From: Streptomyces sp. NBC_01478
GTDB taxonomy: Bacteria; Actinomycetota; Actinomycetes; Streptomycetales; Streptomycetaceae
Length of the DNA stretch: 64,000 nucleotides
Direction: 5' to 3'
Assembly (NCBI RefSeq): GCF_036227225.1
Contig: NZ_CP109444.1
Span: 2,709,501-2,773,500, forward strand
The notes beneath the pieces are model-generated. The model was given only the letters and a program-made list of their open reading frames with translations, was not told where the DNA came from and ran no database searches. Shown here in pieces: positions 1 through 64,000 of this stretch; the stretch's first letter is position 1; the number at the start of each line of letters is the position of its first letter. The position numbers were made by a program, and so were the translations under genes.

Positions 1-248
1 TTGGCGAGGCCGATGTCCTCGTCGGTGAGCTGGCTGGAGTCGGCGGCCTCCCGGGCGAGGTCGAAGCCTCGCGCGTCCCGCAGCGGATTCTCCTCCTCGA
101 AGTCCCAGCGGGCCCGCCGGGCCCGGTGCATCGCCGCCGCGTAGGCGTTGACGATCTGGGACGAGGTGAGCATGGCATTGGCGTTGGGGTGGCCGGGGAC
201 GGAGATCCCGTACTCCGTCTCGATGCCCATTACTCGCCGTACGGTCAT
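1..248 (-). CDS. dop: Pup deamidase/depupylase Dop (N-terminal part, cut by window edge)
   Basis: The visible 82 residues begin MTVRRVMGIETEYG and continue with HPNANAMLTSSQIVNAYA, the characteristic N-terminus of the Dop branch of the Dop/PafA carboxylate-amine ligase-like family. The GIETEYG segment carries the metal/ATP-binding glutamates of this family. Dop converts the C-terminal Gln of Pup to Glu and also removes Pup from substrates, so it acts in the Pup-proteasome pathway in the cytoplasm. The ATG at 246-248 is preceded by a strong AAGGAGG ribosome binding site at about 252-260. It lies downstream of arc on the same strand, as in other actinobacteria, but a hairpin at 450-484 separates the two. 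The rest of the gene runs off the left edge. Confidence 0.93.
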   Translation of the reverse strand, partial: MTVRRVMGIETEYGISVPGHPNANAMLTSSQIVNAYAAAMHRARRARWDFEEENPLRDARGFDLAREAADSSQLTDEDIGLA

Positions 249-449
249 GCGGCCCTCCTTGCCCGGCGGCGCCCTCGGTCGGGGGCACCGCTCAAGTACC
301 GCTGGCGCTCCGGTGCGTGTGCGGTGCCCGTCCCCGCACTGCGCGACTCGGCGGTACCGAAGAGCCTAGAACGGCTTTGCGCTGGTGGGGAGATCATTTG
401 CGTCATTGCCTCGCGCGCCCCTTGTTGCGGTCATGGCCTGAAAAGCAGT

Positions 450-484
450 CGGCTGCGGGTACCCGCCGTGGGCACCCGCAGCCG
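450..484 (-). terminator. Hairpin downstream of arc
   Basis: Two 15-base arms (450-464 and 470-484) pair with one mismatch around a 5-base loop. On the minus strand the stem is followed by a short T-rich stretch. It lies 10 bases past the arc stop codon, so it probably ends or attenuates arc transcription before dop. Confidence 0.6.
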
Positions 485-493
485 CCCTGTTCT

Positions 494-2260
494 TTACAGG
501 TACTGACCGGTGTTCGCCACCGTGTCGATGGAGCGTCCGGTGTCCGCGCCCTGCTTCCCGGTGATGAGCGTACGGATGTAGACGATCCGTTCGCCCTTCT
601 TTCCGGAGATCCGGGCCCAGTCGTCGGGGTTGGTGGTGTTGGGCAGGTCCTCGTTCTCCTTGAACTCGTCCACGCACGCCTGGAGGAGGTGCGAGACGCG
701 GATGCCCTTCTGCTTCTGGTCGAGGAAGTCCTTGATGGCCATCTTCTTGGCCCGGCCCACGATGTTCTCGATCATGGCGCCGGAGTTGAAGTCCTTGAAG
801 TAGAGGACTTCCTTGTCACCGTTGGCGTAGGTGACCTCCAGGAAGCGGTTCTCCTCGGATTCCGTGTACATGTGTTCCACTGCCGTCTGGATCATGCTCT
901 GGACGGTGGTGGTCTTGTCGCCGTTGTGCTCGCCGACGTCGTCGGGGTGGAGCGGGAGGCGCTCGGTGAGGTACTTGGCGAAGATGTCCTTGGCGGCCTC
1001 GGCGTCGGGACGCTCGATCTTGATCTTCACGTCCAGGCGGCCGGGGCGCAGGATGGCGGGGTCGATCATGTCCTCGCGGTTCGAGGCGCCGATGACGACC
1101 ACGTTCTGCAGGCCTTCCACACCGTCGATCTCGGCGAGGAGCTGGGGGACGATGGTGTTCTCCACGTCCGAGCTGACACCGGAACCGCGGGTGCGGAAGA
1201 GGGACTCCATCTCGTCGAAGAAGACGATGACGGGGGTGCCCTCGCTGGCCTTCTCACGAGCACGCTGGAAGACCAGGCGGATCTGCCGCTCGGTCTCACC
1301 GACGTACTTGTTGAGGAGCTCGGGACCCTTGATGTTGAGGAAGAAGCTCTTGCCGGTGGCCTGGCCGGTGACCTCGGCGACCTTTTTGGCCAGCGAGTTG
1401 GCGACGGCCTTGGCGATGAGCGTCTTTCCGCATCCGGGAGGCCCGTACAGCAGGACGCCCTTGGGCGGCCGCAGTTCGTGCTCCTTGAAGAGGTCGGGGT
1501 AGAGGTACGGCAGTTCGACCGCGTCGCGGATCATCTCGATCTGGCCGCCCAGACCGCCGATCTGCTCGTAGCCGATGTCGGGGACCTCTTCGAGGACGAG
1601 CTCCTCGACCTCGCTCTTCGGGACGATCTCGTAGACGTAGCCGGATCGGGGTTCGAGCAGCAGGGCGTCGCCGGGGCGGATGGTGATGTCCAGCAGCGGC
1701 TCGGCGAGCCGCACCACCCGCTCCTCGTCGGTGTGCCCCACCACGAGGGCGCGTTCGCCGTCCTCAAGGATCTCCTTGAGGGTGACGATGTCGCCGACGC
1801 GCTCGTACTCCATGGCCTCGACCACGTTGAGCGCTTCGTTGAGCATTACTTCCTGGCCGCGGCGGAGCTCTTCGAGTTCCACGCTTGGGCTGACGTTCAC
1901 CCGGAGTTTGCGACCGCCGGTGAAGATGTCCGCTGTGCCGTCCTCGTTGGCCACGAGGAAGACACCGAAGCCGGCCGGCGGCTGTGCGAGCCGGTCGACT
2001 TCTTCCTTGAGGGCCACGATCTGGTCGCGGGCCTCACGGAGCGTGTTGGCGAGTCGCTCGTTCTGGGCGGACACCCCGGCCAGATTGGTCTGCAGCTCGA
2101 CGATCCGCTCTTCGAGAATCCTCGTGTGTCGCGGAGAGTCGGCGAGCTTACGTCGCAGGACGGCGATCTCCTGCTCAAGGTAGGCAATCTGCCCGGACGG
2201 GTCGTCGGACCCTCGTCCCGGGCGGATGCCGCGGTTCATGTCGTCGTCGTGGGCTGCCAC
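494..2260 (-). CDS. arc: Proteasome-associated AAA ATPase ARC/Mpa
   Basis: This 588-residue protein is the hexameric ATPase that recognises pupylated proteins, unfolds them and feeds them to the 20S proteasome. An N-terminal coiled coil (about residues 20-80) is followed by OB-fold interdomain segments and one AAA module with Walker A GPPGCGKT, Walker [10 protein letters not shown] and the arginine-finger region [11 protein letters not shown]. The last residues QYL keep the penultimate tyrosine of the gate-opening motif known from Mpa. The GTG at 2258-2260 was chosen because GGAGGTGAGG lies just upstream; an in-frame ATG at 2278 would place that site inside the gene. It is divergent from the ferredoxin gene and lies upstream of dop. 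Confidence 0.95.
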
Positions 2261-2652
2261 GGTCCTCACCTCCTCCAAGGGGAGCTGGACGCTTCCAGAC
2301 CCTACCTGGGTGGGTGTCGATTGAAACCCCTAGATCACAAAGACTGTCAAGGTGTGTCGTCGGTCACCCTGCGCTCTCCCTCACGCCGTGTGGATACCCA
2401 CTCAACGTGATTCAGAAGCGGACTGTTCCAAGGCCGGGTTGGTCAAAAACCTTCACGGCGGACGTGAGTTGCCGTGCGGGCGGGTTCGGCGCCCGGTGGA
2501 AACCGGCCAATGCGCCCCTGACTGAGAGTGTCCATGCGGACAGTGTCCGTCATACGGCGGCGTGAAACCTGAGATCGCGGAGAAAGGCCGTTCGGGCGGG
2601 CGGAGGTAGGGTCGAAGGTGTTCAACACCCGGCGGAAACAGGAGACATCACC
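2261..2652. promoter_or_regulatory. Divergent intergenic region between arc and ferredoxin gene
   Basis: No gene is seen in these 392 bases. On the minus strand TTGACA occurs at 2345-2350, a possible -35 element for arc, although a convincing -10 at normal spacing is not obvious. Overlapping palindromes TGTCC-ATGC-GGACA (2529-2542) and GGACA-G-TGTCC (2538-2548) form a possible protein-binding site on the ferredoxin side. Confidence 0.35.
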
Positions 2653-2952
2653 GTGCAGGACGAGGCCGCGGCCGACGGCGAGGCGCTGGAGGTCTGGATC
2701 GACCAGGACCTCTGTACCGGCGACGGCATCTGCGCCCAGTACGCCCCCGAGGTCTTCGAACTGGACATCGACGGCCTGGCCTATGTGAAGAGCCCGGACG
2801 ACGAGCTGCTGCAGGACAAGGGCGCCACCACGCCGGTTCCGCTGCCGTTGCTGGTCGACGTCGTGGACTCCGCCAAGGAGTGCCCCGGTGACTGCATTCA
2901 CGTGCGCCGGGTCGCGGACCGGGTCGAGGTGTACGGGCCCGACGCGGCCTGA
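2653..2952 (+). CDS. Small ferredoxin
   Basis: This 99-residue protein contains CTGDGIC (C-x5-C) near residues 21-27, then the typical APEVFELDIDGLAYV segment, and a distal CPGDCIHV motif. This is the layout of small actinobacterial 3Fe-4S/4Fe-4S ferredoxins that pass electrons to oxygenases such as cytochromes P450. It is longer than most by an insert of about 20 residues (SPDDELLQDKG and following) between the two cysteine regions. The GTG start at 2653 follows an AGGAGA site at normal spacing. No P450 or reductase is adjacent, so the redox partner cannot be told from the neighbourhood. The gene ends only 6 bases from the convergent secreted-protein gene. Confidence 0.85.
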   Translation: MQDEAAADGEALEVWIDQDLCTGDGICAQYAPEVFELDIDGLAYVKSPDDELLQDKGATTPVPLPLLVDVVDSAKECPGDCIHVRRVADRVEVYGPDAA

Positions 2953-2958
2953 GGGTCG

Positions 2959-3543
2959 TCAGACGTTCTGGGCGTTACCGGGGGTGGAGCGGACGAACGA
3001 GCCGTTCTGCCACTGCCACTTGGCGGTCTCCTTGACGTCGGGGCAGCAACTGGGCACGTCCGCCGTCGAGTAGCCGAGCAGTGTCGCGAGTACGGCGCCG
3101 TCGCGCACGGCGAAGTCTGTGACGGTCTCGCGGGCCTTCGGGGCGACCAGGGTGGCGACGACGCGCGGCCCGGCGGCTCCGGCGCCCTGGGTCAGGACGT
3201 AGACGCCGTCGGGCGGGGTACCCATGCCCGCGTCGCAGTGGACCACCGCGACGGTCTCCGGCCTGCCGTCGCCGTCGAGGTCCCCGGACGCCTTCTTCTG
3301 TACGACGGCCTTCACGGGGCCGCAGTCGATGGGGAAGGCGACTCCTGTGGTCGCGGGGGCCGAGACGGTGGCGGGTGCTGACTTCGTCTGCGTACCGGAG
3401 GCCTGGGCGGCGTGCGCGGAGTCGGGCTGCAGGCCCGAGGAGAGGGCCACGACGCCGGCGAGAGCCGTGGCGGTGGCGACCCAGTGGATGGGGCGGGTGG
3501 TGGTGTGTGCCAGTTCCAGTTCCGGGACGGCGGAGTGCTGCAC
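2959..3543 (-). CDS. Putative secreted protein with a Ca-binding-like DxDxDG loop
   Basis: A 194-residue protein of no recognised family. Residues 15-40 include a hydrophobic stretch (WVATATALAGVVALSSGL) ending in an AHAAQA-type signal peptidase site, so it is probably exported. The mature part has the loop GDLDGDGRPE, as in FG-GAP/VCBS or EF-hand-like calcium sites, and a CC pair in PSCCPDVKE that may form disulfides with the Cys near DCGPVK and HCDAG. The GTG at 3541-3543 was chosen because a GGAG site lies upstream and the longer frame has a proline/arginine-rich N-terminus that would bury the signal peptide. Its function is unknown. Confidence 0.7.
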   Translation of the reverse strand: MQHSAVPELELAHTTTRPIHWVATATALAGVVALSSGLQPDSAHAAQASGTQTKSAPATVSAPATTGVAFPIDCGPVKAVVQKKASGDLDGDGRPETVAVVHCDAGMGTPPDGVYVLTQGAGAAGPRVVATLVAPKARETVTDFAVRDGAVLATLLGYSTADVPSCCPDVKETAKWQWQNGSFVRSTPGNAQNV

Positions 3544-3686
3544 TAGGAGTGTCTCCTGTGAGGGCTGTGCCGGTGGGGGTGGCCTGCATGCTGCCACACA
3601 GCGCGGAGCGGGGGAACGGCGGGGTCGGCAGTTCGTTCGCACCGTCGCACGGGAGGGTGCGACGGTGTCGGTACGTCAGAAGAAAG

Positions 3687-3734
3687 ACGCCGTGGCCGAG
3701 TTCCGGAGGACTTCCGGGAACTCGGCCACGGCGT
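3687..3734 (-). terminator. Strong terminator downstream of trmI
   Basis: An 18-bp perfect inverted repeat (3687-3704 and 3717-3734) flanks a 12-base loop. It lies about 40 bases beyond the trmI stop on the minus strand and upstream of the secreted-protein gene, so it separates these transcripts. Confidence 0.8.
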
Positions 3735-3774
3735 TCGTGCGTTGAGTGCGGCACAGGGCCGCCCTTGATTGGGC

Positions 3775-4683
3775 TCAGCGGCCGGTGGCGCCGCCACCGT
3801 CGGCGTTGGGGCCGGTGTAGTCGTCGCCGTAGGCGCCCTTGGAGGGGCGGCGGCGGCGCATGGGGGGCTCGACGCCGTCCGCGAGGCGGCGGGCGGTGAG
3901 GAGGAAGCCGGTGTGGCCGATCATCCGGTGGTCGGGGCGGACGGCCAGGCCCTCGACGTGCCAGTTGCGGAGCATCGTCTCCCACGCGGTCGGCTCGTTG
4001 AAGGAGCCGATCTCGCGGATGGACTCGACGGTGCGGGCGAGCTGGGTGGTGGTCGCGACGTAGCAGCACAGGATGCCGCCGGGCACGAGCGCCTTGGAGA
4101 CGGCCTCCAGGCACTCCCAGGGGGCGAGCATGTCGAGGATGACGCGGTCGACGTCCGTGTCGGACAGATTGTCCTGGAGGTCGCCGACGGTGAGCTGCCA
4201 GGCGGGGTGCGGGCCGCCGAAGTAGCGCTCCACGTTCTGCTGGGCGATCTCGGCGAAGTCCTCGCGGCGCTCGTAGGAGTGCAGCATGCCCTGGTCGCCG
4301 ATGGCGCGCAGCAGGAAGCTGCTGAGCGAGCCGGAGCCCACGCCCGCTTCCACGACGCGTGCGCCGGGGAAGATGTCGGCGAAGGACAGGATCTGCCCCG
4401 CGTCCTTGGGGTAGACCACGGCGGCGCCGCGGGGCATGGACAGGACGTAGTCGGGGAGCAGGGGGCGCAGCGCGAGGTAGGCGACGTTGCCGGTGGTGCG
4501 GACAACGCTGCCCTCGGGAGCACCGATCAGTTCGTCGTGCGGGAAGGAACCCTTGTGGGTGTGGAAATTCTTCCCGGCTTCGAGCGTGAACGTGTAGTGG
4601 CGGCCCTTGGGGTCGGTCAGCTGAACCTGGTCCCCGACCTTGAAGGGCCCGCGCCTGCGGGCGGCACCGGTCGGTTCGGACAT
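3775..4683 (-). CDS. trmI: tRNA (adenine-58-N1)-methyltransferase TrmI
   Basis: The 302-residue protein is a class I SAM-dependent methyltransferase that makes m1A58 in the T-loop of tRNA. An N-terminal beta domain (FKVGDQVQLTDPKGRHYTF) is followed by the Rossmann fold with SAM motif I VVEAGVGSGSLSS near residue 112 and motif IV VDRVILDMLAPWE. Its length and order match bacterial TrmI homotetramers. The C-terminal 25 residues are basic and glycine-rich. It starts with ATG at 4681-4683 and lies 50 bases downstream of the site-2 protease gene, so the two are probably co-transcribed; the hairpin at 3687-3734 would end the message. Confidence 0.92.
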   Translation of the reverse strand: MSEPTGAARRRGPFKVGDQVQLTDPKGRHYTFTLEAGKNFHTHKGSFPHDELIGAPEGSVVRTTGNVAYLALRPLLPDYVLSMPRGAAVVYPKDAGQILSFADIFPGARVVEAGVGSGSLSSFLLRAIGDQGMLHSYERREDFAEIAQQNVERYFGGPHPAWQLTVGDLQDNLSDTDVDRVILDMLAPWECLEAVSKALVPGGILCCYVATTTQLARTVESIREIGSFNEPTAWETMLRNWHVEGLAVRPDHRMIGHTGFLLTARRLADGVEPPMRRRRPSKGAYGDDYTGPNADGGGATGR

Positions 4684-4733
4684 GTGAGCAGCCTACCGGC
4701 GTTTGCGGGGGCCGCCGACCACGCGCGCGTGCG

Positions 4734-6383
4734 TCAGTTGGGGCGGGCCATGGCCTTCACGAAGGCGCGCTCCACGTCGGCCGCGGACAGGACGCCGTAG
4801 ATCTCGCCGGTCTCCTCGACGACGAGGTACTCGGTGGCGGGGGTCGCGCGCAGGGCGTCGAGGAGGTCCTCGCCGGCCAGTTCGGCGGAGACGCGCATGC
4901 CGTCCGTGAGGTCCTGGGCGAGGCCGCTGACGACGACCCAGGGGCGGCGGTGTTCGGGGACACCGACGATGGCGGCCTCGCGGACGAGGGAGAGCGGCTG
5001 GCCGTCGGCGTCGACGACGACCAGGGCGCGGGCACCGGCCGCGTTGGCTCGGCGCAGGGCTTCGGAGAGCGGGGTGTTGGTCTCGACGGGGACCGCGCGG
5101 CGGGTGAGGTTGCGGGCGCGGAGTTCCGGGAGGTGTTCGCGCAGTCGGGCCATACGGAGGCTGTTGCCGGCGCCGGTCCAGATGATCGCGGCGAGGATCG
5201 CGGCGAGCAGGGCGTCGGTGACGGTGTCCATGCCGCTGATGTCCTCGGTGTTGGTGCCGAGGGCGCCGGTCTGGGTGAGCAGCGGGAGGCCGATCAGGAC
5301 GGAGACGGCGAGCGCGCGGCCGACCCAGGCTGCGGCGATGGTGCCGCTCATGGGTCTGCCGGTGATCTTCCAGACGACGGCACGGAGCATGCGGCCGCCG
5401 TCGAGGGGCAGGCCGGGCAGGAGGTTGAAGGCGGCCACGATGAGGTTGGAGACCATCAGGCCGGCCAGCAGGACGCCGGGGACGGTGCCGGGTTCGACGG
5501 GCAGCATGGCCAGGTAGAAGATGCCCGAGAGGATCAGCGAGAGCAGGGGGCCGACGAAGGCCAGCACGAACTCCCGGCCGGGGGTCTCGGCCTCCTTCTC
5601 GATCTCGGAGACGCCGCCGAAGAACTGCAACTGGATACGGCGGACCGGGAGTTTGAAGCGGAGCGCGGCGACCGTGTGGGCGAGTTCGTGCACCAGGACG
5701 GAGCCGTAGAAGGCGACCGCGAAGAAGAGGGCCACCAGGTAGCGGGCGGCGCCGAGTTCGGGCAGCACGCGGTCGAGCTGGCCGCCGAACACCCAGGTGA
5801 TGAGCGCGGCGACGAGGAACCAACTGGGCGCCACGTAGACGGGCACCCCGAAGGGCCGTCCCATCAGCAGCCCGCCGCCGGGCTCCTTGGGGCGCTGCGG
5901 GGGGCGTCCCTTGGCGATGGGGGTGGGGTCTGCTTCGGGTTGGGCGTGGGGGGCGGTGTGGGCGTAGGGGAGATTCGGGTGGTCCGGGGTGCGGTCGTGG
6001 TCGTCGCCCGTGGGGGTGGCGTCACGTTTCGGCTCGCCGTTCAGGTGGGCGTGCGGTGCGGGGGCTCCGGAGGTCTCGGCCGGTGATTCCGGCTCGGCGC
6101 TGTCGTCCGGTGCGGTGTCCCCGACCGGCGTGCTCGCGTCCGCGGGGTTCTCGGACGGCGTGTCCGCGTCCTTGCGCTGCTCGGGCGCGGTCTCGTGGTC
6201 CTCGGGCGGGGTGTTCGCGTGCCCGTGCTCCTGGGTGGGTGTCCCGGGCCGCTGGGGGGCGGAGTCGTCGTGCTCGGGTTCGGGGGTGCCGGGGTCGGCG
6301 GCCGGGGTCGTGGCACCCGTGGCGTGTTCGGTCGGCTCGTTGGTGCCGGACCGCGGCTGCCCGCTCCCGCCGCTCTCGTCCAC
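4734..6383 (-). CDS. Site-2-type membrane zinc protease with C-terminal CBS domains
   Basis: This 549-residue integral membrane protein belongs to the M50 (S2P/SpoIVFB-like) family, which cleaves substrates within the membrane. The zinc ligands are in HELAHT near residue 231 and NLLPGLPLDGGRML near residue 324. Five or six hydrophobic segments lie between about residues 190 and 400, followed by a CBS pair (about 425-545) that may sense a nucleotide. The first 180 residues are Pro/Thr/Asp-rich and probably disordered. The GTG at 6381-6383 has a GAGGGG site upstream; a start nearer to GGLLMGRPFGVPVYVAPS would give a more typical length and cannot be excluded. It precedes trmI in a probable operon. 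The substrate is unknown. Confidence 0.88.
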   Translation of the reverse strand: MDESGGSGQPRSGTNEPTEHATGATTPAADPGTPEPEHDDSAPQRPGTPTQEHGHANTPPEDHETAPEQRKDADTPSENPADASTPVGDTAPDDSAEPESPAETSGAPAPHAHLNGEPKRDATPTGDDHDRTPDHPNLPYAHTAPHAQPEADPTPIAKGRPPQRPKEPGGGLLMGRPFGVPVYVAPSWFLVAALITWVFGGQLDRVLPELGAARYLVALFFAVAFYGSVLVHELAHTVAALRFKLPVRRIQLQFFGGVSEIEKEAETPGREFVLAFVGPLLSLILSGIFYLAMLPVEPGTVPGVLLAGLMVSNLIVAAFNLLPGLPLDGGRMLRAVVWKITGRPMSGTIAAAWVGRALAVSVLIGLPLLTQTGALGTNTEDISGMDTVTDALLAAILAAIIWTGAGNSLRMARLREHLPELRARNLTRRAVPVETNTPLSEALRRANAAGARALVVVDADGQPLSLVREAAIVGVPEHRRPWVVVSGLAQDLTDGMRVSAELAGEDLLDALRATPATEYLVVEETGEIYGVLSAADVERAFVKAMARPN

Positions 6384-6558
6384 GGTGTCCCCTCGTTCGA
6401 AGCATCCTCCGCGCCAACTGGGCGGAGGGGTCTCGGGTCGATGGTATGCGGCGGTCGCGACGCGTTCCGCCCCGGCACCCCCCGCGTTTCCCCGGCCGTC
6501 GCGGGCGCGTCGGCCGGGATCGGGTCACTGTCAGTGGCGGGCCGTAAGGTCTGTGGGC

Positions 6559-7659
6559 ATGGAGACGAGTGCGGAGGGCGTCGCGGGGACAGTCGGCGAC
6601 GAGGGCGCGGCGGCGGGACCGACCGCGGCGGTGACGGTGGGGACGGGGACGGTGGGTGTGGTCGAGCGCGTCGCCATAGCGCCTGCCTCGTTGTCGCCCT
6701 CGCGTGCCGGTGACTTCATGCAGTGCCCGTTGTTGTACCGGTTCCGGGTGATCGACCGGCTGCCGGAGAAGCCCAGCGAGGCGGCGACCAGGGGGACCTT
6801 GGTGCACTCGGTGCTGGAGCGGCTCTTCGACGCGCCGGCGGCCGAGCGTACGGCGCCGCGGGCCAAGTCGCTGATCCCCGGGCAGTGGGACCGGTTGCGG
6901 GAGTCCCGGCCGGAGGTCGTGGAGCTGTTCGCCGACGATCCGGAGGGCGAGCGGCTGGCGCGGTGGCTCGGGGAGGCGGAGCGGCTGGTCGAGCGCTGGT
7001 TCTCCCTTGAGGATCCGACGCGGCTGGAGCCCGCCGAGCGGGAGATGTTCGTCGAGGCCGAGCTGGAGTCGGGACTGAAGCTGCGCGGGATCATCGACCG
7101 GGTCGATGTGGCGCCGACGGGCGATGTGCGGATCGTCGACTACAAGACGGGCAAGGCGCCGCGGCCCGAGTATGCCGAGGGTGCGCTGTTCCAGATGAAG
7201 TTCTACGCGCTGGTGGTCTGGCGGTTGAAGCAGGTCGTCCCACGGCGGCTCCAGTTGGTGTACCTGGGCAGCGGGGACGTGGTGACGTACGACCCCGTCG
7301 TCGCCGACCTGGAGCGCGTGGAGCGCAAGCTGCTGGCCCTGTGGGAGGCGATCCGGCTGGCCACGGAGACGGGCGACTGGCGCCCACGCCCGACCAAGCT
7401 GTGCGGCTGGTGCGACCACCAGGCGGTGTGCCCGGAGTTCGGCGGCACTCCCCCGCCGTATCCGTTGCCGGTACGGAAGGCCGACGGCGGTTCCGGGGCG
7501 GGCGGTGTTGCCGCGGGGGGTTCTGCCGGAGATGCGGAGGTCGTGGCCGACGCTTCCGGGAAGGGTGCGGAGGCGTCAGAGGGGGGTTCGGCTGCGGGGC
7601 CGGAGGCGGATTCGGTGACGGGTCCGGGGGCGACGGGCGGGGTTTCTGGCGGGGGTTGA
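6559..7659 (+). CDS. RecB-family PD-(D/E)XK nuclease with Fe-S cysteine motif
   Basis: A stand-alone 366-residue nuclease of the RecB/AddB C-terminal type. It shows the order CPLLYRFR (about residue 55), GTLVHSVLERLF, IIDRVD and IVDYKTGK (about residue 193; catalytic D and K), then CGWCDHQAVC (about 281-290). The early Cys together with the late C-x2-C-x5-C matches the four-cysteine iron-sulfur cage of AddB and Cas4-type nucleases. The last 60 residues are a Gly/Ala/Ser-rich tail. The ATG at 6559 was chosen although the frame is open upstream, because homology begins only near SLSPSRAGDFMQC and the upstream part overlaps the divergent protease gene. No helicase gene is adjacent. A repair role is likely but unproven. 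Confidence 0.88.
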   Translation: METSAEGVAGTVGDEGAAAGPTAAVTVGTGTVGVVERVAIAPASLSPSRAGDFMQCPLLYRFRVIDRLPEKPSEAATRGTLVHSVLERLFDAPAAERTAPRAKSLIPGQWDRLRESRPEVVELFADDPEGERLARWLGEAERLVERWFSLEDPTRLEPAEREMFVEAELESGLKLRGIIDRVDVAPTGDVRIVDYKTGKAPRPEYAEGALFQMKFYALVVWRLKQVVPRRLQLVYLGSGDVVTYDPVVADLERVERKLLALWEAIRLATETGDWRPRPTKLCGWCDHQAVCPEFGGTPPPYPLPVRKADGGSGAGGVAAGGSAGDAEVVADASGKGAEASEGGSAAGPEADSVTGPGATGGVSGGG

Positions 7660-7964
7660 GGTTGTGGACGGGGTTTCCGCCGGCGGGCCGGAGGCATAGG
7701 CAATGCCCGGACAGCCTTTGCGCAGGGAGCCCGAAGGGGATGCCCCTTCCACCCGAGACCCCGGCGCAAGAACCCGCCCTCTCCCCCCAAGGCCCCAAAC
7801 GCAGCAAACCGCCCCCTCCCAAGCCTCCCCTCCCTCTCCCTCCCCTACCCCACTGAGCCCCGTCTCCCCGCCCCCACTCAGCCCCGACAGTCCCCCACAA
7901 GGCCGGTCGAGTCGTCGGGCCGGGCGCAGGGCAGAATGGGGCCGGGCTAGCGAAGGAGATTCAC
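7660..7964. other. Intergenic region with G-quadruplex-prone tract
   Basis: These 305 bases contain no convincing gene. The plus strand from about 7765 to 7895 is almost all C-runs. On the minus strand 7827-7851 reads as five runs of three or four G separated by loops of 1-3 bases, a textbook G-quadruplex pattern. An AAGGAG ribosome binding site for the next gene is at about 7952-7957. Confidence 0.6.
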
Positions 7965-8636
7965 GTGGCCATCCGCGTCCTACTGGTTGATGACCAGCCG
8001 CTGCTGCGAACCGGGTTCCGGATGATTTTGGAGGCGGAGCAGGATCTCGCGGTCGTCGGTGAGGCCGGTGACGGTCTGCAGGCGCTCGACCAGGTGCGGG
8101 CTCTGCAGCCCGATGTGGTGCTGATGGACATCCGTATGCCACGGATGGACGGGGTGGAGGCGACCCGGCAGATCACCGGTCCCGGGCGGGACGGCCCGGC
8201 GAAGGTGCTGGTGCTGACCACCTTCGATCTCGACGAGTACGTCGTGGAGGCGTTGCGGGCCGGTGCCAGTGGCTTCCTGCTCAAGGACGCGCCGGCGAAC
8301 GAGCTCGTGCAGGCGATCCGGGTGGTGGCCGCAGGCGAGGCCATGCTCGCGCCCAGCATCACGCGGCGGCTGCTCGACAAGTACGCCGGTCATCTGCCGT
8401 CGGGTGACGAGCCCGTCCCGGATGCCCTGCACACGTTGACCGAGCGTGAGGTCGAGGTGCTGAAGCTGGTGGCGCGGGGGCTGTCGAACGCGGAGGTCGC
8501 CGCCGACCTGTTCGTCAGCGAGACCACCGTCAAGACGCATGTGGGGCACGTCCTCACCAAGTTGGGCCTGCGCGACCGGGTGCAGGCCGCGGTGTACGCG
8601 TACGAGAGCGGTCTGGTGCGCCCAGGCGCGCAGTAG
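7965..8636 (+). CDS. LuxR/NarL-type DNA-binding response regulator
   Basis: The 223-residue protein has an N-terminal receiver domain with the acidic pair D9/D10, phospho-acceptor D55 in VVLMDIRMP, the conserved T in VLTTFD and K in FLLKDAP. A C-terminal LuxR helix-turn-helix (about residues 150-212) follows, with LTEREVEVLKLVARGLSNAEVAADLFVS in outline and the recognition helix TTVKTHVGHVLTKL. It should bind DNA as a phosphorylation-dependent dimer. The GTG at 7965 follows AAGGAGA at good spacing. No histidine kinase is adjacent on either side, so it is an orphan in this window and its partner is unknown. A terminator follows directly. Confidence 0.92.
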   Translation: MAIRVLLVDDQPLLRTGFRMILEAEQDLAVVGEAGDGLQALDQVRALQPDVVLMDIRMPRMDGVEATRQITGPGRDGPAKVLVLTTFDLDEYVVEALRAGASGFLLKDAPANELVQAIRVVAAGEAMLAPSITRRLLDKYAGHLPSGDEPVPDALHTLTEREVEVLKLVARGLSNAEVAADLFVSETTVKTHVGHVLTKLGLRDRVQAAVYAYESGLVRPGAQ

Positions 8637-8649
8637 ACGCCCGTACACA

Positions 8650-8688
8650 CGAAGAGGGCGCCCCTTCCTGACAGGGGCGCCCTCTTCG
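8650..8688 (+). terminator. Terminator after response regulator gene
   Basis: Perfect 15-bp arms at 8650-8664 and 8674-8688 with a 9-base loop lie 13 bases after the stop codon. The hairpin probably also stops transcription from the convergent solute-binding-protein gene. Confidence 0.85.
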
Positions 8689-8847
8689 TGCGTACGGGCC
8701 CGGATCGGCCTTTGCCGGCCTCCCGGAACCGGAAGGCCGAACTCCCAGAACCGGAAGACCGTCGACAGGCCGGTGGCCAGTCCCGCCGTGATCGGCGGGG
8801 CTGGCCACTGGTCGAGCTTGTCCGGTGAGCGAGTGCGGTCGGGACCG

Positions 8848-10452
8848 TCAGTTGCCCACGCCTCGGCCCAGCTCCCAGAGCTGGAGGGTCGAGGAGGAGT
8901 TGAGCACGTACGCGGTGCCCGTGACGTCGTCACGCGCGGCGACGTACTGCTTGCCCTGCCACAGCGGGATCAGCGGGACGTCGGAGGCGACGATGTCCTG
9001 GATGGACGTGAGGCTCTTCGCGGCGGCGAGCCGGTCGGCCTCGCGGCGGGACTCCGGGATCAGGGTGTTCCTGATCTTGGTGTTGGCGTACGGCAGGCCG
9101 AGGGTGTTGTCCTTGTCGAGGAACGGCGCGAGGTAGTTGTCGGCGTCGGGGAAGTCGGGGAACCAGCCCATCCCGTAGACGTCGTACTTGCCCTTCTGCT
9201 CGGCCGGGCGGAACGTTGCCCAGGGGGTGCCCTTGATGCTGACGTCGAACAGGCCGCTGTCGTTGAGCTGCTTCTGCAACTGGACGAACTCGTCCTTGGT
9301 CGCCGGGCCGTAGTGGTCCGTCGTGTAGTTCAGGGTCAGCTTCACCGGGGTGGTGATGTTGGCGGCCGCCATCATCGCCTTGGCCTTGGTGACGCTCGGG
9401 TCGCCGTACTTGTTGAAGAACGAGTTCGAGTGACCGGTGATGGTCGCCGGGACCATGGAGTAGAGCGGCTCGGCCTCGGTGCCGTAGACCTTGGAGACGA
9501 GTGCGCCGCGGTCGATGATCTGGGCCATCGCCTCGCGCACGGCCTTCGACTTCACGCTGGTGGCCTCGGTGTTGAAGCCGAGGTAGCGGATTTCGAGGCC
9601 GGGCATCTCGACGAGGTCGACGTCGCCGTCCGTGTCGTCGCTGAGCTTCTGGATCTGCTCCGGCGACATGGTGCGCGTCATCACGTCGATGTCGCCCTTG
9701 GTGATGGCGTCGCCCATCGCGTCGGCGTCGGCGAAGGAACGCATCTCGACCTTGCTGTTGTTCACCTTCAAGGCCCCCTTGTAGTTGGGGTTCTTGGTGA
9801 AGGTGGCCGTGGTGATCGCGTCGTCCTTCTTGGCGACCGACAAGGTGTACGGGCCGGAGCCGTCGATGTCGAAGCCGTCGCGCAGCTTGTCCTTCTGGTA
9901 GTCGTCCGGATTCACGATGCCGGCGACGGGAGTGGACAGCTTGTACGGGAACGTGGCGTCGGCCGACTTCAGGTGGAAGATGACCTCGCGGTCGCCCTGC
10001 GTCTCGACGGTGTCGACCGTGGACAACAGGGCGAAGACGCCGCTGTCGGCCTTGATGCGCATCGCGCGGTCGATGGAGTACTTCACGTCTTCCGCGGTGA
10101 TCTTGTCGCCGTTGGCGAACTTCAGACCCTCCCGCAGGGTGCAGGCGTAGCGCTCGTTGCCGGTGTCGGTGAAGCCGCACTTCTCGGCGGCCTCGGGCAC
10201 CGGGTCGCCCTCGCCCTTGGGCTGGATCATCAGGGTCTGCACGGTCTGGCGCAGGATGTTCCAGGTGCCGACGTCGTAGGCGTAGGCGGGGTCGAGCGGC
10301 GCCGGAGCGTCCTTCGTCGCCTCGAACCGGTCCGTGGTGCCGACGATTATCGCATCGTCGCTGGAACTCCCGCTGCCGGAGCCGCCACACGCGGCGAGCA
10401 CCGGCGCGAGCAGGCCGACGACGGCCGGCAGCACCAAAGTCTTGCGGTTCAT
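8848..10452 (-). CDS. Peptide/solute-binding lipoprotein (ABC family 5)
   Basis: A 534-residue periplasmic-type binding protein of the OppA/DppA family (SBP_bac_5). The signal peptide ends in the lipobox VLAAC with C22, so it should be anchored to the membrane as a lipoprotein. Family landmarks include LREGLKFANGDKITAEDVKYSIDRAM, VREAMAQIIDRGAL, and WFPDFPDADNYLAPFL near the C-terminus. It probably captures oligopeptides or similar ligands for an ABC importer. No permease or ATPase gene is nearby, so it either shares a transporter encoded elsewhere or is an orphan. The ATG at 10450-10452 has TGGAG upstream. The gene follows the HAD gene on the same strand after a hairpin and 440 non-coding bases. 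Confidence 0.9.
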   Translation of the reverse strand: MNRKTLVLPAVVGLLAPVLAACGGSGSGSSSDDAIIVGTTDRFEATKDAPAPLDPAYAYDVGTWNILRQTVQTLMIQPKGEGDPVPEAAEKCGFTDTGNERYACTLREGLKFANGDKITAEDVKYSIDRAMRIKADSGVFALLSTVDTVETQGDREVIFHLKSADATFPYKLSTPVAGIVNPDDYQKDKLRDGFDIDGSGPYTLSVAKKDDAITTATFTKNPNYKGALKVNNSKVEMRSFADADAMGDAITKGDIDVMTRTMSPEQIQKLSDDTDGDVDLVEMPGLEIRYLGFNTEATSVKSKAVREAMAQIIDRGALVSKVYGTEAEPLYSMVPATITGHSNSFFNKYGDPSVTKAKAMMAAANITTPVKLTLNYTTDHYGPATKDEFVQLQKQLNDSGLFDVSIKGTPWATFRPAEQKGKYDVYGMGWFPDFPDADNYLAPFLDKDNTLGLPYANTKIRNTLIPESRREADRLAAAKSLTSIQDIVASDVPLIPLWQGKQYVAARDDVTGTAYVLNSSSTLQLWELGRGVGN

Positions 10453-10891
10453 GCTCGAGTTTCTCCAGAGCTGTTCGAGTCCGTGTATCCGGCATACATG
10501 GGGTGGCGATGCCGATCACGGGGATAAGGGCGATGTTCTCGCGTTGAGATTAGTCCGGACCCGCACGGGGGTTCGCGGCCACCGTAGTTGAGTTCCCATC
10601 ACGCAGCGGAACCGGCTGTGGACAGACCGAAAACCCGCCGAGGGAAGGATTAGTGCAGCGTTTCACCAATCGGGACACAACGGTGCGTGATCGGCCTCAG
10701 AAATGGGGTGAACAGCACAGGCCGACGACGATGTCGACCCTCCGGCACGTGGGGAACCTCACACACACCAACTCGGTTGGAGTGCAACGGAATTCGACCG
10801 GTCGACCGTGTCCGAATTCCTTTCTCATTGGACTTTGTACGCTCGGTGAACGGCTGGCGCATTTCCGTCATCGGCCGCCATCAGGCGGCCG
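10453..10891. promoter_or_regulatory. Non-coding region upstream of the binding-protein gene, with nested palindromes
   Basis: No gene is supported in these 439 bases, which are less GC-rich than the surroundings. Nested palindromes occur at 10789-10820: outer arms GGAATTCG (10789-10796) and CGAATTCC (10813-10820) enclose CGGTCGACCG. This could be an operator for the minus-strand binding-protein gene. It is followed on the plus strand by a T-rich stretch. The frames crossing this region are short or antisense to the HAD gene. Confidence 0.4.
10873..10890 (-). terminator. Short hairpin at the end of the HAD gene
   Basis: Arms GGCCGCC (10873-10879) and GGCGGCC (10884-10890) enclose ATCA and directly abut the HAD stop codon at 10892-10894. 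A likely terminator on the minus strand. Confidence 0.5.
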
Positions 10892-11587
10892 TCAGTCGGC
10901 CATCAGTCCGCGCAGAAATGCCAGGTCGACGACTTCCAGGGAGGTCACGACGGTGCGCCGGGCGGCCGGGGCGATGGGCGCCACGGACGGTACGGCCACC
11001 ACCAGGCAGCCCGCCGCCTCCGCCGCCGCGACACCGGTCGCGGTGTCCTCCACGACCGCGCAGCGGGCCGGGTCGACGCCCAGTCCGGCGGCGGCGAGCA
11101 GATACGGGTCGGGGAACGGCTTGGTGCGCGCGACCTCGTCGCCGGCCACCGTCAGCGCGAAGTGCTGGGGGCCGAGCGCGGTCAGGACGCGGTCGATGAT
11201 GCGCCGGTGCGAGGCGGAGACCAGAGCCGTGGGGATCTCGTACTCCGCCAGCTCGGCCAGGAGTCTGGCGGCGCCCGGCATCAGCGGCAGGCTCCGCCCG
11301 ATCAGGTCCTCGAAGCCCGCGTTGAGCAGCACGCTCAGCTCGGCGAGGGTGATGTCGGCGCCGGTGGCCTCGATCAGGAAACCGGCGCTGCGGGTCATGG
11401 GGCCGCCGACCACGACATGGCGCCAGGAGTCGTCGAGGGTGTGTCCGAGGGCGGCGAAGACCTCGACCTCTACGTCCCACCAGAAGCCCTCGGTGTCCAC
11501 CAGGGTTCCGTCCATGTCGAGGAGTACGGCCTGGAGTGCTGAGCCTTCGGCCGTACGGGTTCCGAGCGCGGGGACCGTGCTGGTCAT
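10892..11587 (-). CDS. HAD-superfamily hydrolase (phosphatase or phosphomutase type)
   Basis: A 231-residue HAD subfamily IA protein. Motif I is LLDMDGTLVDTEG (nucleophile D and acid D two residues later), motif II is ALVSAS, motif III includes the K of ARTKPFPDPY, and motif IV is AVVEDTATGV. A helical cap follows motif I. Such enzymes dephosphorylate small sugar or nucleotide phosphates, or act as beta-phosphoglucomutases; the substrate cannot be told from the sequence. The ATG at 11585-11587 has a strong AAGGAGGTG site. It is downstream of metH on the same strand but separated from it by a strong hairpin, so a functional link with methionine synthesis is not supported. Confidence 0.9.
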   Translation of the reverse strand: MTSTVPALGTRTAEGSALQAVLLDMDGTLVDTEGFWWDVEVEVFAALGHTLDDSWRHVVVGGPMTRSAGFLIEATGADITLAELSVLLNAGFEDLIGRSLPLMPGAARLLAELAEYEIPTALVSASHRRIIDRVLTALGPQHFALTVAGDEVARTKPFPDPYLLAAAGLGVDPARCAVVEDTATGVAAAEAAGCLVVAVPSVAPIAPAARRTVVTSLEVVDLAFLRGLMAD

Positions 11588-11613
11588 CCTGGCGCACCTC
11601 CTTGAGGGACGAT

Positions 11614-11654
11614 CAGGCCGGCCGCCTCTTTTTCACAGAGAGGCGACCGGCCTG
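11614..11654 (-). terminator. Terminator downstream of metH
   Basis: Sixteen-base arms at 11614-11629 and 11639-11654 pair with one mismatch around a T-rich loop. The hairpin lies about 30 bases after the metH stop codon on the minus strand. Confidence 0.8.
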
Positions 11655-11685
11655 CGGTGGACCGACCAGTGTACGACTTATCCGA

Positions 11686-14600
11686 TCAACGTGCGTTGAA
11701 GTATTTCGCCTCGGGGTGGTGGATCACGATCGCGTCCGTGGACTGCTCCGGGTGCAACTGGAACTCCTCCGACAGGTGGACGCCGATGCGCTCCGGCTCC
11801 AGCATGTCGGCGATCTTCGCGCGGTCCTCCAGGTCGGGGCAGGCGCCGTAGCCGAGGGAGAAGCGGGCGCCCCGGTACTTGAGGGCGAACATGTCCTCGA
11901 CGTCGGTGGGGTCCTCGCCGGCGAAGCCGAGTTCGGAGCGCACGCGCGCGTGCCAGTACTCGGCGAGTGCCTCGGCCAACTGGACGGACAGGCCGTGCAG
12001 TTCGAGGTAGTCGCGATAGGAGTTCGACTCGAAGAGCTTCGCGGTCTCCTCGCCGATGCGGTTGCCGACGGTGACGATCTGGAAGCCGACGACGTCGATC
12101 TCGCCGGACTCCTCGGGGCGGAAGAAGTCGGCCAGGCAGAGACGGCGGCCGCGGCGCTGGCGCGGGAAGGTGAAGCGAGTGCGCTCGTTGCCCTGGTCGT
12201 CCAGGATGATCAGGTCGTCGTCCTTGGACACGCAGGGGAAGTAGCCGTAGACGACGGCCGCTTCGAGGAGGTTGTCGGTCTGGAGCTTGTCCAGGAGGCC
12301 GCGCAGCCGGGGGCGGCCCTCCGTCTCGACCAGTTCCTCGTACGTCGGTCCGTCGCCGGTGCGGGCCTGCTTGAGGCCCCACTGGCCCTTGAAGAGGGCG
12401 CCCTCGTCGAGCCAGGACGCGTACTCCTTGAGCTGGATGCCCTTGATGACCCGGGTGCCCCGGAACGGCGGAGTGGGGATCGGGTTGTCGACGGCGACGT
12501 CGGAGCGGACGTGGCCCTCTTCGGGGCGCTCCTCGACCTCCACGGCAGCACTCGCCCGCACCCGGCGCTGCTTGAGCTCGGGCAGCTTCGCGCCGGGCAC
12601 GCCGCGCTTGACGCCGATCAGGGCGTCCATCAGACGCAGGCCCTCGAACGCGTCGCGGGCGTAGCGGACCTCGCCCTCGTAGATCTCGTGCAGGTCCTGC
12701 TCGACGTAGGCGCGGGTGAGGGCGGCGCCGCCCAGGATGACCGGGTAGTCGGCGGCCATCTTGCGCTGGTTGAGCTCCTGGAGGTTCTCCTTCATGATCA
12801 CCGTGGACTTGACCAGGAGGCCGGACATGCCGATGACGTCGGCGCGGTGCTCCTCGGCGGCTTCCAGGATCGCGGAGACCGGCTGCTTGATGCCGAGGTT
12901 GACGACGTTGTAGCCGTTGTTGGACAGGATGATGTCGACGAGGTTCTTGCCGATGTCGTGCACGTCGCCGCGCACGGTGGCGAGCACGATGGTGCCCTTG
13001 CCCTCGGCGTCCGACTTCTCCATGTGCGGTTCGAGATAGGCGACCGCCGTCTTCATGACCTCGGCGGACTGGAGCACGAACGGCAGTTGCATCTGTCCGG
13101 AGCCGAACAGTTCGCCGACGACCTTCATGCCGTCCAGGAGCGTCGCGTTGACGATGTCCAGGGCGGGGCGGGTCTGCAAGGCCTCGGCGAGGTCGGCCTC
13201 CAGGCCGTTCTTCTCGCCGTCGATGATCCGTCGCTTGAGCCGCTCGTCCAGCGGGAGGGCGGCCAGCTCCTCGGCGCGGCCCGCCGTCCGGGACTTGGTG
13301 GTGGCGCCCTCGAAGAGGGCCATCAGCTTCTGCAGCGGGTCGTAGCCCTCGGCGCGGCGGTCGTAGACGAGGTCGAGGGCCGTCTTCACCTCTTCCTCGG
13401 TGAAGCGGGCGATCGGGAGGATCTTCGAGGCGTGCACGATCGCGGAGTCGAGGCCCGCCTTGACGCACTCGTCGAGGAAGACGGAGTTGAGCAGAACGCG
13501 GGCGGCCGGGTTGAGGCCGAAGGAGATGTTCGAGAGGCCCAGCGTGGTCTGGACGTCCGGGTGGCGGGCCTTGAGGCGGCGGATCGCCTCGATGGTGGCG
13601 ATGCCGTCGCCGCGGGACTCCTCCTGGCCGGTGCAGATGGTGAAGGTCAGGGTGTCGATGAGGATGTCCGACTCGTGGATGCCCCAGTTCGTCGTCAGGT
13701 CCTCGATCAGCCGCTCGGCGATGGCGACCTTGTGCTCCGGGGTGCGGGCCTGGCCCTCCTCGTCGATGGTCAGCGCGATGAGCGCGGCGCCGTGCTCCTG
13801 CGCCAGCCTGGTGACCTTCGCGAAGCGGGACTCGGGGCCGTCGCCGTCCTCGTAGTTGACGGAGTTGATGACCGCGCGGCCGCCGAGCTTCTCCAACCCG
13901 GCCCGGATGACCGGGACTTCGGTGGAGTCCAGGACGATCGGGAGGGTGGAGGCGGTGGCGAAGCGGCCGGCGAGTTCTTCCATGTCGGCGACGCCGTCGC
14001 GGCCGACGTAGTCCACGCAGAGGTCCAGCATGTGGGCGCCCTCGCGGATCTGGTCGCGGGCCATCTCCACGCAGTCGTCCCAGCGGGCGTCCAGCATGGC
14101 CTCGCGGAACTTCTTCGAACCGTTGGCGTTGGTGCGCTCGCCGATCGCCATGTAGGCGGTGTCCTGGCGGAACGGGACCGTCTGGTAGAGGGACGCGGCA
14201 CCCGGCTCGGGCTGCGGGTGGCGCTCGGCGGGCGCCAACTCGCGGACCCGCTCGACGAGTTGACGCAGGTGCTCGGGGGTGGTGCCGCAGCAGCCGCCGA
14301 CCAGGTTCAGGCCGTAGTCGCGGACGAAGTGGTCCTGCGCGTCCGCCAGGCCCTCGGGGTCGAGCGGGAAGTGGGCGCCGTCCTTGGTGAGGATGGGCAG
14401 GCCCGCGTTCGGCATGCAGAGCAGGGGGGTGCGGGAGTGCCGGGCGAGATAGCGCAGGTGCTCGCTCATCTCGGCGGGGCCGGTCGAGCAGTTCAGGCCG
14501 ATCATGTCGATGCCGAGGGGCTCGAGCGCGGTGAGCGCGGCGCCGATCTCCGAGCCGAGCAGCATGGTGCCGGTGGTCTCGAAGGCCATCGAGACCAGGA

Positions 14601-15201
14601 GGGGCACGTCGACGCCGGTCGCCTCCATGGCGCGGCGGGCGCCCAGGATCGACGACTTGGTCTGCAGCAGGTCCTGGGTGGTCTCGACGATCAGGGCGTC
14701 GGCGCCGCCGGCGAGGAGGCCCTCGGCGTTCGCCTGGAAGCCGTCGCGCAGGGTGCCGTAGGCGATGTGGCCGAGGGTGGGCAGCTTGGTGCCGGGGCCG
14801 ATGGAGCCGAGGACCCAGCGCTGGCGGCCGTCGCGGGCGGTGAAGTCGTCGGCGGTCTCGCGGGCGATGCGGGCGCCGGCCGCGGAGAGTTCGTGGACGC
14901 GCTCGGGGATGTCGTACTCGGCCATCGCGGAGTGGTTCGCGCCGAACGTGTTGGTCTCGACGCAGTCGACGCCCGCGCCGAAGTACTCCTCGTGCACGGA
15001 GCGGACGATGTCCGGGCGGGTGATGTTCAGAATCTCGTTGCAGCCCTCGAGATTCTCGAAGTCCTCGAGGGTCGGGTCCTGCGCCTGGAGCATGGTGCCC
15101 ATCGCTCCGTCGGCGACCACCACGCGGGTGGCGAGGGCCTCTCGGAGCGCGGACACACGGGTCCGGCTGTCGGCAGACGGGGTCAGTGGCGACGAGGCCA
15201 T
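11686..15201 (-). CDS. metH: Cobalamin-dependent methionine synthase MetH
   Basis: The 1171-residue modular enzyme methylates homocysteine with methyl-tetrahydrofolate via cobalamin. In order: a homocysteine-binding barrel with zinc cysteines in GLNCSTG and GGCCGTTPEH; a pterin-binding barrel (YMAIGERTNANGS onwards); the cobalamin cap and B12 domain with the D-x-H-x-x-G motif DVHDIGKNLV near residue 747; and a C-terminal SAM-binding reactivation domain ending near EESGEIDVVGFQIVTVG and RYSFGYPACPD-like RFSLGYGACPD. The ATG at 15199-15201 was chosen because MASSPLTPSADSR is preceded by AGGGAG and because the longer frame adds 53 residues without domain homology. It is flanked by gylR (divergent) and the HAD gene. 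Confidence 0.97.
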   Translation of the reverse strand: MASSPLTPSADSRTRVSALREALATRVVVADGAMGTMLQAQDPTLEDFENLEGCNEILNITRPDIVRSVHEEYFGAGVDCVETNTFGANHSAMAEYDIPERVHELSAAGARIARETADDFTARDGRQRWVLGSIGPGTKLPTLGHIAYGTLRDGFQANAEGLLAGGADALIVETTQDLLQTKSSILGARRAMEATGVDVPLLVSMAFETTGTMLLGSEIGAALTALEPLGIDMIGLNCSTGPAEMSEHLRYLARHSRTPLLCMPNAGLPILTKDGAHFPLDPEGLADAQDHFVRDYGLNLVGGCCGTTPEHLRQLVERVRELAPAERHPQPEPGAASLYQTVPFRQDTAYMAIGERTNANGSKKFREAMLDARWDDCVEMARDQIREGAHMLDLCVDYVGRDGVADMEELAGRFATASTLPIVLDSTEVPVIRAGLEKLGGRAVINSVNYEDGDGPESRFAKVTRLAQEHGAALIALTIDEEGQARTPEHKVAIAERLIEDLTTNWGIHESDILIDTLTFTICTGQEESRGDGIATIEAIRRLKARHPDVQTTLGLSNISFGLNPAARVLLNSVFLDECVKAGLDSAIVHASKILPIARFTEEEVKTALDLVYDRRAEGYDPLQKLMALFEGATTKSRTAGRAEELAALPLDERLKRRIIDGEKNGLEADLAEALQTRPALDIVNATLLDGMKVVGELFGSGQMQLPFVLQSAEVMKTAVAYLEPHMEKSDAEGKGTIVLATVRGDVHDIGKNLVDIILSNNGYNVVNLGIKQPVSAILEAAEEHRADVIGMSGLLVKSTVIMKENLQELNQRKMAADYPVILGGAALTRAYVEQDLHEIYEGEVRYARDAFEGLRLMDALIGVKRGVPGAKLPELKQRRVRASAAVEVEERPEEGHVRSDVAVDNPIPTPPFRGTRVIKGIQLKEYASWLDEGALFKGQWGLKQARTGDGPTYEELVETEGRPRLRGLLDKLQTDNLLEAAVVYGYFPCVSKDDDLIILDDQGNERTRFTFPRQRRGRRLCLADFFRPEESGEIDVVGFQIVTVGNRIGEETAKLFESNSYRDYLELHGLSVQLAEALAEYWHARVRSELGFAGEDPTDVEDMFALKYRGARFSLGYGACPDLEDRAKIADMLEPERIGVHLSEEFQLHPEQSTDAIVIHHPEAKYFNAR

Positions 15202-15531
15202 GAAGGGGCTCCCTGGAGTGCGACGGCTGTCGGCTTTGCGGCTTCCCCGGGAACCTCTCACGGAATTCCCCGGGGAGCTTGCACGCCGCCAGCGTAACGG
15301 GGTCGGGCAGGAGAGTGCTCGAGGCGTCCATGAGGCGGACTGGGGTGACGCGCGGATCAACCCCGTCTAGGTTCTCGCGACGAGTGACGTAACAGACTTC
15401 GCGACAGGAGTCGTCACAGGAATCGACCGACCATTAGCGAGAGGTCGGCATGGAACGGTAGTGTTCGACATTGCCGAACGGCGGCAGCGACGCCGCGCGT
15501 CGGCGGTCGAACGGACGGAGGCAGTACGGCG
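15202..15531. promoter_or_regulatory. Divergent region between metH and gylR
   Basis: These 330 bases hold the metH leader and the gylR promoter. An imperfect 13-base inverted repeat (15241-15253 and 15266-15278, both rich in TTCCCCGG) could fold in the metH leader. I found no cobalamin-box or recognisable SAM riboswitch core. On the gylR side, TAGTGT at 15459-15464 is a possible -10, and the operator at 15464-15478 would overlap the transcription start. Confidence 0.4.
15464..15478. promoter_or_regulatory. Candidate GylR operator in front of gylR
   Basis: The site reads TTCGACATTGCCGAA, a match to the pseudo-palindrome TTCGRCAWTGYCGAA. Fourteen of its 15 positions fit the site in front of glpF (16531-16545) under this degenerate consensus. 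It lies 53 bases upstream of the gylR start codon, which suggests autoregulation. Confidence 0.6.
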
Positions 15532-16296
15532 ATGGCACGGAACATCCAGTCGCTCGAACGGGCGGCCGCGATGCTGCGCCTGCTCGCGGGCGGCGAGCGA
15601 CGGCTCGGCCTCTCGGACATCGCCTCGTCGCTCGATCTCGCCAAAGGCACGGCCCACGGCATCCTGCGCACCCTCCAGCACGAGGGCTTCGTCGAGCAGG
15701 ACGACGTCTCCGGGCGCTATCAGCTCGGCGCCGAGCTGCTGCGCCTGGGCACCACCTATCTCGACGTGCACGAGCTGCGGGCCCGCGCCCTGGTGTGGAC
15801 GGACGACCTGGCCCGCTCCAGCGGCGAGAGCGTGCACCTGGGCGTCCTGCATCTGCGGGGCGTCCTGATCGTGCACCACGTCTTCCGGCCCGACGACAGC
15901 CGGCAGGTCCTGGAGATCGGGGCCATGCAGCCGCTGCACTCGACGGCCCTGGGCAAGGTGCTGTCGGCCTACGACCCGGTCGCGCACAGCGAGGCCCTGG
16001 AGGCCGAGCGCAAGCCCTTCACCGACCGCACGGTGTACGAGCTCGCCGACTTCGAGCACATCCTCGACGTCACACGCGCGCGTGGGTACGCGGCCGACGT
16101 CGAGGAGACCTGGGAGGGCGTCGCGTCGATCGCCGCGCCCATCCACGACCGGCGCCGCATGCCGGTCGGCGCGGTCGGCATCACCGGGGCCGTGGAGCGG
16201 CTGTGCCGGGAGGGCGAGCTGCGCCCCGACCTGATCGCCGCGGTACGGGACTGCGCCCGCGCGGTGTCGCGTGACCTGGGCGCCGGGCGCTTCTGA
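15532..16296 (+). CDS. gylR: Glycerol operon regulator GylR (IclR family)
   Basis: The 254-residue protein begins MARNIQSLERAAAMLRLL and has the N-terminal winged helix-turn-helix of the IclR family (LGLSDIASSLDLAKGTAHGILRTL, about residues 25-55). An effector-binding domain follows, with GAMQPLHSTALGKVLSA and the GVASIAAPIHD-type ligand region. GylR of Streptomyces coelicolor is the known substrate-responsive regulator of the glycerol operon and has the same length and position. It lies directly upstream of glpF-glpK-glpD on the same strand. A candidate operator lies in its own promoter and another before glpF, which fits combined autoregulation and control of the operon; glycerol-3-phosphate is the usual inducer in this family member. 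Confidence 0.96.
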   Translation: MARNIQSLERAAAMLRLLAGGERRLGLSDIASSLDLAKGTAHGILRTLQHEGFVEQDDVSGRYQLGAELLRLGTTYLDVHELRARALVWTDDLARSSGESVHLGVLHLRGVLIVHHVFRPDDSRQVLEIGAMQPLHSTALGKVLSAYDPVAHSEALEAERKPFTDRTVYELADFEHILDVTRARGYAADVEETWEGVASIAAPIHDRRRMPVGAVGITGAVERLCREGELRPDLIAAVRDCARAVSRDLGAGRF

Positions 16297-16675
16297 GCTC
16301 AGCGGATTCACAGCGGGAACTCACCGGGACGTCATGCCGACGTTCCGGTATCAGTCGTACTCTGGATGACAAAGTCGGCCAAAACGCCAAATCACCACAC
16401 ACGGTGTCCACTTGACTGCCGTCCGCATCGACCACGAGATCGATAGCCCACAGCAATCAATAACGATCGTGTTTTCGATAACAGCACTCTTGACGCGCCT
16501 GTAACCCCGGAGCAAGACTCCCGTCCATCGGTCGGCATTGTCGAACACCTACCGGCAATACGCGCTAGAGTGTGGCAACGCCAAAGGCCGGCATCGCTCT
16601 CACCCCCGAGGGCGCACGAATCCCCGGCGGGACCCGGGGTTCGGCTTCCCTGGACGAAGGACAAAGGAGTCGCGG
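16297..16675. promoter_or_regulatory. gylR-glpF intergenic promoter region
   Basis: These 379 bases have no gene. The operator-like site is at 16531-16545, and TAGAGT at 16566-16571 fits a -10 hexamer, so the operator would cover or adjoin the -35 region of the glycerol operon promoter. The leader from there to the GTG at 16676 is about 100 bases. AT-richer sequence at 16370-16480 may hold further promoter elements. Confidence 0.5.
16531..16545. promoter_or_regulatory. Candidate GylR operator in front of glpF
   Basis: The site reads GTCGGCATTGTCGAA and matches TTCGRCAWTGYCGAA at all positions but the first. It is centred about 28 bases upstream of the -10-like TAGAGT at 16566-16571, where a bound repressor would block RNA polymerase. 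Confidence 0.6.
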
Positions 16676-17455
16676 GTGTCCAGCTCCGACATCTTCATCG
16701 GCGAGACCATAGGTACCGCCGTACTCATCCTGCTGGGCGGTGGCGTCTGCGCCGCCGTCACGCTGAAGGCCTCCAAGGCCCGTAACGCCGGCTGGCTCGC
16801 CATCGCCTTCGGGTGGGGTTTCGCCGTCATGACGGCTGTATACATCTCGGCGCCGCTCTCCGGTGCCCACCTCAACCCGGCCGTGACGCTCGCACTCGCC
16901 ATCAAGGACGGTGGCTGGGACAACGTCCCGATCTACTGGGGCGGGCAACTGCTCGGCGCCATGATCGGTGCGACGCTGGTCTGGGTGGCCTACTACGGCC
17001 AGTTCCAGGCCCACCTCACGGACAAGGAGATCGTCGGCGAGCCGGCGGCCAAGGCCGTGGAGGCCGAGGAGAAGGGTGCGGGCCCGGTCCTGGGCATCTT
17101 CTCCACCGGTCCTGAGGTCCGCAACGTGGTGCAGAACCTCGCCACGGAGATCATCGGCACCGTCGTCCTGATCCTCGCCATCCTGACGCAGGGTCTGAAC
17201 GACAAGGGCAACGGTCTCGGCACCCTGGGCGCCCTGATCACCGCGTTCGTGGTCGTGTCCATCGGTCTGTCGCTCGGCGGCCCGACCGGTTACGCCATCA
17301 ACCCGGCCCGTGACCTGGGCCCGCGCATCGTGCACGCGCTCCTGCCGCTGCCCAACAAGGGCGGTTCCGACTGGAGCTACGCCTGGATCCCGGTCGTCGG
17401 TCCACTGATCGGCGGCGCGATCGCTGCGGGTATCTACAACCTCGCTTTTGCTTAG
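16676..17455 (+). CDS. glpF: Glycerol uptake facilitator (aquaglyceroporin)
   Basis: The 259-residue membrane channel admits glycerol by facilitated diffusion. It carries both NPA-box loops of the MIP family, [11 protein letters not shown] and [13 protein letters not shown], the latter with the Asp after NPAR typical of glycerol channels rather than pure water channels. Six transmembrane helices are evident. The GTG at 16676 was chosen because AAAGGAG lies 7 bases upstream and the protein then begins [21 protein letters not shown], at the first helix. It is the first gene of the operon called gylCAB in S. coelicolor (this gene is gylC), followed after 71 bases by glpK. Confidence 0.95.
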
Positions 17456-17526
17456 GACCAGAGTCCCGGCACTGAAGCAGTAGTAGAACCAGTCCTCATG
17501 ACCACGGAACCCCTCAGGAGCACACA

Positions 17527-19065
17527 GTGACCGACGCCCACACCGCCGGACCGTTCATCGCGGCCATCGACCAGGGCACGACCTCCAGCCGTTGCATCGT
17601 CTTCGACCGGGACGGCCGTATCGTCTCCGTCGACCAGAAGGAGCACGAGCAGATCTTCCCGAAGCCGGGCTGGGTCGAGCACAACGCCACCGAGATCTGG
17701 ACCAACGTCCAGGAGGTCGTCGCCTCCGCCATCGAGAAGGCCGGCATCACCCGCGACGACATCAAGGCCATCGGCATCACCAACCAGCGTGAGACGACTC
17801 TCCTCTGGGACAAGAACACCGGTGAGCCCGTCCACAACGCCATCGTCTGGCAGGACACCCGCACCGACGCGCTCTGCAAGGAGCTGGGCCGCAACGTCGG
17901 ACAGGACCGCTTCCGCCGCCAGACCGGCCTGCCGCTGGCGAGCTACTTCGCCGGACCCAAGGCCCGCTGGCTGCTCGACAACGTCGAGGGGCTGCGCGAG
18001 CGCGCCGAGGCCGGCGACATCCTCTTCGGCACCATGGACAGCTGGGTCATCTGGAACCTGACGGGCGGTGTCAACGGCGGCAAGCACGTCACCGACGTCA
18101 CCAACGCCTCCCGCACCATGCTGATGAACCTGCACACCATGGAGTGGGACGAGTCCATCGCCGAGTCCATCGGCGTCCCGCTGAACATGCTGCCCGAGAT
18201 CCGCTCCTCCGCCGAGGTCTACGGCGAGGTCACCGGCGGCCGCCTCGGCGACGTGCTCGGCGGCATCCCGGTCGCCTCCGCGCTCGGCGACCAGCAGGCG
18301 GCCCTGTTCGGCCAGACCTGTTTCGCCGAGGGCGAGGCCAAGTCGACGTACGGCACCGGCACCTTCCTGCTGATGAACACCGGTGAGAAGCCGGTCAACT
18401 CGTACAACGGCCTGCTCACCACGGTCGGTTACCGCATCGGCGACCAGAAGGCGGTCTACGCCCTCGAAGGGTCGATCGCCGTCACCGGTTCGCTGGTGCA
18501 GTGGATGCGCGACCAGATGGGCCTCATCTCCACCGCCGCCGAGATCGAGACCCTCGCGCTCTCGGTCGAGGACAACGGCGGCGCCTACTTCGTGCCGGCC
18601 TTCTCCGGTCTGTTCGCCCCGTACTGGCGCTCCGACGCCCGCGGTGTGATCGCCGGTCTGACCCGGTACGTCACCAAGGCGCACCTCGCGCGCGCCGTCC
18701 TGGAGGCCACGGCCTGGCAGACCCGTGAGATCACCGACGCCATGACGAAGGACTCCGGCGTCGAGCTCGCGGCGATCAAGGTCGACGGCGGTATGACCTC
18801 CAACAACCTGCTGATGCAGACGCTCTCCGACTTCGTGGACGCCCCCGTGGTGCGCCCGATGGTCGCCGAGACCACCTGCCTCGGCGCCGCCTACGCCGCC
18901 GGTCTCGCCGTCGGCTTCTGGACCAGCACCGACGACCTGCGTGCCAACTGGCGCCGGGCCGCCGAGTGGACCCCCAACATGGACGCGGAGAAGCGCGACC
19001 GTGAGTACAAGAGCTGGCTCAAGGCCGTCGAGCGGACCATGGGCTGGCTCGAGGACGAGGAGTAA
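17527..19065 (+). CDS. glpK: Glycerol kinase
   Basis: The 512-residue FGGY-family kinase phosphorylates glycerol to sn-glycerol-3-phosphate, trapping it in the cell. Diagnostic segments are [16 protein letters not shown] at the N-terminus, [18 protein letters not shown], the catalytic-Asp region in [21 protein letters not shown], and [12 protein letters not shown] near the C-terminal ATP site. The length is typical. The GTG at 17527 follows AGGAG. It corresponds to gylA of the S. coelicolor glycerol operon and is separated from glpD by only 9 bases, so translation of the two is closely linked. Confidence 0.97.
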
Positions 19066-19074
19066 GAACCCCAC

Positions 19075-20691
19075 ATGACCAGTCAGTCCACCCTGCAGTC
19101 CGTGCCTGCCCTCGGTACGCACCCGGCCTCCGGCTCGAACCCGAGCCGGGCCGAGACCCGGGAGCAGCTCTCCAAGGCGACGTACGACCTCCTCGTCATC
19201 GGCGGCGGCATCCTGGGCATCTCCACCGCCTGGCACGCCGCGCAGTCCGGGCTGCGGGTGGCCCTGGTCGACGCCGGCGACTTCGCCGGTGCCACCTCTT
19301 CCGCCTCCTCCAAGCTGCTCCACGGCGGTCTGCGCTATCTGCAGACCGGCGCGGTGAAGCTGGTGGCGGAGAACCATTTCGAACGCCGTGCGGTGTCCCG
19401 CCAGGTGGCTCCCCACCTGGCGAACCCGCTTACGTTCTACCTCCCCGTGTACAAGGGCGGTCCGCACGGCGCGGCGAAGCTCGGGGCGGGCGTCTTCGCC
19501 TACTCCGCGCTCTCCGCGTTCGGCGACGGCGTCGGCCACCTCCTGTCCCCCGCCAAGGCGGCGCAGGACGTGCCCGAGCTGCGCACCCAGAACCTCAAGG
19601 CCGTGGCCGTGTACGGCGACGACCAGATGAACGACGCCCGCATGGCGCTGATGACGGTCCGCGCGGCCGTCGAGGCGGGCGCGGTCGTCCTCAACCACGC
19701 CCAGGTCACCGGCCTGCGCTTCACCCAGGGCCGGGTGACCGGCGCGGAGCTGCGGGACGCGACCTCCGGCGACGAGTTCGGCGTGAGCGCCCGCCTGGTG
19801 CTCAACGCGACCGGCCCGTGGGTCGACCACCTGCGCAAGATGGAGGACCCGAACGCGGCTCCGTCCATCCGCCTCTCCAAGGGCGCGCACCTGGTCCTGA
19901 AGCGGACCGCTCCCTGGAAGGCCGCGCTCGCGACCCCCATCGACAAGTACCGCATCACCTTCGCCCTCCCCTGGGAGGACATGCTCCTGCTCGGCACGAC
20001 CGACGAGGAGTACGAGGGCGACCCGGCGGACGTCTCGGTCAACGAGAAGGACATATCCCAGATCCTGGACGAGGCCGCGTTCTCCGTCCGGGACCAGCAG
20101 CTCTCCCGTGACCTGATCACGTACTCCTTCGCCGGTCTGCGCGTGCTGCCCGGCGGCCCCGGCAGCACCGCGAAGGCCAAGCGCGAGACCGTGGTGACCG
20201 AGGGCAAGGGCGGCATGCTGTCCGTCGCGGGCGGCAAGTGGACCACCTTCCGGCACATCGGCCGTACGGTCATGCAGAAGCTGGAGGCCCTCCCCGGCCG
20301 CCCGCTCGGCGAGGACTTCGAGCCGATCTCCTCCCTCCCGAAGAAGCTCCCGCTGCCGGGTGTCGCCAACCCGCGCGCGGTCGCCCACCGCCTCCTCGTC
20401 GACAACCCGGCGCCGGGCCCGCGCATGGCGGCCGACACGGCGAAGCACCTGGCCACGCACTACGGCTCGCTGGCCTTCGACATCGCCCGACTCGCCAACG
20501 AGAACCCGGACTTGGGGCAGCGCGTCCACCCCGACGCGCCCGAGATCTGGGCGCAGGTCGTCTACGCCCGCGACCACGAGTGGGCCGAGACCCAGGACGA
20601 CGTCCTGCGCCGCCGCACCACCCTCACGATCCGGGGCCTGGCCACGGACGAGGTCCGCGCGAAGGTCCAGGACCTGCTCGACAAGAAGTAG
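19075..20691 (+). CDS. glpD: FAD-dependent glycerol-3-phosphate dehydrogenase
   Basis: The 538-residue flavoenzyme oxidises glycerol-3-phosphate to dihydroxyacetone phosphate at the membrane and passes electrons to quinone. The N-terminal dinucleotide-binding fold is DLLVIGGGILGISTAW (about residues 40-55). Substrate-domain signatures include SSKLLHGGLRYLQTGAVKLV, LTFYLPVYKGG and SVAGGKWTTFRHIGR. The C-terminal helical cap (about 400-530) is present. It ends the glycerol operon (gylB in S. coelicolor) and is followed 45 bases later by a strong terminator. Confidence 0.96.
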   Translation: MTSQSTLQSVPALGTHPASGSNPSRAETREQLSKATYDLLVIGGGILGISTAWHAAQSGLRVALVDAGDFAGATSSASSKLLHGGLRYLQTGAVKLVAENHFERRAVSRQVAPHLANPLTFYLPVYKGGPHGAAKLGAGVFAYSALSAFGDGVGHLLSPAKAAQDVPELRTQNLKAVAVYGDDQMNDARMALMTVRAAVEAGAVVLNHAQVTGLRFTQGRVTGAELRDATSGDEFGVSARLVLNATGPWVDHLRKMEDPNAAPSIRLSKGAHLVLKRTAPWKAALATPIDKYRITFALPWEDMLLLGTTDEEYEGDPADVSVNEKDISQILDEAAFSVRDQQLSRDLITYSFAGLRVLPGGPGSTAKAKRETVVTEGKGGMLSVAGGKWTTFRHIGRTVMQKLEALPGRPLGEDFEPISSLPKKLPLPGVANPRAVAHRLLVDNPAPGPRMAADTAKHLATHYGSLAFDIARLANENPDLGQRVHPDAPEIWAQVVYARDHEWAETQDDVLRRRTTLTIRGLATDEVRAKVQDLLDKK

Positions 20692-20736
20692 GCGGTACGG
20701 CTACGACGCCGGTCGCTACGGCGGCTTCTGGTACGG

Positions 20737-20780
20737 CGTGAAGGGGGCGGTTCCCTGTCGAGGGAGCCGCCCCTTTCACG
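20737..20780 (+). terminator. Terminator of the glycerol operon
   Basis: Twenty-base arms at 20737-20756 and 20761-20780 pair almost perfectly around a 4-base loop and are followed by a GT-rich stretch. The position just after glpD supports the end of the operon. Confidence 0.85.
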
Positions 20781-20816
20781 TGCCCGGTTGTCAGTGCCGG
20801 GTGTTTTCATGGGCGT

Positions 20817-21377
20817 ATGAACAACGATCAAGCCTCCGCCGATGAACTCGCCGCGCTGCGGGCGGCGTTCGGCGTGGACGACGGCGGGGAGTCGGCGCTC
20901 GGGTGGGACGCGGTGCGCGCGTTCGAGGCGGAGCACGGGGTGGTGCTGCCGGAGCCGTACCGGACGTTCGTGGCGGAGATGTCCGACGGGTCGTTCCAAG
21001 GGCCGCCGGAATACGGGCTGGTGGGGCTGGCCGAGTTGCCGGACGACTGGGACGGCGGCGAGGAGGACCGGGACCTGGGCAAGCCGTTCCCGCTCGCCGC
21101 GGGGTGGTTGTGGGAGGAGGGCGACGGGCCCTACGAGGACCCCGACGCGGTCGTCGAGCAGGTCCGGAACCACGGCTCCATCGTGCTCGGGACCGACGGC
21201 TGCGCGATGAACTGGCACCTGGTCGTCACCGGCCCCCAGCGCGGGCACATCTGGCACGTCACCGATGTGGGCGCCATGCCGTTCGGCGCGGAGTTCGGGT
21301 TCACGACCGCCGCGCCGGGGTTCGCCGGCTGGGTGGCGCACTGGGCGGCCGGCAAGGAGTGGTTCGACGCAGAGTGA
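20817..21377 (+). CDS. SMI1/KNR4-family protein
   Basis: The 186-residue protein fits the SMI1/KNR4 (SUKH-like) fold: an early helix ending in FEAEHGVVLPEPYRTFVAEMSDGS, the motif G-x-x-x-Y-G-L-x-x-L (PPEYGLVGLAEL), a mid segment GSIVLGTDGCAMNWHLVVTGPQRGHIW, and a C-terminal FAGWVAHWAAG helix. Many relatives are immunity proteins against toxins or unknown housekeeping factors. No toxin gene is adjacent. It follows the glycerol-operon terminator and converges on mtnK with a 6-base gap, so it is probably a separate transcription unit. The substrate or partner is unknown. Confidence 0.8.
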   Translation: MNNDQASADELAALRAAFGVDDGGESALGWDAVRAFEAEHGVVLPEPYRTFVAEMSDGSFQGPPEYGLVGLAELPDDWDGGEEDRDLGKPFPLAAGWLWEEGDGPYEDPDAVVEQVRNHGSIVLGTDGCAMNWHLVVTGPQRGHIWHVTDVGAMPFGAEFGFTTAAPGFAGWVAHWAAGKEWFDAE

Positions 21378-21383
21378 AGCCTC

Positions 21384-22544
21384 TCAGACCAGCGTCCTGA
21401 TGTGGTCCGGCGACGTCAACTCCGCCCGTCGCACGATCAGTTCACGGCCCAGCAGCAACGTCCGCCGAGACGCCGGCGCCGGATCCGGCAGCGTCGTCAG
21501 GTCGGTCAGGTGGGCGAAACCGATGATGCGGCGGACGATCTCCGTGCCGGCGTAGCCGACGGAGTCGGTCCAGACGCGGGACAGGAAGCGGTCGAGGTAG
21601 GCGTCGTCGAAGAAGGTGTCGACCCGGGTGGACCAGAGGCGGCGGAACTCGGTCTCGAACGCCGCCCAGGACAGCCGGAGTTGGTCGCCGTGGTCGGACA
21701 ACGTGCCCAGCTCACGCGCCCGTTCCTCCGACACCAGCACGTTCGCCCAGTACAGGCCGAGGTCGTAGCCGATCGGGCCGACGAAGGAGAACTCGGGGTC
21801 GAAGACCCGTACCACGGGGGCGCCTTCGCGCTCGCCGACCATGACACTGCCGGTGTGCAGGTCACCGTGGAGGAGTGCCTGCGCGCTGGTCATGAAGGTG
21901 TACCGGAGATCGGCGACCTCCGTGCGCAGCCGGGTGTCCGCGCGGAACTCGGCGGCGAGGTCGGCCAACTCCGGGAGCCAGTGGTTGTGTTCGTGCTCGA
22001 TGTACGGCTCGGAGAGCACCACGTCCTCGGTGATCTTGCACAGCTCGGGACTCACCGAGGTCGCGATCAGCGCCTTGCGGTCGGCGGACGACATACCGAA
22101 GTCACTGGTCGCGAAGGCGAGTTGGGCGACGAACTCGCCGATCCGGGCCGAGGTGTCCGGGCCGTACGACGCGCCCTCGTTGAGGACCGTGCGCAGGACC
22201 TCCAGGTCGGACATGTCCTCCATGACGAGGGCGTAGTTGTCGGCGTCGTAGCCGTGGATCGCCGGGATCTTGTCGGGGGCGACGCGGGCCACCTGTTCGT
22301 AGGCCCGGGCCTCGGCGTCGGCGCGCTCGGGGCTCATCGGCCAGGAGGGGCCGGCGACCCGTACCCAGGGCAGCGCCTGCTTGATCGCGAGGCGGTGGCT
22401 GCCGTCGGCGTTCGACGCGAGGAACACCCGGTTCATGTTGCCGTCCGACACCTCACGGACGTGGATGTCGGTCACGTCCGCCCAGTGGCCGCGCTCGTGC
22501 AGGTAGGCCGGGATGTCGTCGGTCTCCAGGATGCGGTAGCCCAT
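21384..22544 (-). CDS. mtnK: S-methyl-5-thioribose kinase
   Basis: The 386-residue protein begins MGYRILETDDIPAYLHERG and has the kinase-fold signatures of MtnK: EVSDGNMNRVFL, LAIKQALPWVRVAGPSWPMSPERA, the catalytic loop LLHGDLHTGSVMV and the metal-binding FDPEFSFVGPIGYDLG. It phosphorylates methylthioribose to methylthioribose-1-phosphate in methionine salvage. The ATG has GAGGAG upstream. It is the last gene of a minus-strand unit (binding protein, ATPase, repeat protein, permease, mtnK), 22 bases after the permease. This linkage is the main reason to think the importer carries methylthioribose. Confidence 0.95.
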   Translation of the reverse strand: MGYRILETDDIPAYLHERGHWADVTDIHVREVSDGNMNRVFLASNADGSHRLAIKQALPWVRVAGPSWPMSPERADAEARAYEQVARVAPDKIPAIHGYDADNYALVMEDMSDLEVLRTVLNEGASYGPDTSARIGEFVAQLAFATSDFGMSSADRKALIATSVSPELCKITEDVVLSEPYIEHEHNHWLPELADLAAEFRADTRLRTEVADLRYTFMTSAQALLHGDLHTGSVMVGEREGAPVVRVFDPEFSFVGPIGYDLGLYWANVLVSEERARELGTLSDHGDQLRLSWAAFETEFRRLWSTRVDTFFDDAYLDRFLSRVWTDSVGYAGTEIVRRIIGFAHLTDLTTLPDPAPASRRTLLLGRELIVRRAELTSPDHIRTLV

Positions 22545-22566
22545 CGTACGAACTCCTCGAACTTCC

Positions 22567-23613
22567 TTATGCGGTGCGGCGCTTGGACAGGGTGAAGCTG
22601 AAGACCAGGGCGAGGATGAGGACCGCGCCCTCGACCACGTCCTGTGTGTAGTAGGGCAGGCCCTTGATGGTCAGACCGGTGGTGATGATGCCGATGAGGA
22701 CGGCTCCCAGGGCCGTGCCCCAGACGTTCGGGCGGCCCCGGCCGAGCACCGACGTGCCGACCAGCGCGACGGCGACCGCTTCGAGGAGTTGGCTGGTCCC
22801 CGCGCTCACGTCACCCTGGCCGATGCGGGACGCCAGGATCAGGCCGCCGATGGAGGCGAGGACGCCGGAGAGGACGTAGGCGAGGGCCCGGTACGCGCCG
22901 ACGCGGATGCCGGCCAGGCGGGAGGCCTCGGGGTTGGCGCCGATGGCGTACAGCACGCGGCCCCAGCGGGTGCGGGCCAGGAACACCCAGGCGACGACGG
23001 TCAACGCGCCGAAGATCAGCACGGAGATGGGGATGCCGAGCATCGTGCCGCGGTCGATGCGCAGGAAGCCGTCGGTGAACTTGCCCGGGGCGGTGGTGCC
23101 GTCTGACTGGGTCATGCCGGCGGAGATGGACTGGCCGTCGACCAGGATGAGTTTGGTGCCCTGGATGACGAACATGGTGCCGAGGGTGGCCAGCATGTCC
23201 GGGATCTTCATGACCACGATCAGCAGCGCGTTCAGCAGCCCGGCCAGCGCGCCCGCCGCGATCACGGCGAGGATCGCGACCGTGCCGACCTGGTTGTACG
23301 TCACCATCGTCTTCGCGGCGACGGTGACACCGAGCCCGGCGACCGCGCCGACGGACATGTCCATTCCGCCGACGGCCATGGTGACGGTGACACCGAGGCC
23401 GAGGATCGCTGCGACGGAGACGTACCGGAGGGTGTCGAGGAGGGTCGCCGACTCCCGGAAGGAGCCCTCGCTCAGCGCGAAGTACAGGAAGAGCGCGACC
23501 GTGACGAAGATGAAGCCGTATTTGATGACGGCGTTCTGGACGAGCACGGCGGTGGAGACGGCGGGCGGCGCCGCGGCCTTCGGTGCGGTCTCGGAGCTCT
23601 GGGTGGTGGTCAT
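22567..23613 (-). CDS. Rbs-type ABC transporter permease
   Basis: The 348-residue protein is a BPD_transp_2 (RbsC-like) permease with about ten hydrophobic segments. Characteristic parts are LLDTLRYVSVAAILGLGVTVTMAVGGMDMSVGA, GALAGLLNALLIVVMKIPDMLATLGTM and RTRWGRVLYAIGANPEASRLAGI (the ATPase-coupling EAA-like loop). It probably moves methylthioribose or a related pentose, judged from the downstream mtnK. The ATG at 23611-23613 overlaps the stop of the repeat-protein gene as ATGA, and a CAGGAAG site lies inside that upstream gene, so translation of the two is coupled. Confidence 0.93.
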   Translation of the reverse strand: MTTTQSSETAPKAAAPPAVSTAVLVQNAVIKYGFIFVTVALFLYFALSEGSFRESATLLDTLRYVSVAAILGLGVTVTMAVGGMDMSVGAVAGLGVTVAAKTMVTYNQVGTVAILAVIAAGALAGLLNALLIVVMKIPDMLATLGTMFVIQGTKLILVDGQSISAGMTQSDGTTAPGKFTDGFLRIDRGTMLGIPISVLIFGALTVVAWVFLARTRWGRVLYAIGANPEASRLAGIRVGAYRALAYVLSGVLASIGGLILASRIGQGDVSAGTSQLLEAVAVALVGTSVLGRGRPNVWGTALGAVLIGIITTGLTIKGLPYYTQDVVEGAVLILALVFSFTLSKRRTA

Positions 23614-24107
23614 GGCGTACTTCCTGCCGTGGCTTCGTGTGCGGCTTCGTGCGGTGCGTCGTGCGCGGCTCCGTGCGGGGCGTCGTGCGCGGCTCCGTGC
23701 GGGGCGGGCATCAGAAAGGCGCCGTGGGACTCGACTACCGGCGTCGGACGGGCACCGCCGAACCGGTCCGCCGGCATCACGCGGACGCGACCGAACCGGT
23801 CTGCGGGCATCACGCGGGCGCGGCCGAACCGGTCTGCCGGCATCAGACCGACGCCACCAGACTCGTCCGCCGGCATCAGACGAGCGGCGCCGAACTGGCC
23901 TGCGGGTACCACGCGGACGCCGCCCATCGGATCTGCCGCCGTCACACGGACACCCTCGAACGGGCCCGTGGGCATCACCCGGACGCGGCCGAACAGACCT
24001 ACCGGCATCAGACCGACGCCGCCGGACGGCTCTACGGGCACCACGCTGGCGCCGCCCACCAGGCCTGACCTCGTCAGTCGCACCCCACCGAACCGCCTCG
24101 CCGACAT
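23610..24107 (-). CDS. Protein of twelve 11-residue repeats, coupled within the ABC operon
   Basis: This 165-residue protein is not recognised. From residue 4 to 135 it consists of twelve tandem 11-residue units with consensus DRFGGVRVMPA, most regular near DRFGRVRVMPA. Three 8-residue units close to PHGAAHDA follow. The start overlaps the ATPase stop (TGATG; a GTG three bases earlier gives a GTGA overlap), and its own stop overlaps the permease start (ATGA). Many differences between units are silent or conservative third-base changes, and about three quarters of third codon positions are G or C, both supporting translation in this frame. It has no signal peptide or membrane helix. It could be a soluble accessory of the importer, or mainly a spacer for coupled translation. 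Confidence 0.6.
   Translation of the reverse strand: MSARRFGGVRLTRSGLVGGASVVPVEPSGGVGLMPVGLFGRVRVMPTGPFEGVRVTAADPMGGVRVVPAGQFGAARLMPADESGGVGLMPADRFGRARVMPADRFGRVRVMPADRFGGARPTPVVESHGAFLMPAPHGAAHDAPHGAAHDAPHEAAHEATAGSTP
23631..24098 (-). repeat. 33-bp and 24-bp tandem repeats inside the coding region
   Basis: Twelve contiguous, diverged 33-bp units span 23703-24098, followed on the minus strand by three 24-bp units at 23631-23702. There are no spacers between units and unit length is a multiple of three, so this is a coding minisatellite and not a CRISPR array. Confidence 0.85.
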
Positions 24108-25651
24108 CACACCGACGCCGAAATCGTCTGGATCACCCGATCGCGTTCCGCCTCTTCGCCGTACGCGTCGAGGTGGATCTCCCCGGCCGCCAGGACCACG
24201 ACCCGGTCGGCGATCTCCAGGACCTCGTCCACGTCGGCGGAGAGGACAAGCACAGCCGCACCCTCCGCAGCCAGCGCACGCGCCCTGCGGCCGATGTCGC
24301 GGCGTGCGCCGATGTCCACGCCTCGGAACGGCTCGTCCAGGATGAGGACACGAGGGGTGTGTGCGAGCCAGCGGCCGACGACGACCTTCTGCTGGTTGCC
24401 GCCGGAGAGCTCCTCCACCGTGCTGTGCTCGTCGCGGGCGACGACGCCGAGGGCGTCGATGGTCTCGCGGCCGAGGGCGTCCTCCTTCGCCGTGTTCACG
24501 AGTCCGCCCCGGGACAGGGACTTGAGGAACGGCAGCGAGATGTTCTGCGCCACCGACCAGCCGGGAACGAGCGCGTCGGCGTGCCTGTCCTCGGGGACGA
24601 GGTGGACGCCGGCGCGGATCGCGTCGGCGGGGCGGCGGGGCGCGTAGGGCTCGCCGTCGAGGGTGACCGTGCCGGTGGCGAAGGGCTCGGCGCCGAACAG
24701 GCCACGGGCGAGTTCCGTCTTACCCGCGCCCAACAGGCCTACGACGCCGGTGACTTCACCGGCGCGGAGGTCGAGGTCGAGGGGTGCGCGGCCGTCGAAA
24801 AGGTGGACGCCGCGCAGACCGAGGACGACGTTCCCGTGCTCGCCGCCGCGCTGCGGGCGGGCGCTCGTCGCCTCGTGGGCCTGGGCGAGCATCGCGCGCA
24901 GGGCGCTGTCCCAGTCGAAGGGCTTGACCTGGTCGTCGGTGAGACCGCCGTCCCGCAGGACGACCAGCCGGTCCGCGAGCGCGTCGATCTCGCCGAGGCG
25001 GTGGGAGACGTAGAGGACCGCGATGCCGTCGTCGCGCATCTTCTCGACGAGGGCGAAGAGCCGCTCCGCCTCGGCGGCGGAGAGCGCCGAGGTCGGTTCG
25101 TCGAGGATGAGCAGCCGGGGGCGGGTGGCGAGGGCGCGGGCCAGGATGAGCAACTGGCGGTCGGAGATGCCCAGTTCGGTGACGTCCCGGCGCAACACGG
25201 CGTCGCTCCAGTCCAGCCCCAGCGCGGCCTGGATCTCGCGGGCGCGGGCCAGCACGCGGCGACCGTTCAGGAACGGGTTGCCACGGCGTGTGGCCAACTC
25301 CTCGAACACCAGGTTCTCGGCGACCGTGAGGCCGGGCACGATGCCCTCGCCGATCCGCTGGTGGACCGTCTGGATGCCCAACTGCCGGGCGGCCGACGGA
25401 GATTGGAGAGCCGCGGGCTCCCCTGCGACCCGCACCTCCCCGCCGTGGTCCGTGTGCACGCCCGACAGGATCTTGATCAGCGTGGACTTGCCCGCGCCGT
25501 TGGCGCCGAGCAGCGCGACCACGCTGCCCGGTGCGATGTCGAGCGAGACGGAGGCCAGCACCGTCTTGCCGCCGAAGGCCATGCTGACGTCGCGGAGCGA
25601 GACCGCGACGTCAACAGCCGCCACGTCAACTGCCTTGTCAGTGGGCGACAT
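24107..25651 (-). CDS. Rbs-type ABC transporter ATP-binding protein (two ABC domains)
   Basis: The 514-residue protein has two fused nucleotide-binding domains, as in RbsA. The first has Walker A LLGANGAGKSTLIK and Walker B RLLILDEPTSALS. The second has GLLGAGKTEL, signature LSGGNQQKVVVGRW and RVLILDEPFRGVDIG. It energises uptake of a sugar by the neighbouring binding protein and permease. The ATG at 25649-25651 overlaps the end of the binding-protein gene by 14 bases, and its stop overlaps the start of the repeat-protein gene, so the operon is translated as a tightly coupled unit. Confidence 0.93.
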   Translation of the reverse strand: MSPTDKAVDVAAVDVAVSLRDVSMAFGGKTVLASVSLDIAPGSVVALLGANGAGKSTLIKILSGVHTDHGGEVRVAGEPAALQSPSAARQLGIQTVHQRIGEGIVPGLTVAENLVFEELATRRGNPFLNGRRVLARAREIQAALGLDWSDAVLRRDVTELGISDRQLLILARALATRPRLLILDEPTSALSAAEAERLFALVEKMRDDGIAVLYVSHRLGEIDALADRLVVLRDGGLTDDQVKPFDWDSALRAMLAQAHEATSARPQRGGEHGNVVLGLRGVHLFDGRAPLDLDLRAGEVTGVVGLLGAGKTELARGLFGAEPFATGTVTLDGEPYAPRRPADAIRAGVHLVPEDRHADALVPGWSVAQNISLPFLKSLSRGGLVNTAKEDALGRETIDALGVVARDEHSTVEELSGGNQQKVVVGRWLAHTPRVLILDEPFRGVDIGARRDIGRRARALAAEGAAVLVLSADVDEVLEIADRVVVLAAGEIHLDAYGEEAERDRVIQTISASV

Positions 25652-26735
25652 TGGGGATCCAGTCCGCCGTGCTCACCTTGGAGAGGTTCAGGGCGGGCAG
25701 GGCCGCGCGCAGTTGGTCCATGTTCTCGATCTTGTTCTTGCGCAGGAAGTCCTGCGTGATCGCGACGGCCGGGAAGTCGACGGTGGTCTTGTTGAGCTGA
25801 CCGGCCAGTTCGAGGGCGGCCGTACGGACGACGGCGGCGCCGACCGCCGACGGGTCGGTGCCGGCGGTGGCGACCCACGGGCTGTTGGCGGCGGTCATGT
25901 TCTGGATGTCGGCGTTGGAGACGTCCGCGCCGAAGACCTTCACCTTGCTCTGGAGCTTCTTGTTCTGCACGGCGAGGAGCGTGCCCTTGGCCAGCTCGTC
26001 GTAGGGGGCGAACACGCCCGCCACGTCGGAGTGTTGGGTCAGCGCTGCGGAGACGAGGGGAACGTTGTCGGTGGCCGTGGAGTCGGTGACCTTGCCGACC
26101 TTGAACTCCTGCTGCCAGCCGTTGGCGTCGACGGCGGTCTTCCAGACGGAGTTGCGCTTGTCGAGGGCCGCGTAGCCGGCCACGTTGACGTAGCCGACCT
26201 TGGCGTTCTTGCCGACCGTCTGGGCCATCACGTCGAGGACGGCCTTGGCCATGCTGGCGTCGTCCTGCTCGGTGCTGATCACGGACTTGTTGGTCTGGTC
26301 GACGTCGTAGACGACGACCTTGATGCCCTTCTTCACCGCCTGGTCGATCTCGGGCTGGATCGTGGACGGGAAGCCGTGGTCGACGATGATCGCCTGCGCG
26401 CCGGAGTTGATCGCCGAGGACAGGTCGGTGGCCTGCTTGGCGTTGTCGGCCTGCGCGTCGTACACGGTCAGGTCGATACCGAGCGCCTTGGCCTGCGCCT
26501 TCGCGCCGTTGCCCCACTGCTCGAAGTAGTCGCCGGCGCCGCTCTGCCGCACCAGGGCGACCTTGACCGTGCCCTTGCTGAAGGGGGCCGGCTTCTTGCC
26601 CGTGGCGGCCGAGGCCGAGGCGGCCGTGTCGGCGCTGCTCTTCGAGGCGTCCGTGGACTGCGAGCAGCCCGCCAGGAGGAGGGCGGAGACGGAGGCCAGC
26701 GAGAGCGCGGCGAGGGGGACGCGGATACGGGACAT
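25638..26735 (-). CDS. Sugar-binding lipoprotein of the Rbs-type importer
   Basis: The 365-residue protein has a signal peptide ending in the lipobox LLLAGC (C24) and a Ser/Ala-rich linker. The rest is a Peripla_BP_4 (RbsB-like) domain: VKVALVRQSGAGDYFEQWGNGA, AINSGAQAIIVDHGFPSTIQP, and GVFAPYDELAKGTLLAV. It should capture the substrate outside the membrane. The ligand is inferred to be methylthioribose from the linked mtnK and the divergent mtnD-mtnC-mtnB. The ATG at 26733-26735 has AGGAG upstream; the longer frame adds no signal-like sequence. It is the first gene of the minus-strand unit. Confidence 0.92.
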   Translation of the reverse strand: MSRIRVPLAALSLASVSALLLAGCSQSTDASKSSADTAASASAATGKKPAPFSKGTVKVALVRQSGAGDYFEQWGNGAKAQAKALGIDLTVYDAQADNAKQATDLSSAINSGAQAIIVDHGFPSTIQPEIDQAVKKGIKVVVYDVDQTNKSVISTEQDDASMAKAVLDVMAQTVGKNAKVGYVNVAGYAALDKRNSVWKTAVDANGWQQEFKVGKVTDSTATDNVPLVSAALTQHSDVAGVFAPYDELAKGTLLAVQNKKLQSKVKVFGADVSNADIQNMTAANSPWVATAGTDPSAVGAAVVRTAALELAGQLNKTTVDFPAVAITQDFLRKNKIENMDQLRAALPALNLSKVSTADWIPNVAH

Positions 26736-27206
26736 GAGGGGCTCCTGGTGCGGGTACTGCCGAGGTGATGGAAGGACGGAGTGCTCACCCGGAGCAGGGG
26801 GCGAAAACGCGCCATCGCACACGGGGTGCGCCCTCGCACGAGCGGCTGGGACAGGCGGCGGGCGGCCCGGGATGCGGGATCGCGCCGGTGGCTCCGGGTG
26901 TGGTCAGCGACAGCGGGCTGTGGTCGACCGGAGCAAGTCCACGTACAGCCGCCGCACGAGCAGCAGCGTCTTCATAAACAGATCATGAGAACGATTCCAG
27001 CCATTGGTCAAAGGGATGGAAGCGGTTTCTCATCAGGTGAGACAACGACTACGTCACATCAGGCCTGCTCACCGACGCCGGTTACCATCACATAACCGGC
27101 CCCGACCCGGTACGACGGGCCGCGCTGTACACGCTTTCCGCCCCCCACCGGTCCGGCGGCCGTCTCGCTATCCGGACATCACGCCCACTTTTTCGGAGTT
27201 GCTCCC
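26736..27206. promoter_or_regulatory. Divergent promoter region of the mtn operons
   Basis: These 471 bases separate the importer operon from mtnD. No gene is supported. Two inverted copies of a TGGAA-N-CG-TTCTCAT-like element lie at 26983-26999 and 27017-27035, and perfect 8-base arms GCCGGTTA / TAACCGGC lie at 27077-27084 and 27093-27100. This arrangement suggests one regulator controlling both directions. The rest, 26736-26980, shows nothing I can name. Confidence 0.5.
26983..27035. promoter_or_regulatory. Candidate operator pair between the mtn transcription units
   Basis: TCATGAGAACGATTCCA (26983-26999) and TGGAAGCGGTTTCTCATCA (27017-27035) are inverted copies of one element. The GGAAGCGGTTTC core resembles operators of LacI-type sugar regulators. 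No LacI-type gene lies in the window, so the regulator is not identified. Confidence 0.45.
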
Positions 27207-27806
27207 ATGACCCTGCTGACGACCTGGTCCGAGTCCGGCCCCGAGACGCTCGTGCGCCGCACCGCCGACCCCGTCGAGATCGCCGCCGCGCTCGCCCCCA
27301 TCGGCGTCCGCTACGAGCAGTGGCCGATCCACGAGGACGTCCCGGCCGACGCCGACAGCGACACCGTCTTCGCCGCGTACGGCCCGGAGATCGACAAGCT
27401 GAACGCCGAGGAGGGCTTCACCACCGTCGACGTCCTCGGCCTGCACCCCAGCGACGACCCGGAGTACCCGGCGAAGGCAGCCGGCGCCCGCGCGAAGTTC
27501 CTCCAGGAGCACACGCACGACGACGATGACGAGGTCCGCTTCTTCGTCTCCGGCTCCGGCATCTTCTACCTGCACGTGAACGGCGAAGTGCACGCCGTCT
27601 ACTGCGAGAAGGGCGACCTGCTGGGCGTGCCGCGCGGCACCACCCACTGGTTCGACATGGGCACCACGCCCGCCTTCACCGCGATCCGCTTCTTCCACGA
27701 GGAGGACGGCTGGGTCGGCAACTTCACCGGCTCGACGATCGCCTCGCGCTTCCCCGACTACGACACGATCGACGCCGGCTACCAGCAGGACAAGGCCGTC
27801 GCGTGA
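27207..27806 (+). CDS. mtnD: Acireductone dioxygenase
   Basis: The 199-residue cupin enzyme oxidises the acireductone intermediate of methionine salvage to the 2-keto acid precursor of methionine (or a CO-forming off-path reaction, depending on the metal). Metal ligands are in [14 protein letters not shown] (H102, H104, then Glu) and TTHWF (H147). The spacing from the second His to the Glu appears one residue longer than the H-x-H-x3-E I recall for Klebsiella [21 protein letters not shown] is typical. The ATG at 27207 has GGAG upstream. It opens the unit mtnD-mtnC-mtnB, each joined by 4-base overlaps. Confidence 0.94.
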
Positions 27807-28528
27807 CCTTGCGGTACACCGTGGACGCCGTGGTGCTCGACATCGAGGGCACCACGAGCGCCACGGGTTTCGTCGTCGACGTCCTCTACCCGTACTCGCG
27901 CTCGCGCTTCGCCGCGCTGCTCGCCGAGCGGGCCGAGGACCCGGCCATGTCCCGGGCGATCGCGCAGGTCCGCGAGCTGACCGGCGACCCGGACGCCGAC
28001 GCCGTACAGATCGAGAAGACGCTCAACGCCTGGCTGGACGAAGACCGCAAGGCCACGCCGCTGAAGACCCTCCAGGGCATCATCTGGTCCGAGGGCTTCG
28101 CCCGCGGCGACCTCGTCTCGCACTTCTACGACGACGTCGTACCGGCCCTGCGCACCTGGCACACGGCGGGACTTCGGCTGTACGTCTACTCGTCCGGCTC
28201 GGTGGCCGCGCAGCGCGCCTGGTTCACGTCGAGCCCGGAGGGCGACCTCCTGCCGCTGGTCTCCGGTCTCTACGACACGGAGAACGCCGGTCCCAAGCAG
28301 GAGCCGGAGTCCTACCGCCGTATCGCGGAAGCGACCGGCGTCGAACCGTCCCGGCTGCTCTTCCTCTCCGACCGGCCCGGCGAGCTGGACGCGGCCGTGG
28401 CCGCGGGTTGGCACGCGGTGGGCGTACGGCGGCCGGGAGAGCCGTACTTCGAGCAAGGCGTCGGCGACCACGCACGGGCGGGGACGTTCGACGAGATCAG
28501 CATCACCAGTTCAAGGAGCACCACGTGA
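27803..28528 (+). CDS. mtnC: 2,3-diketomethylthiopentyl-1-phosphate enolase-phosphatase
   Basis: The 241-residue HAD-type enzyme both enolises and dephosphorylates the diketone phosphate in methionine salvage, making the acireductone used by MtnD. Motif I is [16 protein letters not shown], motif II is [11 protein letters not shown], the cap segment is [13 protein letters not shown], and motif IV is [13 protein letters not shown]. The GTG start overlaps the mtnD stop as GTGA, and the end overlaps the mtnB start in the same way, so expression of all three is coupled. Confidence 0.94.
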
Positions 28529-29142
28529 CCACCGAGATCAGTGACCTCGACCTGAAGGAGGCGGGGGCTCAACTCGCCGCCGAGTCCGCCCGGTTCGCCT
28601 CGTTCGGCTGGATGAGGGGGACCTCCGGGAACCTGTCCGTGGTGGTGGGCCGGGATCCCCTGCGGCTGGCTGTGACGGCGAGTGGGCACGACAAGGGTGA
28701 ACTGACGCCGGACGATGTGGTGTTGGTGGACTCCGAGGGTGCGGCCGTCCGGGGTGGCAAACCGTCCGCCGAGGCCGAACTCCACGCTCGTGTTGCTGCG
28801 TTGACCGGTGCCGGTGCGGTCGTCCACGTGCACACCGTGGCGTCTGTTGCCATGGGGCGGCGTGCGCCGGGCGGGATCGTGTTCAAGGATGTCGAGATGC
28901 TCAAGGGTGTTGGGCAGCCTGCGCATGATGTCGAGGTGACGCTGCCTGTTATCGCCAACAGCCAGGACATGAAGGTGCTGGGCGATCGTTTGGAGGCGGC
29001 TCGGGATCCTCGGATGCCGGCCGTTGTTGTCGCCGGGCACGGGCTTTATGTGTGGGGGGCGGATCCGCGTCAGGCACGGCATCACACTGAAGTGGTGGAG
29101 TGGTTGCTGGAGTTGGAGCTCAGCACTCCGCGGGAAGCGTAG
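28525..29142 (+). CDS. mtnB: Methylthioribulose-1-phosphate dehydratase
   Basis: The 205-residue class II aldolase-family protein dehydrates methylthioribulose-1-phosphate to the diketone substrate of MtnC. It has FASFGWMRGTSGNLSV, HDKGELTPDDVVLVD, the zinc site AVVHVHTVASVAMG, and VVVAGHGLYVWGADPRQARHHTEVVEWL at the C-terminus. The GTG at 28525 lies in the overlap with the mtnC stop. The end of the gene is less GC-rich in third positions than its neighbours (many GTT and GTG codons between 28780 and 29060), but the frame and motifs are intact. A hairpin-forming repeat follows. Confidence 0.93.
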   Translation: MTTEISDLDLKEAGAQLAAESARFASFGWMRGTSGNLSVVVGRDPLRLAVTASGHDKGELTPDDVVLVDSEGAAVRGGKPSAEAELHARVAALTGAGAVVHVHTVASVAMGRRAPGGIVFKDVEMLKGVGQPAHDVEVTLPVIANSQDMKVLGDRLEAARDPRMPAVVVAGHGLYVWGADPRQARHHTEVVEWLLELELSTPREA

Positions 29143-29166
29143 AAGTTCGTCTGCGGGCCGGTGGGG

Positions 29167-29210
29167 GCTGGTCGCGCAGTTCCCCGCGCCCCTGAAAACA
29201 GGGCGCGGGG
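29167..29210. repeat. Streptomyces-type intergenic GC hairpin repeat acting as bidirectional terminator
   Basis: The segment starts CTGGTCGCGCAG and contains 10-bp perfect arms CCCCGCGCCC (29182-29191) and GGGCGCGGGG (29201-29210). As I recall, near-identical sequences recur in many intergenic spaces of Streptomyces genomes. It lies between convergent mtnB and mtnA and probably terminates both. Confidence 0.65.
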
Positions 29211-29235
29211 TCTTGGCGGTACTTCACACTCGCCG

Positions 29236-30276
<1,041 letters not shown>

Positions 30277-30420
30277 AACGGGACACTCCTGCTGTTCCAA
30301 TGGTGTCGGACACCGTACATGACCTCGAAGAACCACAGTTCGAGACAGTCGAGCAGGTGTCTCAAAACGAATGTTAAAGTCCAGCTCCCGCAGCCCGAAG
30401 GCCGAGACGAAGGAGGACGC
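30277..30420. promoter_or_regulatory. Divergent promoter region of mtnA and the nucleoside importer
   Basis: A perfect palindrome GGTGTC-G-GACACC lies at 30302-30314. A second inverted repeat, GAGACA (30342-30347) and TGTCTC (30358-30363), lies just upstream of TAAAGT (30374-30379), which fits a -10 for the rightward transcript. These are candidate operators. The transcript would start near 30386 and first encode the leader peptide. Confidence 0.45.
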
Positions 30421-30486
30421 GTGCTGTTGACGATGCGCCGTTTCCTCGATCACGGCCGCTGCGCGAGCGACTGCTGTCGACGCTGA
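30421..30486 (+). CDS. Cysteine-rich leader peptide, 21 codons
   Basis: The GTG at 30421 is placed 4 bases after a full AAGGAGG site (30410-30416), and the frame ends in TGA at 30484-30486. The peptide ends RFLDHGRCASDCCRR, with three Cys codons in the last eight positions. A strong ribosome binding site in front of such a short frame, 100 bases before an operon start, fits a leader peptide whose translation senses cysteine (or Cys/Arg tRNA charging). Short Cys-containing leader peptides are known upstream of sulfur genes in actinobacteria. What follows (30487-30585) is GC-rich and could fold, but I did not establish exclusive alternative hairpins. Confidence 0.6.
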   Translation: MLLTMRRFLDHGRCASDCCRR

Positions 30487-30585
30487 CCTGTCCCTCTCGC
30501 GTCCACCCCTCGTCCAGTCCCGTCTCACCATCTGGTCGCACGCGCTCCCGCCGGAGCGCGCCTTGCCGTACCCCGGAAGGTCCCC

Positions 30586-31638
30586 ATGCTCCGCAGATCA
30601 CGTCGCACCCTGCAGTTCGTCGCCGCCTCCACGCTCATGGTCACCGCCGCCACCGCCTGCAACGCCGCCGCGAAGAGCGACGCCTCGGACAGCGCGAGCG
30701 GCAGCAGCGGGAAGTCGTTCACGCTGGTCACGCCGGACGCGGTCGGGCAGAACGAGTTCCTGAAGCTCGCCGTCACCGGAGTGAAGGCCGCCGCGAAGAC
30801 GCACAACGGGACCGAGAAGGTCTACGAGTCGACGGACACCGCGTCCCAGCAGCAGAACGTGCAGGCCGCCGTGGACGCGAGCCCGAACGTGATCGTGCTG
30901 GTCGGCTTCGAGTTCGCCGACATCGTGGCGCAGCAGGCGAAGGCGCACCCGAAGCAGCAGTTCCTGATGATCGACGCGTGCACGACGAAAACGTTCACGA
31001 ACGTCACCTGCGCGGTCTTCCGTGAGCACGAGGGTGTCTATCTCGCGGGCGCCGAGGCCGGGTTGCTCAGCAAGAGCGGCAAGGTCGGCGCGGTGGACGT
31101 GCTCGACACTCCCCAATTCCGGCGCTACAGCGACCCGTTCGCGGCCGGTGCCAAGAAGGTCGCCGCCAAGACGTCCGCGTCGACGCGCTTCGTCGGCGGC
31201 CAGTCCCCGTTCGACGACTCGGCGCGCGCCAAGGAGCAGGCCAACTCCCTGCTCTCCAAGGGCACCGACCAGATCATGGCGGCAGCGGCGGCCGGCAACT
31301 ACGGCGTCTTCGAGGCCGCGAAGGCCAAGGGCGCGTTCGCGTACGGCGTCGACGTCAACCAGTGCGTCTCCTCCCCCGGCACGGTCGTCGACAACGTGAT
31401 CAAGAAGACGGACGTCGCCGTGGAGAAGGGCGTCGAGCAGGTCCTCGCGGGCAAGACGGGCACCTCGGTGTCGTACGGCCTGAAGGAGGGCGGCATCAGC
31501 CTCACCGGCCTGGAGGCGGGCGTCGACTCGTCGAAGTGCGTGATCGCCCAGCACAAGGACGTCCTCACGAAGGTCAAGGCGCTGCGCGACCAGATCGTGT
31601 CCGGAGAGCTGAAGGTCGATGACCCGGCCGCCAGTTGA
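30586..31638 (+). CDS. BMP-family nucleoside-binding lipoprotein
   Basis: The 350-residue protein has a signal peptide and a candidate lipid-attachment Cys at residue 25 (TAATAC), followed by a Ser/Asp-rich linker. The remainder is a BMP/PnrA-type binding domain: VLVGFEFADIVAQQAKAHPKQQFLMIDAC, EHEGVYLAGAEAGLLSKSGKVGAV, and GNYGVFEAAKAKGAFAYGVDVNQ. Characterised members bind purine nucleosides. Here methylthioadenosine or methylthioinosine is a reasonable guess from the coupled phosphorylase and deaminase genes. Unusually for a lipoprotein it has several Cys in the mature part. Its last 20 bases overlap the ATPase gene. Confidence 0.9.
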   Translation: MLRRSRRTLQFVAASTLMVTAATACNAAAKSDASDSASGSSGKSFTLVTPDAVGQNEFLKLAVTGVKAAAKTHNGTEKVYESTDTASQQQNVQAAVDASPNVIVLVGFEFADIVAQQAKAHPKQQFLMIDACTTKTFTNVTCAVFREHEGVYLAGAEAGLLSKSGKVGAVDVLDTPQFRRYSDPFAAGAKKVAAKTSASTRFVGGQSPFDDSARAKEQANSLLSKGTDQIMAAAAAGNYGVFEAAKAKGAFAYGVDVNQCVSSPGTVVDNVIKKTDVAVEKGVEQVLAGKTGTSVSYGLKEGGISLTGLEAGVDSSKCVIAQHKDVLTKVKALRDQIVSGELKVDDPAAS

Positions 31639-33142
31639 CCCAGCGGTCGAGCTCCGGGGAATCACCAAGCGGTTCCCCGGCACGCTCGCCAACGACTCCG
31701 TCGACCTGACCGTCCAGCGCGGCGAGATCCACGCCCTCATGGGCGAGAACGGCGCCGGCAAGTCCACCCTCATGTCGATCCTCTACGGCATGGAGCGCGC
31801 CGACGCGGGCTCCATCCGGATCGACGGGCGCGAGGTCACGTTCGGCGACCCGAGCGTGGCGATGGCCGCCGGGCTCGGCATGGTCCACCAGAGCTTCAAG
31901 CTGTTCGACTCGCTGACGGTCGCCGAGAACGTCGTCTACGCCGCCGAGCCGCGCCGCTTCGGCCTGGTGGACCGGGCCGCGGCCCGCCGCCGGGTGCGGG
32001 AGCTGGCCGAGGAACACGGGCTCGCCGTCGATCCGGACGCCCGGGTCGGCGAGCTGCCGGTCGGTCTGCGGCAGCGCGTGGAGATCCTGAAGCTGCTGCA
32101 CCGGGGCGCCCGCACGCTGGTCCTCGACGAGCCGACCGCCGTGCTCACGCCGGCCGAGGCGGACGCTCTGTTCGCGGTCCTCAAGTCGCTGGCCGCGCAA
32201 GGCCGTACGGTGATCCTTGTCACGCACAAGCTGCGCGAGGTCCTCGAAGGCAGCGACAACGTGACCGTGCTGCGGGACGGCCGGGTGGTCGCCCGCCTGG
32301 TCACCGCGGACACCTCCGCCGACGAGATCGCCGCCGCGATGACCGGCCGCGCCGTCGAGCTCGATCGCGTGCACGCGCCCGGGACACCCGGTGACGTGGT
32401 CCTGGACGTGAGAGACCTCACCACGGACGCCGTCCACGATGTGGGCCTCACCGTCCACGCCGGGGAGATCGTCGGGATCGCGGGCGTGGCCGGCAACGGC
32501 CAGAGCGAGCTGATCGAGGCACTGGCCGGGCTGCGGCCCGTCGCCTCCGGACAGGTGAGTCTCAAGGGGCGGGACATCACCCACGCCTCGGCCACCGAGC
32601 GCCGGGCACAGGGCCTCGCCTATGTCCCCGAGGACCGGCACGCGGTCGGTACGGCACCGGCGGCCAGCGTCGCGGACAACCTCGCGATGGGTCACCACCG
32701 AACGTCCCTCTCCACAAAGGGACTTCTGCCGCCCGCGTCCGTACGCGCCCACGCCGGACGGCTCATCGAGCGCTTCGGCATCAAGGCGGCCACCCCCGAG
32801 GTACCCGCCTCCGCGCTGTCCGGCGGCAATCTGCAGAAGCTGCTGATCGGCCGCGAACTCGCCCATGAGGCACCGCTGTTGCTCGTCGAGCAGCCCACGC
32901 GCGGGGTCGACATCGGCGCCATCCAGAACATCCACGACCAGATCGTCGCCTACCGCGACGCCGGTCACGCCGTCCTCCTCGTCTCCGCCGAACTGAGCGA
33001 GATCCGGGGCCTCGCGGACCGGGTCCTGGTCATATACGAGGGCCGGGTCACGGCGACGTACACGAAGGACGAGGCCGACGAACGGGCACTGGGGCTCGCC
33101 ATGGCGGGCGGGGCCGTAGCGCCGACGGAGGCCGTCGACTGA
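31619..33142 (+). CDS. Nucleoside-type ABC transporter ATP-binding protein
   Basis: The 507-residue protein has two ABC domains. The first has Walker A MGENGAGKSTLMS, signature region LPVGLRQRVEIL and TLVLDEPTAVLTP. The second has the degenerate P-loop GVAGNGQSELIEAL, normal for this subfamily, plus LSGGNLQKLLIG and LLLVEQPTRGVDIG. It drives the importer together with the two permeases downstream. The ATG at 31619 lies 20 bases inside the end of the binding-protein gene. The permease follows after 1 base. Confidence 0.93.
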   Translation: MTRPPVDPAVELRGITKRFPGTLANDSVDLTVQRGEIHALMGENGAGKSTLMSILYGMERADAGSIRIDGREVTFGDPSVAMAAGLGMVHQSFKLFDSLTVAENVVYAAEPRRFGLVDRAAARRRVRELAEEHGLAVDPDARVGELPVGLRQRVEILKLLHRGARTLVLDEPTAVLTPAEADALFAVLKSLAAQGRTVILVTHKLREVLEGSDNVTVLRDGRVVARLVTADTSADEIAAAMTGRAVELDRVHAPGTPGDVVLDVRDLTTDAVHDVGLTVHAGEIVGIAGVAGNGQSELIEALAGLRPVASGQVSLKGRDITHASATERRAQGLAYVPEDRHAVGTAPAASVADNLAMGHHRTSLSTKGLLPPASVRAHAGRLIERFGIKAATPEVPASALSGGNLQKLLIGRELAHEAPLLLVEQPTRGVDIGAIQNIHDQIVAYRDAGHAVLLVSAELSEIRGLADRVLVIYEGRVTATYTKDEADERALGLAMAGGAVAPTEAVD

Positions 33143-33143
33143 C

Positions 33144-34205
33144 ATGACGCACACTCATATACCGCGCATCTCAGGGGTGTTGCGCTCCCCCATCACCTTC
33201 TCCGTGCTCGCGGGCCTGGTCATCGGCGCCCTGTTCCTGGTCGGCACCGGCGCGGACCCGCTCACCGCCTACAGCGCCGTCCTCACCGGCTCGCTCGGCG
33301 CCGACGGCATCGGCTCCACGCTGAGCACCGGCACCAGCGTGCTCGGCATGGCGCTCGCGCTGGCGATCCCGCTGCGGGCCGGGCTGATCAACCTCGGCGG
33401 CGACGGACAGATGGTCCTCGGCGGCATCACGGCGGCCGTGACCGGCCTCTACTCCCCGCTGCCCGCGCCCCTCACCGTCGTCCTGGCGCTGCTCGCGGGC
33501 ATGGCGGCGGGCGCCGCGTACGCCGCCCTGGCCGCCCTGTGCGAGAACCGCCTCGGCGTCCCGCTCCTGGTCAGCAGCCTGCTGCTGAGCTACCCGGCGG
33601 TCTCGCTCGCCTCCTACCTCGCGCGCTACCCGCTCAAGGAACCCGGCTCCAGCCTCCCCCAGACCCGCGCGATGCCGGACGGCGTGGCACTGCCCGCGTT
33701 CGGCGACTCGACGGTGACCGTGGGGCTGCTCCTCGTCGTCCTCGCGGCGGCCGCGTACTGGTTCACCGACAGGCGCACGGCCTTCGGCTACGAGATCCGC
33801 ATGACCGGCCTCAACTCCCGTTTCGCCGCCTACGCGGGCGTCGAACGCCGGGGTCTGACCCTCAAGTTGATGTCCGTGTCGGGTGCGTTGGCCGGACTCG
33901 TGGGCGCCATAGGGGTGTTGAGCTTCCCGTACCGCTTCGTGGACGGCTCGCTGACCGCGCCGGGTTACACCTGGACAGGCCTGACGGCAGCCCTGCTCGC
34001 CGCCGCGGCACCGCTCGGCACAGTCGTCGCCTCCTTCTTCTTCGCCGTCCTCGCGGTCGGCGGGCTGGCGATGGAGCGGACGACCGAGGTGCCGCGCGAG
34101 CTGACGCAGGTGCTCCAGGCCATCGTGATCGTGTTCCTCGCGGCCCGACTCCGCTTCCCGACGAAGTGGTTCAGCAGGCGCACTCAGGAAAGCGGGGCCG
34201 TCTGA
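33144..34205 (+). CDS. Nucleoside-type ABC transporter permease 1
   Basis: The 353-residue protein is a BPD_transp_2 permease with about nine or ten hydrophobic segments. GLINLGGDGQMVLGG and FGYEIRMTGLNSRFAAYAGV (coupling loop) place it with the YufP-like half of BMP-type nucleoside transporters. It forms the membrane pore with the next gene. Its stop TGA overlaps the next ATG as TGATG, so translation is coupled. Confidence 0.92.
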   Translation: MTHTHIPRISGVLRSPITFSVLAGLVIGALFLVGTGADPLTAYSAVLTGSLGADGIGSTLSTGTSVLGMALALAIPLRAGLINLGGDGQMVLGGITAAVTGLYSPLPAPLTVVLALLAGMAAGAAYAALAALCENRLGVPLLVSSLLLSYPAVSLASYLARYPLKEPGSSLPQTRAMPDGVALPAFGDSTVTVGLLLVVLAAAAYWFTDRRTAFGYEIRMTGLNSRFAAYAGVERRGLTLKLMSVSGALAGLVGAIGVLSFPYRFVDGSLTAPGYTWTGLTAALLAAAAPLGTVVASFFFAVLAVGGLAMERTTEVPRELTQVLQAIVIVFLAARLRFPTKWFSRRTQESGAV

Positions 34206-35077
34206 TGTTCTTCGACTCGGATCTGCTGATGTCGGCGCTGCGCGCGCTGACCCCGATCCTGCTGGCCGCGCTGGGCGGTGCCCTGTGCGAGCGTGCGGGG
34301 GTCTTCAACATCGGCCTCGAAGGCATGATGCTGATGGGCTGTTTCACGTCGGTGGCCACGAGTTGGTTCACGGGCAGCGCCTGGCTCGGCGTCCTCGCGG
34401 CGGCGCTCGCGGCAGCCGCGTACTCGTTGATCCTCGCCGTCGGTGCGGTAACTCTGCGCGGGGACGCGGTGGTTCTCGGAATCGCCATGAATCTCCTGGC
34501 AGTTGGCCTGACCAGCTTCCTCCTGCGTACGGTCTTCGGTGTGCAGGGCACTTTCGACGATCCGTCACTCGCCGGGCTGCCGTTGATCGGTGGCTTCACC
34601 CCGCTCGCGTATCTGGCGTTCGTCGCGGTCGCGGTGGCCGCGGTGATGCTGTCCCGGCATGTGTGGGGGCTCAGGCTGCGCGGGGTCGGTGAGGCGCCCG
34701 ACGCGGCGGCGACGCTCGGGGTGAGCCCGGCGAAGTACAAGTACGCGGCGGTGCTGATCTCCGGGGTCCTGTGCGGACTCGCGGGGGCCCAACTCGCGCT
34801 CGGCAACGTCACGTTGTTCTCCGAGAACATGACGGCGGGCCGGGGCTGGATCGCGGTCGTCGCGGTGATGCTCGGCCGCGCGGCACCCGTCGGCGTGCTG
34901 CTCGCCGCGCTGCTCTTCGGTCTCGCCGAGGCCGCCGGCTTCCGCCTCCAGGGTGTCGGCCTGCCCCAACAGGCAACCGACGCCGCGCCGTACGTCGTGA
35001 CCCTCGTCGCCCTCTTCCTCTCGACGGCCCGCCGCCGTCGCCGTACCGTCAACTCCCCTTCCGGAGCCACCACATGA
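34205..35077 (+). CDS. Nucleoside-type ABC transporter permease 2
   Basis: The 290-residue protein is the YufQ-like second permease: ERAGVFNIGLEGMMLMGCF at the N-terminus, LRGDAVVLGIAMNLLAVGLTSFLLR in the centre, and the coupling loop WGLRLRGVGEAPDAAATLGVSP. About eight hydrophobic segments are visible. It starts inside the stop of permease 1 and its own stop overlaps the phosphorylase start as ATGA. Coupling of the transporter directly to the two enzyme genes points to immediate metabolism of the imported nucleoside. Confidence 0.92.
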   Translation: MFFDSDLLMSALRALTPILLAALGGALCERAGVFNIGLEGMMLMGCFTSVATSWFTGSAWLGVLAAALAAAAYSLILAVGAVTLRGDAVVLGIAMNLLAVGLTSFLLRTVFGVQGTFDDPSLAGLPLIGGFTPLAYLAFVAVAVAAVMLSRHVWGLRLRGVGEAPDAAATLGVSPAKYKYAAVLISGVLCGLAGAQLALGNVTLFSENMTAGRGWIAVVAVMLGRAAPVGVLLAALLFGLAEAAGFRLQGVGLPQQATDAAPYVVTLVALFLSTARRRRRTVNSPSGATT

Positions 35078-35826
35078 CGCAGGACCTGCTGCCCATCACC
35101 CGCATACCGCGCACCGGACTTCCGGCGCACGCGGTCGTCGTCGGCGACCCGGCGCGCGCCGCCGCCGTGGCCGCGCTGCTGGACGGTGCCGAGGAGGTGT
35201 CGTACCACCGCGAATACCGTGTGTTCAGCGGGAGTTGGAAGGGCCTGCCGGTCACGATCGCCTCGCACGGGGTGGGCGGACCGGGCGCGATCCTGCTGTT
35301 CCAGGAACTGGCGGACGCGGGGGTCCGCACCTTCCTGCGCTTCGGCACGGCGGGCGCGATGAAGCCCGGCATCGGCGACGGCGACCTCGTCATCGCGGAG
35401 GCGGCCGTACGGGACGACGGCGTCACCCAGCAGTTGCTCCCGCCCGAGTACCCGGCCGTCGCCGCCCCCGAGGCGGTCCTGGCCCTCCAGCGCGCGGCCC
35501 GCGAGGCCGACGCCCCGCACCACCGAGGGATCGTGTGGACCCGGGCAGCCTTCCAGCCCGGCCTCCTCCCCCTCTTCTCCTACGACGGCGCGGGGCTCGC
35601 GGCGATCGAGATGGAGCTGTCGGCGCTGCTGGTGACGGCCTCGCTGCGGGGGCTTGTCGCGGGCGGGGTGCTGGTCATCGACGGCGCCAATGCCGATGAA
35701 CTCGTCGACGCCGAGACCACCGGTGGGTACGACCCGCACCGGGAGGTCGTCGCGGCCGGTGTCGAGCGGGGCGCGGTCGTCTCGCTGGAGGCGCTGCGGC
35801 TGCTGGCGGAGGGGAGCGAGGCGTGA
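35074..35826 (+). CDS. NP-I family nucleoside phosphorylase (uridine phosphorylase-like)
   Basis: The 250-residue protein has the family signatures HAVVVGDPARAAAVAALL (phosphate loop), TIASHGVGGPGAILLFQEL, LRFGTAGAMKPGIGDGDLVIAEAAVRDDG, and the ribose-binding AIEMELSALLV. Such enzymes split a nucleoside with phosphate to base and ribose-1-phosphate. In this operon, with an MTA/SAH-type deaminase next and mtnA nearby, methylthioinosine is the most attractive substrate: the product would be methylthioribose-1-phosphate. This is inference; inosine or uridine remain possible. The gene overlaps both neighbours by 4 bases. Confidence 0.82.
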   Translation: MTQDLLPITRIPRTGLPAHAVVVGDPARAAAVAALLDGAEEVSYHREYRVFSGSWKGLPVTIASHGVGGPGAILLFQELADAGVRTFLRFGTAGAMKPGIGDGDLVIAEAAVRDDGVTQQLLPPEYPAVAAPEAVLALQRAAREADAPHHRGIVWTRAAFQPGLLPLFSYDGAGLAAIEMELSALLVTASLRGLVAGGVLVIDGANADELVDAETTGGYDPHREVVAAGVERGAVVSLEALRLLAEGSEA

Positions 35827-37118
35827 GCATCGATCTGTTGCTGCACGGCGGGGACGTCCTCACCGTCGACGAAGCCGGAACTGTCGTACGGGACGGGGCT
35901 GTTGCCGTTCACGAGGGCGAGATCGTCGCCGTAGGGACGGCCGAGGAGCTGACAACTCGGTTCACGGCGACGGAGTCCATTGACACTGAGGGCTGTCTCG
36001 TCCTGCCCGGGCTGATCAACGCGCACACCCACCTCGCGATGACGTTGCTGCGTGGTCGCGCCGACGACGTCACTCTCCAGGGCTTCCTGGAGCGGGTGTT
36101 GAAGTGGGAGGCCGAGCTGCTGGCGCCGAAGAACGTGGCGGCGGCGGTGCGGCTCGCGGTGGCGGAGAGCGTGCGGGCCGGGGTGACCTCGGCGCTCGAC
36201 ATGTACTGGTTCCACGAGGCGGCCGAGCAGGCGGCCCGTGAGGCGGGCTGGCGGCTGCACACCGGGCCCACCTTCATGGACGTACCTCAGCCGCCGGACG
36301 GCATCGCGTACGAGGACCGACTCGACTGGGCGCGAAGGGACTTGGCGGCAAGGGGCGAGGCACGTCCGGGCCTGCGTCCGATCCTGTTCGCGCACTCGAC
36401 GTACACCCTCGCCCCCGACCAGCTCGTCGAAATCGCCGCCTTGGCACGGGAGTTCGGGGCGCTGCTGCACATCCACGCGGCGGAGAACCCGACCGAGGTC
36501 GCCACCGTCGAGGTCAAGTACGGCAAGCGGCCTGTGGAGTTGCTCGACTCGCTCGGGCTGCTCGGTCCCGATCTGCTGCTCGCGCACGCCGTGGACCTGA
36601 CCGGCCCGGAGATCGCGGCGCTGGCCCGCACGGGCACGTCGGTGGCCCACTGTCCGGTGTCGAACCTGAAGTTGGGCTGCGGGATCGCGCCCGTACCCCG
36701 GCTGCTCAGCGCGGGCGTCACCGTCGGGCTGGGTACCGACGGGGCCGTCAGCTCCAACACGCTGGACGTGCTGGGCGCCGTACGGCAGGCCGCGCTCGTG
36801 CACAAGGCGGGCGGTGACCCGACGGCGGTCGGTGCCGAAGAGGCCGTACGGATGGCGACGATCGAGGGCGCGCGGGCGCTGGGCCTGGGGGATCACCTGG
36901 GGTCGCTCGAGGCCGGGAAGCGGGCCGATCTGATCGTGCTCGACCTGGGGGCACCGCATCTGCGGCCGTCGCACGACCCGTGGTCGACGCTCGCGTACGC
37001 GGCGCACTCGGCGGACGTACGGGACACGGTCGTGGACGGCCGGGTGCTGATGCGGAACCGGACACTGGCCACGCTGGACGAGGAAGCCGTGCTCGCGGAG
37101 CTCGAATCACTTGCCTGA
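35823..37118 (+). CDS. Amidohydrolase, probable MTA/SAH deaminase
   Basis: The 431-residue metal-dependent hydrolase belongs to the MtaD/SsnA group. Metal and active-site residues are visible in LPGLINAHTHLAMTLLRG, LLHIHAAENPTEV, LLLAHAVDLTG and GLGTDGAVSSNTLDVLG. The last helices contain LGSLEAGKRADLIVLD. MtaD-type enzymes deaminate methylthioadenosine or S-adenosylhomocysteine to the inosine forms. Coupling to a phosphorylase suggests the MTA to MTI to MTR-1-P route described for Pseudomonas. The GTG start overlaps the phosphorylase stop as GTGA. Guanine-type substrates are a less likely alternative. Confidence 0.85.
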   Translation: MSIDLLLHGGDVLTVDEAGTVVRDGAVAVHEGEIVAVGTAEELTTRFTATESIDTEGCLVLPGLINAHTHLAMTLLRGRADDVTLQGFLERVLKWEAELLAPKNVAAAVRLAVAESVRAGVTSALDMYWFHEAAEQAAREAGWRLHTGPTFMDVPQPPDGIAYEDRLDWARRDLAARGEARPGLRPILFAHSTYTLAPDQLVEIAALAREFGALLHIHAAENPTEVATVEVKYGKRPVELLDSLGLLGPDLLLAHAVDLTGPEIAALARTGTSVAHCPVSNLKLGCGIAPVPRLLSAGVTVGLGTDGAVSSNTLDVLGAVRQAALVHKAGGDPTAVGAEEAVRMATIEGARALGLGDHLGSLEAGKRADLIVLDLGAPHLRPSHDPWSTLAYAAHSADVRDTVVDGRVLMRNRTLATLDEEAVLAELESLA

Positions 37119-37155
37119 GCTGTGGATTTCCCTCCCGTTCAGCCCACTGAACCCC

Positions 37156-37181
37156 CATAATATGCCTGATACATCGGATGT
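37156..37181 (+). promoter_or_regulatory. Promoter and candidate operator of the GntR gene
   Basis: CATAATAT at 37156-37163 fits a -10 region. The palindrome ACATC-G-GATGT at 37171-37181 would sit at the transcription start, 23 bases before the GntR start codon. This layout suggests autoregulation by the GntR protein. Confidence 0.45.
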
Positions 37182-37203
37182 CTGAGCAACAGGGAGGCCG
37201 GCC

Positions 37204-37875
37204 ATGGCAGTCACCGATGAGGCGATCGAGAAAATCAAGGGAATGATCGTCTCCGGCGCGCTGCGTCCCGGGGACCGGCTGCCCAAGGAGAGCGAACTCG
37301 CCGCCGAACTGGGCCTGTCCCGCAACTCCCTGCGGGAGGCCGTGCGTGCCCTCTCGCTGATCCGCATCCTGGATGTGCGGCAGGGCGACGGCACGTACGT
37401 CACGAGTCTGGATCCTCAACTCCTGCTGGAGGCGCTGAGTTTCGTCGTCGACTTCCACCGGGACGACACGGTCCTCGAATTCCTGGCGGTACGGCGGATT
37501 CTGGAGCCCGCGGCCACGGGGATGGCGGCGCTGCGGATCAGCGAGCAGCAACTGGACGCGCTCAGCGCCCAGTTGGACGCGCTCGGCGGGGCGCCCTCGG
37601 TGGAGGAACTGGTCGCCTGCGACCTGGAGTTCCACCGGGGCATCGTGCAGAGTTCCGGCAACTCGGTGCTCTGCTCGCTCCTGGACGGTCTGTCGGGACC
37701 GACCACGCGGGCCCGGATCTGGCGCGGTCTGACGCAGGAGGACGCGGTGAGCCGGACCCTGCACGAGCACCGGGCGATCCTGGGCGCGCTGCGCGACCGG
37801 GACGCGGAGGCGGCGCGGTCGTGGGCGACGGTGCACATCGCGAGCGTGGAGCAGTGGCTGCGTTCGACCCTGTGA
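37204..37875 (+). CDS. GntR-family regulator (FadR/FCD type)
   Basis: The 223-residue protein has an N-terminal winged helix with ALRPGDRLPKESELAAELGLSRNSLREAVRAL and the wing VRQGDGTYVTS, followed by an all-helical FCD domain (VRRILEPAATGMAAL, CDLEFHRGIVQSSGNSV, EHRAILGALRDRD). The Asp/His pattern in CDLEFHRGI and EHRAI is the usual metal/ligand pocket. It closes the salvage region, 85 bases after the deaminase, and may control the nucleoside operon; the ligand is unknown. The ATG at 37204 follows a GGGAGG site. Confidence 0.9.
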   Translation: MAVTDEAIEKIKGMIVSGALRPGDRLPKESELAAELGLSRNSLREAVRALSLIRILDVRQGDGTYVTSLDPQLLLEALSFVVDFHRDDTVLEFLAVRRILEPAATGMAALRISEQQLDALSAQLDALGGAPSVEELVACDLEFHRGIVQSSGNSVLCSLLDGLSGPTTRARIWRGLTQEDAVSRTLHEHRAILGALRDRDAEAARSWATVHIASVEQWLRSTL

Positions 37876-38084
37876 TCGAGCCGGTGCTCGAGTGGGCGGC
37901 CGGTTGATCCATCGGAGGAGTGACCGGCCGGTCCGCGTCTGCACAGGGTGCCGATCTTGTGTGTTCGAGCGTCCCGGACGGGGCAGGCATGGGGTCACTC
38001 CCCCGTGCAAGGGGGCTGCGGGCGCCCCCGTCGGACGCCGTAAGGTTGGGGCGTAGGCGAGGGCAGATCGGAAGGAGGCGCTGG

Positions 38085-39095
38085 GTGATCGAGCTGGAGG
38101 GGGTTCCCGAGCTGATCGACCCAGTGATGGTGGCCGCGTTCGAGGGCTGGAACGACGCCGGCGACGCCGCCTCCACCGCGGTCGCGCACCTGGACAAGGA
38201 GTGGAAGGGCGAGGTGTTCGCGGCCCTGGACGCCGAGGACTACTACGACTTCCAGGTCAACCGGCCCACGGTGTGGATGGATTCCGGTGTGCGAAAGATC
38301 ACTTGGCCCACGACCCGCCTCTCGGTGGTCCGGGTCGGCGGCGAGAAGCCGCGTGATCTCGTACTCGTCCGAGGTATCGAACCGTCGATGCGCTGGCGCT
38401 CGTTCTGCAACGAGCTGCTGGGCTTCGCGCACGAGCTGGGCGTGGAGCTGGTGGTGATCCTGGGCGCGCTGCTCGGTGACACCCCGCACACCCGTCCGGT
38501 GCCGATCAGCGGGACCACGTCCGACGCGGACCTGGCGCAACGGATGGACCTGGAGGAGACCAAGTACGAGGGTCCCACCGGGATCGTCGGCATCCTCCAG
38601 GAGGCGTGCACGCACGCGGGCGTACCGGCCGTGTCGCTGTGGGCTGCGGTGCCGCACTACGTGTCGCAGCCGCCGAACCCGAAGGCCACCCTGGCGCTGC
38701 TGAACCGCCTGGAGGACCTGATCGACGTGCGCATCCCGCTGGGTGAGCTGCCCGAGGACGCGCGCGCCTGGCAGGTCGGCGTGGATCAACTGGCCGCCGA
38801 GGACAGCGAGGTGGCCGAGTACGTGCAGACGCTGGAGGAGGCCCGCGACACCGCGGAGCTGCCGGAGGCGTCGGGCGAGGCGATCGCCCGCGAATTCGAG
38901 CGCTATCTGCGCAGGCGGGACGGCGGTGGCAGTCCGCCGCCCGGTGGGCATGCCACGGCGGACGGCAGCGACAGCGCGTCGTATCTGCGGGACAACCCCG
39001 GCGCCGGCCGCCCGAAGCCGACGAGACCCACGAAGCCGGACACGGAGCCCGAGGCCGGGTCCGAGGGCGACGACGAGGACTCCTCCGAGGAGTGA
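38085..39095 (+). CDS. PAC2-family protein
   Basis: The 336-residue protein has the PAC2 (proteasome assembly chaperone 2-like) domain: VMVAAFEGWNDAGDAASTAV near the N-terminus, LVLVRGIEPSMRWRSFCNEL, VVILGALLGDTPHTRPVPISGTTSD, and VPAVSLWAAVPHYVSQPPNPKATLALL. The last 60 residues are Pro/Glu/Asp-rich and probably disordered. Related proteins occur in actinobacteria and archaea that have proteasomes, but a role in bacterial proteasome assembly is not established. The GTG at 38085 has AAGGAGG at 38072-38078. A terminator separates it from convergent mshC. Confidence 0.85.
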   Translation: MIELEGVPELIDPVMVAAFEGWNDAGDAASTAVAHLDKEWKGEVFAALDAEDYYDFQVNRPTVWMDSGVRKITWPTTRLSVVRVGGEKPRDLVLVRGIEPSMRWRSFCNELLGFAHELGVELVVILGALLGDTPHTRPVPISGTTSDADLAQRMDLEETKYEGPTGIVGILQEACTHAGVPAVSLWAAVPHYVSQPPNPKATLALLNRLEDLIDVRIPLGELPEDARAWQVGVDQLAAEDSEVAEYVQTLEEARDTAELPEASGEAIAREFERYLRRRDGGGSPPPGGHATADGSDSASYLRDNPGAGRPKPTRPTKPDTEPEAGSEGDDEDSSEE

Positions 39096-39105
39096 GCCGT
39101 GAAAA

Positions 39106-39138
39106 GAAGGCGGTGCGCGTGACGCGCACCGCCTTCTT
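39106..39138. terminator. Bidirectional terminator between PAC2 gene and mshC
   Basis: Perfect 15-bp arms at 39106-39120 and 39124-39138 enclose TGA. A-rich sequence precedes and T-rich sequence follows, so the hairpin can stop both convergent transcripts. Confidence 0.85.
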
Positions 39139-39153
39139 CGTGTTCGGCGACCG

Positions 39154-40383
39154 CTACAGGGCCACGCCCAGCAGGGCGTCCACGGCACGGGACACGACAC
39201 CGGGGGCGCCTTCGTCGGTGCCGCCGTCCGACTCCTGGAGGGCCGCCCAGCGGTCCACGGCGGCGAGTGCGGCCGGGGCGTCCAGGTCGTTGGCCAGGGC
39301 CTCGCGGATCTCCTCTACGAGCGGCTCGGCGGACGGGCCGTCGGGCCGGGAGACGGCGGCACGCCAGCGGCCGAGCCGGGCGACCGCGTCCACGAGCACC
39401 TGGTCGGTCCACTCCCAGTCGGAGCGGTAGTGGTGGGCGAGCAGGGTGAGCCGGATGGCGGCCGGGTCGACGCCCTCGCGGCGCAGCGCGGAGACGAAGA
39501 CGAGGTTGCCCCGGGACTTCGACATCTTCTCGCCGCCGAGGCCGACCATGCCGGCGTGGACGTACGCCTTGGCCATGGGGAACTCGCCGGTCAGCACCTG
39601 GGCGTGCGAGGCGCCCATCTCGTGGTGCGGGAAGGCGAGGTCGGAGCCGCCGCCCTGTACGTCGAAGCCCATGCCGAGGTGGTCCAGGGCAATGGCCACG
39701 CACTCGATGTGCCAGCCGGGCCGGCCGCGGCCGAGCGAGCCGCCGTCCCAGCTCGGTTCGCCCTCGCGGGCCGCCATCCAGAGCATCGGGTCGAGCGGGT
39801 TCTTCTTGCCCGGGCGGTCCGGGTCGCCGCCGCGCTCGGCGGACAGCAGGCGCATCGCGGCGGCGTCGAGGTTCGAGACCCTGCCGAAGTGGGGGTCGGA
39901 GCCGACGGAGAAGTAGACGTCGCCCTCGAGTTCGTAGGCGGCACCGGCGTCCCTGAGACGTTCGACGAGCGGCACGATGCCGGGTATCGCCTCGACCGCG
40001 CCGATGTACTGCTGCGGGGGCAGCATGCGCAGGGCGGTCATGTCCTCGCGGAAGAGCGCGGTCTCCTTCTCGGCGAGGGCGACCCAGTCGACGCCGTCGC
40101 GCTCGGCGCGCTCCAGGAGCGGGTCGTCGACGTCGGTCACGTTCTGGACGTAGTGAACCTGCCGCTTGGTGTCGAGCCACACGCGCTGCACGAGGTCGAA
40201 CGCGTTGTAGGTCGCCGCGTGCCCCATGTGGGTGGCGTCGTACGGCGTGATGCCGCAGACGTAGATACGGGCGACGGGACCGGTGTCAGGGGTGACCAGA
40301 CCGCCGGTCGCGGTGTCGTGGATCCGGAGGTCGCGGCCCTTGCCGGGAAGGGCGGGGACCTCAGAAGCGGGCCAGGCATACAT
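39154..40383 (-). CDS. mshC: Mycothiol ligase MshC (cysteine:GlcN-Ins ligase)
   Basis: The 409-residue enzyme joins cysteine to glucosaminyl-inositol with ATP in mycothiol synthesis. It is a cysteinyl-tRNA-synthetase paralogue: [24 protein letters not shown] (zinc Cys and HIGH-like motif), the conserved W in [11 protein letters not shown] with another zinc Cys, [16 protein letters not shown], and the KMSKS loop. It lacks the C-terminal tRNA-binding part of CysS. The ATG at 40381-40383 gives [14 protein letters not shown], the usual start and exact usual length. It ends a minus-strand group with the SCO1664-type, DUF3090 and phosphatase genes, an arrangement also found around mycobacterial mshC. 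Confidence 0.95.
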
Positions 40384-40477
40384 GTCATGAGCGTAACCGG
40401 ACAGATGTTTCGCATACGAACCGGACCAGGCCGGATGACCGGTAAGGCGCTCTTGCGCAACCTTGATCGCCGTGCTC

Positions 40478-41296
40478 CTACACGGGCGGCCACGGAATGG
40501 CCGGCCACTCCCCACTCGGCTCGGGATGCTTCCCGTCCGCGAGCAACGCGTCGACACGCGCGCGCGTGGCATCGAGTTCTACGGCGGTGATCAGCTCGGC
40601 GAGCTTCACGGCGAGCCCGCCGCCGTCCCTCAGCGCCTCCCTGAGCGCCTGGAGGACCTCGACCGCCTCCGGAGTGAGCGGCTCGCCCGCCCAGCCCCAC
40701 AGGAGGGTGCGCAGCTTGTTCTCGGCGTTGAAGGTGACACCGTGGTCGATGCCGTAAAGGCGGCCCTCGTCGGCGGGCAGCAGATGGCCGCCCTTGCGGT
40801 CGGCGTTGTTGATGACGGCGTCGAGGACGGCGAGCCGCCGCAGCCGCTCGTCGTCGGCGTGCACCAGGAGGGCGGTCTTCCCTTCACCGACCTCGGCGAG
40901 GCCGATGGCCTTCCAGCCCGGCTCGGGCTCCTCGGCGTCGACCAGGGCGAGCAGTTCGGACTCGGCCGCCGTCTCGATCCACAGCTGGCACATGCCCTCG
41001 CCGTACGGTCCGTCGCGCAGCACGGTGGTCGGCACGAGATCCCAGCCGGTCGCCTCGGAGACCTCGTAGGCGGCGACCTCGCGCCGGGCGAGGTTGCCGT
41101 CCGGGAAGTCCCACAGGGGCCGCTCCCCGGCGACGGGCTTGTACACGCAGGACGCCTCGCGGCCCTCGTACGTCACGGAGCAGAACAGCACCGCGTTCGA
41201 GGCCTCGCGGATCTGTCCGCGCACTTTCAGCTCACCCTTGGCGAGCAGCTCGGCCGTGGTCACGCTCCGCGGCGGTATCCGTTCTGGCGCGGACAT
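40478..41296 (-). CDS. SCO1664-family protein (kinase-like fold)
   Basis: The 272-residue protein belongs to a conserved actinobacterial family known only by the name SCO1664. Segments such as [55 protein letters not shown] and [10 protein letters not shown] resemble the Lys, catalytic DxxxxNxDR and metal-Asp elements of PI3/4-kinase-like and HipA-like folds. A phosphotransferase activity is therefore plausible but untested. The ATG at 41294-41296 lies inside the end of the DUF3090 gene (37-base overlap), so the two are translationally linked. Placement next to mshC is conserved, but a mycothiol role is only a guess. Confidence 0.82.
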
Positions 41297-41850
41297 ACGT
41301 GTCCTTCCGGGTCGAGCGGGAGGCTGCACAGCGGGCACGGCGGACGGCCGGCGTTGACGACGTCGAGGGCCCGCTTGGCGAAGGCGCGGGCCTGGGCGCC
41401 GGTGAGGCGGACCCGCAGCATCGGGGGTCCGTTCTCCTCGTCCTGGAGGAGTCGCTCCTCGGCCTCGGCGAGGTCCTCGTCGGTGTCGGCGTCGAGCTCG
41501 ACGAGGGCCTGCGCCTCGACGATCATGCGCTGCTCCTCACCGTCCCAGGCGAGCGCCATGGTGCCGACGCGGAACTCCTCCTCGACGGGGGTCTCCAGCG
41601 GGCGGGTGTCGGAGATCTCGGTGGGGGTGACGGCGGGGACGGCCGCGCTGCCGCCACTGCGCCGTACGACCTCGTCCAGAAGCTCGTCCATGCGCTCGGC
41701 GAGCGCGGCGACCTGCGTCTTCTCCAGGGCCACGCTGGTCACCCGAGGGCCGGCGGCGGCCTGGAGGAAGAACGTACGGCGCCCGGGCAGACCGACCGTA
41801 CCGGCTACGAAGCGGTCCGGCGGGTCGTAGAGGAACACCTGACGGGACAC
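41260..41850 (-). CDS. DUF3090 family protein with C-terminal zinc-knuckle motif
   Basis: The 196-residue protein begins SRQVFLYDPPDRFVAGTVGLPGRRTFFLQA, the signature of DUF3090. A mid region is rich in Glu/Asp (ELDADTDEDLAEAEERLL). The C-terminus has [15 protein letters not shown], a C-x2-C-x8-H-x-C pattern that could bind zinc, followed by a basic tail. The function is unknown. The GTG at 41848-41850 is chosen from the conserved start. It overlaps the SCO1664-family gene, which it precedes, and follows the phosphatase gene by 75 bases. Confidence 0.85.
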   Translation of the reverse strand: MSRQVFLYDPPDRFVAGTVGLPGRRTFFLQAAAGPRVTSVALEKTQVAALAERMDELLDEVVRRSGGSAAVPAVTPTEISDTRPLETPVEEEFRVGTMALAWDGEEQRMIVEAQALVELDADTDEDLAEAEERLLQDEENGPPMLRVRLTGAQARAFAKRALDVVNAGRPPCPLCSLPLDPEGHVCPRQNGYRRGA

Positions 41851-41925
41851 GTCCTGTCTCCATTGGAATCGACTGCTGACAAGTGCGGCGCTACTGCGAC
41901 CGCTTCACCCTACTGCGGCCGACGA

Positions 41926-42612
41926 TCACGGTGCGCCCGCGCCGCCCCCGACCGGGGCGTCGTCGCCCGGGGGCTCCTCGCGCGGCGCCAGGGAGGCGAG
42001 GTCACCGGTGTCCCCGAGCCGTACGAGAAAGGGCCTGAGACGGGTGTAACGGATCGCGGTGATGGAACACGGTTCTACGGAGATCCGCTGGAAGAGGTCC
42101 AGATGAAGTCCGAGTGCGTCCGCGACAAGGGACTTGATGATGTCGCCGTGCGAACACATGAGGTAGACGGCGTCGGCGCCGTGATCGCGCTCCACGCGCG
42201 CGTTCCACTCGCGTACGGCCTCGGCCGCGCGGGTCTGCATCGACCGCATCGACTCGCCGCCGGGGAACGCCGCGGCCGAGGGGTGCGCCTGGACGACCTC
42301 CATCAGGGGCTCGTCCTTGAGCTCGGCGAGCTTGCGGCCGGACCAGTCGCCGTAGTGGCACTCCCCGATCCGCTCGTCGGTGTGCGCGCGCAGGTCGGGG
42401 CGGGCGTCCAGGAGGGGCTGGAGGGTCTCCTGGCAGCGCTGCAGCGGGCTGGTGACGACCTCGGCGATCGGCAGCGCGGCGAGCCGTCCGGGGAGCGCGG
42501 CGGCCTGGGCGTTGCCGCGCTCGTCGAGGGCGACACCGGGTGTCCAGCCGGCGAGCACTCCCCCGGTGTTGGCGGTCGAACGTCCGTGCCGGACAAGGAT
42601 CAACGTGGGCAT
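41926..42612 (-). CDS. Histidine-phosphatase (phosphoglycerate mutase-like) protein
   Basis: The 228-residue protein belongs to the histidine phosphatase superfamily: LILVRHGRSTANTGG (catalytic RHG), the second arginine in VTSPLQRCQETLQPLL, IGECHYGDWSGRKLAEL (acid region), and YLMCSHGDIIKSLVADAL (second catalytic His). It fits the group named after MSMEG_4193, which in mycobacteria also lies beside the DUF3090 and mshC genes. The substrate is unknown. Its ATG lies 62 bases from the divergent corA gene. The C-terminal 25 residues are Pro/Gly/Ala-rich. Confidence 0.88.
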   Translation of the reverse strand: MPTLILVRHGRSTANTGGVLAGWTPGVALDERGNAQAAALPGRLAALPIAEVVTSPLQRCQETLQPLLDARPDLRAHTDERIGECHYGDWSGRKLAELKDEPLMEVVQAHPSAAAFPGGESMRSMQTRAAEAVREWNARVERDHGADAVYLMCSHGDIIKSLVADALGLHLDLFQRISVEPCSITAIRYTRLRPFLVRLGDTGDLASLAPREEPPGDDAPVGGGAGAP

Positions 42613-42674
42613 GCCGCCAAGGGTAGGCGTACGCCAGGGTGCGACTTGGGCCGGACGGCGGGAGAATACGCACC

Positions 42675-43673
42675 GTGATCGTCGACTACGCCATCTACCG
42701 TGACGGACGCCGGACGGAGGGGCCCGGCGACTTCTCCGACGGCCTGGACCACTGTCGTCGGGTGGGTGACGCGTTCGTCTGGATCGGCCTCTACGAGCCC
42801 ACGGAGAGCGAGTTCGACAAGGTCACCCAGGAGTTCGCGCTGCACCCGCTGGCCGTCGAGGACGCCCTGACCGCGCATCAGCGGCCCAAGCTGGAGGTCT
42901 ACGACGACTCGCTGTTCATGGTCCTCAAGCCGGTGGGCTACGAGGCGGACAGCGACGCGGTCACCTCCGGCGAGGTCATGGTCTTCGTGGGCGACTCCTT
43001 CGTGGTGACCGTCCGGCACGGCGAGGAGGCCCCTCTGGCGGCCGTACGGCACCGTCTCGAGGAGGAGCCGGAGATGCTGCGGCACGGGCCCACGGCGGTG
43101 CTGTACTCGATCGCGGACGCGGTGGTCGACCACTACGTGGACGTGGCGGGCGAGTTGCAGACCGACCTGGAGGAGCTGGAGGCGGCGGTGTTCTCGCCGA
43201 CCGGCGGCGGCTCGCGGACCACGGCGTCACGGATCTACACCTTCAAGCGGCAGATCCTGGAGTTCCGCCGGGCCACCGGACCGCTCGCGCAGCCGCTGTC
43301 CCGGCTCGCGGGTGTCGGGTTCGCCGGTGACCGGGTGCGGTTCGTGCACGACAAGGCGCGGCCGTTCTTCCGGGACGTGAACGACCACCTGATGAAGGTC
43401 AACGAGTCCGTGGAGGGCCTGGACCGGCTGGTGTCGGACGTCCTGGCGGCGCATCTCGCGCAGACCGGCGTCCGCCAGAACGACGACATGCGGAAGATCT
43501 CCGGGTGGGCCGCCATGGCCGCGGTCCCCACGATGATCGCGGGTATCTACGGCATGAACTTCGACCACATGCCGGAGCTGCACTGGCTGTGGGGGTATCC
43601 GGCGGCGGTCCTGCTGATGGCGGCCCTGGAGGTGCTGCTGTACCGGATGTTCAAGCGGCGCGGCTGGCTGTAG
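42675..43673 (+). CDS. corA: CorA-family divalent metal transporter
   Basis: The 332-residue protein has a long cytoplasmic alpha/beta domain (FVWIGLYEPTESEFDKV, HPLAVEDALTAHQRPKLEVYDDSLFMVLKP), a long helix region, and two C-terminal transmembrane helices separated by the CorA signature YGMNF in MIAGIYGMNFDHMPEL. It should form a pentameric Mg2+ (or Co2+/Ni2+) channel. The GTG at 42675 was chosen because conservation begins at VIVDYAIY and a GGGAG lies upstream. The tail KRRGWL is the usual basic end. It is divergent from the phosphatase gene. Confidence 0.92.
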   Translation: MIVDYAIYRDGRRTEGPGDFSDGLDHCRRVGDAFVWIGLYEPTESEFDKVTQEFALHPLAVEDALTAHQRPKLEVYDDSLFMVLKPVGYEADSDAVTSGEVMVFVGDSFVVTVRHGEEAPLAAVRHRLEEEPEMLRHGPTAVLYSIADAVVDHYVDVAGELQTDLEELEAAVFSPTGGGSRTTASRIYTFKRQILEFRRATGPLAQPLSRLAGVGFAGDRVRFVHDKARPFFRDVNDHLMKVNESVEGLDRLVSDVLAAHLAQTGVRQNDDMRKISGWAAMAAVPTMIAGIYGMNFDHMPELHWLWGYPAAVLLMAALEVLLYRMFKRRGWL

Positions 43674-43700
43674 CGGCCTCCGCTCAGGCCCCGCTCCGGC

Positions 43701-44489
43701 TCACGCGAACTCGGGTGCCGCGGTGGCCGGTCCCCCGAGGGCGTCGCGGCGTTCCGGCATCCTCAGGGACACCATCCGCCGCCAGCCGCCGAGTCGTTCG
43801 TACGCGTACACGGCGTGGATGCCGGCCGCCAGGGCCGCCGACTTGGCGCGCGGCCAGCCGAGGACGCGTCCCATGTGGCCCATCACGGCGAGGCTGACGT
43901 CCCGGTAGATCCGGATCTCCGCCAACGCGCACTCGCGCAGCGTCCGTTGGATGGCGAGGCCGTGTCCGGCGGCCGCGAAGCGCAGCAACTCCTCGTGGCA
44001 GTAGGCGAGATGGTTGTCCTCGTCGTTCGAGATCATCCGTACCGCGCGGCCGAGGTCGGGGTGGTCGGCGAAGTGCCTGCGCAGCAGGTCCATCTGCTCG
44101 GAGGCGCGCTGTTCGGTGACCCGGCTGTGCGCGAGGTAGGTGACGACGTCCTGGACGGTCAGTGCGGCCTCGCCCTTGAGCTTCTCGTGCGCGAGACCGA
44201 TGCCATGCCGCTCCAGCAGCATCGTGTAGTCGGTGTCGGCGGGCACCTGGACGGGTTCGAGGCCGCGCTTCTTCAGAAGGGCGTTGAAAATGCGCCCGTG
44301 CTTGTCCTCGTCGGCGCCGTGCCGGCTGATCTTGGGGGCGAGGTCGCGTTCGGTGGGCGGGACGAGCACGGCGATGCGCCCGTTCTCCCAGCCGCCCTGC
44401 GATTCACCACTGGCCGCGATGGAGCAGAAGAGCCGGAACGACTCGTCGTTGTCGAGGATCTCCTGGAACAGACTCTTAGCCGAAAGCAT
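43701..44489 (-). CDS. Ferritin-like domain protein
   Basis: The 262-residue, mostly helical protein has the spaced E/D-x-x-H pairs of diiron ferritin-like folds: SRHGADEDKHGRIFNALL (about residues 55-72) and ISNDEDNHLAYCHEELLRFA (about 155-175). These could bind iron or another metal. It is not a typical ferritin or bacterioferritin by length, and the C-terminal third (CALAEIRIYRDVSLAVMGHMG onwards) has no motif I recognise. The ATG at 44487-44489 follows GGAGG. It is monocistronic, behind the terminator of the F420-type oxidoreductase gene. Confidence 0.75.
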   Translation of the reverse strand: MLSAKSLFQEILDNDESFRLFCSIAASGESQGGWENGRIAVLVPPTERDLAPKISRHGADEDKHGRIFNALLKKRGLEPVQVPADTDYTMLLERHGIGLAHEKLKGEAALTVQDVVTYLAHSRVTEQRASEQMDLLRRHFADHPDLGRAVRMISNDEDNHLAYCHEELLRFAAAGHGLAIQRTLRECALAEIRIYRDVSLAVMGHMGRVLGWPRAKSAALAAGIHAVYAYERLGGWRRMVSLRMPERRDALGGPATAAPEFA

Positions 44490-44654
44490 CTGAAGCCACC
44501 TCCATGCAGGATTTCGCCGTATTCCGCAAAAAACGAGTCAAATGCGGCATCAGAGGTGCTGCAACAGCAGTGTCGGACAACTCCGCCAAAAGGAGGACCG
44601 CGGATGTCCCTACGGGGGCGTAACCGCACGGCCTGCCGCGCGTTGTTCCCCGTG

Positions 44655-44698
44655 ACGGCCGTGGCGGGGAAGACCCCCCGAGCCCCCACCACGGCCGT
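44655..44698 (-). terminator. Terminator downstream of the luciferase-like oxidoreductase gene
   Basis: Arms ACGGCCGTGGCGGGG (44655-44669) and CCCCACCACGGCCGT (44684-44698) pair with one G-T wobble. The hairpin lies 27 bases past the stop codon on the minus strand. Confidence 0.75.
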
Positions 44699-44725
44699 AG
44701 AAAACTTCCGTACGACAGAGCCTCG

Positions 44726-45781
44726 CTATGCGAGACCCGCGCGCTCCAGTGCCTCGGTTCCTGCGCGGAGGGCGGCGATCCGTTCCTCCAGGGTCCAGCC
44801 CGCCGGGGCGAGCGTCAGGGTGGTGACACCGGCCGCCGCGTACTCCTTCATCCGGTCCGCGATGCGGTCCACGGAGCCCAGGAGCGTCGTCTTGTCGATC
44901 AGGTCGTGCGGGATGGCGGCCGCGGCACCTTCTTTGTCGCCGGCCAGGTACTTGTCCTGGATCTCGGCGGCGGCGGCCTCGAAGCCCATGCGCTGGGCCA
45001 GTTTGTTGTAGAAGTTCTGCTGCCGGCTGCCCATGCCACCGACGTACAGCGCGGTGTACGGGCGGAAGGTGTCGGCGAGCTTCTCGACGTCCTTGTCCTC
45101 GCCGAAGGCGAGCGGGACCGTCGGGACGATGTCGAAGCCTTCGAGGGTCTTCCCGGCCTTCTCGCGCCCGGCCCGCAGGTGCTTGATGGCGGTGTCCTCA
45201 AGATGCTCGGCGGACGGGAAGATGAGCAGCGCGCCGTCGGCGATCTCGCCGGTCTGCTCCAGGTTCTTCGGGCCGATCGCCGCGATGTACAGCGGGATGT
45301 GCTCGCGCTCCGGGTGCACGGTCAGCTTGAGGGGCTTGCCGGGGCCGCCGGGCAGCGGCAGCGTCCAGTGCTCGCCGTCGTAGGACAGCCGCTCGCGGGT
45401 CATCGCCTTGCGGACGATCTCGACGTACTCACGTGTGCGTGCCAGCGGCTTGTCGAACTTGACGCCGTACCAGCCCTCGGAGACCTGCGGGCCCGAGACG
45501 CCGATGCCGAGGCGGAAGCGGCCGCCGGAGAGCGAGTCGAGGGTCGCGGCGGTCATCGCGGTCATGGCGGGCTGGCGGGCCGGGATCTGGAAGATGGCCG
45601 AGCCGACGTCGATGCGCTCGGTCTGCGCGGCGACCCAGGTGAGCACCGTGGCCGCGTCGGAGCCGTAGGCCTCGGCGGCCCAGCACACCGCGTAGCCGAG
45701 ACGGTCGGCCTCCTGCGCCACGGCGAGATTGTCGCCGTCCATTCCGGCACCCCAGTAGCCGAGGTTGATCCCGAGCTGCAT
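44726..45781 (-). CDS. LLM-class F420-dependent oxidoreductase
   Basis: The 351-residue TIM-barrel protein belongs to the luciferase-like monooxygenase superfamily in its F420-using branch: MQLGINLGYWGAGMDGDN, GYAVCWAAEAYGSDAATVL, TERIDVGSAIFQIPARQPAMTAMTAATLD, GRFRLGIGVSGPQVSEGWYG, and IPLYIAAIGPKNLEQTGEIADG. Substrates vary and cannot be predicted. The ATG at 45779-45781 was chosen because homology starts at MQLGINLG and AAGGGG lies upstream; the longer frame has a Pro/Arg-rich extension without homology. It is divergent from the aldo/keto reductase gene. Confidence 0.9.
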   Translation of the reverse strand: MQLGINLGYWGAGMDGDNLAVAQEADRLGYAVCWAAEAYGSDAATVLTWVAAQTERIDVGSAIFQIPARQPAMTAMTAATLDSLSGGRFRLGIGVSGPQVSEGWYGVKFDKPLARTREYVEIVRKAMTRERLSYDGEHWTLPLPGGPGKPLKLTVHPEREHIPLYIAAIGPKNLEQTGEIADGALLIFPSAEHLEDTAIKHLRAGREKAGKTLEGFDIVPTVPLAFGEDKDVEKLADTFRPYTALYVGGMGSRQQNFYNKLAQRMGFEAAAAEIQDKYLAGDKEGAAAAIPHDLIDKTTLLGSVDRIADRMKEYAAAGVTTLTLAPAGWTLEERIAALRAGTEALERAGLA

Positions 45782-45967
45782 GGCAGACCCCTTACCCATC
45801 AGTAACGTCGCTGTTGTGCCGACCCTAGCGCGAGGTGGTCCGGGCGGACAGGACGGGTGCCGGTGAGCGGTCACGGAGCGTGCCCTGCGAGGGACTGTGG
45901 ATCATCGTGGAAATCGGTTATCCACAGGCAACCACAGCGCAGGTTCAGGCCAGTAATCTCGGCGTTC

Positions 45968-46951
45968 ATGGAGCAGAGGCATCTCGGCCGTACCGGCCTT
46001 CGTGTGTCCCGGATCGGACTCGGCACCCTCACGTGGGGGCGCGACACCGACGAGCATGACGCCGCGGACCTGTTGAAGGCGTTCTGGGAGGCCGGCGGCA
46101 CCCTCGTCGACACGGCGGACGTGTACGGCGACGGGGAGGCCGAGTATCTGCTCGGACAGCTCATAGAGGGGCTCGTGCCGCGCCGGGACCTGGTCATCTC
46201 GACGAAGGCGGGGAGCGTACCCGACCCCGACCGCCGCTTCGACGGCTCGCGCGGCCACTTGCTCGCCGCGCTGGACGCCTCGCTGGCCCGCCTCGGCACG
46301 GACTACGTCGACGTGTGGCACATCCACGCCTTCGACCCGTTCACCCCGCTGGAGGAGACCCTCCAGGCCCTGGACCTGGCGGTCAGCAGCGGGCGGGCGC
46401 GCTACGCGGGCGTCTCCAACTACTGCGGCTGGCAGTTGGCCAAGGCGGCGACCTGGCAACTGGCGGCGCCGGGCACGCGGACACGGCTGGCGAGCACACA
46501 GTTGGAGTACTCGCTGTTGCAGCGGGGCGTCGAGCGCGAGGTGCTGCCGGCCGCGCTGGACCTGGGCATCGGGCTGCTGCCCTCCTCCCCGCTCGGGCGC
46601 GGGGTCCTCACCGGCAAGTACCGGCACGCGACCCCGGCGGACTCGCGCGGCGCCTCGGAGCACATGGCGCCGTTCGTCGCGCCGTACCTCGACGACGCGG
46701 CGACGCGCATCGTGGACGCGGTGACCATCGCCGCGGACGGACTCGCCGTGACACCCCTCCAGGTCGCCCTCGCCTGGGTCCGCGACCGGCCCGGGGTGGC
46801 CGCCCCGATCGTCGGCGCGCGCAACGCGCAGCAGCTCACGGCCGCATTGTCAGTGGAGGCGCTTAGTCTTCCTGACGAGATCTGCCGAGCGCTCGACGAT
46901 GTGTCGGCGCCTCTGCACCGCTATCCCGATCACGACTGGAGCACGCTGTGA
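45968..46951 (+). CDS. Aldo/keto reductase
   Basis: The 327-residue NADPH-dependent barrel enzyme has MEQRHLGRTGLRVSRIGLGTLTWG, the catalytic Asp/Tyr in GGTLVDTADVYGDGEAE, the catalytic Lys in LVISTKAGS, the His in VDVWHIHAFDP, and the cofactor region IGLLPSSPLGRGVLTGKY with AAPIVGARNAQQL. It reduces carbonyls; the natural substrate is unknown. The ATG at 45968 is the start of homology. Its stop overlaps the GTG of the following gene as GTGA, so the two are translationally coupled. Confidence 0.92.
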   Translation: MEQRHLGRTGLRVSRIGLGTLTWGRDTDEHDAADLLKAFWEAGGTLVDTADVYGDGEAEYLLGQLIEGLVPRRDLVISTKAGSVPDPDRRFDGSRGHLLAALDASLARLGTDYVDVWHIHAFDPFTPLEETLQALDLAVSSGRARYAGVSNYCGWQLAKAATWQLAAPGTRTRLASTQLEYSLLQRGVEREVLPAALDLGIGLLPSSPLGRGVLTGKYRHATPADSRGASEHMAPFVAPYLDDAATRIVDAVTIAADGLAVTPLQVALAWVRDRPGVAAPIVGARNAQQLTAALSVEALSLPDEICRALDDVSAPLHRYPDHDWSTL

Positions 46952-49287
46952 GCACGGACCCGGAGACCACGGAGACCTCGCTGTCCGAGGACACGGAGGC
47001 CACACAGGGCGCCGTGGCGGACGCCGGCGCGGACACGGACACGGACACGGGCACGGACGCCGGCGCGGGAGCCGGGGGCGCGGACGGGGGGTCGGCCGGG
47101 GAGAGTTCGGCCGCCGACGGGCCGGATGCCGAGGCAGGCACCGAGGACACGGACGGGGACGCCGAGAGCACAGTCGCGGAGGCCGCAGAAGGCGCCGAGG
47201 GTGCCGGTGAGGCCACCGCCGAGGTTGTCGCCGCCGAACTGTCCGAGGCCGCCGCCGAGTTGCTGGCGCAGCGGCTGGAGCGGGAGCGGATCGAGCGGCG
47301 GAAGGCGGAGAAGACCGGGGCCATCGTGGCCGGGACCAAGCTCAGCGGGACGGCCGCCGAGCTGCTCGCGGCGGTGCGGGCCGTGGAGAGCGGCGAGAAG
47401 CCCGTGGCCGTCCCCTTCGCCAAGCCGGAGCCCGCCCCGCGCCCGTCCGCCGCCCCGGAGGCGGTGCGGCGGCCACAGCCCGCCGCGGCCGAGCCCGGCG
47501 TCCCCGCGACCGAGACCGTCGAGTCCGTACGGCGTGTGCTGGCCGAGGGCGGCGCGCCCGAGACGCTCGCGGCACAGGTCGCGGCGGCGCTCGGCGAGAG
47601 CGGTGACGATCAACTCCGCGAGGATCCTTGGCAGTTGCTGCGCGTCCCGGGTGTACGGCCTGAGCAGGCCGACGGGTTCGCGCGGGCCCTGCTCGGCGCG
47701 GAGTGCGCGCCGGACGACGAGCGGCGCGGCCGGGCGGTCGTCGGCTGGCTCCTGGAGCAGGCGGCTCTGGCCGGGCATACGGCCCTGGAGGCGGCGGCGT
47801 TGACGGCCGCACTGGCCAAGCAAGGTGTGCCCGACCCGGACGCGGCGACGCAGAGCGCCATCGCGGAGGGCGAAGTGCTGGTCTTCCAGGACGCGTTGGA
47901 CGAGCCCGCGGTCCCGGTGCAGCGGACGGACGACGCGTCCGATTCCGCTGAGGATCCGGAGGTCGAGGAGCGTCCTGTCCGTGTGCTGATCGGCCTGGAG
48001 CGGTACGCACTCGCCGAGGAGAGCCTCGCCGACGGACTCGCCAAGGTGATCAACTCGGTGCCGAAGGAGGACGGTTCGGCGGCGGAGTGGGAGCAGGCGG
48101 GTGCCGCCAAGGGATCCACCGGCGAGCTGATCCGCGCGGTCGCGGCACACGGCCTGGTGCTGCACACCGGCGGGGAGGCGTCCCTGGAGGAACCGGCGGC
48201 ACTGCTCGGCGCCGCGGCGGGCTTCGGGCTGCGCGCCTGGGCCGCCGCCCACGGTCCGGTCGGCCGGGACCGGTTCGCCGCGCTGCTGACCCGGTCCGCC
48301 GGGTCGGAAGGCGCGGCCTCGGACGACGGGCCCCGCGCGGCCACCGTCGCCGGGCTGCTGTCCGGTGCCGAAGGGCCCGGGCGGGACACCGACGGCGCCC
48401 TCGATCTGGATCTCCTCGTCGTGCTCGACGCGCCTCAACTGGACGTCGAGACGGCGGCGTTGCTCACCGAGTCGCTGCCGGACGGGGCGCGGCTGGTGCT
48501 GGCCGGGGACCCTGCGGTGCTGTGGTCGGCGGGTCCGGGGCGGGTCTTCGCCGATCTGCTCGCGTCGAAGGCCTGCCCCCAGGTCGTCTCACGGCGACCG
48601 GATCTCGGTCCCGTGGGCGAACTCGTCTCGGGCATCGGCATCGGCGAGCTCAACCAGGTGGAGGCCCCCGGCAAGGAGGTCGTGATCGTGCCGGTGCGGG
48701 ACGCCGGTGAGGCCGTGCACCGGACCGTGCAGCTCGTCGCCGACTCGGTGCCGCGGGTGATCGGTGTCCCCGCCGAGCAGACGGTGGTGATCACGCCGGG
48801 CCATGGCGGCGCGGCGGGCACCCGTGCCCTCAACGTGGCGCTGAAGGAGCGGCTCAACCCCGGCCCCGGCCGCTTCGGCGGCTTCGACCCCGGCGACCGG
48901 ATCGCGTACTCCCCCACCCCCGGGCGTACGGTCTCCGGCCGGGTGCTGATGGCCGACGCCAAGGGGCTGCACCTCGACTGCCCCGACGGCCTGGTCGTCG
49001 TACCGAAGGAGCGGGTGGAGCAGTCCGTGCGGCACGGGTGGGCGCTGACCGCGCACCAGGCGGTGGGGGTGCGGTGGCCGGCGGTGGTCGTGGTGCTGCC
49101 CGGGGACGCGGCGCAGGCACTCAGCCGGCCCTGGGTGTACACGGCGTTCAGCCGGGCGGACCGGCACCTGTCCGTGGTGCACGGCGTGGACCAGGCGCTC
49201 CCCCGAGCCGTCGCCGAGGTCCCGGCCAAGCCGCGCACGACCCGGCTGCCGGTCCTGCTGCGACCGCAGGTTCCGGCGGAGGTCTGA
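46948..49287 (+). CDS. RecD2-like helix-hairpin-helix protein with degenerate ATPase motifs
   Basis: The 779-residue protein has an acidic, Asp/Thr/Ala-rich low-complexity head (first 90 residues), a coiled-coil-like stretch, and a helix-hairpin-helix (LLRVPGVRPEQADGFARALL, about residue 230). The C-terminal half follows the RecD2 helicase layout. The position of Walker A reads LHTGGEASLEEP (about 405-416) and lacks the GKT. The position of Walker B reads LLVVLDAPQLD (about 489-499) and lacks DE. Later elements are kept: LVLAGDPAVLWSAGPGRVFADLL, TAHQAVGVRWPAVVVVLPGD and VYTAFSRADRHLSVV. It is therefore probably a DNA-binding pseudo-helicase. It is coupled to the aldo/keto reductase gene. Confidence 0.8.
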   Translation: MSTDPETTETSLSEDTEATQGAVADAGADTDTDTGTDAGAGAGGADGGSAGESSAADGPDAEAGTEDTDGDAESTVAEAAEGAEGAGEATAEVVAAELSEAAAELLAQRLERERIERRKAEKTGAIVAGTKLSGTAAELLAAVRAVESGEKPVAVPFAKPEPAPRPSAAPEAVRRPQPAAAEPGVPATETVESVRRVLAEGGAPETLAAQVAAALGESGDDQLREDPWQLLRVPGVRPEQADGFARALLGAECAPDDERRGRAVVGWLLEQAALAGHTALEAAALTAALAKQGVPDPDAATQSAIAEGEVLVFQDALDEPAVPVQRTDDASDSAEDPEVEERPVRVLIGLERYALAEESLADGLAKVINSVPKEDGSAAEWEQAGAAKGSTGELIRAVAAHGLVLHTGGEASLEEPAALLGAAAGFGLRAWAAAHGPVGRDRFAALLTRSAGSEGAASDDGPRAATVAGLLSGAEGPGRDTDGALDLDLLVVLDAPQLDVETAALLTESLPDGARLVLAGDPAVLWSAGPGRVFADLLASKACPQVVSRRPDLGPVGELVSGIGIGELNQVEAPGKEVVIVPVRDAGEAVHRTVQLVADSVPRVIGVPAEQTVVITPGHGGAAGTRALNVALKERLNPGPGRFGGFDPGDRIAYSPTPGRTVSGRVLMADAKGLHLDCPDGLVVVPKERVEQSVRHGWALTAHQAVGVRWPAVVVVLPGDAAQALSRPWVYTAFSRADRHLSVVHGVDQALPRAVAEVPAKPRTTRLPVLLRPQVPAEV

Positions 49288-49478
49288 ACCGGACGGCAGA
49301 CGACGGAGGCCCGAACACGGAGGTCCGAACCGGATGACCGACAGCGGCAGTCGCGTCACGGAGGTCTGAGGCGGACAGGCGGCGACCATGGTCACGTCAC
49401 GGCAGCCTGAGCCGACGGCCGACGACCACGGTGACGCCACGGAAGTCCTAGCCGGACGACAACGACGGCGGCGGTCAT
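49275..49478 (+). repeat. Five decayed 41-bp tandem repeats beginning in the end of the RecD2-like gene
   Basis: Units start at 49275, 49316, 49357, 49398 and 49438, each close to CACGGAGGTCTGAGCCGGA at the beginning. The first unit contains the real stop codon; later units carry corresponding TGA or TAG triplets. The periodicity of 41, 41, 41 and 40 bases and progressive divergence suggest old tandem duplication. Confidence 0.7.
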
Positions 49479-49510
49479 GGAGGGGTTGCCTCCGTGACCG
49501 CCGCCGTCGT
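49462..49510. terminator. Strong bidirectional terminator
   Basis: Twenty-two-base arms (49462-49483 and 49489-49510) pair with a single G-T wobble around a 5-base loop. It lies between two convergent genes and overlaps the last 41-bp repeat unit. Confidence 0.85.
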
Positions 49511-49538
49511 CGTCGCAAACAGCGGGGCGTGGTGCGGC

Positions 49539-50285
49539 TCAGCGCTCCGCTTCCAGTGCCTCCAGGTCCTCGTCCTCGTCGAGATCCGCGTCCAGGTCGG
49601 GATCGAGTTCGTCGTCGATCACGTCCTCGATCTCGGCTCCGGGCTCGTCCACCTCGTCGATGTCGTCCAGTTCGTCGTCGATCTCGTCGTCGAAGACCGC
49701 GCTGACGTCGAAGCGGCAGACCACTCGCTGGGGATCGACCTGCTCGAAGGGGGCCTCCAGCCAGGAGCCCGGTTCGGCCGCTTCGTCGGCCGCGGTCACC
49801 CACAGCGTGGAGTCGCCCTCCTCCAGCCCGAACTCCTTGGGCCGGGAGGCGATCTCGTCCGCCTCGAACTCGTCGAAGAGGATGCCGAGCGCACCGTGGA
49901 TCGTGCCGGAGGCCTCCGTGCCCGTGCCGTCGCCGACCGCCGCCTCAACCCGCTGCGCCTGGGCCAGCAGCCGCTGCGGCTCCGCCACGGCGTAGTCACG
50001 GCGGATCAGCACGCTCACCGCGTTCGGCTCCTCCGGGCCGGTGTACGGCGGCAGGGAGTCGTCGGTACCGGGGATCTCGAAAGGCGTGACCTCGTCATAA
50101 CGGTCGTAGAGCAGCTCGTCGTAGACCTCGGCGGCCGCGGCGAGCTGGTTGAACGCCTCGTAGACGGCCGGGTCGTCCTCCCCCGACCGGGCTTCGACCG
50201 CGGCCAGGTGGCGGTCGAGCGCGGTCTTGACCGCCTCGGCGGCGGCGCGTACCTCGGCAGCGGTTGGCTGCGCAGCATCAGACAT
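49539..50285 (-). CDS. Conserved hypothetical protein with long acidic tail
   Basis: The 248-residue protein is not assigned to a named family. The first 90 residues are helical (AAEAVKTALDRHLAAVEARSGEDDPAVYEAFNQLAAAAEVYDELLYDRYDEVTPFE in outline). A central region (VSVLIRRDYAVAEPQRLLAQAQRV) follows. The last 45 residues are almost all Asp/Glu with Ile, Leu and Val (such as DDELDDIDEVDEPGAEIED). The ATG at 50283-50285 lies 47 bases from a divergent DUF5703 gene, so the two share a promoter region. The acidic tail suggests a protein- or metal-binding role, but no function can be given. Confidence 0.75.
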   Translation of the reverse strand: MSDAAQPTAAEVRAAAEAVKTALDRHLAAVEARSGEDDPAVYEAFNQLAAAAEVYDELLYDRYDEVTPFEIPGTDDSLPPYTGPEEPNAVSVLIRRDYAVAEPQRLLAQAQRVEAAVGDGTGTEASGTIHGALGILFDEFEADEIASRPKEFGLEEGDSTLWVTAADEAAEPGSWLEAPFEQVDPQRVVCRFDVSAVFDDEIDDELDDIDEVDEPGAEIEDVIDDELDPDLDADLDEDEDLEALEAER

Positions 50286-50332
50286 AGTGCAGACGCTATC
50301 CGTACCGGGGCTCTGCCCGCACAATAGATGCG

Positions 50333-50521
50333 ATGCCGGAATACGAATTTGTCGACGTGTACGTACCGCGCGGGGTCTCCCGCAAGGACGCCACACGTCT
50401 GCTGACGGACCATGCCGAGTACGGACACTGGGAATTGGACCGACTGAGCCTGTTGCGCGACGGCAGTCGCAGGGTGCGGCTGCGCCGGCGGATCATCCGC
50501 CAGGTACGCGCGACGTGGTGA
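50333..50521 (+). CDS. DUF5703-family small protein
   Basis: The 62-residue protein MPEYEFVDVYVPRGVSRK... matches the conserved actinobacterial DUF5703 family as I recall it. It is short, begins with an acidic strand (EYEFVDVYVPRG), has a helix (KDATRLLTDHAEYGHWELDR) and ends with a very basic segment (SRRVRLRRRIIRQ), which could contact nucleic acid. Its function is unknown. The ATG is 47 bases from the divergent acidic-tail gene, and a terminator follows. Confidence 0.78.
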   Translation: MPEYEFVDVYVPRGVSRKDATRLLTDHAEYGHWELDRLSLLRDGSRRVRLRRRIIRQVRATW

Positions 50522-50535
50522 GCTGAGCCGGGCGA

Positions 50536-50572
50536 AACGGAGCGGGCCCCGACAGTGCGGGGCCCCTCCGTT
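50536..50572 (+). terminator. Terminator between the DUF5703 gene and chpC
   Basis: Arms at 50536-50550 and 50559-50572 pair with one bulged base (AACGGAG-GGGCCCC type). The position between convergent genes suggests bidirectional use. Confidence 0.7.
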
Positions 50573-50596
50573 GCGCAGATCACATCTTCCCGGGAG

Positions 50597-51709
50597 CTAG
50601 ACCGAAGCCTTCGCCTTGCGGTAGAGCACCGCGCCCGCCAGCAGCGCGCCCGCGCCGACCGGCAGGGCGAGGCCCAGCGGCAGCTCGCTACCGGTGTGCG
50701 CGAGCTGCGGGGCCCCCTGGGAGTGGACGGCGGACTGCGCACCGGGCTGGTTCACGTGCGCGGAACCGGTCGGCGTGTGAACGCCCTTGATCGGCGAGGT
50801 ACCGCCCGGCGAGGCGGGGTGACCGGGTGTGCCGGGGTGGCTCGGGGTCCCGGGGTGGCCCGGGTGACCTGGAGTCCCGGGGTGGCCCGGAGTCCCCGGA
50901 GGGGTCGTCCCGTGACCGCCGCCCGGAGGCGTGCCGTGGTGGCCACCGCCGCCGCCATGGTGACCGCCACCGTGGTTGCCACTGCCACCGTGGTGACCGC
51001 CTCCACCGTTGTGGCCTCCACCGTCGTGACCGCCACCATGGTCACCTCCGCCACCGTGGTGCCCCCCGCCGCCGTGATGGCCGCCTCCGCCACCGTGATG
51101 GCCGCCCCCACCGTCGTGACCGCCCCCGTGGTGCCCCCCACCGCCGGGAGGCGTCCCGTGGTCGTGGCCGCCGCTGTTCCAACTCCCGCCGTTGGCACAG
51201 TCGTTGCCGGTGACGGCGTTGCCGATGCCGATGACGTCGACGCTGTTGCCGCACACGTTCACCGGCGCGTCGATCGGTACCTGGACGTGGTTGCCCGAGC
51301 CGACACCGGGCGAGCCGGAAGCGTGTCCGCCGGCGTGCGAGCCCCCTGAGCCTCCGTGCGCGCCGTGTCCGCCGGAGCCGCCCGAGTTGCCGTAACCCCC
51401 CGAGTCGCCGTACCCACCGGACGAGCCGTGACCCCCCGAACCCCCATGGCCGTGACCACTGACGCCGCCCTGGTTGGCGCACTTGTTGCCGACGGCCGGG
51501 TTGAGGATCCCGACCACGTTCACGGTGTTGCCGCAGACGTTGACCGGCACATGCACCGGTGCCTGCACGGTGTTGCCGGACAGTACGCCGGGCGAGTTCG
51601 AACTGGACCCGTTCGCACCCGAGTCCGCGTGGGCGACACCGCCCGCGGCGGCGATCACCCCGGTCGCGGCCGCCATGGTCATCAAGCTCTTTCGAGTGAC
51701 CTGTCGCAT
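50597..51709 (-). CDS. chpC: Long chaplin with His/Gly-rich linker and sortase signal
   Basis: The 370-residue precursor has a signal peptide (SLMTMAAATGVIAAAGGVAHAD) and two chaplin domains, each with two Cys (VNVCGNTVNVVGILNPAVGNKC and VNVCGNSVDVIGIGNAVTGNDC in outline). A linker of about 150 residues follows, made of GGGHH, HDGGG and GHPGTP units. The end carries LAHTG, a hydrophobic helix and KAKA, the LAxTG cell-wall sorting signal used by Streptomyces class E sortases. Long chaplins are anchored on aerial hyphae and recruit short chaplins to form the hydrophobic surface. The very His-rich linker is longer than I recall for S. coelicolor ChpC. The ATG at 51707-51709 has AGGGGGGA upstream. 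The gene follows chpH. Confidence 0.9.
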   Translation of the reverse strand: MRQVTRKSLMTMAAATGVIAAAGGVAHADSGANGSSSNSPGVLSGNTVQAPVHVPVNVCGNTVNVVGILNPAVGNKCANQGGVSGHGHGGSGGHGSSGGYGDSGGYGNSGGSGGHGAHGGSGGSHAGGHASGSPGVGSGNHVQVPIDAPVNVCGNSVDVIGIGNAVTGNDCANGGSWNSGGHDHGTPPGGGGHHGGGHDGGGGHHGGGGGHHGGGGHHGGGGDHGGGHDGGGHNGGGGHHGGSGNHGGGHHGGGGGHHGTPPGGGHGTTPPGTPGHPGTPGHPGHPGTPSHPGTPGHPASPGGTSPIKGVHTPTGSAHVNQPGAQSAVHSQGAPQLAHTGSELPLGLALPVGAGALLAGAVLYRKAKASV

Positions 51710-51760
51710 TGCTGAATTCCCCCCTGCCTTCATTCCTGACTGAAATTCCTCGCGCGACTT

Positions 51761-51832
51761 CTCGATCGACCTCTAGCTCGACTTCTAGCTCGACTTCTAG
51801 TTCGACCTATAGCTCGACTTCTCGATCGATTT
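51761..51832 (-). repeat. Six tandem 12-bp repeats in the chpC leader
   Basis: Six contiguous 12-base units close to CTAGCTCGACTT (plus strand) span 51761-51832, two of them identical. They lie between the chpH terminator and the chpC start codon, so they are in the chpC promoter or 5' leader. Confidence 0.85.
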
Positions 51833-51848
51833 CTCGCGCAAAGACCGT

Positions 51849-51883
51849 CGGCCCCGGAGCGCATGGCGCGCGCTCCGGGGCCG
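51849..51883 (-). terminator. Terminator downstream of chpH
   Basis: Perfect 14-bp arms at 51849-51862 and 51870-51883 enclose 7 bases. The hairpin lies 30 bases after the chpH stop on the minus strand and separates chpH from chpC. Confidence 0.85.
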
Positions 51884-51913
51884 AGGACGTGGTCACCCCT
51901 CAGAGGGGCGACG

Positions 51914-52147
51914 TCACTTGTTGACGCAGGTGTTGCCGAAGGCGGGGTTCAGCAGACCGATCACCGAGATCGTGTTGCCGCACACGTTCACCGGGACGTG
52001 CACGGGCACCTGGATGACGTTGCCGGAAACGACACCCGGGGAGTGCACAGCGGCACCCTGAGCGCCCGAGTCGGCGACGGCCAGGCCCGCTCCCGCGAGA
52101 ACCAGGCCACCGGTGGCAGCCGCAGCGGCGACGACCTTCTTGATCAT
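51914..52147 (-). CDS. chpH: Short chaplin ChpH
   Basis: The 77-residue precursor has a signal peptide (MIKKVVAAAAATGGLVLAGAGLAVA) and one chaplin domain with two Cys, in NVCGNTISVIG and FGNTCVNK. Mature short chaplins are secreted, form amyloid fibres at the air-water interface and coat aerial hyphae and spores. ChpH is one of the two short chaplins made early in submerged growth in S. coelicolor and lies beside chpC there too. The ATG at 52145-52147 has a full AAGGAGG site, consistent with high expression. Confidence 0.95.
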   Translation of the reverse strand: MIKKVVAAAAATGGLVLAGAGLAVADSGAQGAAVHSPGVVSGNVIQVPVHVPVNVCGNTISVIGLLNPAFGNTCVNK

Positions 52148-52280
52148 TGTTCCTCCTTGTTGGCAAAAGCGATCTCGTGTTGCCGATCGCATCACCTGTA
52201 ACGAGGAGGGAGTAATGGAGCTACGAGCTTATGAGCACATTCACTCGTCCCAGTCGCCCCCGCACGCGCGGTCGAATTCC

Positions 52281-52320
52281 GGCGTCAACCGACGTCGACC
52301 GGCGTCGACCGGCGTCGACC
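52281..52320. repeat. Four tandem 10-bp repeats
   Basis: Four contiguous 10-base units close to GGCGTCGACC lie at 52281-52320, just beyond the end of the M20 peptidase gene and upstream of chpH. They contain repeated SalI-type GTCGAC palindromes. Function unknown; the position would allow a role in chpH regulation or termination. Confidence 0.6.
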
Positions 52321-52326
52321 GACGTT

Positions 52327-53652
52327 TCACGACGCGTCGATGAACCGGTCCAGCACCCGCACCCCGAACTTCAGCCCCTCCACCGGCACCCGCTCGTCCA
52401 CCCCGTGGAACATGCCCGCGAAGTCCAGCTCCGGCGGCAGCTTGAGCGGGGCGAAGCCGAAGCCGCGGATGCCCAGGTCGTCGAAGGACTTGGCGTCCGT
52501 ACCGCCGGAGAGCATGTACGGGATCGCCTTCGCGGTCGGGTCCTCGGCGAGCAGCGAGGACTGCATGGCCTCGACCAGGGGCCCGTCGAAGGAGGTCTCC
52601 AGGGCCTTGTCGGAGTGCGTGCCCTCACGCTTCACGTTCGGCCCGAGGATCCGGTCGAGGTCGGCGAAGAACTCCTCCTTGTACCCGGGCAGGAACCGCC
52701 CGTCGACGTGCGCGGTGGCCTCGCCGGGGATGACGTTGACCTTGTAACCGGCGTTCAGCTGCGTCGGGTTGGCGGTGTTGCTGAGGGTCGCGCCGATGAG
52801 CTTGGCGATGCCGCCGAGCCGCTTGAGCGTGGCCTCCATGTCCTCGGGGTCGAGCTGGGTGCCGAGCGCGTCGCCCAGTTCGTCGAGGAAGGCGCGCGTC
52901 GTCTTCGTGACCCGTACCGGGAACTTGTGCCGGCCGATCCGGGCGACCGCCTCCGACAGCTCGGTGATCGCGTTGTCCCGGTGGATCATCGACCCGTGCC
53001 CGGCGGTACCGGCCACGGTCAGCTTCATCCAGTGCATGCCCTTCTCGGCCGTCTGGATCAGATAGAGCCGCCGCTCCTCGCTCACCGTGAACGAGAACCC
53101 GCCGACCTCGCTGATGCCCTCGGTGACGCCGTCGAACAGCTCGGGGTGGTTGTCGACGAGGTGCCGCGCCCCGTACGTACCGCCCGCCTCCTCGTCCGCG
53201 AGGAACGCGAGCACGATGTCGCGCGGGGGTCGGCGCCCGCTGCGCAGCCGGTCGCGGACGACCGCCAGGGTCATCGCGTCCATGTCCTTCATGTCGACCG
53301 CGCCACGCCCCCACACGCACCCGTCGGCAACCTCGCCGGAGAAGGGGTGGTGGGTCCAGTCCGCCGCGTTCGCCGGTACGACGTCCAGGTGGCCGTGGAT
53401 GAGGAGCGCGGGCCGGGAGGGATCCGTGCCCTCGATCCGGGCGACCGTGGAGGCGCGTCCGGGGTGCGACTCGAAGATCTTCGGTTCGAGGCCCACCTCG
53501 GCGAGCTGCTCGGCGACGTACTCGGCCGCCTTGCGCTCACCCGGGCCCGAGTGGTCGCCGTAGTTGCTGGTGTCGATCCGGATCAGCTCGCGGCAGAGGT
53601 CCACGACCTCGTCCTCACCGGTGACGCCCTTGGCCGTGTCCGTGTCGCTCAC
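52327..53652 (-). CDS. M20-family metallopeptidase
   Basis: The 441-residue zinc hydrolase of the M20/ArgE-DapE type probably cleaves a dipeptide or acylated amino acid. Metal and catalytic residues are in LLIHGHLDVVPA, WGRGAVDMKDMDAM, AFLADEEAGGTYGARHLV and, at the end, AGMFHGVDERV. The dimerisation lid lies in the middle (GMHWMKLTVAGTAGHGSM). The GTG at 53652 (VSDTDTAKG) was chosen because GGGAGGAAG lies upstream; the alternative start adds eight residues. It is transcribed away from tRNA-Leu and is not in an operon. Confidence 0.9.
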   Translation of the reverse strand: MSDTDTAKGVTGEDEVVDLCRELIRIDTSNYGDHSGPGERKAAEYVAEQLAEVGLEPKIFESHPGRASTVARIEGTDPSRPALLIHGHLDVVPANAADWTHHPFSGEVADGCVWGRGAVDMKDMDAMTLAVVRDRLRSGRRPPRDIVLAFLADEEAGGTYGARHLVDNHPELFDGVTEGISEVGGFSFTVSEERRLYLIQTAEKGMHWMKLTVAGTAGHGSMIHRDNAITELSEAVARIGRHKFPVRVTKTTRAFLDELGDALGTQLDPEDMEATLKRLGGIAKLIGATLSNTANPTQLNAGYKVNVIPGEATAHVDGRFLPGYKEEFFADLDRILGPNVKREGTHSDKALETSFDGPLVEAMQSSLLAEDPTAKAIPYMLSGGTDAKSFDDLGIRGFGFAPLKLPPELDFAGMFHGVDERVPVEGLKFGVRVLDRFIDAS

Positions 53653-53853
53653 GCTGCTTCCTCCCACTGCTGTCACTGCCGGCGGTTCCCCCTCATCCTC
53701 TCTCCCCGGCCGGTCGCACCCAAGCCCGGTCCAGGCCCGTCACACGCCGTTCACGCGGGACGGGGGTGGGAACAGGGGGTGATCGGCCACCCCCGGAAGC
53801 CTGGTAATGTTTCCTTCGTCGCCGCGGGGGAAACCACGCGCGACAAACACCTT

Positions 53854-53941
53854 GTCCGGGTGGCGGAATGGCAGACGCGCTAGCTTGAGGTGCTAGTGCC
53901 CTTTATCGGGCGTGGGGGTTCAAGTCCCCCCTCGGACACCA
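53854..53941 (+). tRNA. tRNA-Leu (anticodon GAG)
   Basis: The 88-base sequence folds into a class II tRNA. The 7-bp acceptor stem GTCCGGG/CTCGGAC has one G-T pair and an encoded ACCA end. The anticodon stem CTAGC/GCTAG has loop TTGAGGT, giving anticodon GAG. A variable arm (TGCCCTTTATCGGGCG) and T-arm GGGGGTTCAAGTCCCCC are present. Confidence 0.97.
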
Positions 53942-53945
53942 GCAG

Positions 53946-53968
53946 AAACCCCAGTTGATCTGGGGTTT
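53946..53968 (+). terminator. Terminator of tRNA-Leu
   Basis: AAACCCCAG (53946-53954) and CTGGGGTTT (53960-53968) form a 9-bp stem with a 5-base loop followed by TT and CTGTTT, a typical intrinsic terminator. Confidence 0.85.
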
Positions 53969-54037
53969 TTCTGTTTCTCGGGCTCTGCTCGTACGCCACG
54001 GACCCCCACTGTCAGAGGCGGCGGCTAGCTTGCGCCC

Positions 54038-55459
54038 ATGAGCGATGAGCAGAAGCGGCCGGGAGCCGACGCGAAGCCGAAGGGCATCGCGTTGTATCAC
54101 GACATGCGGGTCGAAGAGGACTTCACCAAGTGCGCGACCCGCCTCTTCTCCGTCCTCAAGACGGCCGTGGGGACAAGCCCCGGCGCCCCGCGTTACCTCT
54201 GTCTCGACATCCAGGGGCACCGCAACGCAGCCGGTGGCTACGACGCCGACGCCCTGGAGATCATCCGCGATTTCCTGCTGGGGTTCCTCGCCCCGTATCT
54301 CACCGAGATCAGCACACCGCTCTACCACGTGAGGAACCCGGAGCCGCAGCGCGAGGACATCCCCGGCGTCCTCGACGTACGAGACCCCGACCGTGAACAC
54401 TCCTACGACCACCGTGAGTTGCGCGTACGCAACCGGGACGAGAGTCCTGACGCGCGCCGGTCCAGACCCCCGGTCCGGGCCATCGCCGACTATCTCGGTC
54501 TCGATGAACCGATCTGTCTGATCTGCTGGCAGGCGCCGGTGGAGAGGGCCCACGTGGTTCCGGTGTCGCTCGGCGGTTCCAACGATGTGCGCAACTTCGC
54601 CCTCCTCTGCCCACGCCATCACCGTGAGGCGCCCGACGTCGCGGACGCCGAGGCGTTCTGGTCCTGGGTCGACTACGCCTGTGAACGCGACGGCCATATG
54701 AAGTGGGAAGGCATCGACCCGGAGACGCTGGCGGAAGCGGAGCGCGTCGGCTTCGAAATCGAGACGCGCGGACCGGTGCGGAAGAGCCTGCGCCATTTCG
54801 ACCGGGTCCGTGACGAACTCGTACGCCACTACGGCTGGTGCCCGGAGGACTTCGCCGGCGGCTACCACTGGGGCGCGCTGATGGAGGAGTTCCACACGGT
54901 GATGGACTCGGCGACCAGCACCCACTTCAACGTTGCCAAGAAGGCGTCCACCGAGGCGTGGGCCTTCGAAGTGGCCCGCAGACGCCTGGGGGACGGAGTC
55001 GCGGAGCACAAGACGGACAGCGACCGGCCGCCGGCGTCGAGCCGCCCATCGGTTGAACTGGCGGAACGGACTGTGCGCAAGTCGCCCGGCAGCACAGGTG
55101 CGCAGAGCCTGGCCGATGCGGCGCGGCGAGCCGACATCGCGGTCGAGGCGGCGGCACTCGTGCGCGACATCATCGATTCGACGGGGGTCTCCAGTGCCGA
55201 GGACGTGCTGCGGGGCGTCAAGGAGGAGGTGGCGGACCGCACCGCGCAGTTCGAGCGGCTGAATGACGAGTTGATGGGGCTCGCGGCCTGCCGGCACTGC
55301 GGCCACGCCATAGCCCGGATCGGGGACGCCGCCTGGCGCCACAGCGCGGCGGCACCCATGTCCCGTGGCTGCCGGGCCGCGAGTTTCGACCGGGACGGCA
55401 CTTGGGACGACTCCCTCGACCGAGCGTGGAAGGCGAGTCCGCCGAGGACATGTCGCTGA
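54038..55459 (+). CDS. HNH endonuclease-domain protein beside tRNA-Leu
   Basis: The 473-residue protein has at least three parts. The first 140 residues match nothing I know. Residues about 165-205 form an HNH module: CLICWQAPVERAHVVPVSLGG, then NDVRNFALLCPRHH, with the paired metal cysteines, catalytic His in AHVVP and the late Asn/His. After a helical middle part, the C-terminus has CRHCGHAIARIGDAAWRH and a Cys in SRGCRAA, which looks like a small zinc ribbon. HNH enzymes nick or cut DNA in restriction, phage defence and mobile elements. The gene directly follows a tRNA and lacks operon partners, so it may be an accessory insertion. Confidence 0.75.
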   Translation: MSDEQKRPGADAKPKGIALYHDMRVEEDFTKCATRLFSVLKTAVGTSPGAPRYLCLDIQGHRNAAGGYDADALEIIRDFLLGFLAPYLTEISTPLYHVRNPEPQREDIPGVLDVRDPDREHSYDHRELRVRNRDESPDARRSRPPVRAIADYLGLDEPICLICWQAPVERAHVVPVSLGGSNDVRNFALLCPRHHREAPDVADAEAFWSWVDYACERDGHMKWEGIDPETLAEAERVGFEIETRGPVRKSLRHFDRVRDELVRHYGWCPEDFAGGYHWGALMEEFHTVMDSATSTHFNVAKKASTEAWAFEVARRRLGDGVAEHKTDSDRPPASSRPSVELAERTVRKSPGSTGAQSLADAARRADIAVEAAALVRDIIDSTGVSSAEDVLRGVKEEVADRTAQFERLNDELMGLAACRHCGHAIARIGDAAWRHSAAAPMSRGCRAASFDRDGTWDDSLDRAWKASPPRTCR

Positions 55460-55732
55460 GGTGTCCACAGTCGCCGACGCCGAGGTCGCGGCCCTCGCCG
55501 GTTTTGTGGGGGATGTCTCCTCAAGCCTGAAGATCACCAGGTCAGAGCGTTGCCGGGCGCTCACGGAGCGCCCCCGTTCGGCTCCCCCGAGTGGCCGTCG
55601 GCGAGCCTGGGGCCTAGCGTCGTACTAAAATTTCCGGCTTGTTACGGAACGGAGCTGGAGCTGGACAACCCCAGGCATACCTGCGGGCCCGCCAGCGCCC
55701 CGGAAGTTACCGGGTTCGAGACGCGAGGACCG

Positions 55733-58700
55733 ATGGCAGCCATACACGAGAGCAGTGCTCTCGGGCTTGACGAAGAGATCCGCACACACTTCGGCGATAC
55801 GGCACGATTCTCCGCGGCGCCCGCCGCCTCGGCCCGCACGCTTGTCGACGTTTTCGACGCGTCCGTGCGGTCGTATCCCGACGAGCTCGCCCTGGACGAC
55901 GGCACCGTCCGCCTCACCTACCGTGCACTCGCCGTCGAGGTGGAGACCCTGCGCCGCACCCTGGCCGCCGCCGGTGTCGGCCTCGGTGACCGCGTCGGCG
56001 TGCGCGTCCCGTCCGGGACCAACGACCTCTACATCGCGATCCTCGCCGTCCTCGCCGCCGGCGCCGCCTACGTCCCCGTCGACGCCGAGGACCCGGACGA
56101 GCGGGCCGAGCTGGTGTTCGGCGAAGCCGACGTGCGGGCCGTCATCGGTGCCGAGCACGCGCTGACCGTGCTCGGGCACAGTGACGTCCCGGCCGCCCGG
56201 CCCGGTGTCGAGCAGGACGCGTGGATCATCTTCACCTCCGGCTCCACCGGCAAGCCCAAGGGCGTCGCCGTCACCCACCGCAGCGCCGCGGCCTTCGTGG
56301 ACGCCGAGGCGGCACTCTTCCTCACCGACGACCCCATCGGTCCGGGTGACAGGGTCATGGCGGGCCTGTCCGTCGCCTTCGACGCGTCCTGCGAGGAGAT
56401 GTGGCTCGCCTGGCGCTACGGCGCCTGCCTGGTGCCCGTACCGCGCTCCCAGGTCCGCAGCGGCGCCGACCTCGGCCCCTGGCTGGTGGACCAGGACATC
56501 AGCGTCGTCTCGACCGTGCCGACGCTGGCCTCCCTGTGGGAGCCGGAGGCGCTCAACGACGTACGGCTGCTGATCTTCGGTGGTGAGGCCTGCCCGCCCG
56601 AGCTGGTTCAGCGGCTGGTCACTGAAGGCCGCGAGGTCTGGAACACGTACGGGCCGACCGAGGCGACCGTCGTCGCCTGCGCCTCCCTGATGACCGGCGA
56701 CGAGCCGATCCGTATCGGACTCCCGCTGAACGGCTGGGAGTTGGCCGTCGTCGACGAGGCCGGCGTGCCCGTACCGATGGGCGGCAGCGGCCAGTTGGTG
56801 ATCGGCGGGGTCGGTCTCGCCCGCTACCTCGACCCCGAGAAGGACGCCGAGAAGTACGCGCCCCTCGAATCCCTCGGCTGGGAACGGGCGTACCGCAGCG
56901 GTGACTTGGTCAAGGCCGAGCCCGAAGGGCTGATCTTCCTCGGCCGGGCCGACGAGCAGATCAAGCTCGGCGGACGCCGGATCGAACTCGGCGAGGTCGA
57001 CTCGGCCCTCCAGGCACTGCCCGGAGTGGCCGGAGCGGCCGCCGCCGTGCGCACCGCGCGCAGCGGCAACCAACTCCTCGTCGGCTATGTCGTCATCCAG
57101 GAAGGCTGGGACCAGGCCGCCGCCGTCGAGAAACTGCGGGCCGAACTGCCCGCCGCCCTCGTGCCGTTGATCGCTCCGGTCGCGGACCTGCCGACGCGTA
57201 CGTCCGGCAAGGTGGACCGGAACGCGCTGCCCTGGCCGCTCGAAGACCTGGAGACCGGCGGTGCCAAGGAGCAGCTCTACGGCACGGAGGCCTGGCTCGC
57301 GGAGCAGTGGGCCGAGGTGCTCGGCATCCCCGTGAGCACCGCCTCCGACGACTTCTTCGCGATCGGCGGCGGCAGCCTGGCCGCCGCCCAGCTCACCACC
57401 CGGCTGCGCACCCGCTACCCGAGCGCGGCCGTCCTCGACATCTATCAGCAGCCGACCCTGCGCAAGCTGGCCCGGCACCTCGAAGACTCGGCGCAGGGCG
57501 ACGGCACCGCGCGCGTGATCGCGCCGGTCCCGACCCGCGCCAAGGTGATCCAACTCCTCGCGCTGGTCCCCCTGTTCACGCTCGTCGGCCTGCGCTGGAC
57601 GGTGGCACTGGCCGCGCTGGGCAACGTGCTCAGCGGCTACGCATGGCTGCCGACCGCCTCCTGGTGGCTGGTCGGCGCCGGTGCGCTGCTCCTCTTCAGC
57701 CCGCCCGGCCGGCTCGCGATCTCCGCGGGCGGTGCGCGCCTGCTGCTGCGTGGCGTGAAGCCGGGACGCTACGACCGTGGTGGCAGCGTCCACCTGCGGC
57801 TGTGGGCGGCGGAGCGGCTGGCCGAGTTCAGCGGGGCGACCGCGCTGACGGGCTCGTGGCTGGAGCGGTACGCACGTGCCCTCGGCGCCAAGATCGGCCC
57901 GGACGTCGACCTGCACTCGCTGCCGCCGGTCACCGGCATGCTCAAGCTGGGCCGCGGTGCCGCGGTCGAGTCCGAGGTGGACCTGTCCGGCTACTGGCTG
58001 GACGGCGACCGCCTGGAGATCGGTCCGGTCAAGGTCGGCGCGCACGCCGTCGTCGGCACGCGCAGCATGCTGTTCCCCGGCGCCCGGGTGGGCAAGCGGG
58101 CCGAGGTGGCGCCGGGTTCGGCGGTCACCGGCACGATCCCGACCGGCCAGCGCTGGGCGGGCGCGCCCGCCGTCAAGCTCGGCAAGGCCAAGCACAACTG
58201 GCCCAAGCAGCGCCCGCAGCGGGGCACGTACTGGCGCGTGATGTACGGCCTGACGGGCTTCGCGCTCACCATGCTGCCGGTGGTCGCCGGCACCGTCGCG
58301 CTCCTGGTGACCAGCCTGTTCGTGGCACCGGGCGACGGTCTCGGCGAGGCCCTGCGGGGCGCGTCCCTGGCCCTGGTCCCGGCGACGCTCGCCTTCGGGC
58401 TGACGTACGCGCTGCTGATCCTGATCGGTGTACGGCTGCTCAGCCTGGGGCTGCGCGAGGGCACGCACCCCACGCACAGCCGGATCGGCTGGCAGGCGTG
58501 GACGGTCACGCAGTTGATGGACCTCTCCCGCGAGACCCTCTTCCCGCTGTACGCCGGGCTGGCCACGCCGGTGTGGCTGCGGCTGCTCGGGATGCGGATC
58601 GGGCGGGGCGCCGAGGTGTCGACCGTGCTCGCGCTGCCGAGCCTGACCACCGTCGGTGAGGGTGCGTTCCTGGCCGACGACACGTTGACCGCGCCGTACG

Positions 58701-59596
58701 AACTCGGTGGCGGCTGGATGCGGATCGGGCGGGCCGAGATCGGGCGGCGGGCGTTCCTCGGGAACTCCGGGATGACCGCGCCCGGGCGGAGCGTGCCGGA
58801 CGGCGGGCTCGTCGGGGTGCTGTCGGCGACGCCGAAGAAGGCGAAGAAGGGCACGTCGTACCTGGGGCTGCCGCCGGTGAAGCTGCCGCGCAGCACGAGC
58901 GGCGGCGACCAGAGCCGGACGTACGACCCGCCGGCCAAGCTGCTGTGGGCGCGCGGGCTGGTCGAGCTGTGCCGGATCGTGCCGGTGTTCTGCTCGGCGG
59001 CGCTGGCCGTGCTGACGGTGGCGGCGCTGTGCGCGCTGGGTGTGTGGGCGCCGCTGTTGTCCGGCCTTGTGCTGCTGGCGGTGGGCGCTGCGGCCGGGCT
59101 GATCTCGATCGTGGCCAAGTGGGCCCTCGTGGGGCGGCATCACGGTGCCGAGCACCCGCTGTGGAGCGGTTACGTGTGGCGCAACGAGCTGGCGGACACC
59201 TTCGTCGAGGTCGTGGCGGTGCCGTGGCTGGCCGGTTCGGTGCCCGGTACTCCGGTGCTGACGGCCTGGCTGCGCGGGCTCGGCGCGCACATCGGCAAGG
59301 GCGTCTGGGTGGAGAGCTACTGGCTGCCCGAGACCGACCTGGTGACCCTGGAGGACGCCTCCACAGTGAACCGTGGTTGTGTGCTCCAGACCCACCTCTT
59401 CCACGACCGGATCTTGCGGACGGATACTGTGGTCCTCCGTGAGGGCGCGACGCTGGGTCCTGGCGGAATCGTCCTGCCCGGCAGTGAGGTCGGGGCGCGC
59501 ACCACTCTGGGCCCCGCATCGCTGGTGATGGCGGCGGAGTCCGTCCCGGACGACACCCGCTGGCTGGGCAATCCGATCGAGTCGTGGCGATCCTGA
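55733..59596 (+). CDS. Pls/PosA-type single-module NRPS with membrane domains (poly-lysine synthetase-like)
   Basis: The 1287-residue protein has an adenylation domain (FTSGSTGKPKGVAVTHR near residue 166; FDASCEEMW near 214; NTYGPTEATVV; TSGKVDRN), a carrier domain (DDFFAIGGGSLAA near 540-552), then about six transmembrane segments interleaved with three left-handed-beta-helix-like soluble domains rich in G-x-x-V units. This is the layout of epsilon-poly-L-lysine synthetase, which has no condensation or thioesterase domain. The pocket residues by GrsA alignment read D-A-E-S-I-G-T-V-V-K, close to the bacitracin lysine code I recall, DAESIGSVCK. A basic homopolymer is the best guess. The ATG at 55733 has GAGG upstream. 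The M1 peptidase gene follows closely. Confidence 0.88.
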   Translation: MAAIHESSALGLDEEIRTHFGDTARFSAAPAASARTLVDVFDASVRSYPDELALDDGTVRLTYRALAVEVETLRRTLAAAGVGLGDRVGVRVPSGTNDLYIAILAVLAAGAAYVPVDAEDPDERAELVFGEADVRAVIGAEHALTVLGHSDVPAARPGVEQDAWIIFTSGSTGKPKGVAVTHRSAAAFVDAEAALFLTDDPIGPGDRVMAGLSVAFDASCEEMWLAWRYGACLVPVPRSQVRSGADLGPWLVDQDISVVSTVPTLASLWEPEALNDVRLLIFGGEACPPELVQRLVTEGREVWNTYGPTEATVVACASLMTGDEPIRIGLPLNGWELAVVDEAGVPVPMGGSGQLVIGGVGLARYLDPEKDAEKYAPLESLGWERAYRSGDLVKAEPEGLIFLGRADEQIKLGGRRIELGEVDSALQALPGVAGAAAAVRTARSGNQLLVGYVVIQEGWDQAAAVEKLRAELPAALVPLIAPVADLPTRTSGKVDRNALPWPLEDLETGGAKEQLYGTEAWLAEQWAEVLGIPVSTASDDFFAIGGGSLAAAQLTTRLRTRYPSAAVLDIYQQPTLRKLARHLEDSAQGDGTARVIAPVPTRAKVIQLLALVPLFTLVGLRWTVALAALGNVLSGYAWLPTASWWLVGAGALLLFSPPGRLAISAGGARLLLRGVKPGRYDRGGSVHLRLWAAERLAEFSGATALTGSWLERYARALGAKIGPDVDLHSLPPVTGMLKLGRGAAVESEVDLSGYWLDGDRLEIGPVKVGAHAVVGTRSMLFPGARVGKRAEVAPGSAVTGTIPTGQRWAGAPAVKLGKAKHNWPKQRPQRGTYWRVMYGLTGFALTMLPVVAGTVALLVTSLFVAPGDGLGEALRGASLALVPATLAFGLTYALLILIGVRLLSLGLREGTHPTHSRIGWQAWTVTQLMDLSRETLFPLYAGLATPVWLRLLGMRIGRGAEVSTVLALPSLTTVGEGAFLADDTLTAPYELGGGWMRIGRAEIGRRAFLGNSGMTAPGRSVPDGGLVGVLSATPKKAKKGTSYLGLPPVKLPRSTSGGDQSRTYDPPAKLLWARGLVELCRIVPVFCSAALAVLTVAALCALGVWAPLLSGLVLLAVGAAAGLISIVAKWALVGRHHGAEHPLWSGYVWRNELADTFVEVVAVPWLAGSVPGTPVLTAWLRGLGAHIGKGVWVESYWLPETDLVTLEDASTVNRGCVLQTHLFHDRILRTDTVVLREGATLGPGGIVLPGSEVGARTTLGPASLVMAAESVPDDTRWLGNPIESWRS

Positions 59597-59676
59597 ACAA
59601 GGGTCGCGCGGCGTCGGCTTCGGAGGGCGGTGCACGGGTACGAGATACGAGCACAGCGCAGGGAGCAGACGCAGCA

Positions 59677-61047
59677 GTGACCGTTCAGCAGGCGGCGGGT
59701 CCGGACCCGTATTTCCCGGCAAACGGCGATGCCCGCTACCGGGTGCACCGCTATGAGCTCGCGCTGGACTACCGTCCCGGCCCCAACCGTCTGTCCGGCA
59801 CGGCCCGTATCAACGCGATAGCGGGCCGTGCGCCGCTGGCCGAATTCCAACTGAACCTGGGCGACTTCAAGATCGGCCGGATTCGGGTGGACGGCCGCCA
59901 GCCGCACTACACGCACCGCGGCGGCCGACTCCGGGTCCGGCCCGCGAAGCCGCTGCGGGCCGGTGCCGCGTTCACCGTCGAGGTGCACTGGTCGGGCAAT
60001 CCCAAGCCGGTCGCCAGCCCCTGGGGCGGCCTCGGCTGGGAGGAGCTGACGGACGGGGCGCTGGTGGCGAGCCAGCCGATCGGGGCGCCGTCCTGGTACC
60101 CGTGCAACGACCGGCCGGCCGACAAGGCGTCGTACCAGATCTCGATCACCACGCCGTCCGCGTACGCGGTGGTGGCGGGCGGCCGACTGCTGACCCGAAC
60201 TACCAAGGCCTCGACCACGACTTGGGTGTACGAGCAGTCGGCGCCGACGTCGAGTTATCTGGTCGGGCTGTCGATCGGGAAGTACCAGACGGTGCTGCTG
60301 GGCGACCCAGGGCTGGGCGGGATCCCGCAGCACGGGCACATCCCGTCGGACCTGCTCCCGGAGTTCTCAAGGGACTTCGCGCGGCAGCCCGCGATGATGG
60401 AGCTGTTCCAGGACCTGTTCGGGCCGTACCCCTTCGACGAGTACGCGGTCGTGGTGACCGAGGAGGAACTCGATGTCCCCGTCGAGGCACAGGGGTTGTC
60501 GCTGTTCGGCGCCAACCACGTTGACGGGGCCCGGGGTTCGGAGCGACTGGTCGCGCACGAGCTGGCGCACCAGTGGTTCGGCAACAGTGTGTCCATCGCC
60601 GACTGGCGGCACATCTGGCTGAACGAGGGGTTCGCGAAGTACGCCGAGTGGCTGTGGTCCGAGCGCTCGGGCGGCCGTACGGCCCACCAACACGCCGCCG
60701 CCGCGCACCGGTTGCTGTCCACGCTCCCGCAGGATCTGCGGCTCGCCGACCCCGGCCGCAAGTCGATGTTCGACGACCGGCTCTACGAACGCGGGGGCGT
60801 CACCGTCCACGCGGTGCGCTGCGCGCTGGGCGACATCGCGTTCTTCCGCATGCTGCGCAGTTGGGCGAGCGTGCACCGCAACGGGACGGTGACCACGGCG
60901 ACGTTCACGTCGCATGCGTCCCGGTTCACTTCCGAGCCGTTGGATCAGCTTTTCGAGGCGTGGGTTCAGGGGACTCGGTTGCCGCCGATGCCGTCCTCCA
61001 CCGCACCGATCCCGAACCGGGCGCAGGACGGCCAGGCGACCGCCTAG
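59677..61047 (+). CDS. M1-family zinc aminopeptidase-like protein
   Basis: The 456-residue protein (487 if a GTG at 59584 inside the synthetase gene is used) starts its conserved part at DPYFPANGDARYRVHRYELALDYR. Zinc ligands are in LVAHELAHQWFGN with the downstream Glu in LNEGFAKYAEW. The exopeptidase motif is not GAMEN but appears as VEAQGLSLFG, and the usual long C-terminal helical domain is missing. The start at 59677 is preferred for its AGGGAG site, but is uncertain. Close coupling to the Pls-type gene suggests it trims or degrades the polymer or confers self-protection, as proposed for peptidases in poly-lysine producers. Confidence 0.85.
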   Translation: MTVQQAAGPDPYFPANGDARYRVHRYELALDYRPGPNRLSGTARINAIAGRAPLAEFQLNLGDFKIGRIRVDGRQPHYTHRGGRLRVRPAKPLRAGAAFTVEVHWSGNPKPVASPWGGLGWEELTDGALVASQPIGAPSWYPCNDRPADKASYQISITTPSAYAVVAGGRLLTRTTKASTTTWVYEQSAPTSSYLVGLSIGKYQTVLLGDPGLGGIPQHGHIPSDLLPEFSRDFARQPAMMELFQDLFGPYPFDEYAVVVTEEELDVPVEAQGLSLFGANHVDGARGSERLVAHELAHQWFGNSVSIADWRHIWLNEGFAKYAEWLWSERSGGRTAHQHAAAAHRLLSTLPQDLRLADPGRKSMFDDRLYERGGVTVHAVRCALGDIAFFRMLRSWASVHRNGTVTTATFTSHASRFTSEPLDQLFEAWVQGTRLPPMPSSTAPIPNRAQDGQATA

Positions 61048-62438
61048 CTCTCCCCCAGTTCTCCGTAGAGCTCGACGCAGGTGTCCGTGGCGCGCTCCAG
61101 GCTGAGCAGCGGGAAGCGTTCGTCGGGCGCGTGGATCCGGTCGTCGGGGAGGCCGAAACCGAGGAGCAGGGTCTGGGTGCCGGTCACGGCGGCCAGTTCG
61201 GCGACGAAGGGGATCGAGCCGCCGGACGGCAGCAGCAGGGGCCCGCGGCCGAAGACCCGGACGCAGGCGCGTGTCGCCGCGTCGACGCCCGGTCCTTCCG
61301 GGTCCAGGGTGTAGGGCGGGCAGGCGGCGAGGACGCGCAGGCGACTGTGTACGGTGCGCGGGGTGCGGTCGGCCAGGTGGGTCCGCAGCGCCCGGGCCAC
61401 CGCGGCGGGGCGCTGGCCCGGAACCAGGCGGACGCTCAGGTGGGCGCTCGCGCGGGCCGGGATCGCCCCTCTGGCCGTGCCGGAGAGACCGGTGACGACG
61501 ACGGCCGGGCGGACGGTGGTGCGTTCGAAGGCGGAGTACCCGGGTTCGCCGGCCCCGGTACCGGCGCCGGCGGGGGCCAGGAGTTCGGCGGCACGGGGAC
61601 CGTCGCGAGCCAGGCGGGCCCGCCGCACGGGATCGAGGGGGCGTACGTCGTCGTAGAAACCCCGGACCGCGATCCGGCCGCCGGGCGTGTGGAGGCCGGC
61701 CACCAGGGCGCACAGGGTCCGGGCGGGTTCGGCCACCGCGCCGCCGAAGGCGCCGGCGTGCAGTGCGGTGGCGGGGCCGGTCACCTCGATGCGGGCGGCG
61801 AGCGAGCCGCGCAGTCCGTCGACCAGTACGGGGGTGTGCGCGTCCCGCATCCGGGTGTCGGACACGACGGCGAGGTCGGCCCGCAGATACGCGGGGCCGC
61901 GACGCAGGGCGTGCGACAGCGTGGGGCTGCCGATCTCCTCCTCGCCGTCCAGCACGACCCGCAGATTGACCGGGGGTCCGCCGGTGGCCAGCCAGGCCTC
62001 GATCGCGGCGAGATGGGCGGTGAGCTGTCCCTTGTCGTCACTGGCGCCGCGCGCGTGGACGTACCCGCTGTCGAGACGCGGCCGGAACGGGTCCGTGGTC
62101 CACGCGGAGCGGGGTGCGGCGGGCTGGACGTCGTAGTGCCCGTAGACGAGGAGCACGGGGGCGCCCGGCCGGTGGAGCCAGTCGGCGGTGACGACGGGGG
62201 CGGCTCGGCCAGGGCGGACGGTGACCGTGTCGAGGCCGATGCGGCGCAGGTGTGCGGCGAGGCGCGCGGCACACCGCCGGAGGTCGGCGCGATGCCCTGC
62301 CGCGGCGCTGACGGTGGGGTACCGCAGCAGCGCGCACAGCAGGGCGAGCGTGGCGGGGCGCCGGGTCCGTGCGAGACGCAGCGCGGCTTCGGTTCGGGCC
62401 CGGGACCGGGACCGGACGGCCCGGGGCTGAGCGCTCAT
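61044..62438 (-). CDS. M20-family dipeptidase-like metallopeptidase
   Basis: The 464-residue protein is of the CPG2/dipeptidase type: LLVYGHYDVQPA, HARGASDDKGQLTAHLAA, VVLDGEEEIGSPTL, an Asp in LAVVSDTRM and the late His in GLPDDRIHAPDE. It probably hydrolyses short peptides. Its stop codon overlaps that of the convergent M1 peptidase: the four bases CTAG at 61044-61047 give TAG on both strands. Convergent placement next to the Pls-type synthetase suggests a place in polymer turnover, but general peptide use is equally possible. The first 35 residues are Arg-rich. Confidence 0.87.
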   Translation of the reverse strand: MSAQPRAVRSRSRARTEAALRLARTRRPATLALLCALLRYPTVSAAAGHRADLRRCAARLAAHLRRIGLDTVTVRPGRAAPVVTADWLHRPGAPVLLVYGHYDVQPAAPRSAWTTDPFRPRLDSGYVHARGASDDKGQLTAHLAAIEAWLATGGPPVNLRVVLDGEEEIGSPTLSHALRRGPAYLRADLAVVSDTRMRDAHTPVLVDGLRGSLAARIEVTGPATALHAGAFGGAVAEPARTLCALVAGLHTPGGRIAVRGFYDDVRPLDPVRRARLARDGPRAAELLAPAGAGTGAGEPGYSAFERTTVRPAVVVTGLSGTARGAIPARASAHLSVRLVPGQRPAAVARALRTHLADRTPRTVHSRLRVLAACPPYTLDPEGPGVDAATRACVRVFGRGPLLLPSGGSIPFVAELAAVTGTQTLLLGFGLPDDRIHAPDERFPLLSLERATDTCVELYGELGES

Positions 62439-62473
62439 CGGCCCGTCCTCCAGGTCGCCGGGTCAGGGGGTGG

Positions 62474-63670
62474 TCACACCCGGACCCCGTTCAGTGGTGC
62501 CGGGGCCCGGCCTCGGGTGGCGGGACTCCTGGAGGGGGGCGGGGTGGGGCGATGGGAGTCGCGTCGGGTGGTCGTCAGGGGGGCGCGGGATCGGTCCCAG
62601 GGGAAGGTGCGGCGGTCCTCCTGGCGGGATGCCATGCCCAGGGACTGGGCGCTGGTGAGCCACTCCTCCGCGCTCTCGGCGATCTCCAGCAGCAGTGCCT
62701 CGAAGTTCGCGCGCTGGGTCTGCAGCAGGTGCGGCTGGGCCAGCCAGCGCAGCACCTCACGGCCCGCGATCGCCATCCGCTGCCGGGGCGAGGTGACCAG
62801 GCGCTCGCCGAAGTACTGGGCGAGCACGATCTCGACCACGTCCCACGCGGTGTCGGCGCCGAAGAGCCGTTTGATGTCGTCCGAGCCGAGGATCCGGTAG
62901 GCCTCGTCGAGCAGTTGCATCACTTCGACGCGCAACACGTTGACATGGCCGTACGAGGTGAACTTCAGGTTGTTGCGCAGGTCCAGGCCCGCCCTGCGGA
63001 CCACCGCGATGCTGCCGAAGCTGGGGTCGTAGGCCCGCTCGCGCACCACGTCCGCGATCCGCTTGTCGCGGTGGAAGAGGGCGACCTGGTTCATGAAGTG
63101 TTCCAGCAGGCCGTGGTAGTCGGAGTTGGCCCGCGAGCCGGTCGGCACGGGCGAGCGGCCGTAGCCGAACGCCCTGCGGTACGCGGCGAGCCGGTCCCGC
63201 CGGGTGTAGCGCAGCACTTCCCGCCGGTCGAACTGGTAGAGCGCGTACGCTCCCGCGCCGCTGGACAGGTAGACCGCGCCGGCGCGGAACAGCTCCTGGA
63301 GCTTCTGCACCGCGCGGAAGACCCCGACCATCTCGTGCTGGTAGATGTAGTAGAGGTCCGCCATCGCGACGAGCCGCTCGGCCGATACCGACTCGTCGTA
63401 CGGCTCGATCTCCTGTGGCAGCCGGGTCTTGCCGAGCGCGTCGGCGGCCTGCTCGCCGATGCCGACGAGCTGGGCGAGCCCTTTGTCGGGCGGGGGTTTC
63501 TGTTGCAGGTCGGCCTTGACCGCGGACCGCAGCAGGTCGTCGATCTGCTTGGTCAGGACGTCCGCGAGCTGTGGGTCGGCGACGAGCTGCGCGGACAGCC
63601 GGTCGGTGACGGTCTCCCGGAGGGCCGCGATGCGGTCGAGGAAGGCCTGGTATTCCTGTGCGTTCGCCAT
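62474..63670 (-). CDS. Unrecognised 398-residue protein
   Basis: I do not recognise this family. The protein is mainly helical: an N-terminal region (QEYQAFLDRIAALRETVTDRLSAQL), a segment rich in Tyr and Arg (YALYQFDRREVLRYTRRDRLAAYRRAFGYGRSPVP), a middle region (LRNNLKFTSYGHVNVLRVEVMQLLDEAYRILGSDDIKRLF) and a Pro/Arg/Ser-rich tail of about 45 residues that looks disordered. No signal peptide or membrane helix is seen. The ATG has GGAGG upstream. It lies 12 bases after the partial gene at the window edge on the same strand, so the two are probably co-transcribed. It could be a structural component of a larger system beyond the edge. Confidence 0.72.
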   Translation of the reverse strand: MANAQEYQAFLDRIAALRETVTDRLSAQLVADPQLADVLTKQIDDLLRSAVKADLQQKPPPDKGLAQLVGIGEQAADALGKTRLPQEIEPYDESVSAERLVAMADLYYIYQHEMVGVFRAVQKLQELFRAGAVYLSSGAGAYALYQFDRREVLRYTRRDRLAAYRRAFGYGRSPVPTGSRANSDYHGLLEHFMNQVALFHRDKRIADVVRERAYDPSFGSIAVVRRAGLDLRNNLKFTSYGHVNVLRVEVMQLLDEAYRILGSDDIKRLFGADTAWDVVEIVLAQYFGERLVTSPRQRMAIAGREVLRWLAQPHLLQTQRANFEALLLEIAESAEEWLTSAQSLGMASRQEDRRTFPWDRSRAPLTTTRRDSHRPTPPPSRSPATRGRAPAPLNGVRV

Positions 63671-63682
63671 GGGTCTCCTCCG

Positions 63683-64000
63683 TCAGGTCCGTAGGGCCTC
63701 GACCGTGTTGCTGCGGATGTCGTCCTCGGTGACGAGTGTGATCAGCCAGGTGAGGCCGGGCGGCGCGGCGGCGGGCAGGGCGTCGAAGGTGCAGAGCGCG
63801 CGCCCGAGGCAGTCCGTGTCCACCTGCTGGGACTCCGTCTCACCCAGATCGGGCCGCCCGGCCGCGACGAGCACGGCCGTCGAGTGCGGGGTGAAGCCGC
63901 GGCCCACCAGGGCCACGGTCGGGGTGGTGCCGCGCACGTGGGCGTGGTCGACGAAGACGATCTCGGGCGGTTCGGGGCGCTGTACGGCGCCCGCCAGCGT
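63683..64000 (-). CDS. C-terminal part of an Ig/IPT-like domain protein (cut by window edge)
   Basis: The frame is open from the right edge to the stop at 63683 (105 residues visible). The visible part has IVFVDHAHVRGTTPTVALVGRGFTPHST, then two Cys in DTDCLGRALCTFDALP, and ends WLITLVTEDDIRSNTVEALRT. The G-x-G-F-x-P-x-S pattern resembles IPT/TIG or related beta-sandwich domains. A GTG at 63937 could be a start, but the upstream frame stays open with good codon use, so the gene more likely continues. It is followed after 12 bases by the unrecognised gene. Confidence 0.6.
   Translation of the reverse strand, partial: TLAGAVQRPEPPEIVFVDHAHVRGTTPTVALVGRGFTPHSTAVLVAAGRPDLGETESQQVDTDCLGRALCTFDALPAAAPPGLTWLITLVTEDDIRSNTVEALRT

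What the first reader, a model, noticed from the sequence alone, without database searches (positions are those of the whole stretch)
23610..24107. Undescribed 11-residue-repeat protein embedded in an ABC importer operon
Between the ATPase and permease genes of the Rbs-type importer lies a 165-codon frame that starts inside the ATPase stop (TGATG) and ends inside the permease start (ATGA). It consists of twelve 11-residue units (consensus DRFGGVRVMPA) and three 8-residue units (PHGAAHDA). Many differences between DNA units are silent or conservative in this frame. Rbs operons normally have no gene here. It may be a soluble accessory, a scaffold, or a length-variable spacer tuning permease translation.
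Basis: partly seen in the sequence, partly recalled or inferred. Interest (0 to 1): 0.82.

Follow-up and report, generated by a model that had tools for sequence, protein, structure and literature searches.

The report
Ribosome-relay reading frame between transporter genes
Between two genes of a Streptomyces sugar-type importer lies a reading frame whose protein sequence looks unimportant but whose frame and end points are kept in most relatives that have it, which suggests that it carries ribosomes from the end of one gene to the start of the next.

Summary
The frame is real: 165 codons from the ATPase stop (TGATG) to the permease start (ATGA), twelve 33-bp and three 24-bp units. It is probably not a functional protein: no homologue found, unit dN/dS 0.86, as in column-permuted units. 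The 33-bp unit is a tandem copy of the ATPase's own 3' end with its stop/start junction.

In 72 distinct Streptomyces loci the spacer runs from 23 to 493 nt, often with unrelated sequence. Where an open frame starts at the ATPase stop (42 loci), length is 1 mod 3 in 39, so the frame ends on ATGA; in 3 it runs in frame into the permease; 0 mod 3 in none. In the other 30 the phases (1/2/0) are 18/6/6. On the tree, 16 of 19 edge-disjoint pairs differ by multiples of three, against 2 of 11. The permease-kinase junction shows no phase bias.

Best reading: a translated relay that preserves ATPase-permease coupling while the spacer grows; frame selected, peptide free. It works like mycobacterial MIRUs but is not one. 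Translation is inferred, and the window's frame alone is not beyond chance.

The parts
24107..25651 (-). Rbs-type ABC importer ATPase; ends ...GTG TGA at 24107
   Evidence: Pfam ABC_tran E 6.7e-48, two stretches, 514 aa
24105..24109 (-). TGATG: ATPase stop overlapping the relay-frame start; a GTG (24108-24110) just upstream is in the same frame
   Evidence: sequence
24099..24131 (-). Founding copy of the 33-bp unit: last ATPase codons plus stop/start junction, reads PDDFGVGVMSA in the relay frame
   Evidence: layout; copies of the ATPase end at 99, 165, 264 and 330 nt
23610..24107 (-). Relay frame, 165 codons, ATG in TGATG to TGA in ATGA
   Evidence: phase across relatives
23703..24098 (-). 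Twelve 33-bp units (consensus DRFGGVRVMPA)
23631..23702 (-). Three 24-bp units (PHGAAHDA and variants)
   Evidence: L039 and L040 carry similar stretches (by eye)
23620..23625 (-). AGGAAG, likely Shine-Dalgarno sequence of the permease
   Evidence: sequence; similar motifs before the permease in relatives by eye
23610..23613 (-). ATGA: permease start overlapping the relay-frame stop
   Evidence: sequence
22567..23613 (-). Permease
   Evidence: Pfam BPD_transp_2 E 1.2e-39
21384..22544 (-). Downstream kinase, APH-type, taken as mtnK
   Evidence: Pfam APH; a relative directly downstream of the permease in 72 of 72 loci; the name mtnK is inferred from the neighbouring ARD, HAD and class II aldolase genes
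25638..26822 (-). Substrate-binding protein, overlapping the ATPase start by 14 nt
   Evidence: Pfam Peripla_BP_4; -14 spacing in 49 of the 59 loci where it could be placed

Best explanation
The frame is a translated relay. Ribosomes that finish the ATPase reinitiate at the start codon overlapping its stop (TGATG or GTGTGA), translate the spacer, terminate at the TGA that overlaps the permease ATG, and reinitiate (or help load a ribosome) on the permease. This keeps ATPase-permease translation coupled although the spacer has grown far beyond the distance over which terminating ribosomes of native gene pairs were found to reinitiate, and it also keeps the spacer from being naked RNA. The peptide is a by-product. 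The window's spacer grew by in-frame tandem duplication of the ATPase 3' end with its stop/start junction (33-bp units) and of a 24-bp segment beside the ribosome-binding site; mainly in-frame size changes survived. Shown: sequence anatomy, conservation of frame and end points, no sign of peptide conservation. Inferred: that it is translated, that reinitiation is the mechanism, and that coupling rather than protection from Rho is the selected effect.
For: (1) Phase: with an open frame starting at the ATPase stop, spacer length is 1 mod 3 in 39 of 42 loci, 2 mod 3 in 3 (frame then runs in frame into the permease) and 0 mod 3 in none; in the other 30 loci 18, 6 and 6 in that order; Fisher p 0.001, relatedness ignored. 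(2) Phylogeny: 16 of 19 edge-disjoint pairs differ by multiples of three against 2 of 11, Fisher p 0.0012; TGATG loci alone 9 of 11, start-less loci alone 2 of 9; mapped events on average 24.7 of 28.8 against 4.7 of 17.7. (3) 26 TGATG loci: 0 stops in the relay frame, 22 and 5 in the other two, 12 of the 22 in the window; dinucleotide shuffles expect 6.3 and give zero in 0.1%; without the window 4.2 and 0.8%. (4) Different DNA solves the same problem: copies of the ATPase end at steps of 33 bp (window), 30 bp (L033, L035), 27 or 30 bp (L005, L081, L087; L022 at 60) in 7 of 24 spacers of 60 nt or more; 12/24-bp repeats in L049 and L051 (by eye); a dispersed repeat in L079 and L080 and similar sequence in L078, L082 and L018 (by eye; repeat counts). 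(5) Three Nocardia loci and S. sparsogenes, outside the main count, carry 14-23-codon frames with different peptides and the same end points, 4 of 4. (6) Spacers of 60 nt or more: 21 of 42 with a relay frame, 3 of 30 without, p 0.0004 (threshold chosen after seeing the data). (7) Stop/start contact is usual in this family: own-genome paralogues, and 15 of 15 distant operons with a candidate permease start from -8 to +12. (8) Neighbouring junction permease-kinase in the same 72 loci: 24, 26 and 22 at 1, 2 and 0 mod 3 (only 3 of 72 have a start at the stop, so it is a control for phase drift only). (9) Published coupling in native pairs is almost lost at about 20 nt spacing (PMC10666635, abstract and passages).
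Against: No ribosome profiling, peptide or reporter data. The window's own open frame is not significant alone (11% of shuffles). Eleven GTGTGA loci have a stop inside the frame (10 with spacers of 25-39 nt, one of 52), so the relay is not universal. Three start-less loci (L085, L008, L088) have spacers of 67-118 nt that are open and 1 mod 3 without an overlapping start, which a start-dependent relay does not explain. The permease keeps a ribosome-binding site that is no less accessible in long than in short spacers (0.54 against 0.53), so independent initiation is possible. In 1.26 Mb of the same genome, 81 gaps of 60-600 nt with an overlapping start show no phase bias (29, 32 and 20 at 1, 2 and 0 mod 3), and 18 gaps of 20-60 nt show 4, 11 and 3 (my own gene calls, many pairs probably not in operons, openness not required), so it is not a general rule for adjacent genes. 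Published synthetic operons show only a slow loss of coupling over hundreds of nt (PMC10666635 and PMC12548453 passages).
Confidence: 0.72

Rival explanations
1. A functional small repeat protein: an accessory or scaffold of the importer, translated because its peptide matters.
For: Frame and both end points are conserved; the relay frame has the best codon score of the six window frames (5.8 over 164 codons).
Against: No homologue: 1379 word-sharing candidates, none at E 0.01 or better (distant or low-complexity relatives could be missed); no Pfam match; unit dN/dS 0.86 as in permuted arrays; peptides at the same place in other lineages look unrelated; four of the six nearest relatives have 25-nt spacers; codon score far below the permease's 211 over 348 codons (that score includes a start and ribosome-site bonus).
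Confidence: 0.08
2. Translation of the spacer is selected to stop Rho-dependent termination or mRNA decay of a long untranslated spacer (polarity), and coupling at the permease start is secondary.
For: Any translated frame would serve; polarity by Rho on untranslated RNA is established (PMC12548453, passage). Long spacers are commoner with a relay frame (21 of 42 against 3 of 30).
Against: Polarity protection does not require the frame to end exactly on the permease ATG, yet 39 of 42 do and the other 3 fuse in frame; phase is also kept in the relay-bearing spacers of 25-40 nt (lengths), which I take to be too short for Rho loading (recalled).
Confidence: 0.13
3. An untranslated minisatellite with no function; the open frame is a chance result of GC-rich repeats in multiples of three.
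For: High-GC repeats are often open in several frames; the window alone is compatible with chance (11% of shuffles); unit lengths of 33 and 24 bp make any phase persist once set; three start-less loci are also open and 1 mod 3 at 67-118 nt.
Against: Expansions with different units and insertions keep the same phase mainly when a start codon overlaps the ATPase stop; the neighbouring junction and genome-wide gaps show no phase bias.
Confidence: 0.05
4. The frame is reached by a -1 ribosomal frameshift at the ATPase end, giving an ATPase with a variable tail.
For: The relay frame is the -1 frame of the ATPase, and in the window it is stop-free for at least 11 codons upstream of the junction.
Against: A frameshift needs no start codon, but phase conservation goes with the overlapping start; I saw no obvious slippery sequence at the ATPase 3' end (inspection only, not searched for).
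Confidence: 0.02

Closest known systems
Mycobacterial interspersed repetitive units (MIRUs), e.g. between senX3 and regX3
   Same: [quoted passage not shown] the 1997 primary paper was not seen, and the senX3-regX3 arrangement is recalled).
   Different: MIRUs are described as repetitive and apparently mobile; the window's array was found once in its genome and its units are copies of the upstream gene's own 3' end. The frames of other lineages look unrelated in sequence.
Translational coupling by termination-reinitiation at ATGA/TGATG overlaps
   Same: Both ends of the relay frame are exactly the overlaps that couple gene pairs (PMC6728339 seen as search listing with start of abstract; PMC10666635 abstract and passages).
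   Different: Here two overlaps are joined in series by a frame of about 9 to 165 codons that encodes no recognisable protein.
Intergenic small ORF mgtQ between mgtC and mgtB of Salmonella
   Same: A small ORF between two operon genes promotes translation of a downstream transporter (PMC8092293, title, abstract and outline seen).
   Different: mgtQ acts through alternative stem-loops and specific acidic codons (section headings); here I found no unusual RNA fold and no conserved peptide.
Bicistronic-design leader cistrons
   Same: A short ORF whose only job is to deliver a ribosome to the next start (PMC12548453 passage).
   Different: Engineered, and not bridging two natural genes.

Membership tests
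Functional small-protein gene | Purifying selection on the amino-acid sequence | tested here: not met
   Unit dN/dS 0.86, 42% of column-permuted arrays equal or lower; low power with 12 units
Functional small-protein gene | Homologous peptide in related species | tested here: not met
   No hit; by eye only L033, L035, L039 and L040 share parts with the window's peptide, other lineages do not
Translationally coupled relay frame (termination-reinitiation) | Start overlaps upstream stop and stop overlaps downstream start | tested here: met
   Window; 39 of 42 open start-bearing loci and 4 of 4 outgroup loci
Translationally coupled relay frame (termination-reinitiation) | Frame kept while length and sequence change | tested here: met
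   16 of 19 against 2 of 11 edge-disjoint pairs; no bias at the next junction or genome-wide
Translationally coupled relay frame (termination-reinitiation) | Translation of the frame is required for translation of the downstream gene | not testable with these tools
   Needs reporter or ribosome profiling
MIRU | Member of a dispersed homologous repeat family | tested here: not met
   One place in the 12.1-Mb genome at E 0.001; the unit pattern matches exactly only in the window, with scattered partial matches elsewhere (listing cut)
MIRU | Contains a frame coupled at -4 nt to the next gene | tested here: met
   ATGA at 23610-23613; geometry only, coupling not measured
Structured regulatory RNA | Match to a known family or unusually stable fold | tested here: not met
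   No Rfam match up to E 1 in 23400-24300; spacer fold -267.6 against -269.7 (sd 7.3) for 30 base shuffles

The most novel reading that the evidence does not exclude
A natural, quantifiable class of 'frame-only' genes: reading frames selected to be open and in register but not for any peptide, built in several lineages from duplicated stop/start junctions or inserted dispersed repeats, whose job is to carry ribosomes between two cistrons. If so, evolution itself has run the spacing experiment and answered that continuous translation, not scanning over an untranslated spacer, sustains coupling in these actinomycete operons.
Probability: 0.45. Interest if true: 0.75.

Novelty: new variant of a known kind. 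Interest (0 to 1): 0.62.

Why it matters
How a ribosome gets from one operon gene to the next is disputed: does it scan over spacers or must stop and start touch? Here natural spacers of 25 to 493 nt, many of unrelated sequence, end their frame on the next start in 39 of 42 cases where an open frame begins at the upstream stop, and the other three run into the next gene in frame. That is evolutionary evidence that the spacer is translated and that continuous translation up to the next start matters. It also warns annotators: such frames look like orphan repeat proteins but need not encode a functional product. And it gives ready-made natural constructs for reporter tests.

Tried and rejected
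Functional repeat protein: rejected on homology and unit dN/dS. RNA element or structured leader: not supported. Sequestered permease start opened by translation: mean unpaired probability of the ribosome-binding site is equal in long and short spacers (0.54, 0.53), but that of the AUG is lower in TGATG loci (0.53) than in the other classes (0.67-0.75) (no test made); so an unfolding contribution is not excluded. General genome rule: tested on three 400-kb blocks plus the window with my own gene caller; of 351 co-directional gaps of 60-600 nt, 81 have an overlapping start, 7 of these (the window's included) end exactly on the next start, and phases are 29, 32 and 20 at 1, 2 and 0 mod 3; of 78 gaps of 20-60 nt, 18 have such a start, 3 end exactly, phases 4, 11 and 3; no general bias. 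Repeat unit elsewhere in the genome: one place by BLAST; pattern matches with mismatches scattered, listing cut. Literature: no paper describing such relay frames in Streptomyces was seen among the titles listed (open-licence PMC only; listings are the top-ranked part).

Rows dropped: L052 (no ATPase found upstream on its locus), L056 (ATPase frame ends early in that record, so the spacer could not be defined) and 15 distant loci (L097-L100, L102-L112; reported separately); L089 and L091-L093 (below 85% identity) reported separately; duplicates between searches removed by identical sequence, leaving 72 with the window. One search returned the best 80 of 125 confirmed loci. From then on my script preferred an in-frame ATGACC as the permease start; before that rule the aligned start was already ATGAC in the Streptomyces loci listed other than L083 (three bases off by alignment), L089 and L056 (excluded).

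Full report
What is there. On the minus strand, between an Rbs-type ATPase (24107-25651) and a permease (22567-23613) lies an open frame of 165 codons (23610-24107). Its ATG overlaps the ATPase stop (TGATG) and its TGA overlaps the permease start (ATGA). It holds twelve 33-bp units and three 24-bp units. Upstream is a periplasmic-binding-type protein, downstream an APH-type kinase, and nearby are ARD, HAD and class II aldolase genes, fitting a methylthioribose salvage locus (the name mtnK is inferred). The genome is a 12.1-Mb single contig, of Streptomyces judging by the hits; the array was found once in it.

Origin of the units. Written in frame, the row that spans the ATPase stop reads PDDFGVGVMSA and is a recognisable copy of the unit DRFGGVRVMPA. 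I compared the ATPase 3' end with each of the 24 spacers of 60 nt or more. Seven hold copies with a shuffle p of 0.005 or less: the window (at 99, 165, 264 and 330 nt, all multiples of 33), L035 S. hokutonensis, L033 S. xylophagus, L005, L022 (60), L081 (30) and L087. All listed distances are multiples of three. The other 17 do not pass that level (L018 p 0.035, L078 p 0.07, the rest higher). So the window's array is a tandem duplication of the ATPase end with its stop/start junction, and the same kind of event happened in several lineages.

No sign of a conserved peptide. No homologue was found (1379 candidates sharing words, none at E 0.01), no Pfam family. Between units dN/dS is 0.86; the other five frames give 0.79-1.44, and 42% of column-permuted arrays are as low. 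The codon score of the frame is 5.8 over 164 codons, best of the six frames, against 211 for the 348-codon permease, a score that includes start bonuses. Of the six nearest relatives by permease identity and tree (96-98%), four (L034, L036, L037, L095) have 25-nt spacers and two (L033, L035) have shorter arrays of 67 and 127 nt with 30-bp steps. A one-codon difference in unit length between such close relatives again keeps the frame.

The comparative result. From (80 loci kept of 125; 23 of 295 genomes; 29 of 391 genomes, 22 of them already) I kept 72 distinct loci with the window. Spacers run from 23 to 493 nt. I asked whether a start codon overlaps the ATPase stop (TGATG or GTGTGA; one frame in both cases) and whether that frame is open. 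Open start-bearing loci: 39 of 42 have length 1 mod 3, so the frame ends on the ATGA of the permease; 3 of 42 (L007, L023, L084) have 2 mod 3, so the frame enters the permease in frame; none has 0 mod 3. Loci with no start or with an internal stop: 18, 6 and 6 of 30 at 1, 2 and 0 mod 3; with no start alone 9, 5 and 5 of 19. Being open was part of the definition for the GTGTGA class only; all 26 TGATG loci are open without that condition: 0 stops against 22 and 5 in the other frames (12 of the 22 in the window), and dinucleotide-shuffled spacers give zero in 0.1% of trials, or 0.8% without the window, 11% for the window alone.

Relatedness. On a FastTree tree of ATPase and permease DNA (support values not examined), edge-disjoint pairs with different lengths differ by multiples of three in 16 of 19 cases with an open start frame; in the pairing that was printed the 3 misses all involve the in-frame fusions. 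Without such a frame it is 2 of 11 (Fisher p 0.0012). For TGATG loci alone it is 9 of 11, for start-less loci alone 2 of 9. Parsimony-mapped changes give on average 24.7 of 28.8 against 4.7 of 17.7. Start-less loci show 36, 37, 38, 39 and 40 nt; start-bearing ones 25, 37, 64, 169, 217, 274 and 493.

Controls. The next junction of the same operon, permease to kinase, in the same 72 loci shows 24, 26 and 22 at 1, 2 and 0 mod 3; only 3 of 72 have a start at the stop, so this shows that phase drifts freely there, not what an overlapping start does. In 1.26 Mb of the window's genome, 81 gaps of 60-600 nt with an overlapping start show 29, 32 and 20, and 18 gaps of 20-60 nt show 4, 11 and 3 (openness not required). 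So phase bias is not an automatic result of an overlapping start, and it is not a general genome rule.

Results that do not fit neatly. Eleven GTGTGA loci have an internal stop (10 with 25-39 nt, one with 52 nt). Three start-less loci (L085, L008, L088; 67-118 nt) are open and 1 mod 3.

Outgroups and paralogues. Four loci below my identity cut-off (three Nocardia, S. sparsogenes) have frames of 14-23 codons with different peptides, each starting at the ATPase stop and ending on the permease ATGA: 4 of 4. In 15 more distant operons a candidate permease start lies from -8 to +12 of the ATPase stop in 15 of 15 (candidates, not proven starts). Among 17 paralogous permease hits of the own genome, 11 have an ATPase end directly upstream, at 10 places, two of which are copies of one sequence: -4 or -1 overlaps at 8 (for two of these the listing of starts was cut, and for one the overlap lies inside the aligned part, so I read these three from the stop context), and -8 and -11 at the other two. 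Stop/start contact is thus usual in this family.

Unrelated DNA, same solution. L079 and L080 hold the 18-bp core of a dispersed repeat, and L078, L082 and L018 similar sequence (by eye); the core occurs 73 times in the window's genome and 70, 93 and 100 times in three relatives, 0 for the reversed control. L049 and L051 hold 12/24-bp repeats (by eye). All seven keep the relay frame open.

Mechanism. Work on native pairs finds reinitiation almost abolished at about 20 nt (PMC10666635, abstract and passages), while synthetic operons show a slow decline over hundreds of nt (PMC10666635 and PMC12548453 passages). A relay frame removes the problem: the ribosome is carried to the permease by translation. 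RNA structure gives no clear alternative: no Rfam family, spacer fold as in base shuffles, and equal accessibility of the ribosome-binding site in long and short spacers; the AUG is predicted somewhat more paired in TGATG loci (0.53 unpaired against 0.67-0.75), so a contribution of RNA unfolding is open. Protection from Rho is a rival that predicts translation but not the exact end.

Known or new. [quoted passage not shown] The window's array works like that but fails the defining feature of a dispersed family and derives from its own upstream gene. I file it as a new variant of a known kind.

Limits. No evidence of translation. The 60-nt threshold for 'long' spacers was chosen after seeing the data, and the class definitions were set after the first look. 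Permease starts are inferred from homology. Trees, gene calls and accessibilities are from quick methods.

Noticed in passing
window 50597-51733 (-): Reads like a long chaplin-type surface protein (two similar repeats with conserved Cys, C-terminal LAHTG sorting-like motif) with an unusual His/Gly-rich repeat region between them; recognised by eye, no search run.
   Followed up: no
window 51755-51834: Tandem 12-bp repeats (consensus CGACTTCTAGCT), AT-rich to the eye, just upstream of the 50597-51733 gene, so probably in its 5' region.
   Followed up: no
L079, L080 (and similar in L078, L082, L018); G000 73 places: A dispersed repeat with core GGGCGCGGGGAACTGCGC, 70-100 copies in each of the four Streptomyces genomes tested, lies in the ATPase-permease spacer of one clade without breaking the relay frame.
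   Followed up: partly
L007, L023, L084: Overlapping start in frame with the permease: predicted N-terminally extended permeases starting at the ATPase stop.
   Followed up: partly
G000 blocks (list): Nine other gaps of 49-385 nt in the same genome have a frame running exactly from stop overlap to start overlap; some may be missed small genes, some further relays.
   Followed up: no
L056 (Streptomyces sp. AC555_RSS877): The ATPase frame, as my script read it, ends about 100 codons early in this record, by frameshift or sequencing error.
   Followed up: no
window 23610-24107, permease frame: The permease frame is open through the whole spacer (one search gives 521 aa for it) but the ORF listing finds no ATG/GTG/TTG in it upstream of 23613, so an N-terminal extension of the permease there is unlikely.
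   Followed up: partly
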